Source: Calditrichia bacterium
GTDB lineage: Bacteria; Calditrichota; Calditrichia; Calditrichales; Calditrichaceae
Direction of reading: 5' to 3'
NCBI GenBank assembly: GCA_026983775.1
Contig: JALSTK010000068.1
Span: 1 to 64,000 of the forward strand
Length of the DNA stretch: 64,000 nt
Shown: positions 1-64,000 of the stretch, piece after piece
Layout: each line of letters opens with the position of its first letter
Numbering within the stretch: the stretch's first letter is position 1
Made by a program: the position numbers and the translations under genes
The notes under the pieces: model-generated
Databases searched by the model: none
Seen by the model: the letters and a program-made list of their open reading frames with translations, nothing else
What the model was told of the DNA's origin: nothing

Positions 1-268
1 AACCGAATAATGTTACCGCAAAGCGGTAAAATAAACCAGGCCTTTCAATATATAGGATCTCCATGCTCTGTGTCCCAAATTCGACGCCTTCAGCGTCACG
101 CTCGCTTTTACCGCTTTACCACAGGCTCCGCCTGTGGCTACTTATATTCGTATCCTTCGGATACTATTTCTTTAAATACAAGATGAACGAAACCATAAAG
201 AATTGTTTCATTCCTTTTATCGGTCTTCAGTTAATATACGGCTTCACAAGAAACCCCGTAAAGCCGAA
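1..268 (+). repeat. Dispersed hairpin-rich repeat, copy A
   Basis: This is the first of three related copies; the others are at 1092-1261 (same strand) and 49311-49568 (inverted). Shared order: AACCGAATA start, palindrome TACCGC-AAA-GCGGTA (14-28), GACGC..GCGTC hairpin (83-97), CCACAGGC..GCCTGTGG hairpin (119-137), GTATCC-TTC-GGATAC hairpin (150-164), and an end related to CACAAGAACCCCGGTAGAGCC. The copy may extend left of the window. The 70-codon open frame across it is a by-product of the repeat. No transposase is visible. It could be a MITE-like or REP-like element or a structured RNA. Confidence 0.75.
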
Positions 269-1091
269 AAAATAATCCTCTTTTCCGGTCAAAGCTTATT
301 TTTGGTTCTATGGCATTTTGTGCGGGTAAGCTAATTATTAAATTTCACTATGATATCGATTTTTCAAATGAAAATCCTGCGGGGAATTCGGTTAATCATC
401 CGTCCCTGACGGGACGACCTCAAATACGCTCTTATCATTTCCCGCCAATAAATTGGCGGGCTAATCTCAGATTTTCCCTTTGGGAAAATGAGTACACAAT
501 CAAAAGATAACAGCCTTAAGTTGCCCAGGATCGTTTAACCGTAAACTCAATACTTTTTTACGTACCTTTAATTGTAACCTGAAATTCCAAAGTACAAATA
601 ACAAAAATCAAATAAATCCCAAAAAAACAAAAACTCAAATATCAAGCAACCATCATCCTTTGGATGACTATTAAATTTGGGATTTTGGCGCCATTGTTAT
701 TTGTTGCTTGTTTTTTGTGATTTCCAAAATATCACTTTAGCAAATACGGCTTTTAACCATCGCGCTCGTAGTAATCCGCACAATTCAACATAGAGCCTTT
801 TTTCACCTGACAAAATCCTGCCCACATTAAATGGCCGAGCCAAAAGAATACCGATTGGTTAACAAACAATCCCGGCAGGGATGTTTGCTATTAGCCCGGC
901 GATTTATCGCCGGGAAAGGGTAGACAAAAAAGTAGCATGTCCCGTCAGGGACATTTGAATAAACCTCGGGTGCAGTCTGTTAACCCATAGAGAAATCGCC
1001 CACTACCGGACGATCTGAAAAAACGGGAAATTTTATAAATTTAGTTTTTCATTACATTGAGTTCTTTATGCTAATTTCACTCCGTATACTT
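269..1091. repeat. Non-coding palindrome mosaic
   Basis: No credible gene is seen. The stretch contains a series of unrelated perfect inverted repeats with tiny loops: GTCCC-TGAC-GGGAC (402-415), CCCGCCAAT-AA-ATTGGCGGG (441-460), ATTTTCCC-TTT-GGGAAAAT (471-489), TCATCC-TTT-GGATGA (653-667), CCCGGCGAT-TT-ATCGCCGGG (895-914) and ATGTCCC-GTCA-GGGACAT (937-954). The GTCCC unit appears in two arrangements, at 402 and 938. None is followed by a good T-run, so they do not look like ordinary terminators. Confidence 0.6.
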
Positions 1092-1261
1092 TCCTTCAGC
1101 GTCGCGCTCGCTTTTACCGCATTACCACAGGCTCCGCCTGTGGCTACTTATATTCGTATCCTTCGGATACTTTTATTATTAGATGAAAAATGATCGAAGC
1201 AGTAAAATCATATTGTCAGTCTTTATTTAATAGATGACTTCACAAGAACCCCGGTAGAGCC
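1092..1261 (+). repeat. Dispersed hairpin-rich repeat, copy B (5'-truncated)
   Basis: It matches copy A from the CCTTCAGCGTC hairpin onward, with the same CCACAGGC and GTATCC hairpins. Its right half matches the inverted copy at 49311-49568 more closely than copy A, sharing for example CAGTAAAATCATATTGTC and the end CCCCGGTAGAGCC. The left third (TACCGC palindrome) is missing. From 1262 to about 1600 I see no further recognisable feature; the 63-codon frame at 1354-1545 has no family resemblance. Confidence 0.7.
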
Positions 1262-1612
1262 AAAACTACAGCACATCCGGATAATTTTTGTTCCGAAGGA
1301 CTGATCCGTATCACAGTCCGGCCTCTAAGTTAGCGAGAGAATAGCAGGCCGGTATGCGCTTCACCAAAGAGGAGCGCTACCGGATGAACCGCTGCCCGGT
1401 AATGCAGGCAAGGGGATTTTTCATAAAGAATATTCCAAATCTGAAAACGGAAATAATTTCCCCTTTCAAGCAATCTTTACTTGTCCTTTTAAATAAAGTT
1501 GTTCTTTTGTTGCTACACCCTCCTTGCACTGTAAACCATAAATAATAGATTTTTAACGACTTAACATTATGATTGATTCTTTGAAAAACATCAAATACAG
1601 CGTATAAATCTC

Positions 1613-1628
1613 TGGCACGTAATTTGTC
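1613..1628 (+). promoter_or_regulatory. Possible sigma-54 promoter before fliP
   Basis: TGGCAC, five bases, TTGTC lies 30 bases before the fliP ATG. The -24 half is perfect. The -12 half has GT where GC is usual, which weakens it. The position, directly before the first gene of the export operon and after 1.6 kb of non-coding DNA, fits a flagellar promoter. Compare the better site at 11452. Confidence 0.45.
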
Positions 1629-1657
1629 ATTATCTGAGGCACATAATTACGAGTAAA

Positions 1658-2416
1658 ATGATGAAAAATAAAAAAGTCTTTAGAATTTTAGTGATTATTC
1701 TTTTGGCAGTGTTTGTCGTTCCTGCTTGGGTCGATGCTCAATCGGCATTACCTAAGATCAGTATCGGGGTAAGTAAATCGAACAGTCCTGCCGATTTGGT
1801 TCCGACTATGCAGATTTTATTCATGATCACGATTTTAAGTCTGGCACCGTCGATCCTGATTATGATGACCTCTTTTACGCGCATTGTGGTGGTCTTTCAT
1901 TTTCTGCGACAAAGTATGGCCACGCAAAATGTTCCTTCCAATCAGATACTGGTGGGTCTGGCCCTCTTTTTGACTTTTTTTGTCATGAAACCGGTTATTG
2001 ATCAGGTAAATAGTCAGGCTTTGCAACCTTATCTTCATAAACAAATTACTCAACAGGAAGCTCTGGACCGGGCCAGTAAGCCGGTTAAGGCTTTTATGCT
2101 GAAACAGACCCGGCGAAAGGATCTGAAATTATTCATTGATCTGCGGGGAGGTGACAAACCGAAAACGGCCGCCGATGTATCGCTTTCTACCTTAATTCCC
2201 GCCTTTATTATCAGTGAATTAAAAACCGCATTTCAAATCGGGTTTTTACTATATCTGCCCATGTTGCTTATCGATCTGGTAGTCGGCAGCGTGCTGCTCT
2301 CCATGGGTATGATGATGTTGCCACCGGTTATGATCGCCATGCCTTTTAAGCTGTTGCTCTTCGTACTGGTGGACGGATGGTATTTGATTGTCGAATCATT
2401 AATTCGGGGATTTTAA
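1658..2416 (+). CDS. fliP: Flagellar type III export protein FliP
   Basis: FliP is a core subunit of the FliPQR export gate in the inner membrane at the base of the flagellum. The 252-residue protein starts with a cleavable signal peptide (about residues 1-28, ending in VDAQ). It has the family's first membrane block with the MTSFTRIVVVFHFLR motif, a central hydrophilic part, and two C-terminal membrane helices. Length and layout are normal for FliP. It heads an operon in which fliQ follows with a 2-base gap. No fliO, fliM or fliN lies upstream in the window, so those must be encoded elsewhere. Confidence 0.97.
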   Translation: MMKNKKVFRILVIILLAVFVVPAWVDAQSALPKISIGVSKSNSPADLVPTMQILFMITILSLAPSILIMMTSFTRIVVVFHFLRQSMATQNVPSNQILVGLALFLTFFVMKPVIDQVNSQALQPYLHKQITQQEALDRASKPVKAFMLKQTRRKDLKLFIDLRGGDKPKTAADVSLSTLIPAFIISELKTAFQIGFLLYLPMLLIDLVVGSVLLSMGMMMLPPVMIAMPFKLLLFVLVDGWYLIVESLIRGF

Positions 2417-2418
2417 TC

Positions 2419-2688
2419 ATGACCACAGATTTTGTTGTTTATATTGGCCGCGAGGCTCTGATGACGACTATGTATATTCTGCTGCCTATCCTGGGAACAG
2501 GGATGATCATCGGATTGCTGATCGGGGTTTTCCAGGCGACGACTCAGATCAATGAAATGACTCTGACCTTTGTACCCAAGATCGTAATCGTCTTTTTGGT
2601 TATTTTTTTATTGATGCCCTGGTTTCTTGATCTATTGTTGGGCTTCACAACGGAAATTTTTAATTTTATTGCAACCATGCCTCATTGA
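2419..2688 (+). CDS. fliQ: Flagellar type III export protein FliQ
   Basis: This small 89-residue protein has two membrane helices and joins FliP and FliR in the export gate. The ATG at 2419 (MTTDFVV) is chosen because it gives the standard FliQ length; the frame is open further upstream, but that would overlap fliP. The middle shows the typical FQATTQINEMTLTFVPK loop between the helices. It is translationally coupled to fliP and fliR. Confidence 0.96.
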   Translation: MTTDFVVYIGREALMTTMYILLPILGTGMIIGLLIGVFQATTQINEMTLTFVPKIVIVFLVIFLLMPWFLDLLLGFTTEIFNFIATMPH

Positions 2689-2690
2689 TT

Positions 2691-3470
2691 ATGTATGAAC
2701 TGATTGACAAAATAAGCCTCAATCTCCCGGTTTATCTGCTGGTATTCAGCCGCATGTCGGCTATGATCGCCACTTTACCCATCATAGGCTATGCCGTGGT
2801 CTCGGTGAAAATACGTATTGCTTTGAGTATTCTGTTGACCCTCATCGTTTCACCCCTGTTAATTAGTGGATTCCATACGACTTATACGACCTTTTTACCT
2901 TTTGTTGTGGCCATTATGGGGGAAGTATTCACCGGTATGTTGATTGGGTACGGGGCACGGCTGGTTTTTGAAGCCTTCTCTGTAGCCGGAGCATTTGTCG
3001 GTTATCAAATGGGTATGGCCATTATGAATGTCTTTGATCCCAGCACCCAGAATCAGCAACCGATTATCGGTAATTTTTGGTTGCTGATCATCGTTATATT
3101 TTTTCTGGTTACGAACGGACACTATTTTTTGATAGAAACCCTGTTTCAGAATTTCCAATTGATTCATCTCGGTGGGGAAACTTTCCGGCCTGAGATCGGC
3201 AGGACTTTTGTGAACGGGGGGCGGATTATATATGATATGGCATTGCGTTTTGCAGCGCCGACTATGGTCTTTCTCCTGGTTACCGATGTGGCGATTGCCT
3301 TCATGGCCCGGGTTATGCCGCAGTTGAACATCTTTTTCATCAGCCTTCCCCTTAAGATTGGGGCGGGTATTTTTTTGTTGATTTTTTCTTTGCAGATCTT
3401 TCAGTCTTTGTTCGGCTATGTGAATGATCAGATGCAAACATTTGTAACCACGATCGTGAGGAGTTTGTAG
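2691..3470 (+). CDS. fliR: Flagellar type III export protein FliR
   Basis: FliR is the third export-gate subunit and caps the FliP5Q4R1 assembly. The protein has 259 residues and about six hydrophobic segments, and shows the family features MSAMIATLPIIG near the start and PQLNIFFISLPLKI near the end. The ATG at 2691 lies two bases after the fliQ stop; a TTG at 2685, overlapping fliQ, would add two residues. It is followed after three bases by flhB. Confidence 0.96.
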   Translation: MYELIDKISLNLPVYLLVFSRMSAMIATLPIIGYAVVSVKIRIALSILLTLIVSPLLISGFHTTYTTFLPFVVAIMGEVFTGMLIGYGARLVFEAFSVAGAFVGYQMGMAIMNVFDPSTQNQQPIIGNFWLLIIVIFFLVTNGHYFLIETLFQNFQLIHLGGETFRPEIGRTFVNGGRIIYDMALRFAAPTMVFLLVTDVAIAFMARVMPQLNIFFISLPLKIGAGIFLLIFSLQIFQSLFGYVNDQMQTFVTTIVRSL

Positions 3471-3473
3471 GTT

Positions 3474-4565
3474 ATGGCTGACGATGCCCAGGATAAAACA
3501 GAACAACCTACCGCGAAGCGGCGCGAGGACGCCAAAGATAAAGGCCAGGTGGCCAAGAGTCAGGAGCTGAATGCGGTAGCTGTTTTAATCAGTGCGATTC
3601 TGGCCTTCAAAGCCAGCTCATCTTTTTTCGGGCATGTTCTGAATAATTTTATGATCACCACCTACCACGAATCTTCCAATATGCAACTGACGGTTCAGAG
3701 CCTTCCGGGTCAAATGATCGGATTCATGAAAGTTTTTGCTGCCCTGGTCCTGCCGGTAATGGGTTTTATTTTAATTGCAGCGGTTGTGAGTAACGTCGCA
3801 CAGATAAAATTCATCATCGCCAAAAAAGCGATCAATCCCGATTTCAAAAAGATAAACCCTTTATCCGGTCTGAAAAATATGTTTTCTTCCCGTTCTTTGG
3901 TGGAATTGGTGAAGGGTATTTTAAAAATATTGATTTTGGCAGTGATCAGCTATTATGTATTAAATAAATACAGGTATGAGTTCCTGATTCTGCCGCATCG
4001 CACGGTGGGAGAGATCGTTTCATTTTTAGGGCAGGTAATCTATGATCTCTCATTTAAAGTTATTCTTGCTTTGCTGGTCATGGCTTTTGCCGATTTCGGT
4101 TATCAGCGCTATAAACATGAAAAGAGCCTGAAAATGAGTAAGGAAGAGGTAAAAGAGGAGACCAAACAATATGAGGGTGATCCGCATGTGAAATCAAAAA
4201 TTCGGTCTAAACAAAAGGAAGTGGCTTTTCGTCGTATGATGCAGGAAGTACCGGAAGCAACCGTGGTTGTCACCAACCCGACGCATTTAGCCATTGCCTT
4301 GAAGTACGAGCCCACCAGTAATATGGATGCTCCCAAGGTCGTTGCCAAGGGTAAATTAAAGGTAGCGGAAAGGATAAAACGGATTGCCCATGACAATGGA
4401 GTTCCGGTGGTAGAAAACAAGCCCCTGGCCAGAAGTCTGTATGAAATTTGTGAAATAGGGATGGAAATCCCGGTAGAATTTTACCAGGCGGTTGCGGAAA
4501 TCTTAAGCCAGATCTATCAGAACGATCCCCGGAATCTGCCTCGTTTAGGAGAAGTAAATGGATGA
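3474..4565 (+). CDS. flhB: Flagellar export switch protein FlhB
   Basis: FlhB is the export-gate component that switches substrate class from rod/hook to filament when its cytoplasmic domain cleaves itself. The 363-residue protein has a charged N terminus (DKTEQPTAKRREDAK), four membrane helices and a cytoplasmic domain. The self-cleavage motif NPTH is intact at residues 268-271, followed by the expected hydrophobic strand. The stop overlaps the flhA start by eight bases. Confidence 0.97.
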   Translation: MADDAQDKTEQPTAKRREDAKDKGQVAKSQELNAVAVLISAILAFKASSSFFGHVLNNFMITTYHESSNMQLTVQSLPGQMIGFMKVFAALVLPVMGFILIAAVVSNVAQIKFIIAKKAINPDFKKINPLSGLKNMFSSRSLVELVKGILKILILAVISYYVLNKYRYEFLILPHRTVGEIVSFLGQVIYDLSFKVILALLVMAFADFGYQRYKHEKSLKMSKEEVKEETKQYEGDPHVKSKIRSKQKEVAFRRMMQEVPEATVVVTNPTHLAIALKYEPTSNMDAPKVVAKGKLKVAERIKRIAHDNGVPVVENKPLARSLYEICEIGMEIPVEFYQAVAEILSQIYQNDPRNLPRLGEVNG

Positions 4566-6636
4566 TAAATTAACCAATTCTACCTTAAATCGTATTTCCC
4601 GCAACAGCGGCATTCTTTTAGTCGGTGGTGTGGTGCTCATTTTGATTGTCATGGTCATCCCCATGCCCAGCTTTATTTTGGACATGTTGCTGGCTATGAA
4701 TATCACCAGTGCCCTGGTCGTTTTGTTTGTTACTCTTTTCGTGATGCGCCCTCTCGATTTTTCAGTATTTCCCGGATTATTGTTGATTTTAACGTTATTC
4801 AGGCTTTCATTGAATATTTCTTCGACCCGCCTTATTCTGAGTCAGGGCTATGCCGGGGAAATCATCGAAGCTTTCGGCTCGTTTGTGGTTCAGGGCAATT
4901 ATGTGGTTGGAACGGTTATTTTCCTGATCCTGGTGATCATCAATTTTGTGGTAATTACCAAAGGGGCAACCCGTATTGCAGAAGTTTCGGCCCGTTTTAC
5001 TTTGGATGCCATGCCCGGAAAACAGATGTCGATTGATGCCGATCTGAATGCCGGATTGATCGATGATCTGGAAGCACAACGCCGCAGGGAAGAGATATCC
5101 AGAGAAGCCGATTTTTACGGGGCTATGGATGGTGCCAGTAAATTTGTGCGTGGCGACGCCATTGCCGGCCTACTCATTACTTTTGTCAATATTATCGGCG
5201 GATTGCTGATTGGTACCCTGCAAAGAGGTATGCCGGTAGGCGATGCCGCTTCCACTTATACGTTGCTGACCATAGGTGACGGCCTGGTTTCCCAGATTCC
5301 GGCTTTAATCGTATCCGTGGCAGCCGGTATGGTCATTACCCGTGCTTCTTCGCAATCGAATAGTATGGGCACGGAGATCGCCAGCCAGTTGATCGGTCAG
5401 CCCAAAGCAATATTTGCCTCGGCCGGAGTGGTGGCCTTATTGGGCATTATGCCCGGTTTGCCGTTTCTGCCTTTTATCGTAATGTCCGGGCTGATGGTCG
5501 CCGTGGCCCGTCAGGTGAGAAAGGTAGAAGCGGAAGAACGTGAGCAGCAGGCTATTGCCGAGGAAGTGGAAGAAGTGGAACCGATCGAACGCATTGAAGA
5601 ATTTTTACATCCGGATCCATTTGAAATTGAATTGGGTTATGGTTTGATCCCCCTGGTAGATGAACAGCAGGGCGGGAATCTGTTAAAAAGGATTACAACC
5701 ATCCGTAAGAGTCTGGCTATCGATATGGGTGTACTCGTACCGCCAATCCGTATCCGTGATAATATTCAGCTCAGTGCCAATGATTATGTATTTAAAATCT
5801 ACGGTGTGGAATTGGCACGGGGTCAGGTCATGATGGACCACTATATGGTGGTCAATCCGGATGATACCTTAGAGCTTCAGGGCATTAAAATGACCGAACC
5901 CACTTTTGGTCTGCCCGCTATCTGGGTAAATCCCAGGGAAAAAGAAAAGGCGGAACTGGCAGGAAATACGGTGGTAGAGGCGCCTGCGGTCATCGCTACA
6001 CATTTAATGGAGGTATTGAAAGCCAATTGCTTCAAGTTACTGGATCGTCAGGAAACCCAACGCATGCTGGACCATCTCAAAGAGACCCATGCTGCCCTGG
6101 TGGAGGGTCTTGTCCCGGATGTGGTCTCCCTGGGAACGATTCGTTCCGTACTGAAAAATCTCTTACGGGAAAAAATACCTATCCGTAATTTGGTAACCAT
6201 CCTGGAAACCATAGCAGATTATGCACCTTTTACTAAGGATGCGGACGTTTTGACCGAATATGCAAGAACAGCACTTGGAGAAACGATTACGGACCTGTTA
6301 AAGGCGGAAGACGGACGGGTTACGGTTTCCATGCTCGAACCCCGTTTGGAAGATCATATTATGCAGGTTATTAGCAATAATAATGTGCATTTACAAAATC
6401 TGGGTTTTTCTCCGCAACAGGTGAATGCGCTGTTTGAAAACATGGCAGCAAAAATTGAGGAAATATCCAATTTAGGGGTACGACCTATCATCCTGGTTTC
6501 GCCGCAAATTCGTCGGGCGGTACGTAAATTCATCGAATCCGTATTTCCCAATGTATTCGTTATCTCCTATTCAGAACTAACAACCGACACGGAACTAAAA
6601 TCAGTAGGAGTTATAAAATATCCAGATGAAAGTTAA
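4558..6636 (+). CDS. flhA: Flagellar export protein FlhA
   Basis: FlhA is the large export-gate protein; its cytoplasmic ring docks chaperone-substrate complexes. It is 692 residues long: an N-terminal membrane half of about eight helices (to roughly residue 325) containing the FHIPEP-type signature region near RFTLDAMPGKQMSIDADLN, then a soluble domain ending with the conserved ISYSEL region. Length is typical. It overlaps flhB at its start and flhF at its end. Confidence 0.97.
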   Translation: MDDKLTNSTLNRISRNSGILLVGGVVLILIVMVIPMPSFILDMLLAMNITSALVVLFVTLFVMRPLDFSVFPGLLLILTLFRLSLNISSTRLILSQGYAGEIIEAFGSFVVQGNYVVGTVIFLILVIINFVVITKGATRIAEVSARFTLDAMPGKQMSIDADLNAGLIDDLEAQRRREEISREADFYGAMDGASKFVRGDAIAGLLITFVNIIGGLLIGTLQRGMPVGDAASTYTLLTIGDGLVSQIPALIVSVAAGMVITRASSQSNSMGTEIASQLIGQPKAIFASAGVVALLGIMPGLPFLPFIVMSGLMVAVARQVRKVEAEEREQQAIAEEVEEVEPIERIEEFLHPDPFEIELGYGLIPLVDEQQGGNLLKRITTIRKSLAIDMGVLVPPIRIRDNIQLSANDYVFKIYGVELARGQVMMDHYMVVNPDDTLELQGIKMTEPTFGLPAIWVNPREKEKAELAGNTVVEAPAVIATHLMEVLKANCFKLLDRQETQRMLDHLKETHAALVEGLVPDVVSLGTIRSVLKNLLREKIPIRNLVTILETIADYAPFTKDADVLTEYARTALGETITDLLKAEDGRVTVSMLEPRLEDHIMQVISNNNVHLQNLGFSPQQVNALFENMAAKIEEISNLGVRPIILVSPQIRRAVRKFIESVFPNVFVISYSELTTDTELKSVGVIKYPDES

Positions 6637-7810
6637 GTCATATACAGGCCGCTCTTTGCCGGAAGCAATTCTGAAAGCCAAACAGGAATTTGGAGATAAT
6701 GTTATTTTGCTCGAATCGAAAGAGATCAGCCCCGGACGTACAAAAAACAAACAGGGCTTGGTTGAGATCACCGTTTCGATTGACGAACGAACACCGCCAA
6801 CCCGACCCTGGTCTCCCCCGGTCGTTTCGTCCCATTCTGCCCAGGCAACCGGGGGGAAATCAGAACAGAAAGCCGGAAACGATTTCAATAAGGTTATCAG
6901 CGATATTCTGGCCCGTAAACCCAAAGAAATAAGCCAGGAAAAGAAGATTCTGGATGAATTATCCGAACTTCGACAGGAGATTAAACAACTTAATCAAGGG
7001 AAGGAAGAACAAAGCAATCAGGTTTTCCCCGAAGCTTATCGGCGAATTCTGGATCACATGAAAGAAAAAGGTTTGGGTGAGGAAATCGCCGAAATGGTTA
7101 TTAAACGGGCATACCAGTTCGCTGAAAAAGGACCGGAAGCCACTGACAAAGAGATTATTCGGGCTTGTAAAAATGAGATGCGTTATTTGTTCAAACCTTT
7201 TGATCTGTCTTCGGGAATATCGCTTAACGGACCGAGAATTATTTTGCTGGTAGGAGCCACCGGTGTCGGTAAAACCACCATGGCCATGAAGCTGGCAGCT
7301 CACCCCAAGATCTTCGGTAAGAAAGAAGTGGCCATCGTTTCAACGGATCCATACGGTCCCTCGGAAGCATTGAAGGCTTTTTCCAAAATGAACGGTACCA
7401 CAATTCTGGAAAAAAAGCGCTTGGATGAGTTACAGGAAGTTCTGGAAAAATTAAATAAATATGATGTGGTGCTGGTCGATACACCGGGCCAAAGCCCTTT
7501 TGCCTCTCATTATTTCAGTAAGATGGAAGAGTATGTAAAGATATTAAATCCCACCGATATCTTTCTGGTGATTAGTATGAGCAATGACCTGAAAGATTTA
7601 TTTCTTTCCTCAGCCTTCTTCCTGCTACTCAAACCGAATGGTATCGTACTGACCAAATTCGATGAAACAAAGCAGGCGGGAAAGGTATTTCCGATCATTA
7701 AGGAACTGAATTTGCCGGTAGCAGCTATGAGTGAAGGAAAAAGAATCTTTATCGATATTCTACCCGGAAATGTAAACTTCGTAATTGAACGGATTTTTGA
7801 AAGAGGATAA
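6626..7810 (+). CDS. flhF: Flagellar SRP-like GTPase FlhF
   Basis: FlhF is an SRP-family GTPase that sets where and how many flagella are built. The first 25 residues match the FlhF start (MKVKSYTGRSLPEAILKAK). A variable linker follows, then the NG domain: P-loop GATGVGKT at 210-217, switch motif DPYGPSEAL where DTYRxxAxxQL is usual, DTPGQ where DTAGR is usual, and guanine specificity TKFDE. The switch and G3 changes are noticeable but keep the acidic residues. It starts inside the end of flhA and leads into its partner flhG. Confidence 0.93.
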   Translation: MKVKSYTGRSLPEAILKAKQEFGDNVILLESKEISPGRTKNKQGLVEITVSIDERTPPTRPWSPPVVSSHSAQATGGKSEQKAGNDFNKVISDILARKPKEISQEKKILDELSELRQEIKQLNQGKEEQSNQVFPEAYRRILDHMKEKGLGEEIAEMVIKRAYQFAEKGPEATDKEIIRACKNEMRYLFKPFDLSSGISLNGPRIILLVGATGVGKTTMAMKLAAHPKIFGKKEVAIVSTDPYGPSEALKAFSKMNGTTILEKKRLDELQEVLEKLNKYDVVLVDTPGQSPFASHYFSKMEEYVKILNPTDIFLVISMSNDLKDLFLSSAFFLLLKPNGIVLTKFDETKQAGKVFPIIKELNLPVAAMSEGKRIFIDILPGNVNFVIERIFERG

Positions 7811-7817
7811 AAGACAA

Positions 7818-8696
7818 GTGGTTTTGAATATGACCAGGGCCGGTCACAATGAAAAGGTGATACAAAAAAATGTCAAGCAGACTCAGATAATCGCTGTCAC
7901 CAGTGGTAAGGGGGGAGTCGGTAAATCCACTATCAGTGTAAATATGGCCCTCAGTCTGCAGGAATTAAATAAAAAGGTTTTGCTGATTGACGCCGATATT
8001 CATTTAGGGAATGTAGATCTGATCCTGGGCCTGCGTCCTCAATATACAATGGAAGATGTCATGGTAAATGACACACCGTTACATGAAATAATCTTACATG
8101 GTCCGCGCCGTCTGGATATTTTGCCGGCATCTTCGGCTTCCATGGATATTATCGAGACGGAAGACCTGTTTTTAAGAAAGCTTTCTCAGGCCTTTGCCGG
8201 GTTCGCTTTTAATTATGATTATATCATTATTGATACGGGAGCGGGTATTGCCCGGAATGTGCTTGCGTTTTTACTCGGTGCGGATAAGATCGTCGTTGTT
8301 CTCACCCCGGATCCGGCTTCGATTACGGACGCCTATGCTGTGATTAAGGTTGTCCGCAGTGTGAATAAGGATATACCTGTTTTCATGGTAGCCAATATGG
8401 TAAATTCTGCTGACGAAGGAGAAATCCTTTTTAAAAAAATGAATTTAATGGTTCAAAAGTTTCTGAACGGTAGAATTATTTTGGGTGGATCGATTCTTAA
8501 GGATGATATGGTAACGAGATCGGTGAAGACACAACAACCCTTTGTGCTTGCCTATCCCAATGGCAGTGCATCCAATGCCATAAAAATACTCAACCGAAGA
8601 GTGCTTCATGGCCATTCCATTCAAAATCCTAAAGGAAACAATCTTTTTGACCGATTAAGAAACAATAAGAAGATTCAATTCGAATGGAATCTATGA
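7818..8696 (+). CDS. flhG: MinD-like flagellar number regulator FlhG (YlxH/FleN)
   Basis: FlhG is a ParA/MinD-type ATPase that restrains FlhF and so limits flagellar number. The deviant Walker A SGKGGVGKST, the DADIHLGNVD box and the TPDPASITDAYA segment are all present. The start is unsettled: TTG 7785, GTG 7818, TTG 7824 and ATG 7830 share the frame. GTG 7818 sits best behind the AGAGG at 7802-7806. A C-terminal tail of about 35 residues, including RVLHGHSIQNPKGNNL, follows the ATPase fold. It overlaps the next gene by ATGA. Confidence 0.93.
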   Translation: MVLNMTRAGHNEKVIQKNVKQTQIIAVTSGKGGVGKSTISVNMALSLQELNKKVLLIDADIHLGNVDLILGLRPQYTMEDVMVNDTPLHEIILHGPRRLDILPASSASMDIIETEDLFLRKLSQAFAGFAFNYDYIIIDTGAGIARNVLAFLLGADKIVVVLTPDPASITDAYAVIKVVRSVNKDIPVFMVANMVNSADEGEILFKKMNLMVQKFLNGRIILGGSILKDDMVTRSVKTQQPFVLAYPNGSASNAIKILNRRVLHGHSIQNPKGNNLFDRLRNNKKIQFEWNL

Positions 8697-8923
8697 AAAA
8701 ACTGATCGGACGATTTTCCTTATTTATTTCCGTGTTGGCCTTTGTGACCTGTATGCTAAACGGCATCTCGATCGGTACCAGTTTACTGCGTAGTTTTATG
8801 GTCTACATCGGCATGATATTTCTATTTGTAGTGAGTCTTAAAATATTGAGATGGGGATTGCTTCTGGCAGGCAGGCCAAAGGCAAGTCAGAACGAGACGG
8901 TCATGGAGACCAAGACTAACTGA
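8693..8923 (+). CDS. Small two-helix membrane protein in the flagellar operon
   Basis: The 76-residue product starts MKKLIGRF and shows two hydrophobic stretches (about residues 6-26 and 35-58) and a polar tail. The ATG at 8693 overlaps the flhG stop as ATGA; an ATG at 8684 would add three residues. Its stop overlaps the fliA start. I do not recognise a named family. Tight coupling between flhG and fliA suggests a flagellar or regulatory membrane role, but that is inference from position only. Confidence 0.75.
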   Translation: MKKLIGRFSLFISVLAFVTCMLNGISIGTSLLRSFMVYIGMIFLFVVSLKILRWGLLLAGRPKASQNETVMETKTN

Positions 8924-9696
8924 TGGACTTATACACAAAAAATACCCGGGCCATGGATGGAGAAACATTGGTTCAGGAATATGTGCGCACCGGTAATCAA
9001 CGGCTGAAAGACAGAATTGTGATGTCCTATGCACCTCTGGTGAAGCATATTGTGGGGCGCTTTAACGTTTCCTATTCCACGACGATCGACCGGGATGATT
9101 TGTACCAGGCCGGGGTATTCGGTTTACTGAAAGCGCTGGATCGGTTCCAACTCGAATCCGGTACTCCTTTTAAAGCGTTTGCGTATAAAAGGATATACGG
9201 GGAAGTGGTGGATGCTCTTAGAAAAGAGGGCATGCTGGGCCGCGATAAATACGAACAGATCAAGAATCTGGAAAACAGTATCAAACGACTGACCGCAAGA
9301 CTGGGTACCGAACCTTCCATAGATGAAGTTTGCGAAGACCTGCAGATCAGCGAAAAAGAATACTTTCAATTGATCAGTACCGCCCAGATGGTTTACACTA
9401 CATCCCTCAATACAAAGATCAGTGGGGATGAAGGGGAATTCATCTACAAGATCGATACCCTGAAAGATGATGAGCAGATTTCCCCGGAAGACGAACTGAT
9501 TAAAAAGGATCTGAAAGAGAACCTTAAAAAAGTAATTGAAGAATTGCCCGACCGGGAAAAATTAATTATGGCTCTCTATTTCTATGAAGAGCTCACATTG
9601 GCCGATATCGGTCGGGTAGTCAATCTGACCGAAGCACGTATTTCCCAAATTTTAAGCAAGACCCTATTGAAAGTAAAAACCAAGCTCCAAAAATAG
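8923..9696 (+). CDS. fliA: Flagellar sigma factor FliA (sigma-28)
   Basis: This is an RNA polymerase sigma factor of the FliA/WhiG family, which transcribes late flagellar genes. The 257 residues contain region 2 (LVKHIVGRF, then DRDDLYQAGVFGLLKALDRF), region 3 (YKRIYGEVVDALRK onward) and a region 4 helix-turn-helix (LTLADIGRVVNLTEARISQI). The start ATG overlaps the previous stop by one base. No anti-sigma factor flgM is found in this window; flgN is present downstream. Confidence 0.95.
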   Translation: MDLYTKNTRAMDGETLVQEYVRTGNQRLKDRIVMSYAPLVKHIVGRFNVSYSTTIDRDDLYQAGVFGLLKALDRFQLESGTPFKAFAYKRIYGEVVDALRKEGMLGRDKYEQIKNLENSIKRLTARLGTEPSIDEVCEDLQISEKEYFQLISTAQMVYTTSLNTKISGDEGEFIYKIDTLKDDEQISPEDELIKKDLKENLKKVIEELPDREKLIMALYFYEELTLADIGRVVNLTEARISQILSKTLLKVKTKLQK

Positions 9697-9705
9697 AGAG
9701 TACAC

Positions 9706-10017
9706 TTGAAACGACGGTCACAAAAATCAAATTCGACTTTGCTGGTTATCGAAGATCCCGGGCTGAGTCAGCTCTTTCATAAATTGCGAATCGGCACGCG
9801 TTTAAAAGCACGGATCGTATTAGGTCTTGGTAACGGCCGGTATCTGATGCGTATCCGGGGTTATAATTTGGTCATGACGTCGAAGATTTCATTCAGCCGT
9901 TTCGAAGAATTGATTGTCGAAGTGCGCCGCTTACGGCCAAGATTGAACGTAAGCGTTCTGCAAAGAAGTGCACCGGTTGAAAAATATCCCGGCCGGAAAA
10001 CAGATATTGTCATTTAA
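9706..10017 (+). CDS. Conserved small flagellar-operon protein, possible beta-barrel fold
   Basis: The 103-residue protein starts at TTG 9706; no ATG occurs before residue 52. A segment from about residue 22 to 82 (LFHKLRIGTRLKARIVLGL, then RYLMRIRGYNLVM and a VEVRRLRPRLNVSVL end) resembles the small beta-domain seen at the N terminus of some FliK hook-length proteins (the pattern of a bound on a ligand-coated beta-barrel). This is a pattern match by eye. It lies nine bases after fliA. Function unknown. Confidence 0.65.
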   Translation: MKRRSQKSNSTLLVIEDPGLSQLFHKLRIGTRLKARIVLGLGNGRYLMRIRGYNLVMTSKISFSRFEELIVEVRRLRPRLNVSVLQRSAPVEKYPGRKTDIVI

Positions 10018-10043
10018 TATGCCGACAACCGCTTAGATACATA

Positions 10044-11231
10044 ATGGATTGTGCAATGAGTGAAACGGATTATTCCCCGGATATTGTCCGCGACTATACG
10101 ACTACCATCACCATTCTTGAACATCTGCAGGATGCCATCTTTATTTTGCGTCCCAATGGTACTATTGAATACGCCAATAAAGTAGCTCTGGATTTACTCA
10201 ATCTCGAATTACCCGTGGCCGTCGGACATAATCTGAATGATTTTCTGATGACGGATGTGAATATTGCCAAATTATCCGAGGAAGATTCCGAAGATACTTT
10301 TCTGGAAAATATTTACCGGGGAGTCTTTAACGAATTTGAAACTTCATTAGTGCATCAGGAGCATGCTACTTCCGTGGTAATCAGTTTCGGACTGATTCGC
10401 AATATGACGGGTACAGTGGATTACATCATTGCCAGCGCCAAAAATATTACCGTGCAAAAGAATCTCGAAAAAGAGTTGCGTCAACAGCAGTTAATCAGTC
10501 TTTCCCGGGACCGATACAGGGAATTGGGAGAATTGGCGATTAATATGGTACACAATCTAAGCCAACCCATTACGTCTATTCAACTTATGGTCGATTTATT
10601 GCGTAAGGAGGTTGCAAGCGGGAAATTCAATGAGCAACAGGTCGGGAAAAAATTCGAGCGGATTTCCGGTCTTTTAAACGAAATGACCCAATCAATTGCC
10701 AGTGTTCGCAATTTTGCCTTTTTAACGGAAGATGAATCATGGAAAGCGGTGGATGTTAACCAGGCCCTGAATAGCGCTCTGGAACAAATTGCCTATGAGT
10801 TGAAAGATAATAATGTGACCGTGCATCGCTCGGGTGCACAAAAATTACCGGCTGTACTGGCCAACCCTTTTCATCTCCAACAAGTATTCGTCTCTTTAAT
10901 CCGCTTTATGGAGAATAATTTACCCGAAGAAGACCATAAGGCCATCGGTGAAGAAAAGAGTATTCATCTGAAGATAAAGAATAAACAAAACCACTGGATT
11001 GAGGTCCATCTGTATTCGGAACGGGAAATAAACGTAAGCCACTTCGATCAGGACCTGATCAGCTCCCATCTGGATTTAACGGTAGTACAGATTATGATTA
11101 GTGCTCTGGGCGGTGATTTCAAAGCCGGTGTACCTGATGGAAACTCCTACCAGTTTTTATTACGTATCCCTGTGGATCAATCCGGAGAAAGGGATCAACT
11201 TCGTAACCTTATCGAGTTAATGTACCAGTAG
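10044..11231 (+). CDS. PAS-domain histidine kinase-like protein with degenerate ATPase domain
   Basis: The 395-residue soluble protein has a PAS domain (about 22-138; ILRPNGTIEYANKVALDLL), a coiled segment and a HisKA-like helix with His170 in MVHNLSQPITSI, close to the HEINQPL type. The ATPase domain (about 255-385) keeps its outline (NPFHLQQVF at the start, LGGDFKAG near the end). It has lost the N-box Asn (SLIRFMENN), the G1 box (SEREIN where DxGxG is expected) and the G2 box (SHLDLTVV). It should not bind ATP in the usual way. Its place before a sigma-54-driven operon recalls FlgS/NtrB-type control, but as a pseudokinase. Confidence 0.85.
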   Translation: MDCAMSETDYSPDIVRDYTTTITILEHLQDAIFILRPNGTIEYANKVALDLLNLELPVAVGHNLNDFLMTDVNIAKLSEEDSEDTFLENIYRGVFNEFETSLVHQEHATSVVISFGLIRNMTGTVDYIIASAKNITVQKNLEKELRQQQLISLSRDRYRELGELAINMVHNLSQPITSIQLMVDLLRKEVASGKFNEQQVGKKFERISGLLNEMTQSIASVRNFAFLTEDESWKAVDVNQALNSALEQIAYELKDNNVTVHRSGAQKLPAVLANPFHLQQVFVSLIRFMENNLPEEDHKAIGEEKSIHLKIKNKQNHWIEVHLYSEREINVSHFDQDLISSHLDLTVVQIMISALGGDFKAGVPDGNSYQFLLRIPVDQSGERDQLRNLIELMYQ

Positions 11232-11451
11232 AAATGCGTGTAATAAACGCCAAATCCCTTAAGGTAAATTTTTCCCGCTTTGCAGTAAAAACTTCCTGAA
11301 CGATCCTTTCCTGAGTCAAGATTGTTTTATGTAAGCCCTCAAAACTCCCATGGATATTACTTTATAAGTCATTAGAAAATAATTATATAAGCAACTTTTG
11401 ATACGGGCTTATCCCCTTTATCCTCAGTTACGAAAACTATGCCGTTAAAGA

Positions 11452-11467
11452 TGGCATCGTATTTGCA
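11452..11467 (+). promoter_or_regulatory. Sigma-54 promoter of the flgF operon
   Basis: TGGCAT, five bases (CGTAT), TTGCA is an almost exact -24/-12 element with GG and GC twelve bases apart. It lies 36 bases before the flgF ATG, so transcription should start near 11479 and include the AGCGAGGAAAT ribosome site. The 270-base gap 11232-11502 holds no gene. The upstream part could bind an NtrC-type activator, but I see no clear paired operator. Confidence 0.75.
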
Positions 11468-11502
11468 ATTCCGACTGCAAAAGGAATAAAAGCGAGGAAA
11501 TT

Positions 11503-12216
11503 ATGCGGGTCACGATACCTAACTTAAAACAGGCGCTGGTCGGGCAATTGGATAAGAATAATACCATTGCCAACAATCTGGCAAATATGAACACTCTGGG
11601 CTATAAACGGGATTTTCTGTTTTTTGATGCTCTGGATAAGAAAATGGCCAGCAGAAACGGGGAACGGGAAGCCATTGATTTCAGCCAGGGGACGCTCAAG
11701 CAAACAGCAAACTCTCTGGATGTCGCTTTATCCGGCCCCGGATTTTTTACGGTGGAAAACGATGACGGCCAACAATTCTTCACACGGGTCGGGCATTTTA
11801 AACTGGATGATGATGGCATTCTGAGAACAGCCTCCGGAGATATGGTCATGGGAGAGGGCGGCCCGATTACTATCATCGGTAAGTCTTTGCAGCCCAAAAA
11901 CATTACCATTACCCGTAACGGCGAAATCTATGTGGATGATGCTTATATGGATCGTCTGCAGATTGTCGATTTTGAGGATAAAAGTAAACTGCAAAAAATC
12001 GGAAATAATTTATTTCAAGCCAAAAACGACGCAGAAACGGTAACAGTGGATAAGCCGGAACTTCATCAGGGATTCTTGGAAGAGTCCAATGTGAATCCGG
12101 CCGATGAAATGATTCAATTAATCGAAGTACAACGCCAGTTTGAAAGCGTGCAGCGCATGGTGCGCACATTGGATGAAGTTTTTCAGCGTGCTGCCGGCCA
12201 GGTAGGGAAATATTAA
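11503..12216 (+). CDS. flgF: Flagellar basal-body rod protein FlgF
   Basis: This 237-residue flagellar rod protein has the N-terminal rod/hook motif (NNTIANNLANMNTLGYKRD), a small central domain with SLDVALSGPGFF, and the C-terminal coiled helix (ESNVNPADEMIQLIEVQRQFE). It lacks a signal peptide because it is exported through the flagellar channel. It is shorter and more divergent than the next gene, flgG, which is why FlgF is chosen. It is the first gene behind the sigma-54 site; flgG follows after 14 bases with its own AGGAG. Confidence 0.92.
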   Translation: MRVTIPNLKQALVGQLDKNNTIANNLANMNTLGYKRDFLFFDALDKKMASRNGEREAIDFSQGTLKQTANSLDVALSGPGFFTVENDDGQQFFTRVGHFKLDDDGILRTASGDMVMGEGGPITIIGKSLQPKNITITRNGEIYVDDAYMDRLQIVDFEDKSKLQKIGNNLFQAKNDAETVTVDKPELHQGFLEESNVNPADEMIQLIEVQRQFESVQRMVRTLDEVFQRAAGQVGKY

Positions 12217-12230
12217 TTAGGAGAGATACA

Positions 12231-13019
12231 ATGCTAAGAGCACTAAAAACAGCCGCTCTGGGTATGACTGCTCAACAATTGAACGTGGATGTGATAGCCA
12301 ATAATCTGGCTAATGTGAACACTACCGGTTTCAAGAAGAGCGAGATCGAATTCCAGGATTTGCTGTATGAGACCATGAAAACCGGTGACCGGGATGGTCG
12401 TAAAGGTCATGAAAAACCCGGCCAGTTACAGATCGGTCTGGGTAATAAACCGGTATCCACCTTTCGTTCCTTTTCGGAAGGGAATATTGCCGAAACCGGT
12501 AATCCTCTGGATATCGCGATCAACGGCAAAGGATTTATTCAGGTGCAGATGCCGGATGGTAGCTATTCATATACCCGGGACGGCGCTTTGAAAGTCAATT
12601 CTCAGGGATATCTGGTAACCAATTCGGGACTTAAGGTTTACCCGGAAATATCTATTCCTGAAAATGTAAACAGTATTCAGATCAGTCAAGACGGTATTAT
12701 TTCCGTCATGGTTTCCGGAGAAACCGAACCGGAAGAGTTAGGGCAGCTGGAGCTGGTCAATTTTATGAATCCGGCCGGGCTGGAAGCAAAAGGCAGTAAT
12801 CTGTTTACCGTTACCGAAGCTTCCGGAGAACCGATTTTCGGTAATGCCGGTGAAGAAGGCTTCGGTACCGTGGTACAGGGCTATCTCGAGAAATCCAACG
12901 TGGATGTAGCCCAGGAAATGATCAATCTGATCGTCGCTCAACGTGCCTATGAAATCAACTCCAAAGCGGTTAAAACTTCGGATGAATTAATGGCAATGAC
13001 CAATAACCTGAAACGATAG
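12231..13019 (+). CDS. flgG: Flagellar distal rod protein FlgG
   Basis: FlgG forms the distal rod that crosses the peptidoglycan and outer membrane. At 262 residues it has standard length. It has the N-terminal motif ANNLANVNTTGFKKSEIEF, the DLLYETM segment, the LDIAINGKGFIQV core, the FlgG-typical YTRDGALKVN region, and the C-terminal helix EKSNVDVAQEMINLIVAQRAYE. It lies between flgF and flgA in the normal rod-ring order. Confidence 0.96.
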   Translation: MLRALKTAALGMTAQQLNVDVIANNLANVNTTGFKKSEIEFQDLLYETMKTGDRDGRKGHEKPGQLQIGLGNKPVSTFRSFSEGNIAETGNPLDIAINGKGFIQVQMPDGSYSYTRDGALKVNSQGYLVTNSGLKVYPEISIPENVNSIQISQDGIISVMVSGETEPEELGQLELVNFMNPAGLEAKGSNLFTVTEASGEPIFGNAGEEGFGTVVQGYLEKSNVDVAQEMINLIVAQRAYEINSKAVKTSDELMAMTNNLKR

Positions 13020-13020
13020 T

Positions 13021-13755
13021 ATGAAATCGATGTTAAAATACACAGTCATTGGATGGCTTCTTTTTTTGTTTATCAGCGGAGTGCATCCGGCTTATGCCAC
13101 CCGGAACAGTACAATCGGAGGGCAGATTAAACAAAAGATCCGCGCCTATTACCAACAACAATTCTCCGTTCCGGAAGAAGACCTTACGATTACCTATCTT
13201 CGTTTTCCTGAAAAATTACCGTCAGCAACCCGTGTGAATTCCATACAGATCATCGACCAGCACCAAACGGTTCGGCTGGGATACCGGACCTTGTGGGTTC
13301 AGCTGCTGTCTAATTCTCTGCTCGTTAAAAAAATGCCGGTCAGTGTAAAGGTTGCTCTAAAGAAGAATGTGCTGGTGGCTCGGTCGAGTATTAAGCGCGG
13401 TATGGCTTTCCAACCCGATATGGTCCGATTTGAAAAAGTAGTAATCGATCGGGATTTGCAGGAGTATGTGTTTTCCTGCGAGCAATTACAGGGAACGGAA
13501 GCCACGCGTACTATTCGCTCCGGCCGGATCATAAAACGAGATATGTTTCAGCCCGCGACTTTAATTCACAGGGGAGAAAAAGTTGAAATTGAGATCAAGA
13601 CCGGCAATCTGGTTGTACAGACCGAAGGCATCGCTAAGACGGCAGGAAGTCTGGGGCAGTGGATTACCGTACACAGTATTCCGACCGGCAAAGCACTGAA
13701 AGCCAAGGTAGCCGCCAGAGGTCTGGTTTGTATTGAACAAAGGAACACGTTATGA
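13021..13755 (+). CDS. flgA: P-ring assembly chaperone FlgA
   Basis: FlgA is a periplasmic chaperone that helps FlgI build the P ring. The 244-residue protein has an N-terminal signal peptide (about 1-26, hydrophobic WLLFLFISGV), a mid domain, and a C-terminal SAF domain (from about residue 115: VLVARSSIKRGMAFQPDMV, later VKVEIKTGNLVV-like strands). It starts one base after flgG and overlaps flgH by four bases. Confidence 0.9.
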   Translation: MKSMLKYTVIGWLLFLFISGVHPAYATRNSTIGGQIKQKIRAYYQQQFSVPEEDLTITYLRFPEKLPSATRVNSIQIIDQHQTVRLGYRTLWVQLLSNSLLVKKMPVSVKVALKKNVLVARSSIKRGMAFQPDMVRFEKVVIDRDLQEYVFSCEQLQGTEATRTIRSGRIIKRDMFQPATLIHRGEKVEIEIKTGNLVVQTEGIAKTAGSLGQWITVHSIPTGKALKAKVAARGLVCIEQRNTL

Positions 13756-14363
13756 AAAGAGCAACACCGTTTATGGCATTTTTAGTCCTTTCATTGACCG
13801 TTTTGAACGCTCAATCGGTCAATTCCCTGTATTCCGATATCAAAGCACATCAGGTCGGCGATGTGCTCTCCGTAATTATTTCTGAAAACGCAAATGCTTT
13901 AAGAGAATCAAAAAGTTCCAGCTCATCCAACACGGATATGTCGATCGGCGCAGAATCCAAAGGGAACATTGCGAACTTTATTCCTGTTTTTGGAGGTTCC
14001 GGTAAAATCGCTTCCGATTATAAGGGACAGGACGGCAACGAACAGCGCGATCGCCTCACGGGGCGGATCACTGTGCGCATTGTGGAAAAAACGGACAACG
14101 GTATGTTCCGTATCAAAGGAGAGCGCAAGATCGGGGTAAATGGCGACGCTAATTTTATGCGGCTGGAGGGCTTTATCCGGCCCAGAGATATAACAGCGGA
14201 AAACACGATTTTCTCATATAATGTGGCCGACGCCAAAATCACTTATCGTCGCAGTGGAATAGCCAATTCTATTTTTCCTCCCGGAACGTTTCCAAAATTG
14301 TTTACCTGGTTACTGGGCGGATTAATGGTGGCGGCCAGCGCCGGATATTTTGCCTTTAAATGA
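13752..14363 (+). CDS. flgH: Flagellar L-ring protein FlgH lacking a lipobox
   Basis: FlgH builds the outer-membrane L ring. The 203-residue product has a hydrophobic N-terminal signal (to about residue 20), the family core SLYSDIKAHQVGDVLSVII, and the strand pair ITVRIVEKTDNGMFRIKGER plus the R-R-x-I end. Two things are odd. FlgH is normally a lipoprotein, yet this protein contains no cysteine at all. It also ends in a hydrophobic helix (about 184-201, FTWLLGGLMVAASAGYFAF) followed by one Lys. Anchoring may have moved from lipid to the C terminus. Confidence 0.92.
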   Translation: MKRATPFMAFLVLSLTVLNAQSVNSLYSDIKAHQVGDVLSVIISENANALRESKSSSSSNTDMSIGAESKGNIANFIPVFGGSGKIASDYKGQDGNEQRDRLTGRITVRIVEKTDNGMFRIKGERKIGVNGDANFMRLEGFIRPRDITAENTIFSYNVADAKITYRRSGIANSIFPPGTFPKLFTWLLGGLMVAASAGYFAFK

Positions 14364-14387
14364 AAGCGGTATAGTCGGGGTAATACT

Positions 14388-15533
14388 ATGTTAACACGTT
14401 TAAAAATGAAAATTTGGCTGGTCATTGCACTGGTTACGGTATCACAGACGATCGGTCAGGTACGGATTAAAGATATTGTATCTGTAGGAAACGGAAATCA
14501 GATCTCTTTGGTCGGTTATGGCTTAATCCTCGGTTTGGATGGAAGCGGAGACCGTTCGGGAAGCAGGAGAGGGGCTATTTTTACCGTACAGACCATCAGC
14601 AATATGCTGGAAAGATTCGGAATCACTGTGCCGCGTGCTCAGCTGCGCACCAGAAACGTTGCCGCGGTCATGGTTACGGCCACACTTCCTTCCTTTAGTC
14701 GTAAGGGGTCCCACTTTGATATTACGGTCTCATCTTTAGGAGATGCAACCAGTCTGGAGGGCGGTGTTTTATTGATGACCCCCCTTCGGGATATGACCGG
14801 AGAAAATTACGCCATGGCCCAGGGTCCCGTTTCCACGGGTGGTTATAATATCGAAACGGGCAGCGGGGAAAAGGTTCGTAAAAATAATGCTCTGGTAGGC
14901 CGTATTCCCAACGGAGGCTATTTAGTAGTCGATCCTCCCAATCAGACACTTGACCTGAGCCAGCCGGTTGGCCTGCATTTACTTGATCCGGATTTCGTAA
15001 CAGCCCGTCACATTGCCGATGCCATCAACCGATCGTTCGTTGCAGATTCCGCTGCTGTCTCATATGCACGGCCGGTAAGTCCCGGTCTGGTTGAGTTGCA
15101 TTTCCCGGATTCGACAAAGAGCCAGGCCGAAGCAGTCGATTTCATTGCCCGGGTAGAAACTTTAAAAGTGCAAAATGATTTGGATGCCCGGGTGGTTATC
15201 AACGAACGTAGCGGAACCATAGTGGCCGGAGGCAATGTCACTATAGAAGAAGTGATGATCTCTCATGGAAATTTAACCATTCACACACGAAGTGCTCCTG
15301 TTATCTCACAGCCGCAACCTTTCAGCAGCGGCGGCCAGACTGTTGTGGCCAATGTCACCGATACCCAGGTCAGAGAAGGTGCGGCCCAAACGGCGGTCAT
15401 TAAAAAGACGACGACGGTCAGTGAACTGGCCACGGCTTTGAATACGCTCGGCCTCAAACCGCGGGATATCATTGCTATTTTTCAGGCCATAAAACAGGCC
15501 GGAGCTTTGAATGCAAAATTAATTATTAATTAG
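14388..15533 (+). CDS. flgI: Flagellar P-ring protein FlgI
   Basis: FlgI is the periplasmic ring protein around the rod. Its 381 residues begin with a signal peptide (to about residue 23, ending SQTIGQ) and continue with RIKDIVSVGNGNQISLVGYGLILGLDG in the normal place. Other conserved blocks are RNVAAVMVTATLP, GGVLLMTPL and INERSGTIVAGGNV, and the C-terminal TVSELATALNTLGLKPRDIIAIFQ. It follows flgH by 24 bases and precedes flgJ by eight. Confidence 0.96.
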   Translation: MLTRLKMKIWLVIALVTVSQTIGQVRIKDIVSVGNGNQISLVGYGLILGLDGSGDRSGSRRGAIFTVQTISNMLERFGITVPRAQLRTRNVAAVMVTATLPSFSRKGSHFDITVSSLGDATSLEGGVLLMTPLRDMTGENYAMAQGPVSTGGYNIETGSGEKVRKNNALVGRIPNGGYLVVDPPNQTLDLSQPVGLHLLDPDFVTARHIADAINRSFVADSAAVSYARPVSPGLVELHFPDSTKSQAEAVDFIARVETLKVQNDLDARVVINERSGTIVAGGNVTIEEVMISHGNLTIHTRSAPVISQPQPFSSGGQTVVANVTDTQVREGAAQTAVIKKTTTVSELATALNTLGLKPRDIIAIFQAIKQAGALNAKLIIN

Positions 15534-15541
15534 GTCAGAAT

Positions 15542-15940
15542 ATGAAAGTTACCGACATCATTCGGCAGGACTCGTTTCATCCCTTAAAAACCGGAGAAAA
15601 GGGTACGGCCAAAAAGGTACCGAAAAACGGTGAAGATCAAAAAATTCGTGAAAGTGCCAAACAATTGGAAGGTCTGTTCCTTAGCTTTGTCCTGAAAGCC
15701 ATGGAAAAAACCATTCCGCGGGATGAAAAGTCATCCCGGAATAATTTGGCCACGATGATGTTCAGTTCGGTTATGGGACAGGCTATGGCCGAGAACGGCG
15801 GAATAGGTTTAGCGGATTTTCTCAGCGCTTCCATGGTGACGCATAGTCCTCAGGAAGTGGAGGAACTACAAAATAAATTTCAACAGGATGTGCTGTCCAA
15901 TATGCGTTTAAACCTCGAGAACAGCGGCAGCGGGGAGTAG
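15542..15940 (+). CDS. flgJ: Rod-binding protein FlgJ, without muramidase domain
   Basis: The 132-residue protein corresponds to the N-terminal rod-cap half of FlgJ: ESAKQLEGLFLSFVLKAMEKTIP, a MMFSSVMGQAMAENGGIGLADFL block, then a short helical tail. There is no C-terminal glucosaminidase domain, so wall opening for the rod must rely on a separate enzyme. This single-domain form is common outside Gammaproteobacteria. It lies between flgI and flgN. Confidence 0.9.
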   Translation: MKVTDIIRQDSFHPLKTGEKGTAKKVPKNGEDQKIRESAKQLEGLFLSFVLKAMEKTIPRDEKSSRNNLATMMFSSVMGQAMAENGGIGLADFLSASMVTHSPQEVEELQNKFQQDVLSNMRLNLENSGSGE

Positions 15941-15994
15941 CTCCGGATATAGCTAAAGTGTCTTGAACAAAAGGTGGTACATACATTGGGGAAA

Positions 15995-16519
15995 ATGATG
16001 AATTCAGCAGCAAAAAACCAACAGAAAACACAAAAATTTGCCGATCAGCTCTATAAAACACTTATGGAAGAGCTGTCAGCCTACGACTATCTAATTGAGA
16101 CCCTTTCTGAAAAACAGAAGGCAATCGTAGAAAACGATCTTCAAAAACTCGAGCATTTTAGCGGAGTGGAACAATTGATTGTAAATAAGGCCAACAAATT
16201 GACCGAAGCACGTGCGCAGATACTTAAAACCGTACAGCAACAACCCGGCCCGGCCTCTCTGGTGGCATTCATCCGTCAGTTACATCCTTCCGAGCGCAGG
16301 CCCTGGATTAAAATCAATGACCGTATCAGTCGCACCGTGGAAAAGATTCGATTTCTGAACACTCAGAATATGCGGCTTTTGGATACATCATTGAATTATT
16401 CGCGGGGGATGATTGAATTGTTCATGCCGAATGAGATGAAATCCGCCGGTTTTTATGATGGCGGCGGGAAGAGTCCCGATGATGTGAATACTCAGAAATT
16501 ATTGGATTGTAACGCCTGA
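15995..16519 (+). CDS. flgN: Flagellar chaperone FlgN
   Basis: FlgN is the cytoplasmic export chaperone for hook-junction proteins FlgK and FlgL, whose genes follow. The protein is largely helical, about 174 residues from the ATG at 15995 (MMNSAAKNQQ); GTG 15974 and TTG 15986 are alternative starts in frame, the latter behind AAGGTGG. Family features are the LMEELSAYDYLIETLSEKQKAIVENDLQKLE helix and the later NMRLLDTSLNYSRGMIELF helix. Confidence 0.85.
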   Translation: MMNSAAKNQQKTQKFADQLYKTLMEELSAYDYLIETLSEKQKAIVENDLQKLEHFSGVEQLIVNKANKLTEARAQILKTVQQQPGPASLVAFIRQLHPSERRPWIKINDRISRTVEKIRFLNTQNMRLLDTSLNYSRGMIELFMPNEMKSAGFYDGGGKSPDDVNTQKLLDCNA

Positions 16520-16529
16520 AAGGAATTCC

Positions 16530-17873
16530 ATGCCCATTTCAAAAATACTGGAAACAGGAAAACGTTCGTTACTGGCTTACCAGTCGGCGATTAATACCAC
16601 ATCAAGTAATATTGCCAATGTAAATAATCCCAACTATACCCGACGCAGAGCCGAACTTACCCAGCTAATCACGGGATATAACTCCTTAGGTCTTTCCGAA
16701 GATGACAGCTTGCGACTTCGTCAGCGATATGCCGAGAAACAGTGGTGGCATGAAAATCAATTCCTGGGACAGTTCGATACAAACAGCATGCTTCTGAACC
16801 AGATCGAAAACAGTTTTGCCGAAGATACTCAGTCCGGGATTTCCAGTCTGTTGGGAGAATTCTGGAATGCCTGGAGTGATCTGGCCAATGATCCGGATAG
16901 TGTCTATGCCCGCAATTTATTGAGAGATAAGGCCAAGCTGCTTACCGATGGATTCCAGAGGGTTCATAGCGATCTGATTAATTTGCAGGAACAGATAGTT
17001 CCTGAGATCCGCTCCACGGCGAATGATATCAATCAAAAAACCAGCCGTCTGGCGGAGATTAACGAGCGTTTGTTGATGGGCAAGTCGAAAGACCTGCTGG
17101 ATGAACGCGATGGAATTATTGCCGATCTTTCTAAAATGATTGATATAAAAATCAAAGAAAAAGAGAATGGCACGGTAAGTGTATTCGCAGACGGTTTATT
17201 GCTTGTCTCGGATGACGAAGTGAATAAAATGGAAGTGGGTATGACGACGGTTGACGGCCGAAACCGGGTCGAAGTATATTTGGCGGACGGACATAAACCT
17301 TTGACTATTTCTACCGGTTCCATAGGGGCTATGATTAAGACCCACAACGAAACCATTCCGTATTATTTAAAGAAACTGGACGATTTGGCGAAAAGCATTG
17401 CTGACAAAGTCAATGAACTCCATCGTACGGGGGAGAACCTGAACGGAACGACCAACATCTCTTTCTTTGCCGATGATGTCAGCGGGGCTGCGGATTTCCG
17501 TCTAAACAGCAGTATTGAAAACGATACGAGTCTGATCGCTTCTCACCTGGTTGGCGAAGGGGAAGGAAGCGGAAATCTGGCTCAGGCTATTTCCGATTTA
17601 CAGAATGAAAGGGTGCTTAACGGCAATACGATTAACGACTATTACACGGCAACCGTTTCCGAGCTCGGCAATCAAATCAAAGAAAACGATTCTTTAAAAT
17701 CCAGCCAGGAATTAATCGTCCAACAACTGCAGAACGAGCGTGATTCGGTTTCCGCCGTCTCCATAGATGAAGAGATGACGAAAATGGTTCAGTATCAGCA
17801 AGCCTATCAGGCTGCGGCCAAAATAGTGACTACCGTTAATCAAATGGTGGATACGATTTTAAGTTTAAAGTAA
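16530..17873 (+). CDS. flgK: Hook-filament junction protein FlgK (HAP1)
   Basis: FlgK links hook and filament. The N terminus carries the rod/hook motif (SAINTTSSNIANVNNPNYTRR), followed by the HAP1 region (LGEFWNAWSDLANDPDS) and the coiled DINQKTSRLAEINERLL and DLLDERDGIIADLS helices. The C terminus is the matching helix VSIDEEMTKMVQYQQAYQAAAK. At 447 residues it is compact, with reduced central outer domains. The start is 10 bases after flgN. Confidence 0.95.
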   Translation: MPISKILETGKRSLLAYQSAINTTSSNIANVNNPNYTRRRAELTQLITGYNSLGLSEDDSLRLRQRYAEKQWWHENQFLGQFDTNSMLLNQIENSFAEDTQSGISSLLGEFWNAWSDLANDPDSVYARNLLRDKAKLLTDGFQRVHSDLINLQEQIVPEIRSTANDINQKTSRLAEINERLLMGKSKDLLDERDGIIADLSKMIDIKIKEKENGTVSVFADGLLLVSDDEVNKMEVGMTTVDGRNRVEVYLADGHKPLTISTGSIGAMIKTHNETIPYYLKKLDDLAKSIADKVNELHRTGENLNGTTNISFFADDVSGAADFRLNSSIENDTSLIASHLVGEGEGSGNLAQAISDLQNERVLNGNTINDYYTATVSELGNQIKENDSLKSSQELIVQQLQNERDSVSAVSIDEEMTKMVQYQQAYQAAAKIVTTVNQMVDTILSLK

Positions 17874-17884
17874 GGGGATAAAGG

Positions 17885-18766
17885 ATGAGGATAACGCAAA
17901 CCATGATTTTGCGCAATACATTGAAACGGGTCAATGATAATCGCGATCAGATGAACCGCATTCAACAACATCTTGCTTCACAAAAACGGGTTGAAAAACC
18001 CTCCGATGATCCCCTGTCCTTTTCCAGAGCATCCCGCTACCGCAATGCCCTGGATCAAAATAAACAGTTCCTTGAAAATATTAAAGCTGCGGATGCCTGG
18101 GCCGGTACTACCAATGAATCCCTGAATCAGTTTTATGATTATATCAGTCAGGCGGTCGATATTGCCTCCAGAGGGGCAGACGGTTCATCCGATGCCGATA
18201 TCCGGGCTTCCATGGCCATCACCGTGAAGGGTATGTTGGATGATGTGATCAATCTGTCCAATACAAAATATATGGGTAAGAGTGTTTTTGCCGGGACATT
18301 GACCAACGAAGCGGAACCTTTCGAACTCAATGGTAATGTCGTTACTTACAACGGCAATGATGATAAAATCACGCGTAAACTGGCCCGCAATGTTAGCGAA
18401 GACATCAATATTACCGGGCAGCAACTGGTAGATAGCGGCATGTATACCGGCTTTCTCGAGCTCATTGCCGGTTTGGAAAGCAATGATGTAACGCGTATTC
18501 AAAACAGTATGGACACACTTAAACAAGCTAATGAGCGGATAAGCGGTCTCTCCTCCTCAATCGGTTCTCTACGCAGTAATATGAGCTTGTTAAAGGGACG
18601 CTTAACCACCTTAAATGTCAATTTACAGTCCTATATTTCGGATGAAGAGGACACGAATATGGAAAACGAGATTGTCAAATTTAAATCACAGGAAACCGCC
18701 TATCAGGCCGCTTTGCAGTCCGCCAGTGAAGTCATGCAGCTGAATATCCTGAATTATTTAGGATAG
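17885..18766 (+). CDS. flgL: Hook-filament junction protein FlgL (HAP3)
   Basis: FlgL is the second junction protein and shares flagellin-like ends. The 293 residues start MRITQTMILRNTLKRVNDNRDQMNRIQ, include KRVEKPSDDPLSFSRASRYR, and end with the helix NEIVKFKSQETAYQAALQSASEVMQLN plus LNYLG. It is the last gene of the rod-ring-junction operon. No fliW or csrA, which often follow flgL, is present; the next 104 bases are empty and then the glycan genes start. Confidence 0.95.
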   Translation: MRITQTMILRNTLKRVNDNRDQMNRIQQHLASQKRVEKPSDDPLSFSRASRYRNALDQNKQFLENIKAADAWAGTTNESLNQFYDYISQAVDIASRGADGSSDADIRASMAITVKGMLDDVINLSNTKYMGKSVFAGTLTNEAEPFELNGNVVTYNGNDDKITRKLARNVSEDINITGQQLVDSGMYTGFLELIAGLESNDVTRIQNSMDTLKQANERISGLSSSIGSLRSNMSLLKGRLTTLNVNLQSYISDEEDTNMENEIVKFKSQETAYQAALQSASEVMQLNILNYLG

Positions 18767-18870
18767 GAGCTGCTTGGAAACGGACCCGTTAATCGGATTG
18801 AAACAATTGCAGAGCGAAGCACCTATTCATATAAAAACGGGGCGATCTGATTCAGGATTCGCGAATTATA

Positions 18871-20052
18871 ATGAACAGCAGAACCTCAAAAATAACCGTA
18901 ACGCGACCATTTTTGCCACCCCTGAAGGAATTTGAGCCCTTTCTGGAAAAAATCTGGAAAAATAAGTGGGTTACCAACAAAGGTCCGTTCCACCAAGAAT
19001 TTGAAGAGGCTTTAAGAGAATATCTCGGTGTCCCCTATATTTCACTTTTTTCCAATGGAACCTTGGCTCTTTTAACCGCACTTCAAGCCTTACGCATATC
19101 CGGTGAGGTAATTACCACTCCTTATAGTTTTGTCGCTACGACCCATGCTTTATACTGGAACGGCATCAAACCTATATTCGTAGATATCGAGCCGAGAACG
19201 CTTACTCTGGACCCCCGGCGCATTGAAGCGGCCATTACACCGCAAACAACGGCCATACTCGGCGTGCACGTTTACGGCAATTCCTGTCTAACGGATGAAA
19301 TTCAAAAAATTGCCGATATATACGGTTTAAAAGTGATTTATGATGCGGCCCACGCCTTCGGCGTTACCCAAAACGGACGGTCAATTCTGAATTTCGGCGA
19401 TTTGTCGGTATTGAGTTTCCATGGAACAAAAGTATTCAACACCTTCGAAGGCGGAGCCATTGTGTCTCATGATTTGGTAACGAAACAGCGCATCGATTTT
19501 CTTAAGAATTTTGGTTTTGCCGATGAAGTAACCGTGGTCGGACCGGGTATCAATGGGAAGATGAACGAATTTCAGGCGGCGATGGGCCTTCTGCAGCTCA
19601 AATATATTGATACCCTGATTCAGAAAAGAAAAATGATTTCGGAATACTATAAACAAGGATTGCATCATATTAAAGGACTCCATTTCCTTGATGAACCGGA
19701 TAATGTTCAATATAACTACAGCTATTTTCCGATTTTCATTAATCACAATTTATTCGGATTCTCGAGAGACCAGGTGTACGAAAAGTTAAAAGAAAAAAAT
19801 ATCTGGGGCAGACGCTATTTTTATCCGTTAATCAGCGAATTTCCCACCTATAGAGGACTTCCCAGTTCTCAAAAAGAAAATTTAAAGGTTGCGCATCAAG
19901 CATCGGAATCGGTGATTTGTCTGCCGCTTTTCCCGGATTTGACTCAAAAGGAGATGCGGCGTGTGGTCCGGGCTGTTCGTGAAATGGCGGGACATGGAAT
20001 AACCGCTGTTTCCGGGGTAAAAGAATTAAACAAAATTATTGCCAATGAATAA
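18871..20052 (+). CDS. DegT/DnrJ/EryC1-type PLP sugar aminotransferase
   Basis: This PLP enzyme of the StrS/DegT family puts an amino group on a nucleotide-linked keto-sugar. Its 393 residues show SNGTLALLTALQAL (phosphate-binding turn), IPIYDAAHAFG-like IYDAAHAFGV and the Schiff-base lysine K187 in SFHGTKVFNTFEGG, followed by GINGKMNEFQAAMGL. These are the family's classical blocks. It is the first gene after flgL and overlaps the next frame by a few bases. The sugar cannot be named from sequence; a 4-amino-6-deoxyhexose is a reasonable guess, used in flagellin or surface glycan. Confidence 0.9.
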   Translation: MNSRTSKITVTRPFLPPLKEFEPFLEKIWKNKWVTNKGPFHQEFEEALREYLGVPYISLFSNGTLALLTALQALRISGEVITTPYSFVATTHALYWNGIKPIFVDIEPRTLTLDPRRIEAAITPQTTAILGVHVYGNSCLTDEIQKIADIYGLKVIYDAAHAFGVTQNGRSILNFGDLSVLSFHGTKVFNTFEGGAIVSHDLVTKQRIDFLKNFGFADEVTVVGPGINGKMNEFQAAMGLLQLKYIDTLIQKRKMISEYYKQGLHHIKGLHFLDEPDNVQYNYSYFPIFINHNLFGFSRDQVYEKLKEKNIWGRRYFYPLISEFPTYRGLPSSQKENLKVAHQASESVICLPLFPDLTQKEMRRVVRAVREMAGHGITAVSGVKELNKIIANE

Positions 20053-21184
20053 AGCCTTTCTGATCTTCAGCGGATATAATCAAAGAGCCGTGGTGGCTTT
20101 TTGTCGGACTCTGACGCGTATGCATATTCCTTTTTATATTGTCGCTTCCGGTGAGCAGGATTTTATTTTTCGCACAAAGTATAAAAAGCAGGTAGGTGCG
20201 GTCCGCCGGACAAAAGAACTGCTATGGAGTGATGTGGAACATTGTATCGAAAGACTGAAAGAATCGACCGGACACAAGGAATTTGTTCTATGCCCAAGTT
20301 CCGAATATCTCAATCAGTATGTTCTGGAGAACAGAGATCGATTTAGCAAAGCACATATAACCGTTCCCCTGGTAGATAAAGATATTTACCGGATTATTAC
20401 CAATAAGGAAGCGTTTGCTACCTATTGTTCTTCAAAGGGTCTGGCTATTCCACGGCGAATCACTTCCTTCGCTCAGGCTGAAATTCCCTTTGTCGCAAAA
20501 CCTATAATAAACATACAACACGGGCGTACTTTGTATCCCTATCTGATTACCGACCGGATCATGTATGATCGATTCCTTAATCAAGAGAAGATACACGATT
20601 TTTATTTTGAGGAGTATCTTGAAGGGGGACAGAGTTACTATTTATTATACTATATATCCGGCTTCGGTTATGATGTACGCTTTTCCCAGAAAAATATTTT
20701 ACAGCAAGCGGAAGGAAAATCCATTGTTTTAGCCCGTCCGGCAGAAATTCACAGGCAGGAGATAGGCGAACGTTATTCGCGGATCTTACAAGAAGCCGGC
20801 TTTCATGGCCTGATTATGATTGAGTTGAAAGAAAAAGAAGGAAAGTTTGTGATGATTGAGGCCAATCCTCGCCTTTGGGGCCCGTCTCAATTGTTTGTGG
20901 ATAATCGTATGCCCTTATTCGATGCGTTTATCTTTGAGGCGATTCACCATAAAAAATACGAGCAGAAAGCCGTGCAAAGCACAGGAGAATATCCCTATCT
21001 GTGGTTGGGGGGTATCGTGCAAAATATTTTTCATGGCAAAAAATTAATCTGGCATGTCTATCATCGCTGGCATAACCTGCTTGAATTGGTACGTGCCTTA
21101 TGGCGCGACGTTTATCTGCGAAAAGATACGTTGGCTTACTTTGTACATGAACTAAGAATAAGTTTAACCATGCGGAGCGTCTGA
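20045..21184 (+). CDS. ATP-grasp ligase
   Basis: The 379-residue protein has a pre-ATP-grasp N-terminal domain (about 1-115), then an ATP-grasp core: KPIINIQHGRT-type lysine strand, the YFEEYLEGGQSYY glutamate hinge, and the metal-binding MIEANPRLWGPSQL motif. ATG 20045 (MNKAFLIFSG) is chosen; the frame also has a TTG six bases earlier. Members join a carboxylate to an amine through an acyl-phosphate. Sitting after a sugar aminotransferase, it could acylate an amino sugar with an amino acid; this is inference. It overlaps the next start (ATG at 21184). Confidence 0.85.
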   Translation: MNKAFLIFSGYNQRAVVAFCRTLTRMHIPFYIVASGEQDFIFRTKYKKQVGAVRRTKELLWSDVEHCIERLKESTGHKEFVLCPSSEYLNQYVLENRDRFSKAHITVPLVDKDIYRIITNKEAFATYCSSKGLAIPRRITSFAQAEIPFVAKPIINIQHGRTLYPYLITDRIMYDRFLNQEKIHDFYFEEYLEGGQSYYLLYYISGFGYDVRFSQKNILQQAEGKSIVLARPAEIHRQEIGERYSRILQEAGFHGLIMIELKEKEGKFVMIEANPRLWGPSQLFVDNRMPLFDAFIFEAIHHKKYEQKAVQSTGEYPYLWLGGIVQNIFHGKKLIWHVYHRWHNLLELVRALWRDVYLRKDTLAYFVHELRISLTMRSV

Positions 21185-22035
21185 TGACCGCCACTGTGAA
21201 GGAATTGGAAAAACTATATTTTGACGGGACAAAACATGCGGTTTATCAAAATATTCCGGCCTTTGTCCAGAATGCCCTCGGCTATTCGGTTGAGATAAAC
21301 GAAACCTGGCGGGGAGACACGGCCCGGTATCATAATTTGTTGCAAAATTTAAATCTGGATCAGATTTCAGTTTTAGGGGACATCGGGGCAAATACGGGCT
21401 TTTTTTCATTAAGTCTGGCGCATCGTTTTCCTCACCTGAAAGTCTTTGCTTACGAAGGGAATAATAATCATCATCGTTTTATATCGCAAATTATAAAGAT
21501 GTTCGGATTAAAAAATATTGAGGTGAAAAATCTGTTTGTCGATATGAAGGGGTTGGAGGATTTGCCGCAACACGATTGTTTATTGAATTATAATGTACTG
21601 CATCATGCCGGTGTAGATTTCGACCGGGATTTGGTTTCATTTGATTCCTACACAGGCTATGCCGTTGAATACCTGAAGAAATTGAGTAAGAAAGCTACAT
21701 ACATGATTTTTCAGATGGGATTCAATTGGGGCGGGAATAAGGCCAGACCTCTGGTACCGGTAGATTATGATGCCGTAAAAGTACTGTTTATGGGTAAAAT
21801 ATTTCAGCAATCGAATTGGGAAATCGATCGCATCTTCACCGTCCGCCATACCGGAGAATTTGAATACTTTAAAATAGATGCCTCTATAATCCGTAAACTA
21901 AACATAAAACCGTCGGACGCCCGGGGGGATTTGGTTGATTATTATAGCAAATACGATATTTCCTCTTTTAGTGAATTTTACAGACGGCCGCTGTTTTATT
22001 GCCGCAGCCGGGATAAGTCCGGATATGCCGAATAA
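21184..22035 (+). CDS. SAM-dependent methyltransferase
   Basis: This 283-residue Rossmann methyltransferase carries motif I VLGDIGANTGFFSLSLA (about residues 62-78) and an acidic residue after the next strand (VFAYEGN). A third motif is CLLNYNVLHHAG. The fold resembles sugar O- or N-methyltransferases, but the acceptor is not evident. Its start overlaps the ATP-grasp gene stop, so the aminotransferase, ligase and methyltransferase form one translational unit likely to build or modify one glycan unit. Confidence 0.85.
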   Translation: MTATVKELEKLYFDGTKHAVYQNIPAFVQNALGYSVEINETWRGDTARYHNLLQNLNLDQISVLGDIGANTGFFSLSLAHRFPHLKVFAYEGNNNHHRFISQIIKMFGLKNIEVKNLFVDMKGLEDLPQHDCLLNYNVLHHAGVDFDRDLVSFDSYTGYAVEYLKKLSKKATYMIFQMGFNWGGNKARPLVPVDYDAVKVLFMGKIFQQSNWEIDRIFTVRHTGEFEYFKIDASIIRKLNIKPSDARGDLVDYYSKYDISSFSEFYRRPLFYCRSRDKSGYAE

Positions 22036-22071
22036 GGAAAGACCGGGAAAATACCAACTTAAGGAAAAACT

Positions 22072-25000
22072 ATGCCTAAACTCAGTGTAATTGTTCTGGC
22101 TTATAATCATGAAAAATATATATCTCAGGCGCTTGACAGTATTCTCGGACAACAAACCGATTTCGATTTTGAACTATTAATCGGTGAAGACGATTCCCAG
22201 GATAAAACGCGGGAAATCTGCCGCAAATATGCCAAAAAATTTCCTGATATCATTCGCTTATTTGAAAACGACAGGAAAAATGTAATCTATGTGGACGGTA
22301 ATGCCACCGGTCGTTGGAATTTGATTAATCTGCTGGAAAAAGTCCGTGGTCAATATCTGGCTATGTGCGAAGGAGACGATTATTGGAACGATGATCATAA
22401 GCTCCAAAAAATGGTGGATTTCATGGATCGGCACGATGATTATTCCGTTTGTTTCCATCGTGTTCAGTGGTTGAAAAACGGAGTATTGGAAGAGGAACCC
22501 TATCTTCCCCCGGCCGACAAGGAATTTTACACGGCAGATGATTTATTCCTGAATGATAATTTTATCCGTACCTCATCGGTATTATATCGCAATGTCCTCA
22601 AGGGTGATTTGCCTCAATGGTTTACTTATATCTCTTTCGGAGATATCTGTCTGCACCTGATGCACAGTCAGTTCGGTAAAATCGCCTATATGGATGAGGT
22701 TATGGGAGTCTACCGCGTACATGAAAGCGGGATCTTCAGCGGAGAAAAACCTTATGTTAATATATACAAATCCATAAAAACCTTTGCCATTGCTGCGGAA
22801 AATCTGGGTTATACCGACCGGCCTTCTTTTAAATTGGGACAGGCACGGATGCTGGCCGCTCTGGCCCAGACGGCACAAAAAGAGTCCCAACGTCTGCAAA
22901 AGGAAGTAAGGCAAAAAGCAGCCCAACCTGCTGCACCATTCCTGAAATCCGAAAAATCAGGCGCTGAAAAAAATTCGGTAAGTCCTCTGGTCAGTGTGAT
23001 TGTACCGACCTACAACCGGCCCGAAGGATTAAAACAAGCCCTGGAAAGCATCGCCGCTCAAACCTATCCTAATATCGAAGCGGTGGTGGTCAACGATGCC
23101 GGGCAGGATGTAAGTAATGTAATCGATCGGTTTAAAAAGAGATTAAAAATTAAATACATTGTTCATGAAAAAAACAAGGATTTGGCCGGTGCGCGCAACA
23201 GCGGTCTGAAGAATGCTTCCGGCTCCTATATCGCCTATCTGGATGACGATGATCTCTTCTTTCCCAATCATATTGAGGATGCATTGCGTATTTTAACCGG
23301 TTCGGATTATGAGGTGGTTTATTCGGACGCTTTTCGCCTCCATCAGGAAGAGGAAAATGGCGTTTATGTAACCAGGCATATGGATATTCCCTATTCTGTT
23401 GATTTTGATGCGGAACGTATTTTAAAAGGCAATATTGCACCGGTGCTTACCTATGTGCATGCCCGTTCTTGTTTGGATAAAGCCGGCTATTTTGACGAAT
23501 CGTTACATACTCACGAAGACTGGGATTTTTTCATCCGTTTATCGCGCTCCTATAAATTTTATCACCTCAAAAAACTAACCTGTGCTTTCGCCTGGAGGTA
23601 TGAGGGCGCTAAAATGACCGTCAACCGGCGGGAAGATTTCGTGCGCACTACAGAGATCATCTATGACAGATATGCCCGTTTCGCACAGCATAGACCAAAG
23701 ATTAGGGAATTCCAGAAACGACATCTGGCCAATTTGAAAGCCGCTGTAAAAAAACAAATGAAGCAGGGTGAAACGATTAAAAAAGAGTTTCATGGTGCAC
23801 TGGTCTCTATTGTAATTCCGTTGTTTAATCAATTGGAATATACGCAAAAATGTCTGATGGCCCTTTTCAATAATACAATTTATGCTCCCTATCAGGTAAT
23901 TTTGGTGGATAACGGTTCCACGGACAGTACGGCGAAATTTGTAAGAGAGCTGGTCGGCCGTTACAAAATGATCAAAAGTATCCGCAACGAAACCAATTTG
24001 GGATTCGCCAAAGCCTGCAATCAGGGTGCGCGGGCGGCAGACGGCTCGTATATCGTATTCTTAAACAATGATACCGAAGTGCAAAAATACTGGCTGGTGA
24101 ATCTGCTTGCCACGGCCTATAATGATCCTCGGGTTGGCGCAGTGGGAGCAAAACTGTTGTACCCGGACGGTTCCATACAGCATGCCGGTGTTATCGTGAC
24201 GCGTGACGAACAAAGCGGGCTGGACTTAAACCCCCATCATATATATTACGGCAAGGACGGGAATGCCCCGGAAGCCAATGTCCCATACATATATCAGGCG
24301 TTAACCGGTGCCTGTTTACTGGTTCCCAGGGAAGAATTTTTTACCGCGGGTGGATTTGACGAAGCGTATTTGAACGGTTACGAAGATGTGGATTTCTGTT
24401 TTCAATTGGGGCAAATGGGTAAAATTCTGGTATATCAACCCCGGTCTGTTGTGATCCATTACGAATCCAAAAGCGGGCCAGAGCGTTTTGCGGCTATGGA
24501 CAAAAACCGGGAAATTCTTTATAGCAAGTGGCTACCGCTGATCCGGGTGGATTATACCGTGCATGAGGACGGGCAAATAGAATTCAGCAAACCGATGAAA
24601 ATGAAGCCATACAAGGACACTCCCCCGATAATACAACAAACCGGAAAAAATTTAAAACCACGTATCAGCTTCTTAGCCTTAGAACGCCACGAAGTAGCCT
24701 GTCCTGTCCTGCGGTTGGCCGCACCCTTACAGCGGCTTCAACAGCAAAATCTGATTGATTATCGGCCCTTTGATTTAGTGAAACTTAAAATGAATTGGGT
24801 ACCGGTTGAGCAATTAGTGGATAATGATATTTTAATCATTCAGCGTAATTTCGTAGCCGAAATGCCCTTTGCTAATCTTGAAAAGATGTTTGGTGACAAA
24901 CTGCCGAAAATTATCTATGAATTTGATGACGCCTTCGATCGCATTCCCCGGCATCATCCCGGCCATGCCTATTACAAAAAAATGCAGGCCGACTTCAAAG

Positions 25001-28000
25001 AGTATGTGCGTAGGGCCGATTTGGTTACGGTGGCTTCCCGCGTTCAAAAAGAATATTACAGTCATCTAAATACGAACATCGTTGTCATTCCCAATACGGT
25101 TATCGATGAAATCTGGCGACAGGATAAAAAACCAGCGAAGCGCAGCAAAAAACGTGTTTCTATTTTATTCTCGGGAACTAACGGGCATTTAAAGGACTTT
25201 CGTTTGATTGAATCCATCCTTGAACGTATCCTTACCGAGTATAAGAATGGTGTCGAATTGTTGTTTTGGGCTGATATTCCGACTAAACTGGAAAAACTGC
25301 CCAATTTTAAGCGTATTGCTTATTTTATGGATAATTACTACGACTACGCGACTGTATTGAAATCAATCGATGCCGATTTCGCCTTAGTTCCGCTGGAATA
25401 TAATGATTTCAACATGGCTAAAACACATATCAAATGGCTGGAGTACTCGGCCTGTGCCATTCCCGGCATCTTTTCCGATATTCCGGCCTATGAGGAATTT
25501 GTACAAGATTATAAGACCGGAATTATTGTGAAAAACATAAAGGTCGAATGGGAAAAAGCGATTCGCTTTATGATCGATCATCCTAAAGAACGGCTTAAAA
25601 TGGCCCGTGCGGCTTATAAGGAAGTCTGGTCGAAGCACACCTTATCCAGAAATTTGTATCGTTGGCAGAATGCCTATAAACAACTCCTCAATCCTGCATC
25701 GGAATCGAAAGTCTCGGATAAATCGGGCAAGTCGGTTGTCGATAGAGCAAAAGCAATGAGCGCAGTTCTTCCCGGGAAAGCACCCCGGGTCTCCATCATA
25801 ATTCCTTTATTTAATAAGAAAGAAATGACTGAACGTTGTCTCGATGCCATTCGAAAAAATACGCAATACAAAAACTATGAAATTATTCTGGTGGATAACG
25901 GCTCTACGGACGGTACCAAGACCTATTTGAAAAAAATAAAGCAAAGTCACAAATATATCCGCACGATTCTGAATAAAACGAACCTGGGATTTGCTAAGGC
26001 AAATAATCAGGGAGCCAAACAGGCCGAAGGAGAGTACATTCTTTTTCTGAATAACGATACCGAAGTGCAACCGGGATGGCTCTCTGCATTGGTCGCGGTG
26101 GCCGAAGATAATCCGAAAGTCGGGGCGGTAGGGAGCAAACTGCTTTTCCCTGACGGGACCTTGCAGCATGCCGGTGTTATTCTCGTGGATGATCGCCTCC
26201 ATGGGGACCCCTTGCTGGCTATGCATAATTTTTATAAAGAAGCGGGTGATAAGGCAGAAGCCAACCGGATGATGGCCTACCAGGCCCTGACCGCGGCCTG
26301 TGTGCTGGTACGCAGAGATGTATTTGAAGAAGTGCACGGATTCGATACCGGCTTCTGGAACGGTTACGAGGACGTGGACCTCTGTTTCCGCATCGGCAGG
26401 GAAGGATATCAATTGGTTTACCAACCGGAAAGCGTGGTGATCCACTACGAATCGAAAAGTGGTGCCGAACGTTGGAAAAAAGTCAAAGAAAATATAAATC
26501 GTCTGCATGAAAAGTGGTTGAATAAAATCCAACCCGATTTAATTATCGAAGAGGACGGACATAAACACATCAATGCCCAAAGCCCCGTCCGGCCTTATCA
26601 GTTATTAAAAAAGGAAAAATCGGTTATGAATACCAAACCGGAAACCCTGGTTTCCATTATCATACTGACTTTTAATGCTTTGAAATACACAAAATTAACG
26701 ATCCGTTCCATCCTTCAGCATACGGAATATCCTTATGAACTGATCATTGTTGATAACGCCTCTGCGGATGGTACCAGGAAGTATCTACGGGAATTAGAAA
26801 AAGAATATGATCATATTAGCGTCATTTTTAATAAGAAGAACAAGGGCTTTGCCGCCGGAAACAATCAGGGTGCGAAGAAAGCCCGGGGTGACTACCTGTT
26901 TTTCCTGAATAATGACGTTTTGGTGGGTGAAGGCTGGCTAAGCGGCATGGTACGGGCCCTGGAAAAGGATCCTGCCATCGGTATGGTCGGACCGCTCACC
27001 AACCGCATAAGCGGCTACCAGATGGTAAAAAAGGTGCCCTATAAAAATGACCGGGAATTTTTTGAATTCGCCAAAACCTTTCGTCGGAAATTTGCCGGGA
27101 ATATCACACCGCGGCGCAGGATTGCCGGATTTGCCGTGTTAATCCGGAAAGAATTGTATTGGCAGGTGGAAGGTTTCGATACCGATTACGGGACGGGAAA
27201 TTACGAAGATGACGATTTATGTTTAAAAGTGCGCCAAAAGGGATATGCCATTATGGTTGATGAGGGCACTTTTATCCACCACTATGGCAGTCAGACCTTT
27301 AAAGCGAATCGGATCGACCTGCTGAAATCACTCGATGAAAAGGAGAGTGTGTTCAGAAAAAAATGGCCGAATGTGGATTACGAAGAGTTACTGGAAATGA
27401 AAAACCCGTTGCATGAATGGCATGAAGAGCTTCTGCAGGAAGGGTTTCAGTTCCTCGATTCCGATAACGAGCAGGAAGCTAAAAAACGGTTCGTGCATAT
27501 TTTGCAGGATAATCCACTCTCTTTACGGGCTCATTTCGGCCTGGCATTAGTCTATAAAAGGCTCAATCAGCCGGAGCAGGCCATGTATCATGCTTTGAAG
27601 ATGATTACTATCGATCCCGAAAATGCGCTAAGCTACAATCAAGCCGGCATTTTGTTTTTCGAACAACAGAATTTCGAGGAGGCTTTACAATATTTTTCCA
27701 TGGCTATCCAAAAAGATGCCTCACTGCTGGATGCCCAGCGCAACTATGGCAGTACGCTTATCGAAAAAGGGGATTATCAACATGGAGTAAAGACCTTTCA
27801 GAAAATACTGGAAAACCATCCCTCCGATATTCCGACTCTGATGCGCATGGCCCAGCTCTTTTTCGAGGTGGAAAAATATGCTCAGGTTGAGAAATATGTA
27901 AAGAAGGTGCTGGAACTAGATGCTCAAAATCCGGAGGCACGGCAATTAATGGAATACCTTTCCGAAAAGGGAAAGCCAACGGTTACCGGAAATGGCGAAG

Positions 28001-28572
28001 ATGAAGTTCAGAAAATATTAGATGAAGCGGCCGGTTTGCTTGAAAACGGAAATGCAAAAGCTGCCAGAGAAAAATATACGCAGATCATTGAGAATGATCA
28101 GAATAATATTACGGCTCTCTATGGACTCTCCCTTTGTTTACGACTGGAAGGGGATGCGGAAAATGCTGTAGCCGTCCTGAAAAATATTACTCACATCCAA
28201 CCGGATTTCGCCCGGGCATATAATGATCTTGGAATAATTGCCATGGAACAGGATCGGTTACAGCAAGCCGTTAACTACTTTAGCAAGGGTATTGAATTGG
28301 ACCCGAAACTTATTTCGGCCCGGCACTACCTCTCGGATGTGCTCATCGAATTGGGCCAGTTTGATGAAGGAGTGCAACTGATCATGGAAACGCTGAAGGA
28401 ATTCCCGCAAGATGTGGACACTCTGCTGAGGGTGGGGCGCATCTATTTTGACAGTGGTGAACACTCCCGGGCCAGGGCATATTTTGAACAGGTCCTTCAA
28501 CTGGACAGGGATAATCGGCGGGCCATACAATACCGGGATGCTCTGGCTCAGCAATCCGGAATCAGTGCTTAG
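22072..28572 (+). CDS. Giant multi-domain glycosyltransferase: five GT2 modules, one GT4-like module, TPR tail
   Basis: The 2166-residue protein is a chain of transferase modules. GT2-1 lies at about 1-250 (KLSVIVLAYNHEKY), GT2-2 at about 306-555 (SVIVPTYNRPEGL, LDDDD), and GT2-3 at about 575-850 (SIVIPLFNQLEY, FLNNDTEVQ). A GT4/GT1-like module follows at about 863-1210 (RISFLALERHEV, VIPNTVID, the C-terminal EYSACAIPGIFSD part). GT2-4 is at about 1238-1510 (SIIIPLFNKKEM), GT2-5 at about 1526-1790 (SIIILTFNALKYT, FLNNDV), and TPRs occupy about 1800-2166. GT2-3 and GT2-4 are clearly duplicated. No signal peptide or membrane segment is seen, so it should be cytoplasmic. Flagellin or surface-glycan assembly is inferred from context. 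Confidence 0.9.
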   Translation: MPKLSVIVLAYNHEKYISQALDSILGQQTDFDFELLIGEDDSQDKTREICRKYAKKFPDIIRLFENDRKNVIYVDGNATGRWNLINLLEKVRGQYLAMCEGDDYWNDDHKLQKMVDFMDRHDDYSVCFHRVQWLKNGVLEEEPYLPPADKEFYTADDLFLNDNFIRTSSVLYRNVLKGDLPQWFTYISFGDICLHLMHSQFGKIAYMDEVMGVYRVHESGIFSGEKPYVNIYKSIKTFAIAAENLGYTDRPSFKLGQARMLAALAQTAQKESQRLQKEVRQKAAQPAAPFLKSEKSGAEKNSVSPLVSVIVPTYNRPEGLKQALESIAAQTYPNIEAVVVNDAGQDVSNVIDRFKKRLKIKYIVHEKNKDLAGARNSGLKNASGSYIAYLDDDDLFFPNHIEDALRILTGSDYEVVYSDAFRLHQEEENGVYVTRHMDIPYSVDFDAERILKGNIAPVLTYVHARSCLDKAGYFDESLHTHEDWDFFIRLSRSYKFYHLKKLTCAFAWRYEGAKMTVNRREDFVRTTEIIYDRYARFAQHRPKIREFQKRHLANLKAAVKKQMKQGETIKKEFHGALVSIVIPLFNQLEYTQKCLMALFNNTIYAPYQVILVDNGSTDSTAKFVRELVGRYKMIKSIRNETNLGFAKACNQGARAADGSYIVFLNNDTEVQKYWLVNLLATAYNDPRVGAVGAKLLYPDGSIQHAGVIVTRDEQSGLDLNPHHIYYGKDGNAPEANVPYIYQALTGACLLVPREEFFTAGGFDEAYLNGYEDVDFCFQLGQMGKILVYQPRSVVIHYESKSGPERFAAMDKNREILYSKWLPLIRVDYTVHEDGQIEFSKPMKMKPYKDTPPIIQQTGKNLKPRISFLALERHEVACPVLRLAAPLQRLQQQNLIDYRPFDLVKLKMNWVPVEQLVDNDILIIQRNFVAEMPFANLEKMFGDKLPKIIYEFDDAFDRIPRHHPGHAYYKKMQADFKEYVRRADLVTVASRVQKEYYSHLNTNIVVIPNTVIDEIWRQDKKPAKRSKKRVSILFSGTNGHLKDFRLIESILERILTEYKNGVELLFWADIPTKLEKLPNFKRIAYFMDNYYDYATVLKSIDADFALVPLEYNDFNMAKTHIKWLEYSACAIPGIFSDIPAYEEFVQDYKTGIIVKNIKVEWEKAIRFMIDHPKERLKMARAAYKEVWSKHTLSRNLYRWQNAYKQLLNPASESKVSDKSGKSVVDRAKAMSAVLPGKAPRVSIIIPLFNKKEMTERCLDAIRKNTQYKNYEIILVDNGSTDGTKTYLKKIKQSHKYIRTILNKTNLGFAKANNQGAKQAEGEYILFLNNDTEVQPGWLSALVAVAEDNPKVGAVGSKLLFPDGTLQHAGVILVDDRLHGDPLLAMHNFYKEAGDKAEANRMMAYQALTAACVLVRRDVFEEVHGFDTGFWNGYEDVDLCFRIGREGYQLVYQPESVVIHYESKSGAERWKKVKENINRLHEKWLNKIQPDLIIEEDGHKHINAQSPVRPYQLLKKEKSVMNTKPETLVSIIILTFNALKYTKLTIRSILQHTEYPYELIIVDNASADGTRKYLRELEKEYDHISVIFNKKNKGFAAGNNQGAKKARGDYLFFLNNDVLVGEGWLSGMVRALEKDPAIGMVGPLTNRISGYQMVKKVPYKNDREFFEFAKTFRRKFAGNITPRRRIAGFAVLIRKELYWQVEGFDTDYGTGNYEDDDLCLKVRQKGYAIMVDEGTFIHHYGSQTFKANRIDLLKSLDEKESVFRKKWPNVDYEELLEMKNPLHEWHEELLQEGFQFLDSDNEQEAKKRFVHILQDNPLSLRAHFGLALVYKRLNQPEQAMYHALKMITIDPENALSYNQAGILFFEQQNFEEALQYFSMAIQKDASLLDAQRNYGSTLIEKGDYQHGVKTFQKILENHPSDIPTLMRMAQLFFEVEKYAQVEKYVKKVLELDAQNPEARQLMEYLSEKGKPTVTGNGEDEVQKILDEAAGLLENGNAKAAREKYTQIIENDQNNITALYGLSLCLRLEGDAENAVAVLKNITHIQPDFARAYNDLGIIAMEQDRLQQAVNYFSKGIELDPKLISARHYLSDVLIELGQFDEGVQLIMETLKEFPQDVDTLLRVGRIYFDSGEHSRARAYFEQVLQLDRDNRRAIQYRDALAQQSGISA

Positions 28573-28588
28573 GGTAAAGAAGGGCAAG

Positions 28589-29587
28589 ATGAAAAAACCG
28601 TTGCTGACTCTGTGTATGATGGTTAAAAATGAAGCAGAAAATCTGGCCAGGTGTTTGCAAACGGTGCAGGGGATCGTCGATCAGATCGTTGTTGTGGATA
28701 CCGGCTCAACCGATGGCAGCAAATCGATCGCCGGTCGGTTCACTGATCAGGTTTTTGACTTTACCTGGAATAATGATTTTTCTGCGGTTAGAAACTATGC
28801 TCTGCGACATGCCGCAGGTGAATGGATTTTGCAATTGGACGCGGATGAAAGGATTGAACCCGATGCCTGGGTGTCGGTACGATCTTTACTATCCGGTACC
28901 AAAGCGGACGGATTGTTGGTTAAAATACGTAACTTTCACCCTTCCGGAGACAGTGTGCAATTCCTCGATTCCGAACAGCTCCGTCTCTTCAGGAATCGCC
29001 CTGCCTATCGGTATGAGAACCGTATCCACGAGCAGGTAACACCCTCTCTTTTACGCCGAAAAGGACGACTGCAGAAAACGGATTTACGCATTCTGCATTA
29101 TGGCTATCAGAAAAATAGTAAACAGAAAGCAGAACGAAATTTACAGTTAATCGAAGAGGAGCTTAGTTCCGGTAACGATCATGCCTATCTGCTGTTCAAG
29201 AAGGGGGAAAGTTGCAAGGCTCTGGGACGGTTCGAGGAAGCGGAACGGTGTTTTCTGAAAGTACTGGAAAAACCGCAGGAAAGCTTAGAAGGTGAATTAT
29301 GGGCAACCTTATACCTGCGCTTAGCTCAAATTAACCTGCAACGAAATAATTTTCGTAATGCCATCCAGTTTTCGGAACAAACTCTTTTCCTCCAGCCGAA
29401 GAATCTGACTGCTCATTATGTGCGCAGTGTAGCAGGCCTCTATTTACAACAATTGGATGTGGTTCAGCAATCTCTCCTGGCCATCGAAAAATGGGATCAC
29501 AGCCATATTTTAAAAGAAGATGATGTGCACCGATTGAAGGCAATCCTGACCCAATTAAAAGAAAAAAGAGAAACAGTAGGGGTATGA
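28589..29587 (+). CDS. GT2 glycosyltransferase with TPR tail (SunS/Spt-like)
   Basis: ATG 28589 (MKKPLLTLCMMVKNE) is chosen because it gives the standard GT2 start; the frame is open into the previous gene. The 332-residue protein has a GT2 domain with the VVVDTGSTDGSK motif and the DXD-type LQLDADER, the HEQV segment, and then TPR-like helices from about residue 200. The same layout is known in protein O-glycosyltransferases with TPRs. Its stop overlaps the next start as ATGA. Confidence 0.88.
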   Translation: MKKPLLTLCMMVKNEAENLARCLQTVQGIVDQIVVVDTGSTDGSKSIAGRFTDQVFDFTWNNDFSAVRNYALRHAAGEWILQLDADERIEPDAWVSVRSLLSGTKADGLLVKIRNFHPSGDSVQFLDSEQLRLFRNRPAYRYENRIHEQVTPSLLRRKGRLQKTDLRILHYGYQKNSKQKAERNLQLIEEELSSGNDHAYLLFKKGESCKALGRFEEAERCFLKVLEKPQESLEGELWATLYLRLAQINLQRNNFRNAIQFSEQTLFLQPKNLTAHYVRSVAGLYLQQLDVVQQSLLAIEKWDHSHILKEDDVHRLKAILTQLKEKRETVGV

Positions 29588-30954
29588 ATTCATTTAAAAG
29601 ACAGACACTGTCTCTATGTATGATTGTGAAGAATGAGGAAAAATTTCTGGACGAATGTCTGAAAAGTGTGCGGAATGTGGTCGATCAGATGGTGATTGTG
29701 GATACGGGCTCTTCGGATCGAACGATCGAAATTGCCCGCAACTATGGCGCTGAAGTTTACAAGTATCAATGGCGGGATGATTTTGCTGCGGCCCGTAACG
29801 AATCCATTAAATATGCCGCCGGTGACTGGATTCTGTGGATGGATGCCGATGAACGCTTAAAACCGGATTCGATTCCCGAATTACAAAAATTATTACGAAA
29901 AGAAGAAAAACCCGTGGCTTATGTGATTCAAATCTGGAATCGTATAAACCAGGGGAAAAATTATCGCCTTTCGGGCGCCCATCGGCTGTTCACCAATCAT
30001 TTCGGGATTACTTTCCAGGGTCGTATTCACGAACAGATCGTATACAGTCTGGCTGCCCTGAAAGGGAAAGAACATTCATGTACGGTCGGTCTTGAACATT
30101 TGGGGTATGATTTGGACGAAACCGCACAGGATAAAAAGCATATCCGCAATCTAAAATTGCTGCAAAGACTCATTAAAGATGAGCCCGGAAATGCCTATGC
30201 CCATTTTTCGCTGGGTCAGGAATATGCCATTGGGAAAGACTGGGAAAAGGCAGTAAAACATTTTAATATTGCTCGTAAAAAAAATAATTTTGAAATCGGC
30301 ATGCAGGCAGCGCTGCTGAATACGCTCGGCGAAGCATTAATGAATCTGAATCGAACGGATGAGGCGGAAAAGGCTTCCCATCTGTCCATCCGGAAAGTCA
30401 GACGCCAGGTGGGTGCCTATTATTTATTATATCGGATTGCCGCAAAAAAGAAAAATGACTTACTGACCTTAGACCGCCTGGAAACATTGTTTTCTATGAA
30501 TGAGGAAGTGGCAGAGCACGGGAAAAGATTATCTTCGGATGTGGTTATTGATCCGGATATGATTATTTCCGAAATTATTAAAATAGGGCAACGGCTGGAT
30601 CAGCCGGAAATAATCGTCCGATGGTTTCATCGTTTTTCCACGGAGAAGAGGGAACAGCGGCCGAACCAACTCATTTTTCTTCACCATCTTCTGAAATCGG
30701 GGAAAATAAAGGAAGCGGAACAGGTAATCGAACAATCGGATTATAGCGGCGAAGCGGAATTTCTTGATCTGGCAGGATTCATTTACATAAAACAACGGAA
30801 ATTCGAAAAAGCAATCGAAGCCTATCGACACTTACTCGTTTTTAAACCGGAAAATCCGACTTTAATTAAACGTCTGGCCGGTTTATATGCTAAAACCGGA
30901 GATCTGGAAAAAGCGCAGATGCTCTTGACCCAATTGGTTTCACCGGCAACTTAA
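29584..30954 (+). CDS. GT2 glycosyltransferase with TPR tail, second copy
   Basis: The 456-residue protein is a paralogue of its upstream neighbour with a longer TPR part. The GT2 half has LSLCMIVKNEEKFLDECL, MVIVDTGSSDRTIEIA, LWMDADER and IHEQIVY. The remaining 250 residues are helical repeats (for example NAYAHFSLGQEYAIGKDWEKA and the closing PTLIKRLAGLYAKTGDLEKA). It lies at the end of the glycan island; the next gene starts six bases later but belongs to transport. Confidence 0.88.
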   Translation: MNSFKRQTLSLCMIVKNEEKFLDECLKSVRNVVDQMVIVDTGSSDRTIEIARNYGAEVYKYQWRDDFAAARNESIKYAAGDWILWMDADERLKPDSIPELQKLLRKEEKPVAYVIQIWNRINQGKNYRLSGAHRLFTNHFGITFQGRIHEQIVYSLAALKGKEHSCTVGLEHLGYDLDETAQDKKHIRNLKLLQRLIKDEPGNAYAHFSLGQEYAIGKDWEKAVKHFNIARKKNNFEIGMQAALLNTLGEALMNLNRTDEAEKASHLSIRKVRRQVGAYYLLYRIAAKKKNDLLTLDRLETLFSMNEEVAEHGKRLSSDVVIDPDMIISEIIKIGQRLDQPEIIVRWFHRFSTEKREQRPNQLIFLHHLLKSGKIKEAEQVIEQSDYSGEAEFLDLAGFIYIKQRKFEKAIEAYRHLLVFKPENPTLIKRLAGLYAKTGDLEKAQMLLTQLVSPAT

Positions 30955-30960
30955 CTCAAT

Positions 30961-32361
30961 ATGAAAAAAATACGAATTCCTGATACGCTGGTACTCATTT
31001 TCAGTATCCTGATCTTGATTGCTTTGCTCACCTGGATCTTACCGGGAGGACAATATACCCGCCATATGGTCAACGGGCGCAGTCTTCTTGATCCGGGTTC
31101 ATTTCATACCATGGATGCCGTTCCTCAGGGCCTGTTTGCCTTATTAAAAGCACCTATCCGGGGGTTTATCGAAGCGGCGAATATCATTGCCTTTGTTTTA
31201 ATTGTGGGCGGCGCCTTCTTTGTAATTCAGGAAACCGGTGCCATTCATGCCCTGATCCACAAAATTGCCGGACTTCATGCGCATTCCCGCTGGATACGTC
31301 GTTTATTCATTCCGCTCACCATGCTTATTTTTTCTCTGTTCGGTTCCGTCTTCGGGATGAGTGAAGAGGTGATTCCGTTTATCCTGCTGTTCGTACCTTT
31401 GGCCATTTCATTGGGGTATGATTCCATTGTAGGTGTTTCCATCCCCTTTATCGGTGCCGGGGCGGGATTTGCCGGTGCTTTTATGAACCCGTTCACCGTC
31501 GGCATTGCCCAGGGTATTGCCGAATTGCCCCCCTTCTCCGGGTTTACGTATCGATTTATTGTATGGATTCTGGTTACCGGTGTGGCCATTTTGTTTGTGG
31601 TCTTCTATGCCAAACGGGTTGCGCAAAATCCCCGAAGGAGTAAGATGTATCACCTGGATCGCTACTGGCGGGAAGAATTTACGGCTGCTGTTTCCGCGGA
31701 TGAAGAAAATATATCTGCCCGTCACCAGATTATTCTTGGAATTTTCGCACTGGCCATGGTAATTTTGATTCTCGGTGTCAGTCTGGATGATTGGTATATC
31801 AACGAAATATCCGCCTTATTCCTGGGTACGGCGATTACCATCGGTCTTGTTTCCCATTTAAAAGTGGGAGAGATGTCCGCAGCTTTTGTCTCCGGAGCCA
31901 GAGAGCTGGTCCAGGTGGCCTTCATCATTGCCCTGGCGCGCGCAATGCTGGTTATCGCTTCCGACGGGCAGATCATCGATAGCATCCTGCACGGATTATC
32001 CGGTCTGGTGCGCGGAACCCATCCCGTATTCGCTGCTCAGTTAATGTTTTTGGTGCAAACCGTCATCAATATTTTTATTCCTTCCGGCAGCGGGCAGGCT
32101 GCGTTGGTCATGCCCATCATGTCTCCTTTAAGTGATCTGCTTCATGTAACCCGCCAGACTGCGGTTCTGGCCTTTCAGATGGGGGACGGCTTTACGAATT
32201 TAATTATTCCCACCTCCGGTGTGACTATGGGGGTACTCGGTCTGGCACGCATTCCTTACGAAAAATGGTTTCGCTGGATGTTATCCTTACAAGTTTTCTT
32301 TTTTATCCTTGCTTTACTGCTCTTAATTCCTCCGGTATTGACAAATTGGGGCCCTTTCTAA
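30961..32361 (+). CDS. YfcC-family membrane carrier (DcuC/arginine-ornithine antiporter group)
   Basis: The 466-residue protein has about 12 hydrophobic segments and matches the YfcC/C4-dicarboxylate-anaerobic-carrier family. Typical parts are TWILPGGQYTR near the start, GSVFGMSEEVIPFILLFVPL and GAGAGFAGAFMNPFTVGIAQ in the middle, and FIPSGSGQAALVMPIMSPLSD late. These carriers move amino acids or dicarboxylates, but the substrate is not predictable here. It starts six bases after the glycosyltransferase, so cotranscription is possible. Confidence 0.88.
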   Translation: MKKIRIPDTLVLIFSILILIALLTWILPGGQYTRHMVNGRSLLDPGSFHTMDAVPQGLFALLKAPIRGFIEAANIIAFVLIVGGAFFVIQETGAIHALIHKIAGLHAHSRWIRRLFIPLTMLIFSLFGSVFGMSEEVIPFILLFVPLAISLGYDSIVGVSIPFIGAGAGFAGAFMNPFTVGIAQGIAELPPFSGFTYRFIVWILVTGVAILFVVFYAKRVAQNPRRSKMYHLDRYWREEFTAAVSADEENISARHQIILGIFALAMVILILGVSLDDWYINEISALFLGTAITIGLVSHLKVGEMSAAFVSGARELVQVAFIIALARAMLVIASDGQIIDSILHGLSGLVRGTHPVFAAQLMFLVQTVINIFIPSGSGQAALVMPIMSPLSDLLHVTRQTAVLAFQMGDGFTNLIIPTSGVTMGVLGLARIPYEKWFRWMLSLQVFFFILALLLLIPPVLTNWGPF

Positions 32362-32430
32362 GTAGCGTTCAGTATCCTAACAAATTGATTTTCAAAGATT
32401 AATCTCATTTCTCACTAAATTTTTTCCGAT

Positions 32431-33510
32431 ATGTGTCGAGACATGCTTAAGGAAGAATTTTTAATCTATGAAACGGATTTACCCCAGGTTAAAGAGGAAA
32501 TGATGACCGACGAAGAACTCCAGGAAATCGAACTTAAATATTTAGGAAATATCAATCTTCATTTAAAAGATTACCGGCATTTGTATGATAAGGGGCTGGA
32601 TCTGATTAAACGTGAACCCCATCCCAAGAAGTTGCTGGTACATATCTTAGATAACTATCTTGAAAAACTGGAAGATATGCCGGCCGTCGATCTTTCGGTC
32701 AACAATATCGACAAGCTCGATGAGCAAACCCGTGAAAAAGTAAAAGCCTTGATTCTGTTCGGTACCCAGGCGGCACTGATTAAAGAGAATTCCGATATTC
32801 AAAAGAATCTGAGACGAATCAATGAGAATTACAAGGACCTGATGAGTATCGTAACCCATGAATTTAAAAATTCTCTTACTTCCATCTACGGCTATAATCG
32901 GATTATCAAAAAAAAAGCAAAAGCGGGAACGGTTGAAAATGTGGAAGAAATTAGCGATAATATCGACCGTCTGTCCCGTAGTTTGTTCAGCCTTATGGAA
33001 ACCTTATTCAGTATGGCTTTGATTGAAGAGGGAAAACTGGAAATTGACCGTAAAATTTTCGATATTGTACAGGATGCGATTAATCCGGTTCTGCGGGATA
33101 TGGAAAGCCGCTTGTATCAAAAGAAAATAAAGATAAAACTAATTCTCGATGAGGAAAAAAATATTTATTATGGCGATGAGAAGTTTTTTCAGTTAATTTT
33201 TCGTAACCTGATTCAAAATGCGGTTCAATATGGGAATGAAAATTCTGATATTGAGATTACCATTCATCGTCATGAACACCATCTGGGAATCACGGTCTTT
33301 AACAGAGGCCCGGGAATCAGTGCCGATAAATTGAATCAGATATTTGATAAATTCTCCAGATTCCATTCTACACTTGATAAAACCAATGTGGGAATCGGGC
33401 TTTTTGCTGTTAAAAATATCATTGAATTGCATAAGGGAAGTATCCGAGCTGAATCCAAAACGGGGGAATGGATGCGTTTTATTATCGAGCTTCCGTTTAA
33501 TTTTAAATAA
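32431..33510 (+). CDS. Cytoplasmic sensor histidine kinase
   Basis: The 359-residue protein has no membrane segment. A helical N-terminal part (to about 125) is followed by HisKA with His143 in MSIVTHEFKNSLTSIYG, and a complete HATPase domain: N-box IFRNLIQNAVQYGNE, G1 NRGPGIS, F-box FDKFSRF and G2 VGIGLFAVKNI. It is thus an intact kinase, unlike the one at 10044. No response regulator is next to it. The next gene is an RsbW-like ATPase 12 bases away. Confidence 0.9.
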   Translation: MCRDMLKEEFLIYETDLPQVKEEMMTDEELQEIELKYLGNINLHLKDYRHLYDKGLDLIKREPHPKKLLVHILDNYLEKLEDMPAVDLSVNNIDKLDEQTREKVKALILFGTQAALIKENSDIQKNLRRINENYKDLMSIVTHEFKNSLTSIYGYNRIIKKKAKAGTVENVEEISDNIDRLSRSLFSLMETLFSMALIEEGKLEIDRKIFDIVQDAINPVLRDMESRLYQKKIKIKLILDEEKNIYYGDEKFFQLIFRNLIQNAVQYGNENSDIEITIHRHEHHLGITVFNRGPGISADKLNQIFDKFSRFHSTLDKTNVGIGLFAVKNIIELHKGSIRAESKTGEWMRFIIELPFNFK

Positions 33511-33522
33511 AAAGAGAACCCT

Positions 33523-34077
33523 ATGAATGATATCTTTCGTTTTCATGTACCCTGTAAACTGGAATACATCAAATTAGTCGAAGACATCACGGAACAAATC
33601 AGCTCGTATTTAAAACCGTCGGATGCGACTCCGGAATTCCAGCATAAATTACGTGCGGTTATGAATGAAGTATTCATTAACATCGTTACCCATTCCAATA
33701 CAGCCGATGTCAATGAAATCGTTCGCTTCCAATTTGAGCTGGGGCTGGAATTTTTTACGGTTTCCATTTACGATTATGGTCCGGGATTCGAAGCGGAAGG
33801 CTATTTCCCTCCTTATCCCAAAGATATCGTGGGAAAAAAATTTAAATTAAGAGAAGTACTGGATGGAAATGTTTTCTTTACCATCGTCGATCCTTTCGAA
33901 GTCTCTTTTTCTTTCGAGGAAAAGGAAGAAACCGACCTGGATCAGTTGGATGATTTGAATATGTTACATGATCACGGGCTGGGCATTTCCATTGTCACCA
34001 AATTGATGGACAATGTAACGTACACTTATATCGGTCAGGGCAAATTCGACTGGAAGCTGATTAAACGTTTGGGGTGA
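33523..34077 (+). CDS. RsbW-like serine/threonine kinase or anti-sigma ATPase
   Basis: This 184-residue single-domain GHKL ATPase has the N-box AVMNEVFINIVTHSN, G1 YDYGPGF and G2 HGLGISIVTKLMD. The layout matches RsbW/SpoIIAB-type anti-sigma kinases rather than two-component kinases. An insertion of about 40 residues between G1 and G2 (around KFKLREVLDGN) is acidic at its end. No anti-anti-sigma (STAS) gene is nearby. It follows the histidine kinase, so both may act in one partner-switching pathway. Confidence 0.85.
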   Translation: MNDIFRFHVPCKLEYIKLVEDITEQISSYLKPSDATPEFQHKLRAVMNEVFINIVTHSNTADVNEIVRFQFELGLEFFTVSIYDYGPGFEAEGYFPPYPKDIVGKKFKLREVLDGNVFFTIVDPFEVSFSFEEKEETDLDQLDDLNMLHDHGLGISIVTKLMDNVTYTYIGQGKFDWKLIKRLG

Positions 34078-34165
34078 CAGCTCTAAACGCCCCCTTTTTA
34101 TTATCCCACATCGATTGATACTGCGCACAAGACTCCTTTTAAATAGCAAAGAGCGGCAATTTACC

Positions 34166-34194
34166 TTGCCATGTTTGTTTTAAGCTCGTATATT
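34166..34194 (+). promoter_or_regulatory. Sigma-70 promoter before the acyl-CoA dehydrogenase gene
   Basis: TTGCCA, a 17-base spacer, and TATATT lie about 50 bases before the ATG at 34242. The ribosome site AAGGAG follows at 34232. The arrangement is close to consensus and starts a separate transcript from the kinase genes upstream. Confidence 0.6.
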
Positions 34195-34241
34195 TTAATG
34201 TTGGAATCATTTCAGGAAATTTAACTTTTTAAGGAGTCAAA

Positions 34242-35396
34242 ATGAGTGATATTCGGCCTCTAACCGTATGGAATGAAGATGAGCAATTCTTTTACGATAC
34301 GGTACTCGATTTTGCGCGTGAAAAAATTAAGCCGCTTACAGCAGAGATGGATGAAACAGAGCAACTAAATCCTTCTTTGCCCAAACAATTTTTTGAACTG
34401 GGCTTGATGGGTATTGAAGTCCCTGAACAGTATGGCGGCTCGGAAACCTCTTTTTTTATGTCGATTTTAGCTATTGAAGCGTTAAGTACGGTTGATCCCT
34501 CCTGTGCCGTGGTGGTGGATGTACAGAACACACTGGTCAACAACGCCTTTTTAAACTGGGGCAGTGAAGAGTTGAAAGCCAAATATCTTCCCCAGTTAAC
34601 TTCTTCCAAAATGGGTTCCTATGCCCTGTCCGAAGCAGGCTCCGGGAGTGACGCTTTTGCTTTAAGAACCAAGGCGGTGGATAAGGGGGATTACTGGGAA
34701 CTGACCGGCCAGAAGTTATGGATTACCAATGCCAAAGAAGCTGAAATTTATATCATTTTTGCCAACACCAATTTTGAGCTCGGATATAAAGGTATTACGG
34801 CCTTTATTGTGGAGAAAGACTTCGAAGGGTTCTCCATAGGTAAAAAGGAAAAAAAACTGGGCATCCGCGCTTCATCGACTTGTGAATTGATTCTGGATGG
34901 TTGTAAAGTGCCCAGAGAGAATGTGCTGGGAGAAGTAGGCAAGGGGTATAAAGTAGCCATCGAAACGCTGAATGAAGGGCGTATCGGGATTGGCGCCCAG
35001 ATGATCGGTCTGGCCAAGGGAGCCTTTCGGGCCGCTCTGGCCTATTCCAAAGAACGGGAACAATTCGGTAAACCGATCTCTTCTTTCCAGGCCGTGCAGT
35101 TCGAATTCGCGGATCTGGCTACCCAAATCGAAGCGGCCAGCCTTTTGGTCTACAATGCGGCCCGTTTAAAGGGAATGGGCAGAAAATTTGTCAAAGAGGC
35201 GGCCATGGCCAAATTAATGGCTTCCCGGGTAGCACAAAAAGTATCTTCGGCTACAATAGATTTATTTGGGGGGTATGGTTTTACCAAAGAATATCCGGTT
35301 GAAAAATACTACCGCGATTCCAAAATCGGCACGGTTTATGAAGGCACCTCCAATATGCAGTTGCAAACCATTGCAAAAGTTTTATTAGCCGAATGA
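34242..35396 (+). CDS. Short-chain acyl-CoA dehydrogenase
   Basis: This 384-residue FAD enzyme introduces the 2,3-double bond in acyl-CoA. The blocks YALSEAGSGSDAF and LWITNAKEAE (FAD and substrate loops), RIGIGAQMIGLAKGAF and QFGKPISSFQAVQF are all present. The catalytic base is Glu367 in GTVYEGTSNMQLQ, the position used in short- and medium-chain enzymes. The best guess is a butyryl- or short-chain acyl-CoA dehydrogenase; no electron-transfer flavoprotein genes adjoin. It has its own promoter and terminator. Confidence 0.93.
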   Translation: MSDIRPLTVWNEDEQFFYDTVLDFAREKIKPLTAEMDETEQLNPSLPKQFFELGLMGIEVPEQYGGSETSFFMSILAIEALSTVDPSCAVVVDVQNTLVNNAFLNWGSEELKAKYLPQLTSSKMGSYALSEAGSGSDAFALRTKAVDKGDYWELTGQKLWITNAKEAEIYIIFANTNFELGYKGITAFIVEKDFEGFSIGKKEKKLGIRASSTCELILDGCKVPRENVLGEVGKGYKVAIETLNEGRIGIGAQMIGLAKGAFRAALAYSKEREQFGKPISSFQAVQFEFADLATQIEAASLLVYNAARLKGMGRKFVKEAAMAKLMASRVAQKVSSATIDLFGGYGFTKEYPVEKYYRDSKIGTVYEGTSNMQLQTIAKVLLAE

Positions 35397-35413
35397 TATT
35401 CGATCGTTTTTTT

Positions 35414-35443
35414 AAGGAAGACAGGCCTGGCCCCGTCTTCCTT
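35414..35443. terminator. Bidirectional terminator
   Basis: AAGGAAGAC (35414-35422) pairs with GTCTTCCTT (35435-35443) across a 12-base loop. A T-run lies to the left and CATTAAAT to the right. It sits between the convergent ends of the acyl-CoA dehydrogenase gene and lysJ, so it can stop both. Confidence 0.65.
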
Positions 35444-35492
35444 TCATTAAATATACATTATGATGAATAAATTATATTGGCATAGAACACCG

Positions 35493-36668
35493 TCAAACGC
35501 TAATTCCCGTCCTATCTTTTAAAACGGTAGTAAGTGTATCAATGACTATATCCAATTGATCATAACTTATAGTAAGCGGCGGCATCAGCCTGATTACCGT
35601 GGAACCGGCAGGCAAGGTAAGTACGCCCCGCTTTTGTAATTCAGAAATATAGGGTTGAACTCTTTCTTTAAGCTCTATACCGATCATCAATCCTATTTGG
35701 CGAACTTCCCGTATGCAATCGATTTGCCGGGCGGTAAATCTTTTGAAAAAGTAATTTCCTTTTTCCATGGCCTGTTCGGCCAGGTTCTTTTCCTGCATAA
35801 ATTCAATCGTGGCCAATGCGGCGGCACTGGCTAAAGGATTACCTCCAAATGTGGTGCCATGTTTCCCCGGTTTCATTGAAATCTTATCGGAACAGACAAC
35901 GGCACCCACAGGCACTCCACCGGCCATGGCCTTGGCCAGACAGATCATATCCGGCTCAATATCAAAATGTTCGAAAGCAAACATCTTTCCGGTGCGACAA
36001 AATCCGGTCTGCACTTCATCTAAGATCAACAAAATATTTTTCTGATCACATAGATTCCGAACCCTCTGAAAATACTTTTTATCTCCGATATACACGCCAC
36101 CCGTACCCTGCACAGCCTCGAGCAGGATTGCGGCCGTGTTATCATCGACTGCCTCCGAAAGCTTTTCGAAATTATTATAGGGGACGAATTTAAAACCGGG
36201 CACAAGCGGTTCAAACCCCTTTTTATAGGAAGGATGATAGGTGGCACTGAGCGCACCAAACGTACGACCATGGAAATTCCGCATGGCACCGATAAAATTT
36301 TTTTTACGGGTGCTGTAACGGGCAAACTTCAGGGCTGCTTCTACACTCTCTGCACCGGAATTGCAAAGAAAAACCTGGTTTAAAGTATCCGGTGTTATTT
36401 CGATGAGTTTTTGGATCAGCATGGAGCGTTTATCATTCGAATAGGAGGCGGCACAGGTCATCAGCCGTGCCGCCTGTTCTCTGATCGCAGAGACAACCCG
36501 TTTATTGGCATGCCCCACGGATACAACGCCGTGTCCGCCGTTGCAATCAATGTATTCTTTTCCTTCCACATCCCAAACCGTGGCATTTTCTCCTCTTATA
36601 AGGACAAGGTGGTGTTGGTTGGATAGATGCACCGAATATTCATTTTCTATTTGGTTATAATCGATCAT
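35493..36668 (-). CDS. lysJ: LysW-gamma-lysine/ornithine aminotransferase LysJ (ArgD family)
   Basis: This PLP enzyme of the acetylornithine aminotransferase family aminates the LysW-bound semialdehyde. The 391 residues carry LCNSGAESVEAALKFAR, the ILDEVQTGF loop and the PLP lysine K246 in CLAKAMAGGVP. It starts overlapping the lysZ stop by four bases and is last in the lysW operon. Whether it also serves arginine synthesis cannot be told; the operon contains homocitrate synthase, which points to lysine. The pathway's deaminating/releasing peptidase (LysK) is not in the window. Confidence 0.88.
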   Translation of the reverse strand: MIDYNQIENEYSVHLSNQHHLVLIRGENATVWDVEGKEYIDCNGGHGVVSVGHANKRVVSAIREQAARLMTCAASYSNDKRSMLIQKLIEITPDTLNQVFLCNSGAESVEAALKFARYSTRKKNFIGAMRNFHGRTFGALSATYHPSYKKGFEPLVPGFKFVPYNNFEKLSEAVDDNTAAILLEAVQGTGGVYIGDKKYFQRVRNLCDQKNILLILDEVQTGFCRTGKMFAFEHFDIEPDMICLAKAMAGGVPVGAVVCSDKISMKPGKHGTTFGGNPLASAAALATIEFMQEKNLAEQAMEKGNYFFKRFTARQIDCIREVRQIGLMIGIELKERVQPYISELQKRGVLTLPAGSTVIRLMPPLTISYDQLDIVIDTLTTVLKDRTGISV

Positions 36669-37456
36669 TGGATAACCGTTCCTCCTCCTTGTAAAGCATG
36701 GGTCAGCGGTTGCGCAATACGACCGTCGCTGATAATGATTTTGACCGCCCCGGTTTTTAAAAGTTTGTTAATGGCAAACATTTTGCGTTTTATCCTACCG
36801 GTAGCGGTATCCTCCAACCGTTCCATCTCTTGCTTCCTAATCCGCTTGATCAGAGAATTAGGGTCATTCGGGTCCTTAAGAAGGCCGGGTGCCTCAATAA
36901 ATTGGAAAATCAATTCTGCTTGTAACGCCGCCTGCAAAACAGTAATTATGTCATCGTTATCCGAATTGATGGCCCGGTTGTTTTCATCAATGATGGGCAC
37001 AGTTAAAACCGGAACATAGCCGTTATTTAATAAAAGATTCAGAAAATTCAAATTGATGCTTTGAGGTTTTCCGGAAAAATCCCGGATAATCTTAATTTTA
37101 TGATGATCTTTCATGCGAATACCCTTGTTCCGTCTGCCCCGGATCAGTTTACCGTCCAGCCCGCAAAGTCCAACGGCATTTATGCCATATTGCTGACATA
37201 ATTCGACGATCCGCTTATTTCTCAGGCCGCTGTAAGCCATCATCATTACATCGATTGCTTTGTCATCGGAAAATACACTGCTATAACCGGAAACAGAAGT
37301 GATTACTTTTCGCGGTTGATTTAGTTTTTCTGCAATTTCGTCGCGAAGCGCATTGGCACCGTGGACGATAAGGAAGGATTCCTTTAATGCGGATAATTCC
37401 CGAAGGATCGCTTCCAAATTGATGGTCTTTCCGCCACCTATCTTTATGATCATCAT
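36665..37456 (-). CDS. lysZ: [LysW]-aminoadipate/glutamate kinase LysZ
   Basis: This amino-acid kinase (ArgB family) phosphorylates the side-chain carboxylate of the amino acid held on LysW. The 263 residues contain IIKIGGGKTINLE at the N terminus, the FLIVHGANALRDEIA loop and VPVLTVPIIDENNRAINSDND. The last block matches the substrate site of NAGK-like enzymes. It overlaps the amidotransferase stop upstream and the lysJ start downstream by four bases each. Confidence 0.88.
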   Translation of the reverse strand: MMIIKIGGGKTINLEAILRELSALKESFLIVHGANALRDEIAEKLNQPRKVITSVSGYSSVFSDDKAIDVMMMAYSGLRNKRIVELCQQYGINAVGLCGLDGKLIRGRRNKGIRMKDHHKIKIIRDFSGKPQSINLNFLNLLLNNGYVPVLTVPIIDENNRAINSDNDDIITVLQAALQAELIFQFIEAPGLLKDPNDPNSLIKRIRKQEMERLEDTATGRIKRKMFAINKLLKTGAVKIIISDGRIAQPLTHALQGGGTVIQ

Positions 37457-38091
37457 CCGAAGACCCTTTCGGTTCGGTTTGCCATGGTTTTCCAGTTTGT
37501 TTCATGATCAAGCGGTGCAGAACAGATGACTAATTTGTCTTCGGTCTGTTTATAATGTAGTGTATAATAATCCGGGTTTTCGTTAAATTGCGACAATACA
37601 TATACCTTTTCCTTGCTGGCTATAATGATGTTCATAGCCCGGATATATCGGGATCTTTCTGTAAGAATCGACCGGCCCTTTTTAAGGGCATGCTGCATAT
37701 TTCCCCGATCAAAGCGTTTCATGAAATTGAATATTTTTTCAGCACCAATTCGTCCGGATTCCCTGATTTTCACGCCGTGCAATTCACCGTTAAAAATAAA
37801 AACATAATTTCCGTCGTAAAATGGCATATTATTTTCCACAGAAATATGCTCATCACGGAAAGCACTGCGGGCATGGGCGATTAAAAGAGAGGAATTCCCG
37901 AATCGTTCAAGATCATCTTTCCAAACGGGTAAACTATTTTTATAATGGGTCCATTGTCCGTTTTTCAGAAAAGCACACCCCCAGCCGTGACCCTGATATT
38001 CTTGACTTTGTTCGGCTATTGCAGCGAAGCGTTTCAGATAATATGAAATTTTAAACTCTTCTTTTTGTCTAACGTAGAGCAGTCGACACAT
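37453..38091 (-). CDS. Class II (Ntn) glutamine amidotransferase-like protein
   Basis: This stand-alone class II glutamine amidohydrolase has 212 residues. Cys2 is exposed after Met removal (MCRLLYV), and the fold carries the expected HARSAF arginine (R75) and the FNGELHG oxyanion Asn-Gly (101-102). The C-terminal SAPLDHE segment resembles YafJ-type proteins. No synthetase partner domain is attached. It lies inside the LysW operon between lysY and lysZ, in frame overlap with lysZ, which is a strange place for a glutaminase since no amidation is known in the pathway. LysW here ends in Gln, which could be its substrate (see findings). Confidence 0.88.
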   Translation of the reverse strand: MCRLLYVRQKEEFKISYYLKRFAAIAEQSQEYQGHGWGCAFLKNGQWTHYKNSLPVWKDDLERFGNSSLLIAHARSAFRDEHISVENNMPFYDGNYVFIFNGELHGVKIRESGRIGAEKIFNFMKRFDRGNMQHALKKGRSILTERSRYIRAMNIIIASKEKVYVLSQFNENPDYYTLHYKQTEDKLVICSAPLDHETNWKTMANRTERVFG

Positions 38092-38110
38092 GAGAACCTT
38101 TCATTTATTA

Positions 38111-39157
38111 TCAGATGGGGTGCAGTCCCGGAAAAGATAAGGCGGTGGTTTCTTCCCACCCGAACATAATATTTAAGGCCTGGACGGCTTGTCCGGCTGC
38201 TCCCTTCATTAAATTGTCAAGGGCACTGATCAATACCAGACGGTCGGATGATTCGTCCAGAGAAAATCCGATATCACAAAAATTAGTGCCGATAAGCAAC
38301 TTAGGCTCAGGAAAGCGGTAATTCCCGTCCGCTTCTTTCACTAACCGTATAAAGGGTTCTTTCCCGTATGTTTGACGATAGATCTTCCATATATCCCGTT
38401 CCTTAAGTTTGCGGTTCAAAAATACATGGCAGGTAGCCAGAACCCCGCGCACCATTTCGATCGATGTAGCCGAAAAGTGAATGGTTATGTCGCGGTCAAA
38501 AGTGAGTTCCTGTACTATTTCCGCCACATGACGGTGGCCGGTAGGGGCAAAGGATCGTACCGCTCCGCTACGTACGGGATGATGGGAAGAAGCGTTATTC
38601 CTGTTTCCCCCCTCGCTGGAGCCGACTTTAACCTCCACTACCGTTCGATCCGTTTGAACCAAATTATTTTTATAAAAAGGGTAGAGGGCCAAAATGGTGG
38701 CGGTTGCATTACAACCGGCGCTGGAAATCCATTTCGCGTTAACCATATCTTTCCGGTGAAGTTCGGGAATACCGTAGATGAATTGGTTTAAATATTCAGG
38801 ACAGGCGTGCCCCCGCTTATACCAATGGTGATACACTTCTTTGGAAGTAAGGCGGAAATCTGCGCTCAGGTCAATGATTCTTTCCGCTTTTTGGATGAAT
38901 TGGTCTATCTTCCTCATGGCCGAGCCATGGGGTAAAGCAAGAAAAAGAACGTCGCATGCCTCTAAATCATCTAACGAAGAAAATTTCAAATTTGTTAATT
39001 TACGCAGGTTCGGATGGACCTTAAATAGAAATTTTCCCGAATAGTGTTCCGAAGTAACCTGTTGAATCCTGACATGAGGATGAAAAAACAACAATCGTAA
39101 AAGCTCACCGCCGGCATAGCCCGAGCCTCCGGCAATGGAAACATTAATTTTATTCAT
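38111..39157 (-). CDS. lysY: [LysW]-aminoadipate semialdehyde/glutamate semialdehyde dehydrogenase LysY (ArgC family)
   Basis: LysY reduces the LysW-bound acyl phosphate to the semialdehyde with NADPH. The 348 residues begin with the Rossmann loop AGGSGYAGGELLRLL and carry the catalytic Cys149 in SSAGCNATATILAL. The C-terminal EGGNRNNASSHHPVR segment is the ArgC/LysY type. It is separated from lysX by five bases and from the amidotransferase by nineteen. Confidence 0.9.
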   Translation of the reverse strand: MNKINVSIAGGSGYAGGELLRLLFFHPHVRIQQVTSEHYSGKFLFKVHPNLRKLTNLKFSSLDDLEACDVLFLALPHGSAMRKIDQFIQKAERIIDLSADFRLTSKEVYHHWYKRGHACPEYLNQFIYGIPELHRKDMVNAKWISSAGCNATATILALYPFYKNNLVQTDRTVVEVKVGSSEGGNRNNASSHHPVRSGAVRSFAPTGHRHVAEIVQELTFDRDITIHFSATSIEMVRGVLATCHVFLNRKLKERDIWKIYRQTYGKEPFIRLVKEADGNYRFPEPKLLIGTNFCDIGFSLDESSDRLVLISALDNLMKGAAGQAVQALNIMFGWEETTALSFPGLHPI

Positions 39158-39162
39158 GGGGT

Positions 39163-40005
39163 TTATTCCTGAGCGGTTTTGAGAACATAATCCACAATTT
39201 TTCCCGGAATATTTACCCCGGTTGTCTCGATACTGTTTTTGAATTCCATGGTATAATTCACTTCGTTTACCAGTAACCCCCGATCGGTTTCAAACAAATC
39301 AATGGCCACCACGCCGTTCCCAACCGCTTGCGCAGCCCGAAGAGATATTGCGCTAATTTCATCCGTAACCGGACAGTTCGAAGCCGTGCCTCCCCGGGCG
39401 GTATTGGTAATCCAATGGTCGGAAGAACGATAGATAGCGGCGATACACTCGTTACCAACAACAAAAGAGCGGATGTCACGTCCCCTTTTTTCAATATATT
39501 TCTGAATATAAAATATGGAGTGGTGATAACTGCCCAATATTTTTTTATGCTCAAGAAGCGCTTCAGCGGCATCGCGATCGTTGATTTTGGCAATCAAACG
39601 GCCCCATGAACCGACCGCAGGTTTCAGGACCACAGGATAGCCGATCTCTTCGATAGCCCTCAGGGCAGAAGCCTCCGTAAAGGCGATACTTACAGGCGGC
39701 TGAGCAATCCCATGCGCCCGCAATGCTCTGGATGTTAATAACTTATCCCCACAGGTCGAGGCTACTTCCGGTGTATTCACACAGGTTATTCCTGCATCGG
39801 AAAATAGATGTAAAGCATGCAAAGCGCGGGAATGATTAATGGATCGTTCTATAATGACATCAAATGAAAAATGATCTTTTTGTAAATTAAAAATCAATTC
39901 CCGGTCATCAATCATTTCCAGTTCCACTCCTTTTCTTGATCTGAATTCATGCAAAAGGAGTTTTTCCTCTTTTCTTAACAGAGAATGAAGAAATCCGACT
40001 TTCAA
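39163..40005 (-). CDS. lysX: LysW ligase LysX (ATP-grasp, RimK family)
   Basis: LysX couples the alpha-amino group of alpha-aminoadipate (or glutamate) to the C-terminal Glu side chain of LysW. Its 280 residues show the ATP-grasp order: [28 protein letters not shown], the hinge [29 protein letters not shown], and the metal-binding [15 protein letters not shown] ending. These blocks match the Thermus-type LysX closely. A 109-base gap with an inverted repeat (TTGTCA..TGACAA, 40070-40083) separates it from homocitrate synthase. An acceptor ending in Gln, as LysW here, would have to be deamidated first. Confidence 0.9.
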
Positions 40006-40114
40006 TGTTACCTGCCTTCTTAATGTGTTTTAAATCTGATCAATTCGTCCTCGATGAGAACGGATTGTTTTGTCAGATGACAACATATTCTTTATTTTTT
40101 TTAATAGTATTTGC

Positions 40115-41263
40115 TTAAACCGGATGTTTCCGGCACCAATCGACTATATGGCCCAGTTCGGATAAATCTACTATCCGGCCTTTCCTGCCGATGGATTTTA
40201 CCTGATCCAAAATGCGCAACAACATTGTTTTATCGACTTGGATCGATAATTTTTCCAGAGCCCACTCGATGGAAGACAGACCGGACATATGATCCAAAGA
40301 AACATGCATATCACGACCGACCAGTGCGGGATCCAGACTTTGGTAATGTAAAGGATTTTTTACGGCGGCATGGGTATGGACTCCCGCACAATGCGTAAAG
40401 GCGTTTTTACCGATAATAGGGAAATTCACGGGAATAGGAATCCCGGAATAATTGCTTACCAGCCCATATAGTTCCGGGAGTTTTTCAAGACGCCATGTAT
40501 TCCCGAGATTAAAATCATTTTTCAGACTAACGAGTAACTGGGCCAAATCGACGATCCCGGCCCGTTCACCAAGCCCAAGAACACTGGCATCAATGATTTC
40601 CGCACCGGCACGAAAACCATCGATGGCATTGGCCAGAGCATAGCCACGATCATTATGGCAATGAACGGCTATTTTCGGAAATAAATTGTGTGCAGCTAGA
40701 GTTTCTTTCAGCCTGGAAACGTAATCATACAAATTATGCTCAGTGCCGGGAATCATGAATCCGGTTGTATCGGCCACGCTGATAATATCGGCTCCGGCCT
40801 GGACAGCGGCCAGAGAAGCCTCGATTACATTGGAAAACGGGGAACGAACCGTATCTTCCGGTGTGTAGCGGATTACCAAATCCGGATTTTTATTTTTTGC
40901 ATAGGCGATGACCTCGGCAATCTGATCAACCGCACTCCCTAAATCTTTTTTAAAAACGTGATTCAATCGTGAATCGGAAACGCAGAAAAAAATCCCGAGG
41001 AAATTTACATTGCATTCCAGGGCTAAATCGATATCCTGTTTCAGGGAACGGGCATGGGCACCGATCGACGCTTTCAGATTATGAGCGGACAATTGCTGCA
41101 CCGCTTCAAAAATTTCCTTACTTACCACCGGATGTCCGGCCTCAATGATATCTATTCCGATCTCATCCAAAATATCGGCAATAGCCAATTTGATATGATT
41201 GTCGAAATAGACTCCCGGAGTTTGTTCTCCTTCTCTTAAAGTGGTGTCAAGAATTCGGACCAT
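40115..41263 (-). CDS. lysS: Homocitrate synthase (LysS/NifV type)
   Basis: This enzyme condenses 2-oxoglutarate with acetyl-CoA, the first step of the aminoadipate lysine pathway. The 382 residues start ILDTTLREGEQTPGVYF and include ADTTGFMIPGTEHNL, the metal-binding HCHNDRGYALANAID and GLGERAGIVDL. The length and the REGEQTPGV motif favour homocitrate synthase over isopropylmalate synthase, which has an extra regulatory domain. The ATG is two bases after the lysW stop, so the two are coupled. Homoaconitase and homoisocitrate dehydrogenase genes are not in the window. Confidence 0.85.
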   Translation of the reverse strand: MVRILDTTLREGEQTPGVYFDNHIKLAIADILDEIGIDIIEAGHPVVSKEIFEAVQQLSAHNLKASIGAHARSLKQDIDLALECNVNFLGIFFCVSDSRLNHVFKKDLGSAVDQIAEVIAYAKNKNPDLVIRYTPEDTVRSPFSNVIEASLAAVQAGADIISVADTTGFMIPGTEHNLYDYVSRLKETLAAHNLFPKIAVHCHNDRGYALANAIDGFRAGAEIIDASVLGLGERAGIVDLAQLLVSLKNDFNLGNTWRLEKLPELYGLVSNYSGIPIPVNFPIIGKNAFTHCAGVHTHAAVKNPLHYQSLDPALVGRDMHVSLDHMSGLSSIEWALEKLSIQVDKTMLLRILDQVKSIGRKGRIVDLSELGHIVDWCRKHPV

Positions 41264-41265
41264 TT

Positions 41266-41442
41266 TTATTGCCCCCAGTCTTCCTCTTCCATGGGGGCTT
41301 CAGCCAGCCGGGGGGGAAGAGTGCTCTTGATTTCCAATTCACTTCCACATTCGGGACAGGTTAGTAATTCACCCTGTTCCGATCCTTCGGCCAGAATGAT
41401 CTCTGCCGAACAGACGGGGCATTCCGTTTTATTCTGTACCAT
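41266..41442 (-). CDS. lysW: Amino-group carrier protein LysW with C-terminal Gln
   Basis: LysW is the small acidic carrier on which lysine (or arginine) intermediates are built. The 58-residue protein has a zinc ribbon (Cys8, Cys11, Cys29, Cys32), a basic/proline bend and the family tail EEEDWG. The last residue before the stop is Gln (codon CAA at 41271-41269), whereas known LysW proteins end in Glu, which receives the substrate. The ATG at 41442 is six bases after AGGAG; another ATG is directly upstream (41445). It is the first gene of the operon and was too short for standard ORF scans. Confidence 0.9.
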   Translation of the reverse strand: MVQNKTECPVCSAEIILAEGSEQGELLTCPECGSELEIKSTLPPRLAEAPMEEEDWGQ

Positions 41443-41469
41443 CATCTTCTCCTGTTTAATGGTTTTTAG

Positions 41470-41479
41470 TTGCCGGCAA
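41470..41479. promoter_or_regulatory. Palindrome in the lysW / ACT-protein divergent gap
   Basis: TTGCCGGCAA is a perfect ten-base palindrome and the only GC-rich part of an otherwise AT-rich 110-base divergent gap. A TTGACT/TAGAAA pair (41522-41550) faces the ACT gene but lies too close to its ATG to be certain. The palindrome is 28 bases upstream of the lysW start. It could be an operator, possibly for the ACT protein, but nothing beyond symmetry supports this. Confidence 0.3.
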
Positions 41480-41556
41480 ACATAAAATTTTTTATCTTCT
41501 CATACAATTTATTATAAATAATTGACTATTTTAATATAAAATGTTAGAAAATTAAC

Positions 41557-42210
41557 ATGATAACCATCAATGAACTTCTGAGACAGATCATCCTCAAGAC
41601 TCCCTTTTTAGAAGAAGGAATTGTACAGGGGATTATAAATCTTTCCGCCTTATCCAGAAAAGTGAAGCCTGAAATCGAACAGGAACTCATGAAGCCGGTC
41701 AGCGAAAGCGCGATTCTCATGGCCTTAAAAAGGCTTATTCCTTCTCTCAAAGAGAGACAAAAAGGTAGAGAAATTTATTTGAAAACGGAAGATATCACCG
41801 TTCGTTCGGGCCTGACCGAGTTTACTTTTTTAAAATCCGGGACCTCTTTAAAGAAGAAAATACAACTTTTAAGCGTTCTGCAAGAAAGCGAGACCAATTT
41901 CGTAACCTTTACACAAGGTGTACGCGAAATTACCATGATCATTAATGCGGACCTGGAAACAGGGCTTGAAAAAATATTTAAAACGGAAAAACTGATTAAG
42001 AAGATTACAGACCTGGCGGCAATAACGATTCGTCTTTCCAAGGAGTCGGTTTATCTTCCCGGAGTGCATTATAACATTCTAAAACAATTAGCCTGGCATA
42101 ATATTAATGTCATTGAAGTCGTATCTACTTATACGGAACTCAATATTATTCTTCATAAAAAACAGATCGATACTTCCTTTTCCATATTGTTGAATTTTTT
42201 ATCCGACTGA
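41557..42210 (+). CDS. ACT-domain protein divergent from the LysW operon
   Basis: The 217-residue protein has a helical N-terminal part (1-95, possibly a winged helix, PVSESAILMALKRL) and two ACT-like parts. The C-terminal one is clear (SVYLPGVHYNILKQLAWHNINVIEVVSTYTELNIIL) and resembles the ACT regions of aspartate kinase. ACT domains bind amino acids. With its start facing lysW over 110 bases, it is a good candidate for an amino-acid-responsive regulator of the lysine operon. No catalytic domain is seen. Confidence 0.8.
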   Translation: MITINELLRQIILKTPFLEEGIVQGIINLSALSRKVKPEIEQELMKPVSESAILMALKRLIPSLKERQKGREIYLKTEDITVRSGLTEFTFLKSGTSLKKKIQLLSVLQESETNFVTFTQGVREITMIINADLETGLEKIFKTEKLIKKITDLAAITIRLSKESVYLPGVHYNILKQLAWHNINVIEVVSTYTELNIILHKKQIDTSFSILLNFLSD

Positions 42211-42541
42211 TTTTTTGCTATGCTGTTCTGATTCGTAGATAGAATGAATAAAAATGCACAAAAGTAAATAAATTTGCATTAAAATATCCTGTTCTTATAT
42301 TTACCCCCGAAATTTAGAACCGAAAAAGAGTCGGGTTTAAAACCCGAGGTAATAGTTTGTTCCGTGAGCGAACCTTTATCATCAAAGGGCGCCAGCAGGG
42401 TAATCAGTCCGCCTCTATCCGGAGGATTTTACCTTGTAACAATTTTGGTATAAGCCACTTTGTGCCGGTAAAAATGGAATATCTGATTTACAATCGTATC
42501 TGAAAATGCATAATTCTTGATTGCAGAAAGGGAAGAATTAT
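42211..42541 (+). promoter_or_regulatory. gltB upstream region with promoter and hairpins
   Basis: No gene is seen. TTGCAT (42274-42279), 16 bases, TATATT (42296-42301) is a likely promoter, giving a leader of about 230 bases before gltB. The leader has a perfect hairpin TCGGGTTT-A-AAACCCGA (42331-42347), a GTTC..GAAC pair and a CCTC..GAGG pair before TTTTA. A known riboswitch class is not recognised. These hairpins could regulate gltB or be members of the palindrome family seen at 269-1091. Confidence 0.45.
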
Positions 42542-45500
42542 ATGAACAAGCCGGGATTGTACGAACCTTCGTTTGAACATGACGCATGCGGAATCGGATT
42601 TGTGGTCAATATAAATGGGCAGAAGAGTCATCAAATTATTGAAGAAGGAATCCAGATCCTGTGCAATCTGGAACACCGCGGGGCCATAGGAAGTGATCAT
42701 AAAACCGGTGACGGTGCGGGAATGATGGTTCAGATACCCCATTCTTTTTTTACAAAAAAAGTGGAGTTTACCTTACCTCCCGCAGGTCAATACGGAGTGG
42801 GCTTTTTCTTTTTACCCGGGGACGATTCTACGAGCTATGAAGCGAGGAAGCTCGTTCAGTCCGTAATAGTCCGGGAGGGAGGTGCCTTTTTGGGATGGAG
42901 GGAAGTTCCCAATAATCCGGAAAGTCTGGGACAAATTGCCCGGGATTCCAGGCCGTCTTTGTGGCAGGCTTTTTTGAAATTCCCCCTTCTTAAGAATAGG
43001 GCCCTTGAAAGAAAGTTGTATATTCTGCGCCGCTGTCTGGAAAAAGAAGCAATCGCCCGGGGTTGGGGAATGGATGATTTCTATATTCCTTCCCTTTCAT
43101 CGCGAATAATTATTTACAAAGGTATGTTTGTATCCACACAATTTATTTCTTTTTATCCTGATATGAAAGATACGGATTTTATCAGTGCTTTGGCTTTAGT
43201 GCATCAAAGGTACAGTACAAACACATTTCCATCCTGGCCATTGGCCCAGCCGTTTCGGTATTTAGCACATAATGGGGAAATCAATACCTTGCGGGGAAAT
43301 ATTAACAAGATGGTTGCCAGGGATCCGAAATTAACTTCTTCGGTTTTCGGCAATGAAATCTCTAAAGTAATTCCGGTTATTAATCCCGAGGCGAGTGATT
43401 CATCCATCATGGATACTGTGCTGGAATTGTTACATATGGGTGGACGTTCGCTGGAACATTCCCTGATGATGATGGTGCCCGAGCCTTTTGGTCCTAAATA
43501 TCATATGAGTGAAGATAAACGTGCGTTTTATGAATATCATTCGGCTATCATGGACCCCTGGGATGGGCCCGCAGCCCTTCTTTTTAGTGACGGGATAAAA
43601 ATCGGTGGTTCTCTGGACCGAAACGGCTTGCGCCCGGCTCGTTATGTTATTACAAAAAGCGGAAAAGTAATTATGGCTTCGGAAGTGGGGGTATTGGATA
43701 TAGACCCGCAGGATATCCGTGAGAAAGGGCGATTAGCCCCGGGCAAGATGTTGATTGTGGATACCGGCCTTAAAAGAATTATTCGCGATAATGAAATAAA
43801 AGCCAAGATCACCCGTTGGAAACCATACAGAAGATGGCTTGAAGATAATCGTATCGAATTAAAGGGTTTGTTTCAGGTGCCCGGCCCTGTAGAATACGAT
43901 CCAAATACTTTACTAACCCGTTTGAAAGCCTTCGGATATTCTTTGGAAGACCTGAAATTGATCATTACCCCTATGGTCAGAAATTCTCAGGAACCGATCG
44001 GTTCCATGGGTAACGATGCTGCTTTGGCTGTACTCTCTGAAAAACCGCAGTTGTTGTATAATTATTTTCGTCAGCTGTTTGCGCAGGTTACCAATCCGCC
44101 GATTGACCCCTACCGGGAAAATCTGGTTATGTCGTTAATGAGTTTTGTCGGCCGGCAGCATAACTTGCTTGATGAAAAACCGGTTCATTGCCGGCAATTA
44201 AAATTATACTATCCCATACTCACCAATGATGACATCAAGCGTCTAAAGAGTGCGAAATTGAAAGGCTTTAAAGTGGGCTCCGTACCCATGCTTTTTAAAA
44301 CGGAAGAGGGTCGGGGTAGTTTGACGAGCGGCCTGGAACAATTATGTCTCGCTGTGGAGAAAAAAGTGGATGAAGGGTATTCCATGGTTATTTTAAGCGA
44401 CCGGGGTATAACCCGGGAATGGGCGGCAATTCCCGCTTTGCTGGCTACATCTACCGTCCATCATCATCTCGTGGACAGAGGGAAAAGGCATTTAACGGCT
44501 CTTGTGATTGAGAGCGGGGAAGTACGGGAAGTGCACCATTTTGCACTTCTCCTATCTTATGGAGCAAGCGGTATTAATCCCTATCTGGTTTTTGAATCTT
44601 TATTCGAACTCCGAAACAGAGGCTATTTGGATCGGCATCTCTCCCTGCCCAGTGCCCAAATGCATTATATTAACGCCATAAATCGAGGTCTGCTCAAAGT
44701 AATGTCCAAAATGGGTATTTCTACGCTTCGCAGTTATCGGCAGGCCCAAACGTATGAAGCAATCGGATTAAGCGCTTCATTCATTGAAAAATATTTTCCG
44801 GGAACGACGAGTCGAATCGGAGGAGTGGGTATCGATGTGTTCGAAGAAGAGGTGCTTCATCGTCATTTTGCTGCATTTAATAACGAGCCTTACCATTTAA
44901 AACGTCTGGACTCCGGTGGATTCTATGCGTATCGCCAAAAATCCCTGAAACATCTTTTTACCCCTGAGGCCATTACCTTATTACAGCAGGCGGTTAGAGA
45001 CAATAACTACCTGCTATTTAAGAAATATACGGCTGAGATCAACAATGTGAATGAAAATCTGTGCACTTTACGCGGTCTGTTGAAATTCAAAAAAGGAAAT
45101 CCGGTTCCCATAGAAGAAGTGGAAGCGGAAGGACACATTATTCAACGCCTGGTAACATCGGCCATGTCCTTTGGATCGATTAGTAAAGAAGCCCATGAAA
45201 CTCTGGCTATTGCCATGAATCGCCTTGGTTGCAAAAGTAATTCGGGAGAAGGAGGAGAAGATGAAGAACGGTATCAGCTTTTAGCTAACGGTGATTCGGC
45301 TAAGAGTAAAATAAAACAAATTGCTTCGGCCAGATTCGGAGTGACCAGTAATTACATCGTCAATTCGGAAGAATTGCAAATAAAAATGGCTCAGGGGGCC
45401 AAGCCCGGAGAGGGCGGACAATTACCGGGTTTCAAGGTCAATGAGATTATTGCCAAAGTTCGCAACGCCACACCGGGAGTCATGCTTATCTCTCCCCCTC

Positions 45501-47065
45501 CTCACCATGATATCTATTCTATCGAAGATTTATCGCAATTGATCTATGACTTGAAAAATGTGAACCCGGAAGCCCGTATATCGGTCAAACTGGTCTCCGA
45601 GGTCGGTGTAGGAACCGTGGCCGCCGGAGTGGCCAAAGCAAAAGCCGATATGGTTTTAATCAGTGGAAGTGACGGCGGCACCGGCGCGGCTCCTTTATCT
45701 TCTATTAAGCATGCCGGATCCAGTTGGGAAATTGGGTTGGCAGAGACTCAACAGGTGCTGGTCATGAATAAACTGCGTGGTCATATTCGTATCCAGGTCG
45801 ACGGTCAGATAAAAACGGGCAGGGATGTGGTGATTGGCGCCCTTCTGGGGGCGGAAGAATTTGGTTTCGGAACCAGTGCCCTGGTTGTACTCGGTTGTGT
45901 GATGATGCGCAAGTGTCATTTAAACACCTGCCCGGTAGGGATTGCCACGCAAAATCCCCAACTGCGCAGCCGCTTTCGGGGTAAACCGGATTATGTGGTT
46001 AATTTTATGCGCTTCATAGCCCGGGAAGTACGTGAAATTATGGCTGAATTGGGCTTCAGATCTTTTAATGAAATGGTCGGAAGAGTCGATCGTTTGGAGG
46101 TAAACCGCGCCGTTCAGCATTACAAAACAAGAGGAATTGATTTCTCCGGAATTCTATACCAACCCGATAAACAAGAGAATCTGCCCAGATACTGTACGGA
46201 AACACCCTCCCCGGATTTAACCAATGACCTGGATTTAAGATTAATTAAAGATGCAGCCTCTTCTCTCGAAAAGCAGAAAAAGACATCGATTCGGATGACG
46301 ATAAAAAATTTTAACCGATCCGTGGGAGCCCGCCTCAGCGGTGAAGTTTCCAAACGCTACGGATCGGCAGGGCTTCCGGCAGACACCATCAAGGTAAAAT
46401 TTGAGGGTTCTGCGGGGCAAAGTTTCGGCGCATTTTTGGCGCCGGGTATTACCTTTGAGGTCGAGGGAGATGCCAATGACTATTTTGGGAAAGGGTTGTC
46501 AGGTGGAAAACTGATTATCTATCCCCCTGACCGATCGACTTTTCTTCCCCATAAAAATATCATTACGGGAAATGTAAATCTTTTCGGAGCGACCGGAGGA
46601 GAAGCATTTATTCATGGTATGGCCGGTGAACGCTTTTGTGTACGCAATAGTGGTGCTATCGCAGTCGTTGAAGGGGTTGGTGATCACGGTTGTGAGTATA
46701 TGACCGACGGACGAGTAATCGTGCTCGGTAAAACAGGGATCAATTTTGCCGCCGGTATGAGCGGAGGGATTGCCTATGTCCTGGACGAAGACCTGTTGTT
46801 CGATACGCGTTGCAACCTGGAAATGGTTGACATCGAACCTCTTTCGGAAAAGGAAGACATCGATTTTTTATTCGCATATATCAAAAAACATGTGGACTTC
46901 ACGGGCAGTTCGTATGCCCAGAGAATCGTTGATAAATGGGAGGATATGTTACCCTATTTTGTCAAGATAATGCCGGTGGAATATCGCCGTGCTTTGGAAA
47001 GAATTCAGCAGCAGGAATCCAAAGAATCGGAATGGGTCGGGATGACAGAGGAGATTTATACCTGA
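42542..47065 (+). CDS. gltB: Glutamate synthase large subunit GltB
   Basis: GltB makes glutamate from glutamine and 2-oxoglutarate. The 1507-residue protein starts with a short propeptide and the Ntn glutaminase Cys16 (HDACGIGFVV). It then has the central domain, the FMN-binding synthase domain (SGSDGGTGAAPLSSIKHAG) with the 3Fe-4S cysteines in CVMMRKCHLNTCPVGIATQ, and the beta-helix at the C terminus (GGEAFIHGMAGERFCVRNSG). ATG 42542 sits behind GGGAAG. Its stop overlaps the gltD start. Confidence 0.97.
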   Translation: MNKPGLYEPSFEHDACGIGFVVNINGQKSHQIIEEGIQILCNLEHRGAIGSDHKTGDGAGMMVQIPHSFFTKKVEFTLPPAGQYGVGFFFLPGDDSTSYEARKLVQSVIVREGGAFLGWREVPNNPESLGQIARDSRPSLWQAFLKFPLLKNRALERKLYILRRCLEKEAIARGWGMDDFYIPSLSSRIIIYKGMFVSTQFISFYPDMKDTDFISALALVHQRYSTNTFPSWPLAQPFRYLAHNGEINTLRGNINKMVARDPKLTSSVFGNEISKVIPVINPEASDSSIMDTVLELLHMGGRSLEHSLMMMVPEPFGPKYHMSEDKRAFYEYHSAIMDPWDGPAALLFSDGIKIGGSLDRNGLRPARYVITKSGKVIMASEVGVLDIDPQDIREKGRLAPGKMLIVDTGLKRIIRDNEIKAKITRWKPYRRWLEDNRIELKGLFQVPGPVEYDPNTLLTRLKAFGYSLEDLKLIITPMVRNSQEPIGSMGNDAALAVLSEKPQLLYNYFRQLFAQVTNPPIDPYRENLVMSLMSFVGRQHNLLDEKPVHCRQLKLYYPILTNDDIKRLKSAKLKGFKVGSVPMLFKTEEGRGSLTSGLEQLCLAVEKKVDEGYSMVILSDRGITREWAAIPALLATSTVHHHLVDRGKRHLTALVIESGEVREVHHFALLLSYGASGINPYLVFESLFELRNRGYLDRHLSLPSAQMHYINAINRGLLKVMSKMGISTLRSYRQAQTYEAIGLSASFIEKYFPGTTSRIGGVGIDVFEEEVLHRHFAAFNNEPYHLKRLDSGGFYAYRQKSLKHLFTPEAITLLQQAVRDNNYLLFKKYTAEINNVNENLCTLRGLLKFKKGNPVPIEEVEAEGHIIQRLVTSAMSFGSISKEAHETLAIAMNRLGCKSNSGEGGEDEERYQLLANGDSAKSKIKQIASARFGVTSNYIVNSEELQIKMAQGAKPGEGGQLPGFKVNEIIAKVRNATPGVMLISPPPHHDIYSIEDLSQLIYDLKNVNPEARISVKLVSEVGVGTVAAGVAKAKADMVLISGSDGGTGAAPLSSIKHAGSSWEIGLAETQQVLVMNKLRGHIRIQVDGQIKTGRDVVIGALLGAEEFGFGTSALVVLGCVMMRKCHLNTCPVGIATQNPQLRSRFRGKPDYVVNFMRFIAREVREIMAELGFRSFNEMVGRVDRLEVNRAVQHYKTRGIDFSGILYQPDKQENLPRYCTETPSPDLTNDLDLRLIKDAASSLEKQKKTSIRMTIKNFNRSVGARLSGEVSKRYGSAGLPADTIKVKFEGSAGQSFGAFLAPGITFEVEGDANDYFGKGLSGGKLIIYPPDRSTFLPHKNIITGNVNLFGATGGEAFIHGMAGERFCVRNSGAIAVVEGVGDHGCEYMTDGRVIVLGKTGINFAAGMSGGIAYVLDEDLLFDTRCNLEMVDIEPLSEKEDIDFLFAYIKKHVDFTGSSYAQRIVDKWEDMLPYFVKIMPVEYRRALERIQQQESKESEWVGMTEEIYT

Positions 47066-48495
47066 TGGGAAAGATTACCGGATTTTTAGATTATAAGCGG
47101 CAGGATTTTAAAATACAAGGTGTTACGCAGCGAATTAGTCATTATCATGAATTTGCCGTACCGATAGGGGAAACGGATATCGCGATACAGGCGGCACGGT
47201 GTATGGATTGCGGCATCCCTTTCTGCCAATCAACCTTCGGTTGCCCCCTGTGGAATCTCATCCCGGAATGGAATGATTTGGCTTACCGCGGACAATGGCG
47301 AGAGGCCTATGAACGGCTTGAAATAACGAATAATTTTCCGGAATTCACGGGAAGACTCTGTCCGGCACCTTGTGAATCAGCTTGTACCTTATCGATTAAT
47401 GATGCTCCTGTCACCATTAAACAAATTGAGTTGGCAATAATTGAAAAAGCTTTCCAGGAAGGATGGGTTGTACCCTATCCGCCGCAAAAGAGTACCGGGA
47501 AAAGTGTAGCCGTCATCGGTTCAGGCCCGGCCGGATTAGCGGCTGCCCAGCAACTTAGACGACTGGGGCACCAGGTTACCGTTTTTGAAAAATCACCTAA
47601 AATCGGTGGCCTTTTACGCTATGGAATTCCCGATTTTAAGCTTGAAAAAAGAGTGATTGATCGTCGTTTGGAACAGTTGATTTCGGAAGGGATCGTCTTT
47701 AAAACAGAGGTGATGATCGGCGAAGATATATCTGCTCACTATTTAAAAAAATCGTTTGATAGTATTTTAATCGCGACCGGTGCCGGCCATCCCCGCGATC
47801 TGCAGATTCCGGGCCGGAACCTTAAAGGTATCTATTTTGCTCAGGAATTTCTGACCAATTCCAATTTATTTGTCGATGGAATGATTGACGGTAATCAGCT
47901 TATCTCCTGCCAGGATAAGACAGTGCTGGTCATCGGTGGAGGCGATACCGGTTCCGATTGTGTCGGCACGGCAAATCGACAGGGGGCCAGGAGGGTGTTT
48001 CAGTTTGAAATTTTACCCAAACCCGAAGAATGGAAATATAAATGGAATCCGTATTGGCCGAACCGGCCCGATATATTAAGAACTTCAACCTCCCACCAGG
48101 AAGGTTGTGAACGGGAATGGAGTGTTATGACGAAATCCTTCTCCGGTCGTCATGGAAAAATCGAAAAGGCCTCTTTTAGCCGGGTACGGTGGGATCGATC
48201 AGGAAAAAGTCTGCAACCCGATATGCAGGAAATTCCGGATTCGGATTTTGAATTGAATATAGATATGGTATTATTAGCCACAGGCTTCGTACATCTGGTT
48301 CATAACAGGCTCATCAAGGACCTGCGGTTACAATTTGATGATAAAAAAAATTTACGGGTAGATGAACATTTTATGACATCGGTACCGGGCGTGTTTGCTG
48401 CCGGAGATGCTGCGAAGGGACCCTCTCTGATTGTGAAGGCCATCTATGCCGGTCGCGAGGCAGCCAAATCAATCCACAACTATTTGATGTGCTGA
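47065..48495 (+). CDS. gltD: Glutamate synthase small subunit GltD
   Basis: GltD passes electrons from NAD(P)H to GltB. The 476-residue protein starts at ATG 47065, one base inside the gltB stop; the frame continues upstream but overlaps gltB. It has 4Fe-4S cysteine sets (CMDCGIPFCQ, CPAPCESACTL), the FAD motif VIGSGPAGLAAAQQL, the NAD(P) motif VIGGGDTGSDC and the closing FAAGDAAKGPSLIVKAI. Length is normal. Confidence 0.96.
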   Translation: MGKITGFLDYKRQDFKIQGVTQRISHYHEFAVPIGETDIAIQAARCMDCGIPFCQSTFGCPLWNLIPEWNDLAYRGQWREAYERLEITNNFPEFTGRLCPAPCESACTLSINDAPVTIKQIELAIIEKAFQEGWVVPYPPQKSTGKSVAVIGSGPAGLAAAQQLRRLGHQVTVFEKSPKIGGLLRYGIPDFKLEKRVIDRRLEQLISEGIVFKTEVMIGEDISAHYLKKSFDSILIATGAGHPRDLQIPGRNLKGIYFAQEFLTNSNLFVDGMIDGNQLISCQDKTVLVIGGGDTGSDCVGTANRQGARRVFQFEILPKPEEWKYKWNPYWPNRPDILRTSTSHQEGCEREWSVMTKSFSGRHGKIEKASFSRVRWDRSGKSLQPDMQEIPDSDFELNIDMVLLATGFVHLVHNRLIKDLRLQFDDKKNLRVDEHFMTSVPGVFAAGDAAKGPSLIVKAIYAGREAAKSIHNYLMC

Positions 48496-48530
48496 TCCGC
48501 TATTCGTATTCCGGAGAAACAGCGTTTCGC

Positions 48531-49115
48531 TCAATCGATGGTTTCCCGGTAGATTAAAAATTTCTGAACAATCTCTTCCGCCGGAATCCGAAAGCGCAAT
48601 TGTTCGGCATCAAGACGCAGAGGATAGTAAAATTCCTGATATTCTCCCCACTCATCATTCCAGGAAAATGCGATACAGTAATTCGGCCAACCGTACATTT
48701 CGTCCTGATTGGAGACTGTACGGGTTTTGCAGACTTTAAGCCGGAAGCCGTCGAAAAGAACCCCTTTGTCGGAAAGAATCGGTTCCAGTTCCAAATTTAC
48801 CGCCAAATCCAGTTGTTCCAGACAATAGTCGTGCAAAGCCGTTTTAATATCGCGGCAATACTTTTTCATTAATTTTTCAAAGGTTGTTAACGAAAGTCGC
48901 GGAGAGGGTTTCATCGGTATTTTGGTTCGGAATATCTTATGCATTCCCCAGCGGATCTGAAATAAATACTGTTTGGAATTCTCGTATTCATAGAGGTGAA
49001 AAGTTAACCGGCCCAGGCGTGAATCCTCTTCCGGCACTAAAATCTTACACGCTTTCTGCAGGGCCTCTTTCAACTCTCCCTGCTCTACTTCCGAAAACAG
49101 ATTCGTTTCTCTCAT
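48531..49115 (-). CDS. Uncharacterised soluble protein, 194 residues
   Basis: I do not recognise a family. The protein is soluble and charged, without signal peptide or membrane segment. It has helical N-terminal parts, a basic middle and an aromatic C-terminal part (DEMYGWPNYCIAFSWNDEWGEYQEFYYPLRLDAEQLRFRIP). It runs convergent to gltD with a 35-base gap. The sense of the frame is supported by clean codon usage and its length. Function unknown. Confidence 0.75.
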   Translation of the reverse strand: MRETNLFSEVEQGELKEALQKACKILVPEEDSRLGRLTFHLYEYENSKQYLFQIRWGMHKIFRTKIPMKPSPRLSLTTFEKLMKKYCRDIKTALHDYCLEQLDLAVNLELEPILSDKGVLFDGFRLKVCKTRTVSNQDEMYGWPNYCIAFSWNDEWGEYQEFYYPLRLDAEQLRFRIPAEEIVQKFLIYRETID

Positions 49116-49764
49116 AAGATTTACTCCTGTGTTAATATAAAAAAGTGCAGGCGATGAATGCCAATAAAAATTGCATTATTTAGCATCAAAAATGTTAAAA
49201 AGGAAAATGGTTATTTATAAAAGAGTGAGGTTAAGATCTTTCTATTTTAGTATATTTGCTTATTTGTGGGAATCACAGTAACTTTTTATGCCTTATATAT
49301 CATAATAAAAAACGGCTCTACCGGGGTTCTTGTGAAGTCATATATTAAATAAAGACGGACAATATGATTTTACTGCTTCGTTCATTTTGCATTTAATAAT
49401 AAAAGTATCCGAAGGATACTAATGTAAGTAGCCACAGGCGAAGCCTGTGGTAAAGCGGTAAAAGCGAGCGTGACGCTGAAGGCGTCGAATGTGGAACACA
49501 GAGCATAGAGATCCTATATATCGAAAGGTCTGGTTTATTTTACCGCTTTGCGGTAACCCTATTCGGTTGCATCTTGCCCGCAGGTTTCGCTCCAGCCCGG
49601 CGGCTGACGGGTGTGGCTACTCATATTACATCACTTCGTGATGATTTAAAGATAGGATATGAAGTAAATCTAATTTTTTAGAAAAATGATTTAAGGATGA
49701 CATTTTTGCGGCGTTTAACCACAAAAAACCCGGTAGAACCCAAAAAACAAAAACGGTTGCGGAT
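49116..49764. repeat. Intergenic region with inverted repeat copy C
   Basis: No gene is seen. 49311-49568 matches copy A/B of the dispersed repeat in inverted orientation, with the hairpins GTATCC-GAA-GGATAC, CCACAGGC-GAA-GCCTGTGG and TACCGC-TTT-GCGGTA. A further piece, CATCAC-TTC-GTGATG, lies at about 49628-49642. The right end carries ACCCGGTAGAACCC (49728-49741), an inverted partner of the left end GGCTCTACCGGGGTT (49314-49328), so the whole 49311-49741 has terminal inverted repeats. Confidence 0.7.
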
Positions 49765-51120
49765 ATGAATGAAGAGACATTAATCGTGGATCTATATGAA
49801 CTGACTATGGCTGCCGGATATTTTGAACAACAGTATAATCCGACAGTAACGTTTGAATTATTCATTCGGGAACTTCCCGAACCCAGGAATTATTTAGTAA
49901 CCGCGGGACTGGAGCAGGTTATCGAATATCTGCAGAATTTGTCCTTCAATTCCGGACAGATCGAGTATCTTCGAAACTTGCCGTCTTTTAAAAACATATC
50001 CCAGGCTTTTTTTGACTATCTGTCTACCTTTCATTTCAGCGGAAATATGTATGCCATTCCCGAAGGTACGATTGTTTTTGCCAATGAACCGCTTATTCAG
50101 ATCGAGGCCCCCTTAATAGAGGCCCAGATCGTGGAAACCTATTTACTCTCTATGATTAATTTCCAGACGATGGTTGCTTCGAAAGCAGCCCGGGTTATTC
50201 ACGCCGCGACCAGCGACGGGCAGCAACGGGGCGTGATGGAATTCGGTAGCAGACGGGCCCATGGTCCGGAAGCCAGTGTACTTGCCGCCAGAGCCGCCTA
50301 TCTGGCAGGATTTATGGGCACTTCGAATGTCCTGGCCGGGAAACGCTTTGATATTCCTGTACTCGGTACGACCGCCCATTCCTGGACCATGGCCTTTGAA
50401 AGTGAAGAAGATGCCTTTCGCCGCTATCAGGATGTGTTTAAAGAAAAGGCCACTTTCCTGATCGATACCTATGATACGGTGCAGGGGGTTGAGAATGCCA
50501 TGAAGGTAGCGGATGATTTCTTGGCGGTACGCATCGACAGTGGCGATCTGGCGGAAGAGGCCCGGAAAATACGTAAAATCCTGGATCGGAACGGGCGGCA
50601 GGAGGTTAAAATAATCTTGAGTAGCGATCTAAATGAATATAAAATACAGGATATGATTCGTAAACAAACCCCGGTGGATTATTTTGGAGTCGGAACTCAA
50701 GTAGCAACTTCTTTTGATGCTCCGGCTTTACAGGCCGTCTACAAAATGGTTGAAATTGCGGCCAAAGATCATGTCCAATATCGGGCCAAGTTCAGCAGAA
50801 ACAAAGTAACCTTACCCGGAAGAAAACAAATCTGGCGATTCGCCAACAGACAGGTATCCCATGACCTGATCTGCAACAGCGATGAAGATTATTCCAATCA
50901 AGCTTTTCCTTTGATTCGGCAATATATACGGAAGGGGAAAGTCATCGTTGATGTTCCGGATGTAAGGCAGGCGAGGCGAGTCGTTGCGGATCATCTTCAA
51001 CAATTACCTCAATCCTTGTTGAGTCTAACGAAAAAGGAAACCTATCCGGTAAAGATTAGTTCCAAATTAATGAACATCCTGAATTCCCTTAAAAATCAAA
51101 TGGAAAATAAGGAAGTGTGA
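49765..51120 (+). CDS. pncB: Nicotinate phosphoribosyltransferase
   Basis: This enzyme joins nicotinate to PRPP in the NAD salvage pathway. The 451 residues show the family opening LIVDLYELTMAAGYF, EFGSRRAHGPEA, the catalytic-His segment TTAHSWTMAF, AVRIDSGDLAEEARK and YFGVGTQVATSFDAPAL. It is followed after three bases by pncA, giving a compact salvage unit. The gene starts directly after the repeat region, so its promoter may lie inside or next to the repeat. Confidence 0.95.
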   Translation: MNEETLIVDLYELTMAAGYFEQQYNPTVTFELFIRELPEPRNYLVTAGLEQVIEYLQNLSFNSGQIEYLRNLPSFKNISQAFFDYLSTFHFSGNMYAIPEGTIVFANEPLIQIEAPLIEAQIVETYLLSMINFQTMVASKAARVIHAATSDGQQRGVMEFGSRRAHGPEASVLAARAAYLAGFMGTSNVLAGKRFDIPVLGTTAHSWTMAFESEEDAFRRYQDVFKEKATFLIDTYDTVQGVENAMKVADDFLAVRIDSGDLAEEARKIRKILDRNGRQEVKIILSSDLNEYKIQDMIRKQTPVDYFGVGTQVATSFDAPALQAVYKMVEIAAKDHVQYRAKFSRNKVTLPGRKQIWRFANRQVSHDLICNSDEDYSNQAFPLIRQYIRKGKVIVDVPDVRQARRVVADHLQQLPQSLLSLTKKETYPVKISSKLMNILNSLKNQMENKEV

Positions 51121-51123
51121 ATC

Positions 51124-51711
51124 ATGTCTGTGTTATTTCTGGATATTGACACTCAAATCGATTTTATGATGCCGCAGGGCGCCCTGTATGTACCGCAGGC
51201 CGAACAATTGTTACCGGTCTTAAAGCGCATCAGTGATTATGCAATCGCAAAACACATTCCTGTACTGGCTTCTGCCGATGCCCATGCCGTAGATGACCCT
51301 GAATTCGAACAATTTCCTCCTCATTGTATTAAGGGCCGGCCCGGACAGCAAAAAGTAGCGGAAACCTATCCCAAACTTTTTTTGGTGGAAGAGCATGACG
51401 AAAAAGCGGTCAATCCGGAAAATTTGAACCGCGATCATGTCCTTTTTGAAAAACGAACTTTTGATGTCTTCTCTAATCCCAAAATCGAACTTTATCTTCA
51501 GCATTACCAGCCTGAACAAGTTGTGGTTTATGGAGTCGCCACGGATTATTGTGTACAGGCTGCAGTCTTAAGCCTACTGGAGCGCGATTATCCGGTAGTC
51601 TTATTGACCGATGCCATTAAAGCGGTTGACCCTTCTCTTGAAGCAGGTGTCCTTAAAAATTTGCAATCCAAAGGGGCTCTTCTAACTACATTCGATATTT
51701 TTTCAAAATAA
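51124..51711 (+). CDS. pncA: Nicotinamidase (isochorismatase family)
   Basis: PncA hydrolyses nicotinamide to nicotinate, feeding the pncB product upstream. The 195-residue isochorismatase-fold protein has Asp9 in LDIDTQIDF, the metal site DAH (52-54), Lys110 in FEKRTFDVF, and the catalytic Cys143 in YGVATDYCVQAA. All three catalytic residues (Asp, Lys, Cys) are present. Distances are typical of nicotinamidases. Confidence 0.92.
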   Translation: MSVLFLDIDTQIDFMMPQGALYVPQAEQLLPVLKRISDYAIAKHIPVLASADAHAVDDPEFEQFPPHCIKGRPGQQKVAETYPKLFLVEEHDEKAVNPENLNRDHVLFEKRTFDVFSNPKIELYLQHYQPEQVVVYGVATDYCVQAAVLSLLERDYPVVLLTDAIKAVDPSLEAGVLKNLQSKGALLTTFDIFSK

Positions 51712-52176
51712 TTTCGATCCATTTGTCACCATAGAACAGAACTAATCCGATTTTAGATGTAGCATAGGGAACAGGTCGTACTCTTCGTAACGTGTTTGTT
51801 AATCTATATATCCGGAATATGAGAAAAATCAAAAAACCCTCTTGACACATTTTGAAAACATTAGTATACTGTATCACCTTTCGATATCTCTTTTCATTAG
51901 GTTTAAAGTAGGGGCAAGGTCACGTGGAAGAAGATCCTCTTTCTGGTGTTGTAGAGAGTAATCCTGTATTTAGTAAAAAATGTTGCCATCGACTCGCCTG
52001 CCGTCATCGAGTATCTTCGTTATATTGTCAAAATATTCTAAGAGCCATACCGGTTACCTGGATTAAAACCGAACACGGTTTCCCCTAATTTCCCTCATAT
52101 CTACATATCTAATTATTAATCGTTTTGTTTGAGTATTTAATGATTAACCGATGTACTAATAACGGGAGGACATCAA
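51712..52176 (+). promoter_or_regulatory. satP promoter and long untranslated leader
   Basis: The best sigma-70 promoter of the window lies here: TTGACA (51842-51847), a 17-base spacer, TATACT (51865-51870). Transcription would start near 51877, leaving a leader of about 300 bases before the ATG at 52177 (ribosome site GGGAGGA). The leader holds no open frame of note and no riboswitch class I recognise; AAAACCGAACACGGTTT (52066-52082) is a short inverted repeat. The upstream half 51712-51840 is featureless. Confidence 0.6.
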
Positions 52177-52749
52177 ATGTCTGAAAGCACTCAACTAGTC
52201 GATACAACTGCAAATCCTGCACCTCTTGGTTTGCTCGGTTTCGGAATGACAACCGTATTGCTTAATTTACATAATGCCGGAATTTACGCTTTGGGTACTA
52301 TGGTTCTGGCCATGGGCCTCTTCTACGGCGGAATGGCCCAAATTTTTGCCGGATGGATGGAATGGAAAAAAGGGAATACCTTCGGTACCACGGCTTTTTC
52401 TTCTTATGGTCTGTTTTGGGAAACACTGGTTTTCCTGCTTCTAATGAAAAGCTGGGGCTGGTGGCCCGGTGCGGAAGCGGGAGCCATGGTGGCCTATCTG
52501 TTTATGTGGGGTCTGTTTACCTTTGTGATGTGGATCGCCACTCTTAAACATAATAAGGCGTTGCAGGTGGTTTTTCTTACTTTGTGGATTCTGTTCTGGT
52601 TACTGGCTATAAAAGATGCGACCGGTAGTGTTTTAATCGGAAGAATTGCCGGATGGGAAGGCATCTTCTGCGGATTGTCAGCCGTGTATTTGGCCCTGGC
52701 AGAAGTATTGAACGAAACTTATGGGAAAACCGTATTGCCGATCGGATAA
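52177..52749 (+). CDS. satP: Acetate uptake transporter of the GPR1/FUN34/YaaH family
   Basis: This 190-residue protein has six membrane helices and the family signature [14 protein letters not shown] near the N terminus. The segments [17 protein letters not shown] and [14 protein letters not shown] are conserved in SatP proteins, which import acetate or succinate. It lies next to acetyl-CoA synthetase, so acetate is the likely substrate. The 49-base gap to acs has no terminator, so the two are probably cotranscribed. Confidence 0.93.
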
Positions 52750-52798
52750 AGTGGCATTAAAATTTAACATTAACGAATATTCTATAAGGAGACTATAG

Positions 52799-54826
52799 AT
52801 GGCTGAAGACAAAAAAGGAAATGAAGTATCCGAGGCTCAGATCGCAGTCCATTGGAAAGAAGAAGAATATTTTGAACCGACTCCTAAATTTATCGGTCAG
52901 GCCAACGTTACCGACGATTCCATATTTAAGCGTTTTGCAATGGAAAATTTCCCGGAATGCTATAAAGAATATGCCGATATGCTGGATTGGTATGAATATT
53001 GGCACACAACGCTTGATTCCAGCAATCCTCCCTTCTTTAAATGGTTCGTAGGCGGGAAAATAAATGCCAGTTATAACTGTATCGACCGCCACCTGCCCAA
53101 ATACAAGAACAAAGCCGCCCTGCATTTTGTGCCGGAACCGGAAGATGAACCGATCGAACATATCACTTTTCAAGAACTATATGTTCGTGTTAATGAATTC
53201 ACGGCTCTGCTTAAGGACCTCGGCTTAAAAGCGGGTGATACGGTTACGCTACATATGCCTATGATTGCTGAATTGCCGATTACCATGCTGGCATGCGCCC
53301 GTCTGGGAGTGATCCATTCCCAGGTTTTTTCCGGGTTTTCCGGTAAAGCCTGTGCGGATCGAATTGTGGATGCAAAAAGTAAATTCCTGATCACTTCGGA
53401 TGCCTATTATCGGGGTGGTAAGCTGCTGGATCATAAGGAGAAAGCGGACATTGCCGTGGCCGAAGCTGAGAAGGAAGGGCAGCACGTGGAGAAGGTCTTA
53501 ATCTGGCAACGTTATCCGGGAAAATATTCTGCGGAAACACCGTTGGTGGAAGGCCGCGATGTAATTGTGAATGACCTGTTGAAAAAGTACAGACACCAGC
53601 GGGTAGAACCGGTAAAATTGAATTCCGAAGATACGTTGTTTCTGATGTATACTTCCGGTACAACCGGTAAACCGAAGGGTGCCCAGCATTCCATAGGTGG
53701 ATATATGGCCTATGTGACCGGTACATCCAAGTATATTCAGGATATTCATCCCGAAGACGTATACTGGTGTATGGCCGATATCGGCTGGATCACCGGCCAT
53801 TCCTATATTGTGTATGGTCCATTGGCTCTGGCAGCTTCATCGGTTATTTTTGAAGGCGTTCCGACGCATCCGGATGCGGGCCGTCCCTGGCGTGTGGCCG
53901 AAGAGCTGGATGTAAATATCTTCCATACCTCTCCGACTGCTATTCGTGCCCTGCGCCGTGTCGGTCCCGATGAGCCGGCTAAATACAACTACCACTTCAA
54001 ACACATGACTACGGTCGGTGAACCGATCGAACCGGAAGTATGGCGGTGGTATTTCAACGTAGTGGGCAAGAAGGAAGCTGCCATAGTCGATACCTGGTGG
54101 CAAACCGAGACAGGTGGTTTTCTGTGCTCCACGGTTCCGGCTATTCATAAAATGAAACCCGGAAGTGCCGGACCCGGAGTACCGGGGATTTATCCTATTA
54201 TTTTTGACGATGAGGGTAAACCGTTGCCTGCCGGTAGTGGTAAGGCGGGGAATATCTGTATTCAGAATCCCTGGCCGGGTCGAATGCTGACCATCTGGGG
54301 CGACGATGAGCGTTTTGTCAACCAGTATTACAGACGATATAACAAAGATCCCAAGAGTAAGGATTGGCACGACTGGCCCTATTTTGCCGGTGACGGTGCC
54401 GTGGAAGCTCCGGACGGTTTCTTCCGTATTCTGGGCCGCATCGATGATGTGATCAATGTTGCCGGTCACCGTCTCGGTACCAAGGAATTGGAATCTGCGG
54501 CTCTTATGGTGGAAGAGATAGGTGAAGCGGCTGTTGTTCCCGTAGCTGATCCGATTAAGGGAAAGATTCCTCATATTTTTGTTTCCCTTAAGCCGGGCAT
54601 TAAGGCCAGTAAGGAACTGGAACAAAAGGTCACCGATACTTTGGCGAAGGAAATCGGTCCCATCGCCAAACCCGGCAGAGTTTGGATAGTACCGGATATG
54701 CCTAAAACACGTTCCGGTAAAATCATGCGTCGGGTTCTGGCGGCTATTGCCAACAAACAGGATACGGGTGACGTAATGACCCTGGCCAATCCACAGGTTG
54801 TGGAGGAAATTCAAAAGATGGCCTGA
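52799..54826 (+). CDS. acs: Acetyl-CoA synthetase (AMP-forming)
   Basis: Acs activates acetate to acetyl-CoA through acetyl-AMP. The 675-residue protein contains the P-loop TSGTTGKPKGAQHS, WWQTETGG and ILGRIDDVINVAGHRLGT, plus the C-terminal KTRSGKIMRR. That last Lys is the known site of regulatory acetylation. The genes downstream encode an acetyltransferase and a deacetylase, matching this control. The start follows AAGGAGACTATAG. A terminator lies after the stop. Confidence 0.97.
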   Translation: MAEDKKGNEVSEAQIAVHWKEEEYFEPTPKFIGQANVTDDSIFKRFAMENFPECYKEYADMLDWYEYWHTTLDSSNPPFFKWFVGGKINASYNCIDRHLPKYKNKAALHFVPEPEDEPIEHITFQELYVRVNEFTALLKDLGLKAGDTVTLHMPMIAELPITMLACARLGVIHSQVFSGFSGKACADRIVDAKSKFLITSDAYYRGGKLLDHKEKADIAVAEAEKEGQHVEKVLIWQRYPGKYSAETPLVEGRDVIVNDLLKKYRHQRVEPVKLNSEDTLFLMYTSGTTGKPKGAQHSIGGYMAYVTGTSKYIQDIHPEDVYWCMADIGWITGHSYIVYGPLALAASSVIFEGVPTHPDAGRPWRVAEELDVNIFHTSPTAIRALRRVGPDEPAKYNYHFKHMTTVGEPIEPEVWRWYFNVVGKKEAAIVDTWWQTETGGFLCSTVPAIHKMKPGSAGPGVPGIYPIIFDDEGKPLPAGSGKAGNICIQNPWPGRMLTIWGDDERFVNQYYRRYNKDPKSKDWHDWPYFAGDGAVEAPDGFFRILGRIDDVINVAGHRLGTKELESAALMVEEIGEAAVVPVADPIKGKIPHIFVSLKPGIKASKELEQKVTDTLAKEIGPIAKPGRVWIVPDMPKTRSGKIMRRVLAAIANKQDTGDVMTLANPQVVEEIQKMA

Positions 54827-54842
54827 TGCCAGGTTGCAACAC

Positions 54843-54871
54843 AGGTTCCCGTTTATCGGGAACCTTTTTTT
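54843..54871 (+). terminator. Rho-independent terminator after acs
   Basis: AGGTTCCCG (54843-54851), loop TTTAT, CGGGAACCT (54857-54865), followed by T7. It is a classical terminator and separates the satP-acs transcript from the pat-acuB-acuC genes, which must have their own promoter in 54872-54965. Read-through may still join them. Confidence 0.85.
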
Positions 54872-54965
54872 GTTGTGAGTCCTGCCTTGTTTCAGTATAT
54901 TTATAAAAGATTCGATTCCATAGACCAGAAGGTTCCGCTATTCTAATATATGTTAAAGGACTTAC

Positions 54966-57383
54966 ATGTTCAGGATCATACCAGAAGGCCTTGCCTATCG
55001 CGAATACGTTCTGTTAAAAGATGGTCAGGGAGTTTTGCTTAAACCAGCCACTCCGGATGATATTCCGTTGGTAGAATCTTTTATGGGACGCCTCTCTCAG
55101 GAAAGTTTGCGTATGCGTTTCATGGCTTCGGTCTCCCAGGTACCGAAATCCGTTATCGAAAGCCTGTGTAACGGCGACTTTAAGGAATCCGGGTGTTTAT
55201 TAGCTATAATCGGGGAAGATAAAAATGCCCGTGTAATAGGATTGGGCAATTATATCGGCATGGGTAACGGTCGTTCTGCAGAAGTCGCTTTCCTCGTAGA
55301 AGATGCTTACCAGGGACGGGGCATTAGCACCTTACTTCTGGAACGGTTGGCCGGCCTGGCAGCCGCCAATGGTTTTGTGGACCTGGAAGCCGAGGTTTTG
55401 CCGGAAAATCAACCTATGATTAATGTTTTTAAAGCTTCCGGATTTGCCAGCCATCAGGTATGGGAAGCGGGTAATGTTCATATTGAACTACCGGTGAACG
55501 GAGCCGCCGCCCTGTGGGAACGGGCGGATCTGCGGGAGCGCATTGCCGTAGCCAACTCCCTGATCCCACTCATGAGACCTAAAATTATTGCCGTGGTGGG
55601 AGCTTCCCGAGATACGACCTCCATTGGTAATATGGTTTTTCGTAATTTATTGCATAATGGTTTTACGGGTACCATCTACCCGATTAATCCTCAGGCTGAT
55701 TCGGTGAATGGTGTAAAAGCGTACGCCTCGATTCGGGATTTACCGGAGCCGATCGATCTGGCGGTTGTTTCCGTTCCGGCAGAATCCGTATTCAAAGTAG
55801 CCGAAGATTGCATTCAGGCCGGAGCCAAGGGACTTCTTGTTGTAAGTGCGGGTTTTGCCGAAGCCGGAACGGAAGGAGCCGAACGACAGAAAAAATTGGT
55901 AGAGCTGGTCCGTGCTCATGGTGTACGACTCTTAGGTCCCAGTTGTCTCGGTTTGATGAATACAGATCCCGAAATTCGCTTAAATGCCAGTCTGGCTCCT
56001 GTCATGGCGAAAAGGGGACCGGCCGGATTCTTCTCACATTCTGCAGCACTGGGCCTGGTAATTCTGGATTATGCCGAAGAGAAAGGAATTGGGTTCTCCA
56101 GCTTTGTTTCGGCCGGAAACCGGGCGGATGTCTCTGGAAATGATCTGTTACAATATTGGGAAGAAGACTCTCAAACCCAAATGGCTATTCTTTATCTGGA
56201 AGCATTCGGTAACCCGCGAAGATTCGTGCGTATTGCCCGCCGCATGTCCCATAAAAAGCCTATCTTGTGTGTCAAGAGCGCCCGTAGTCAGGCCGGTAAG
56301 CAGACCGCGGAAGCCAAGGCAGGTATTCCCACCGGTGGTACGGCCGAAGTGGAGGCTCTGTTTCAGCAAACGGGCATCATCCTAGCCGAAACTTTGGATG
56401 AACTGTTCGATGCGGCGGTGGTCTTAGCCCACCAACCCTTGCCGAAAGGCAACCGGGTAGCTATTGTGGCTAATTCCGCCGGTATGGCGACTTTATTTGC
56501 CGATGCCTGTGAATCGAACGGACTCATAATCTCAGGGACGGGATTGATTAATTTGGGAGCTTTTACCTCCCCGGAAAAATATGAAGCGGCTGTCAGAGAA
56601 TCCCTGCTTCATACCGAAGTGGATGCTCTTTTAGTAGGCTATGCTTGTGTCGGTCATTGCGGGCCCGATCCGATGGCCTCGGCAATACGTAAAGGAGTCC
56701 ATTGGGCAGAGCAACAGAGCGGTACCTCCAAACCGGTTTTACTCTGCTTAATGGGTGCCAGCGGCTCCATCTCTTTAGTGGAAGAATCGGGTCAGCCGGG
56801 AGAAGAGCGCATGTTTCCCGCCTTTCGTTTTCCCGAATCTGCGCCCCGCGCCCTCAGTAAAGTAGTTCGATATGCTCAGTACCGCAGCAAACCCGTCGGT
56901 AAATTGGTCTGGTATGAAGATGTAAACGCAGATAAGGCACGCAAAGAAGTGCAAAAGATTCTGGATAAAATAAAAACCGTTCAGGATGGTGTTAAAGTTC
57001 CGGATAAGAATGTGCAAGCTATTTTAAGCTATTTTGGAATAAATGTTTCGGAGGAGGAACCTAAGGAAGATCATATCCTCTCTGTCCATATTCGGCCGGA
57101 TCGTTTATTCGGTCCTCTTCTGGAAATCAAAGCAGCAAAACATCATTCCCTGCTGCGGGTAACGCCGCTGATGGATCGGGATATTGAAGAAGTACTCGCT
57201 ATTCTTAAAATGGATAATGAGCAAGGGATCAAACAAATATTAGGCAGATTGTCTCAGATGATCGAAGAATTACCATGGCTATGGAAGTTGAAACTGCAGG
57301 CCGTTCAGTCTGACAAACCGCTTGTATTGGCAACTCCTGCCATATGGATTATACCCGGAGGAGCGAAACGTCCGGAATATTAA
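54966..57383 (+). CDS. Pat-type protein lysine acetyltransferase (GNAT fused to acyl-CoA synthetase-like domain)
   Basis: The 805-residue protein begins with a GNAT domain (about 15-175; EVAFLVEDAYQGRGISTLLLERL). CoA-binding (about 198-300; IIAVVGASRDTTSIGNMV) and succinyl-CoA-ligase-like domains (about 330-620) follow, then a short remnant of the ATP-grasp part (about 640-805). The expected phospho-His loop (SHTGA) reads AKAGI, so NDP-forming ligase activity is lost. This fits Pat, where the ligase-like part senses and the GNAT part acetylates Acs. GNAT at the N terminus rather than C terminus is one of the known layouts. Confidence 0.88.
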   Translation: MFRIIPEGLAYREYVLLKDGQGVLLKPATPDDIPLVESFMGRLSQESLRMRFMASVSQVPKSVIESLCNGDFKESGCLLAIIGEDKNARVIGLGNYIGMGNGRSAEVAFLVEDAYQGRGISTLLLERLAGLAAANGFVDLEAEVLPENQPMINVFKASGFASHQVWEAGNVHIELPVNGAAALWERADLRERIAVANSLIPLMRPKIIAVVGASRDTTSIGNMVFRNLLHNGFTGTIYPINPQADSVNGVKAYASIRDLPEPIDLAVVSVPAESVFKVAEDCIQAGAKGLLVVSAGFAEAGTEGAERQKKLVELVRAHGVRLLGPSCLGLMNTDPEIRLNASLAPVMAKRGPAGFFSHSAALGLVILDYAEEKGIGFSSFVSAGNRADVSGNDLLQYWEEDSQTQMAILYLEAFGNPRRFVRIARRMSHKKPILCVKSARSQAGKQTAEAKAGIPTGGTAEVEALFQQTGIILAETLDELFDAAVVLAHQPLPKGNRVAIVANSAGMATLFADACESNGLIISGTGLINLGAFTSPEKYEAAVRESLLHTEVDALLVGYACVGHCGPDPMASAIRKGVHWAEQQSGTSKPVLLCLMGASGSISLVEESGQPGEERMFPAFRFPESAPRALSKVVRYAQYRSKPVGKLVWYEDVNADKARKEVQKILDKIKTVQDGVKVPDKNVQAILSYFGINVSEEEPKEDHILSVHIRPDRLFGPLLEIKAAKHHSLLRVTPLMDRDIEEVLAILKMDNEQGIKQILGRLSQMIEELPWLWKLKLQAVQSDKPLVLATPAIWIIPGGAKRPEY

Positions 57384-57422
57384 TCCGTCTTTTTAGGATG
57401 AATAATTTGAAAGGCACTTTAC

Positions 57423-58052
57423 ATGTTGATTGAGGAAGTCATGCATCCGGATCCCATAACTATTTCTCCGGAAACAACATTATGCGATGCCTATGCCTTA
57501 ATGCAGGAGAAGGGTATACGCCATCTGCCGGTCGTGGAAAAGGACAGGTTGGTAGGCATCGTGACCGACCGGGACCTTCGTCTGGCCACCAGTCGTTTGG
57601 CCAAACGACCTTTTGAACCGGATGCGGAAGTCAAAAATATTATGAGCCATCCCGTGCAGACTGCCCACCCGAATGATCCTATTGAAATTGCCACCCAAAC
57701 CATGCGCGAGCTGAAGATCGGTTGTCTGCCGGTGGAAGACGAATTTCGGGTCGTGGGTATTGTTACCGCGGCTGACATGCTGGACGCCATGATGCGTCTG
57801 ACCGGTGTAAAACGACCCTCGGGACGGTTGGATATCCGCATGTCCGATAAACCCGGCGAACTGGCCAGACTGGCCCAACTACTCTCGGACCGTAAGGTAA
57901 ATATACATTCAATCTTAACCTATCCCGAGGCCGAAGATCAAGCGCGATTGGTGCTTCGGGTGAATACTATGGAAATAAGAACATTGGCCGCTGCAATCTG
58001 CGATGCAGGCTTTGAAGTGCTGTGGCCGCCTCATATCTCATGTGCAGAGTAA
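57423..58052 (+). CDS. acuB: AcuB-like CBS-CBS-ACT protein
   Basis: The 209-residue protein has two CBS domains (about 7-60, GIRHLPVVEKDRLVGIVTDRDLR; and 70-130, IGCLPVEDEFRVVGIVTAADML) and a C-terminal ACT domain (about 138-209). This equals Bacillus AcuB, a regulator in the acuABC acetoin/acetate locus. CBS pairs usually bind adenine nucleotides, giving a link to energy status. It lies between the acetyltransferase and the deacetylase gene, overlapping the latter. Confidence 0.88.
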   Translation: MLIEEVMHPDPITISPETTLCDAYALMQEKGIRHLPVVEKDRLVGIVTDRDLRLATSRLAKRPFEPDAEVKNIMSHPVQTAHPNDPIEIATQTMRELKIGCLPVEDEFRVVGIVTAADMLDAMMRLTGVKRPSGRLDIRMSDKPGELARLAQLLSDRKVNIHSILTYPEAEDQARLVLRVNTMEIRTLAAAICDAGFEVLWPPHISCAE

Positions 58053-59173
58053 TCTATCATCCCAAATATCAGGCCTATGATTTAGGTCCGGAGCATCCTT
58101 TTAGTCCGTTGCGGGTGGCCATGCTTCTCGATTTGCTTCATACCTATGAAGTACAAGTTGATTTTTTAGAGCCCTTAGCCGCGACTCAGGAAATGTTGTT
58201 GGAAATTCACGATCCCCAATACATTCAAATTATTCAGGAGGCGAGTGCCGGGAAAAAAATAGCGCATGCCGAACATTATGGCCTGGGAACAGCCGATAAC
58301 CCGATTAAAGAGGGAATGGCGGAAGGTGCTCTTTTTCAGGTAGGGGGTACCGTGCTGGGAGCCAAACTCCTGATGGAAGATCAAACTAAAAAGGTCTTGC
58401 AACTGGGAGGAGGTTTTCATCACGCGCATCCCGGCCTTGCGGCCGGTTTCTGCTTATACAACGACCTGGCTCTGGCCATAAAAAAGTTTACCAAGTTCGG
58501 CTGGCACGTGGCTTATCTGGATATTGATGTGCACCATGGAGACGGCGTACAGGAAATGTTCTATTCCAATGATAAAGTAATGACCATATCCCTGCATGAA
58601 TCGGGGGAGTATTTGTTTCCGGGTACGGGATGGATCCATGAGCTGGGCCGGGGCATGGGGCGGGCGCTGAAACTGAATATTCCTCTGGAACCGTTTACAG
58701 AAGGGACTTCCTATCTAAAAGTCGTTGAAGGAGTGGTCGAACCGGCTCTGTCCTGGTTCCGCCCCGATGTGCTGGTTGTACAGGCCGGTGCCGATGCCCA
58801 TTTTTCCGATCCTTTGGCCGATCTTTTATTGACGACCTATGACTACGAACGGCTATTTCATAAAATCATTGAAATGGCCGATCAGAGTTGTAAAGGCAGA
58901 ATCCTCTTTACCCTGGGCGGGGGTTATGCTATGGCGGCTACGGTTCGTATTTGGGCTATTTTGTATTACGTTTTGCACGGTTGGGAATTACCGGATCGAT
59001 TGCCCGCGGAGTGGCGTCAACGCTGGCAGAAAAAGATTGGTAAACCCCTCCCGGAGTATCTGCACGACCGTTTGCCTGCATATGACCCGATCCCCAGAAA
59101 AGAGGAAATTGAACGGGCCAACCGGCAGCTAATTCAACGTATCATGGATTCGGTAGCCGCCGATTGGCTATAG
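58040..59173 (+). CDS. acuC: AcuC-like zinc deacetylase (histone deacetylase family)
   Basis: AcuC removes acetyl groups, reactivating Acs. The 377-residue protein has the HDAC blocks GGGFHHAHPGLAAGFCLYND, the metal-binding LDIDVHHGDGVQEMF, LHESGEYLFPGTG, QAGADAHFSDPLADL and LGGGYAM, with all metal and catalytic residues visible. ATG 58040 (MCRVIYHP) is chosen; GTG 58022 would add six residues. The frame overlaps acuB by 13 bases. It closes the acetate control module. Confidence 0.92.
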   Translation: MCRVIYHPKYQAYDLGPEHPFSPLRVAMLLDLLHTYEVQVDFLEPLAATQEMLLEIHDPQYIQIIQEASAGKKIAHAEHYGLGTADNPIKEGMAEGALFQVGGTVLGAKLLMEDQTKKVLQLGGGFHHAHPGLAAGFCLYNDLALAIKKFTKFGWHVAYLDIDVHHGDGVQEMFYSNDKVMTISLHESGEYLFPGTGWIHELGRGMGRALKLNIPLEPFTEGTSYLKVVEGVVEPALSWFRPDVLVVQAGADAHFSDPLADLLLTTYDYERLFHKIIEMADQSCKGRILFTLGGGYAMAATVRIWAILYYVLHGWELPDRLPAEWRQRWQKKIGKPLPEYLHDRLPAYDPIPRKEEIERANRQLIQRIMDSVAADWL

Positions 59174-59436
59174 CAGGCCGAATTTAAGCTGACCGCTTTG
59201 GTTATAAAAATGGACTGTATTTATAACTCTTACTAGATAGAGGGTTTGTCCTTTATTCTTTGGCAGCAATCCAGAACACGATCATATTTTTTAGCACATT
59301 ATTAAATGTTTAGTTAACTTAAATGCGTTTTATTAGATTTCTTTGGGATATATGAAAGCGCCAAAAAAAATTAATTTCATTATGTCAATTAAAAAACACA
59401 TATTTCTTGTAAGATATATAGACTTATGGAGTTATT

Positions 59437-62400
59437 ATGGCAACTGGTCTAAAAAAAATGTTAGTCCAAGCAGACGCTTTAAGATTTAAACTGCTGGCGA
59501 TTGTTGGTAAAAATGACGCTAAAAAGAAGAGCATTATTAAAGCATTAAAAAAAGCGGGCTGGACTTTAGTGGATGTGGAAGCGGAATTATTGGATATACG
59601 CAAAGAGCTTGAGAGGAATAAACAAGAGGCCGATATTGAGCTTGGCGTGAGGATAAAAGATTGGTTCCAATCTAAACCGAACAATATCATTTTGACCAAT
59701 GCCAGCATTCTATACCATGATTTGTTTACGAAAATTTCCCCTGTCGGCGCTTTTAAGTATAATTCTCGTAACAAAAACTGCGTTCTCTTTTTGGAAGATG
59801 AAAAAAAATTAGGTTCCAGACTCTATTATAGCGAGTTGGGAAAAGCAGATTATTATGATCAGGAAATCAATGATATAGTAATGGTAAATATAGATGATAT
59901 TAATGAAATGAACGTATTAATGGTGGCGGAACGTCAAACCGAATTTTCCGGAACGCCTAAAAAAGGCCAAGGCATCGGCGCCCTATTCCGATTCCATCAA
60001 ATTAAAGACGTCGTGGATATTGATTCCGATCTTGTGGAGGATGACAAAAGAAAAGAGCTTATCGGCAGCTATATCATATCGGAATCATTGGAAAGGCAAA
60101 TTGCCGATTTTTTTGACGATCTGGAAAAACCCGTCCACAAGGCCCGCACGGTAATCGGCAATTATGGCAGCGGTAAATCGCATTTGGTAGGATTCCTGGT
60201 GAGTTTGGTCGAAAAACCGCAGTTGGCGGAGGTGGTTTCCAACAAAAATATTCAGCAGAAAGTAAAACAGTTAAACCGAAAATTTTATACGGTACAGTTT
60301 GAACTGGGCGCCGCCCAGGTACCTTTGAAACGCTGGTTTTACGGCAAAGTCCGCAAACAGTTGTCCGAAAAATACGGCATAGCCATTCCCGTCTTTGACG
60401 AGCAAAAGGATTTTGATGACAAAGACAATATCATCAGGATCATCGAAACGGTTAAACAAAAAGAGCCTTCCGCCGGGCTGTTGGTGGTAATAGATGAAAT
60501 TTCGGACTTTCTGGCCACCAAACAAAAACAGGATATGAAAGCCGATTTACAATTCCTACGCGTTATAGGTCAGGTCTGCCAGGATCAGGACTTTATGTTT
60601 GTCGGGTCCATGCAGGAAGATGTTTTCACCAGCCTCAAATTCAAAGACGTTGCCGCGGAAATCGGACGCGTGGGGGAGCGTTTTCAGAATATCATTATTC
60701 ATAAAGAAGATGTCAAAAAGGTGATTTCCGAAAGGATCGTGCCGAAATCCAACGAACAAAAACATACGTTGGAAGATAAATTTAAACCATTTGCCGAAAA
60801 AATTGATGACGTCGGCCGGAATATAGACGACTATGTGGATTTGTTCCCCTTGACGCCTTTCCTCATAGAATTGTTCAGCGATCTGCCCTATTTTGAAAAA
60901 CGCGGCGTCATTCAATTTGCCATGTCTGAAATTAAAAATATTCTCAATCAGCCGTTTCCCCGTTTCATAACTTTTGACAGGATTTACGACTTACTGGAAA
61001 ACAACCCTAACAAGCGCAATCTTGAAGAAATTTACGAACTATCCAAAGCTATGGATGTGCTGAAGCAAAAAATCAGCTTGCTGGAGTCTAAATATAAGGG
61101 CGATGCGCTCAAAATAGTGAAAGGGCTGGCCGTCTATTCTTTGTGGAACAAGCGGGAACGAGGCGCTACGGCGCAGGAAATGGCCAATCATTTAATGCTG
61201 CTGCCGAAAAATAAAAATTTCAGCGCCGCGGATAACATCGCCCTGATCGTTAAAAAGATACGCGAAGTCACCGAAGGCGAATACATAAAGATACAAAAAG
61301 ATCGAAACAGCGGAGTCGAATATTTCCGCTTTGATGCCAAAACCGGCGTCGATCCCGAACAAAAAATCGAACAAAAGGCCGCCGCCGTATCCGACGACGA
61401 ATTGGAATATGAGCTTTTTGTCCAGCTAAAAGATATGCTTGAATTGGATTATTTTAACGGCAGCCCCGACGTATTTGAGGATGAATGTCTCTGGAAATCG
61501 GTCAAATCATTTCGTCCCGGATATGTGCTTTTTGCCAGAAAAGGTTACAAGCATTCGGCTTTGCCGCCGCGCGATTACGCCGTTGTTTTCGTTTCGCCTT
61601 TTGTGCAAAATTTCAAAGCGGAGCCGGCCAAAAACAATCTGGTCATCCAATTGCATCTCGAGGGTGTCGAAAATATCGAATTGTTGAAAGAAATTGTGGC
61701 CATTAAACAGCTTATTAACAGCGGATTTCAGAAACAGGTGATGGCCAAAAAGCTGGAAAAACGCATTAACGGCGACACTTCGGTCAACCCGCCGCAAACC
61801 GGGTTTAAGTACCGGCTTTCAAAGCTGCTGTTAAATTATGCCGAATGCACCATGAACCAAAAACTATACCATATCAAAAAAGTGATTGGACGCGATAAAG
61901 GCAGCATCCCGGAAATTGTGGAAGAATTAAAACCGGCTTTGTTGGACCATATGTTCAATGAACAATATCCTTTGCATCCGAATTATCCGATTCAGTTATC
62001 CGCCAGGAACATCGAGCAATCGCTCAGTTCAATTGCCGGCGACCTGGTTCGCGGCGATTTTACCGCTCTCGGCCGCAACACTCAGCTCTTTTTGCAGAGC
62101 CTGGATTTGCTCGATGCGCAAAACTACCCCGACCTGTCCCATTCCAAAATAGCCCTGGCCATTTTGGACATTCTGAAAAAGAAGCCTAAACAGGTTACCG
62201 ATATCGAAAAAGATATTGTCCGACCTTTGCGACAATCCCATTACGGTCTGGAAGCGGAAGTCGTTTATCTGATTCTTGTGGTCATGACGGTTTTAGGAAA
62301 AATATATTTACAGGCCAAAGGCGGCGACCGTATAGACATCAACAATATCCGGGAAAAAGTAAGATCATTGGCCGCGTTTGAAACCATCGCCTATGCCCGT

Positions 62401-63639
62401 TTGCAGGAAAATTATTCCTATGATTTTGCCGCCCGGCTTTTAAACGCCCTGGGACTCACCGGCAATAAAATCACCTTGGAAAAAGAACGCCTGACGGCCT
62501 TTAGAGAATATAAGGAAAGAGTCAATCAAATCCTGCAGGATGTACAGGCGCTGGAACAAACCGTCGAAAGCCTTTCCAGACGACAGCAGATTTTTCTGGA
62601 TATGCAAGCTGTGCGCGGCGCGTTCAATGCTGTTAAAGAACTGGAATGGGAGAAGCTGAATATCGCCAACCATCAGCAATTCGGCAATATCGAATTCTTC
62701 AGCGATAAACTGCCCAAATTAACCATCGCTTTAAATGATATGGCTAATTTGTCGGAGGCCTTGCAGGAATACGAATCGCTGATTCACGAAGCCATTCTTT
62801 ACATGGACGATGCTCTGCAATTGTTAAAAGAAAATGCGCTTTTAGTAACCGATGAGCAAAAATTGAAAGCGTTGGCAGATTTTCGGGATGAGGTCAAACG
62901 TATTTGCGGCGATTTTTCCGCTTTTACGGGTCGGGCGCAGCGTCATCCCATCCGCGGCAAGATCCAACAATTCAAAAAAAGTTACATCTATGATTTTTAT
63001 CTGCCGGCGCATGAAAAATATGTGGGTAAAAAAGTTAACTGGGACGCCCTGAACGACATTCGCCAAGGGGAGTTGTTTAAAAAAATAACTTTGCTGAATC
63101 AACTGGCCTGCATCAGCAGCGCCCGCTTTGAGCAGATGGTTTTGGACTGGAACGATTTGAGGCAATACCAATGTACAAATCACAATTTAGAAGACAATCT
63201 GCAAAATACCGTGCGCTGCCCGCGCTGTTCATTTCCTTCCCAATCAGGCAAATATGCCGCCATTTCGGAAACGCTAAATCGTATTGAAGATGATCTGGAA
63301 GAACTGTATAATTCCTATGAAAAGATTATTATCAATGAGATACGCGCTTATCGCGATAACATCCGGTATTTAGATAGCGAACACGAAAAGCATCTCATCG
63401 AAACAATCTTAAACGAACAAAAACTGCCGGAACTGCTTACTATGCAAATGGTGCAGACCGTCAACAAATTGTTTAAAGAGATTGATGTGGTGGAGGTCGA
63501 CAGAGAAACGCTGATTGGCCGGCTGTTTCCCAATCAGGAAATGACAACCATTGAAGATTTACGAAAAAACTTTTTTGCTATGATCGAAGAGTTGAAAAAG
63601 AATAAAGAGGAAAATAGTATACGGATAAAGTTGAAATAG
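59437..63639 (+). CDS. BrxC/PglY-like (DUF6079-type) defence ATPase with BrxF-like N-terminal domain
   Basis: The 1400-residue protein has an N-terminal part (1-155) with the layout of the small BREX-3 protein BrxF: a P-loop-like turn that is degenerate (KNDAKKKS), GW..VDVEAEL, then IILTNASILYHD and SRNKNCVLF. A large ATPase follows with intact Walker A GNYGSGKS (241-248) and Walker B LLVVIDEISDF (about 345-355). A long helical part and a zinc ribbon (Cys at CTNHN, CPRC, about 1245-1262) close it. This fits BrxC/PglY/DUF6079 proteins of BREX-like systems. It follows a 263-base AT-rich gap without features and begins a likely defence island. Family assignment is by pattern. Confidence 0.75.
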   Translation: MATGLKKMLVQADALRFKLLAIVGKNDAKKKSIIKALKKAGWTLVDVEAELLDIRKELERNKQEADIELGVRIKDWFQSKPNNIILTNASILYHDLFTKISPVGAFKYNSRNKNCVLFLEDEKKLGSRLYYSELGKADYYDQEINDIVMVNIDDINEMNVLMVAERQTEFSGTPKKGQGIGALFRFHQIKDVVDIDSDLVEDDKRKELIGSYIISESLERQIADFFDDLEKPVHKARTVIGNYGSGKSHLVGFLVSLVEKPQLAEVVSNKNIQQKVKQLNRKFYTVQFELGAAQVPLKRWFYGKVRKQLSEKYGIAIPVFDEQKDFDDKDNIIRIIETVKQKEPSAGLLVVIDEISDFLATKQKQDMKADLQFLRVIGQVCQDQDFMFVGSMQEDVFTSLKFKDVAAEIGRVGERFQNIIIHKEDVKKVISERIVPKSNEQKHTLEDKFKPFAEKIDDVGRNIDDYVDLFPLTPFLIELFSDLPYFEKRGVIQFAMSEIKNILNQPFPRFITFDRIYDLLENNPNKRNLEEIYELSKAMDVLKQKISLLESKYKGDALKIVKGLAVYSLWNKRERGATAQEMANHLMLLPKNKNFSAADNIALIVKKIREVTEGEYIKIQKDRNSGVEYFRFDAKTGVDPEQKIEQKAAAVSDDELEYELFVQLKDMLELDYFNGSPDVFEDECLWKSVKSFRPGYVLFARKGYKHSALPPRDYAVVFVSPFVQNFKAEPAKNNLVIQLHLEGVENIELLKEIVAIKQLINSGFQKQVMAKKLEKRINGDTSVNPPQTGFKYRLSKLLLNYAECTMNQKLYHIKKVIGRDKGSIPEIVEELKPALLDHMFNEQYPLHPNYPIQLSARNIEQSLSSIAGDLVRGDFTALGRNTQLFLQSLDLLDAQNYPDLSHSKIALAILDILKKKPKQVTDIEKDIVRPLRQSHYGLEAEVVYLILVVMTVLGKIYLQAKGGDRIDINNIREKVRSLAAFETIAYARLQENYSYDFAARLLNALGLTGNKITLEKERLTAFREYKERVNQILQDVQALEQTVESLSRRQQIFLDMQAVRGAFNAVKELEWEKLNIANHQQFGNIEFFSDKLPKLTIALNDMANLSEALQEYESLIHEAILYMDDALQLLKENALLVTDEQKLKALADFRDEVKRICGDFSAFTGRAQRHPIRGKIQQFKKSYIYDFYLPAHEKYVGKKVNWDALNDIRQGELFKKITLLNQLACISSARFEQMVLDWNDLRQYQCTNHNLEDNLQNTVRCPRCSFPSQSGKYAAISETLNRIEDDLEELYNSYEKIIINEIRAYRDNIRYLDSEHEKHLIETILNEQKLPELLTMQMVQTVNKLFKEIDVVEVDRETLIGRLFPNQEMTTIEDLRKNFFAMIEELKKNKEENSIRIKLK

Positions 63640-63698
63640 CTAAATAAAGGTTTTTATAAATAATATTTATAAAATACCCAAACAGTTTGGAGAATGAT

Positions 63699-64000
63699 AT
63701 GTGGTCTGATAATGAAACGACTACAGATTTATTGGGATACAAAGTGCATGCTGATTTAATAAAGGAAATAGTTACGGATTCCCAATTATTGCCCATAACA
63801 ATAGGTATTTTTGGAGACTGGGGCAGTGGTAAAAGTAGTTTGATGAAAATGTTGGAAAATGATTTAACGGAAAATAATAAGAATACAATTGTTTTATTTT
63901 TCAATGGTTGGCTTTTCGAAGGTTACGATGATGCTAAGGCAGCTTTAATAGATTCAATATTAAATAAGCTCAGTGAGGACTCAAAAATAAAAGACAAAAT
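63699..64000 (+). CDS. KAP-family P-loop NTPase, start only
   Basis: The visible 100 residues show the KAP start: a hydrophobic strand and P-loop GIFGDWGSGKSSLMKML, then IVLFFNGWLFEGYDDAKAALI. The W-L/F-E-G segment after the strand is a KAP hallmark. ATG 63699 follows GGAGA. The gene runs past the window end. KAP ATPases often sit in defence islands and next to BREX-like ATPases, supporting that role here. Function unconfirmed. Confidence 0.8.
   Translation, partial: MWSDNETTTDLLGYKVHADLIKEIVTDSQLLPITIGIFGDWGSGKSSLMKMLENDLTENNKNTIVLFFNGWLFEGYDDAKAALIDSILNKLSEDSKIKDK

Follow-up and report, generated by a model that had tools for sequence, protein, structure and literature searches.

The window, by which the whole 64,000-nucleotide stretch of DNA analysed is meant, carries on its minus strand a tightly packed gene cluster in the order lysW, a homocitrate-synthase-like gene, lysX, lysY, the gene for a 212-aa amidohydrolase, lysZ and lysJ. 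The lysW ORF (41266-41445, minus strand) encodes a carrier of 59 aa from its first ATG, MMVQNKTECPVCSAEIILAEGSEQGELLTCPECGSELEIKSTLPPRLAEAPMEEEDWGQ, with a zinc ribbon (CPVC...CPEC) and the acidic tail EEEDWGQ. With the LysW equivalog model TIGR01206 it reaches 61.3 bits, above the cut-off of 53.2, and it also matches the Pfam family Zn_ribbon_LysW (PF21344). The homocitrate-synthase-like gene follows 2 bp after the lysW stop (40115-41263, minus strand), and its product matches HMGL-like and HCS_D2, and TIGR02146 at 345 bits, which is below the cut-off of that model. The LysX ligase (39163-40005, minus strand; TIGR02144, 336 bits against a cut-off of 275.6) keeps the GSWGR motif, by which the LysW tail is reportedly read. 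LysY, an ArgC-like reductase (38111-39157, minus strand), matches TIGR01850 at 393 bits. The amidohydrolase (37453-38091, minus strand) begins with Met-Cys and belongs to the EgtC-like Ntn enzymes of class-II glutamine-amidotransferase fold. LysZ, the [LysW]-aminoadipate kinase (36665-37456, minus strand), reaches 254.9 bits with NF010659 (cut-off, 223), and the LysJ-like aminotransferase (35493-36668, minus strand) is over the cut-off of TIGR00707, with NF042418 (LysJ) as its top match, below cut-off. The amidohydrolase and lysZ genes overlap by 4 bp, as do lysZ and lysJ. The occurrence of LysX, LysZ, LysY and LysJ together in one cluster, with LysX and LysZ over equivalog cut-offs, fits the LysW-mediated alpha-aminoadipate pathway (the LysW pathway). 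The order of genes in clusters of the amidohydrolase type is conserved among relatives, the enzyme normally lying between LysY and LysZ. Upstream of lysW, a divergent ORF of 217 aa (41557-42210, plus strand) has no Pfam match. Its homologues are also divergent beside lysW at other loci (L017/L018 and L126/L163), and it may regulate the lysW cluster.

The last codon of lysW is CAA (Gln; 41271-41269, minus strand), followed by the stop TAA. The first-pass annotation had reported this tail and codon; both are confirmed in the sequence, and the Gln end is shared by 17 genomes. The protein is without the C-terminal Glu by which a LysW is recognized, and the match to TIGR01206 stops at position 53 of 54. 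A terminal Gln of LysW cannot be loaded; Glu is needed. In ArgW of Natrinema gari, changing the terminal Glu to Ala gives auxotrophy (PMC10433800). No second LysW, Glu-ended or otherwise, was found in the genome (draft assembly, 179 contigs, 4.03 Mb), the next match having E = 0.36. That the protein should be functional and decay unlikely, as had also been proposed, is borne out by the intact four zinc cysteines and acidic tail, by the single copy and by the recurrence of Gln elsewhere.

The end of LysW was compared across genomes, most of which are metagenome assemblies. In clusters of the amidohydrolase type (53 genomes), LysW ends in Glu in 36 (24 GAA, 12 GAG) and in Gln in 17 (9 CAG, 8 CAA). 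Where a LysW-LysX neighbourhood has no amidohydrolase in its cluster, the end is Glu in 28 of 28 and Gln in none. The difference (17/53 vs 0/28) gives a Fisher p of 3e-4 when relatedness is ignored. The two residues are mixed even inside families, so that the prospect raised in the first-pass annotation, that an alignment might find all orthologues ending in Glu, is not met. The Gln-ended proteins include that of L053, whose record is titled Stygiobacter electus strain 09-Me. Six clusters are interrupted by contig ends, and these were checked genome-wide: in five (G013, G019, G037, G170 and G269, of which G269, G170 and G013 are Gln-ended) the amidohydrolase is on another contig, and in the Glu-ended G017 none was found in the genome. 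Every genome with a Gln-ended LysW also encodes the amidohydrolase, from which it can be predicted where further such LysW proteins will occur. The enzyme is also present with a Glu end in four further genomes, reached through the phylum of G182 (G903, G978, G1062 and G1100). In Deinococcota, the amidohydrolase is absent from all 49 genomes; the tail is EDWGE in 31/31 further loci, and the best-scoring LysW match of each remaining genome reaches the last profile position.

No terminal residue besides Glu or Gln was seen in canonical LysW-LysX clusters. Although a single base change would also lead to codons for Lys, Asp, Gly, Ala and Val, none of these residues is seen at the LysW end in the 53 rows. 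Three LysW-like proteins without LysX nearby end differently, L157 (EEEEWGD), L161 (DEDWDD) and L162 (EEEDWDE, with LysJ adjoining), and are possibly carriers of another kind. At L054, in a record titled Nanoarchaeota archaeon, a tail EECDWGQ is accompanied by the amidohydrolase and three LysX-like ORFs, on a long branch. In Thermus-like loci (L074-L098), a second zinc-ribbon ORF adjoins lysW; it is similar to LysW and ends in ...DWSEVEEEDEEW, without the WGE end.

The history of the terminal residue was followed on a quick 62-row tree of LysX+LysY, in which many branches are weak. The Glu/Gln label changes 10 times, at least 7 of the changes being forced by the branches starred on the tree. 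Branch length amounts to 16.1 with the amidohydrolase and 11.4 without; on the 11.4 units no switch is seen against 5-7 expected, giving P of about 0.007 to 0.0008 at a constant rate. The P value is rough, given the weak branches and the presence of a distal homologue of the enzyme in one of the enzyme-less rows, L151 (G514). Since the switches are between Glu and Gln alone, the pattern argues for functional equivalence of the two at the LysW end in these genomes, and against tolerance of any other residue there.

Genomes with the amidohydrolase lack LysK. A LysK (TIGR01902) over the cut-off occurs neither in 51 genomes, all enzyme-bearing except perhaps G017, nor in 12 further enzyme-bearing ones (0/63 in total), but 25 of the 28 LysW-LysX genomes whose cluster is without the amidohydrolase have one. 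In the window genome, too, no LysK is over the cut-off, its own best match reaching 106.5 bits against 163.1. The LysK-less exceptions among the 28 are G747 (79% complete), G514 and G651, all with LysW-Glu. When 385 genomes were searched with a 26-row alignment of the amidohydrolase, four genomes outside the phylum of the window matched at 1e-15 or better, including G514 and G651 (1.6e-31 and 7.1e-30; loci L260 and L261), where the homologue lies away from the lysW cluster. The link is weaker in G651 because the neighbours of its homologue are ABC-transport and oxidoreductase genes. Other M20 peptidases, scoring short of the LysK cut-off, are present in many of the amidohydrolase-bearing genomes. 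In G353, where contig C1 (3,300,414 bases) is essentially the whole 3.3 Mb genome, an amidohydrolase-type cluster is present, and neither a LysA match at 1e-30 nor a LysK-like M20 match at 1e-20 was found. The LysW route with the amidohydrolase therefore looks like the sole way to lysine there.

The amidohydrolase itself has an intact active site. Cys2, Arg75 and Asn101-Gly102 are invariant in 46/46 aligned members, and the Arg and Asn-Gly align with the matching residues of EgtC. PF13230 matches 23 of 26 members at E 0.01, the window protein being over its cut-off. An AlphaFold2 model has a mean pLDDT of 87 (residues 78-88 are uncertain), and the first 13 PDB matches of that model in Foldseek are all EgtC (TM 0.77-0.79, probability 1.00). 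With a Cys after Met1, the Arg and Asn-Gly motifs and the fold, the features of a class-II glutamine-amidotransferase-fold Ntn enzyme are all present. EgtC itself was considered as its identity and rejected, the TIGR03442 score being 51.6 bits against an equivalog cut-off of 218.65. That score, together with an identity to EgtC of only 15-18% in the structural match, means that the substrate is inferred. EgtC hydrolyses a gamma-glutamyl amide, the type of bond found both in the Gln side chain and in LysW-gamma-lysine. The enzyme is retained just as strictly in clusters with a Glu-ended LysW, from which it follows that deamidation is not its sole job; its main task is most likely to stand in for LysK and release the product.

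The product of the window cluster is likely to be lysine, an inference that rests on LysX and LysZ passing the aminoadipate-type models, on the homocitrate-synthase-like gene in the cluster and on the separate arginine locus of Caldithrix abyssi. In the genome paper on that organism, a LysWXZYJ-Hcs locus is described, as is a separate arginine locus with ArgE (PMC5317091). Lysine synthesis is there considered possibly to involve non-orthologous displacement, the amidohydrolase not being named in those passages (PMC5317091). The window genome also encodes LysA, and lysine may therefore not depend on the LysW pathway in this organism. Six amidohydrolase-bearing LysW clusters (L035, L056, L164, L171, L173 and L175) are without a homocitrate-synthase gene, and their product is perhaps ornithine or another compound.

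Taken together, we believe, with a probability of about 0.72, that these genomes use a variant of the LysW pathway in which the EgtC-like Ntn amidohydrolase replaces LysK and also deamidates Gln-ended LysW. LysW would be made with a C-terminal Gln. The N-terminal Cys of the amidohydrolase, exposed by removal of Met, would hydrolyse the side-chain amide to yield LysW-Glu and ammonia, and LysX would then ligate alpha-aminoadipate to the new gamma-carboxylate. After LysZ, LysY and LysJ had acted on the carried substrate, the same amidohydrolase would cut the gamma-glutamyl amide of LysW-gamma-lysine, giving free lysine and regenerated LysW-Glu. Deamidation would be needed only once per LysW molecule. 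If one enzyme cuts both gamma-amides, terminal Glu and Gln become nearly equivalent and could drift back and forth. The Gln codon, the cluster, the co-occurrence, the exclusion of LysK, the repeated switching, the intact active site and the EgtC-like fold are computed results; the two activities, deamidation and release, and lysine as the product are inferred, with no biochemistry behind them. Speaking against the variant, the gamma-glutamyl amino acid bound by EgtC-type enzymes is free, but the alpha-amino group of the LysW Glu is in a peptide bond. The product might also be released instead by the M20 peptidases below the LysK cut-off, or by an ArgE such as that in the arginine locus of Caldithrix abyssi. 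The first-pass annotation had held that LysW-Gln would need deamidation, as Pup does by Dop, and the comparative evidence favours this, the deamidation itself remaining an inference. To it are added a likely deamidase in the same operon (37453-38091), the wide spread of the trait and, as the main job of the enzyme, probably the replacement of LysK.

The reading closest to this variant makes the amidohydrolase a replacement of LysK only, with LysW-Gln deamidated by something else or spontaneously. Release would indeed suffice for conservation of the enzyme, as its presence in Glu-ended clusters attests, but Gln occurs only alongside it, in both reactions the bond hydrolysed is the gamma-glutamyl amide of one and the same residue, and the window cluster is without any other deamidase; we regard this reading as unlikely. 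Slightly less likely still is that the enzyme serves solely for deamidation, or as a transferase by which the Gln amide is exchanged directly for alpha-aminoadipate via a gamma-glutamyl thioester, without LysX, and that an M20 peptidase such as ArgE releases the product. Enzymes of class-II amidotransferase fold form a gamma-glutamyl thioester, and the M20 paralogues below cut-off in many genomes could be counted in its favour. However, wherever the contig extends far enough, such a cluster includes LysX (GSWGR in 18/18 checked), the enzyme is no less conserved where LysW ends in Glu, some enzyme-bearing genomes are without an M20 match at 1e-20, and two of the three LysK-less exceptions have the distal homologue.

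Two further explanations are very unlikely. An error, a strain variant or a decaying gene could be invoked for a window from a draft assembly, but hardly for 17 genomes, L053 included, with at least 7 switches and both CAA and CAG in use, nor for a single-copy LysW with its zinc cysteines and tail intact. Sequencing error and decay were rejected as the cause, being contradicted by the distribution and the repeated switching. Even less can be said for the Gln being decoded or extended differently, by stop readthrough or a frameshift restoring Glu: no supporting evidence was seen, and readthrough was rejected on the strength of the stop after the Gln codon, which differs between genomes (TAA, TAG or TGA).

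The proposed variant suggests what releases the product of the LysW pathway across Calditrichota, Ignavibacteria and other, scattered lineages: the amidohydrolase would be the missing enzyme, a gap that the genome paper on Caldithrix abyssi left open (PMC5317091). No description of a Gln-ended LysW with a partner amidohydrolase was found in the open-access papers searched. Compared with the LysW pathway of Thermus thermophilus and Sulfolobus, the carrier, GSWGR ligase, kinase, reductase, aminotransferase and the homocitrate-synthase-like gene in the cluster are the same. However, that pathway has LysK, while in the window variant LysK is absent, the EgtC-like Ntn amidohydrolase is in the cluster and the carrier is Gln-ended. 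With EgtC of ergothioneine biosynthesis (PDB 4ZFJ/4ZFK/4ZFL), the amidohydrolase shares the fold, the N-terminal Cys, the Arg and Asn-Gly motifs and, by inference, gamma-glutamyl amide hydrolysis; it differs in falling below the EgtC model cut-off, in being encoded with LysW genes and in its presumed substrate, a protein C terminus. The closest likeness in logic is to Pup and Dop of actinobacteria, where Dop deamidates PupGln and removes Pup from its targets, and the last residue of Pup is Gln or Glu depending on the species (PMC12288473). Both systems have a small protein, encoded with Gln or Glu according to species, that is joined to an amine through the side chain of its C-terminal Glu, and one enzyme that deamidates it and removes the conjugate, both activities being inferred for the LysW amidohydrolase. 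On balance we lean towards a second, independently evolved instance of this logic, an inactive Gln carrier being activated by its own unloading Ntn amidohydrolase, with deamidation possibly also acting as a gate that controls when new LysW is admitted to the making of lysine. The protein-tag chemistry (Gln-encoded, deamidated, ligated and released, the deamidation and release being inferred) would then have arisen again in primary metabolism. In spite of the likeness, the carrier and enzyme families are unrelated, and LysW, unlike Pup, serves biosynthesis rather than degradation.
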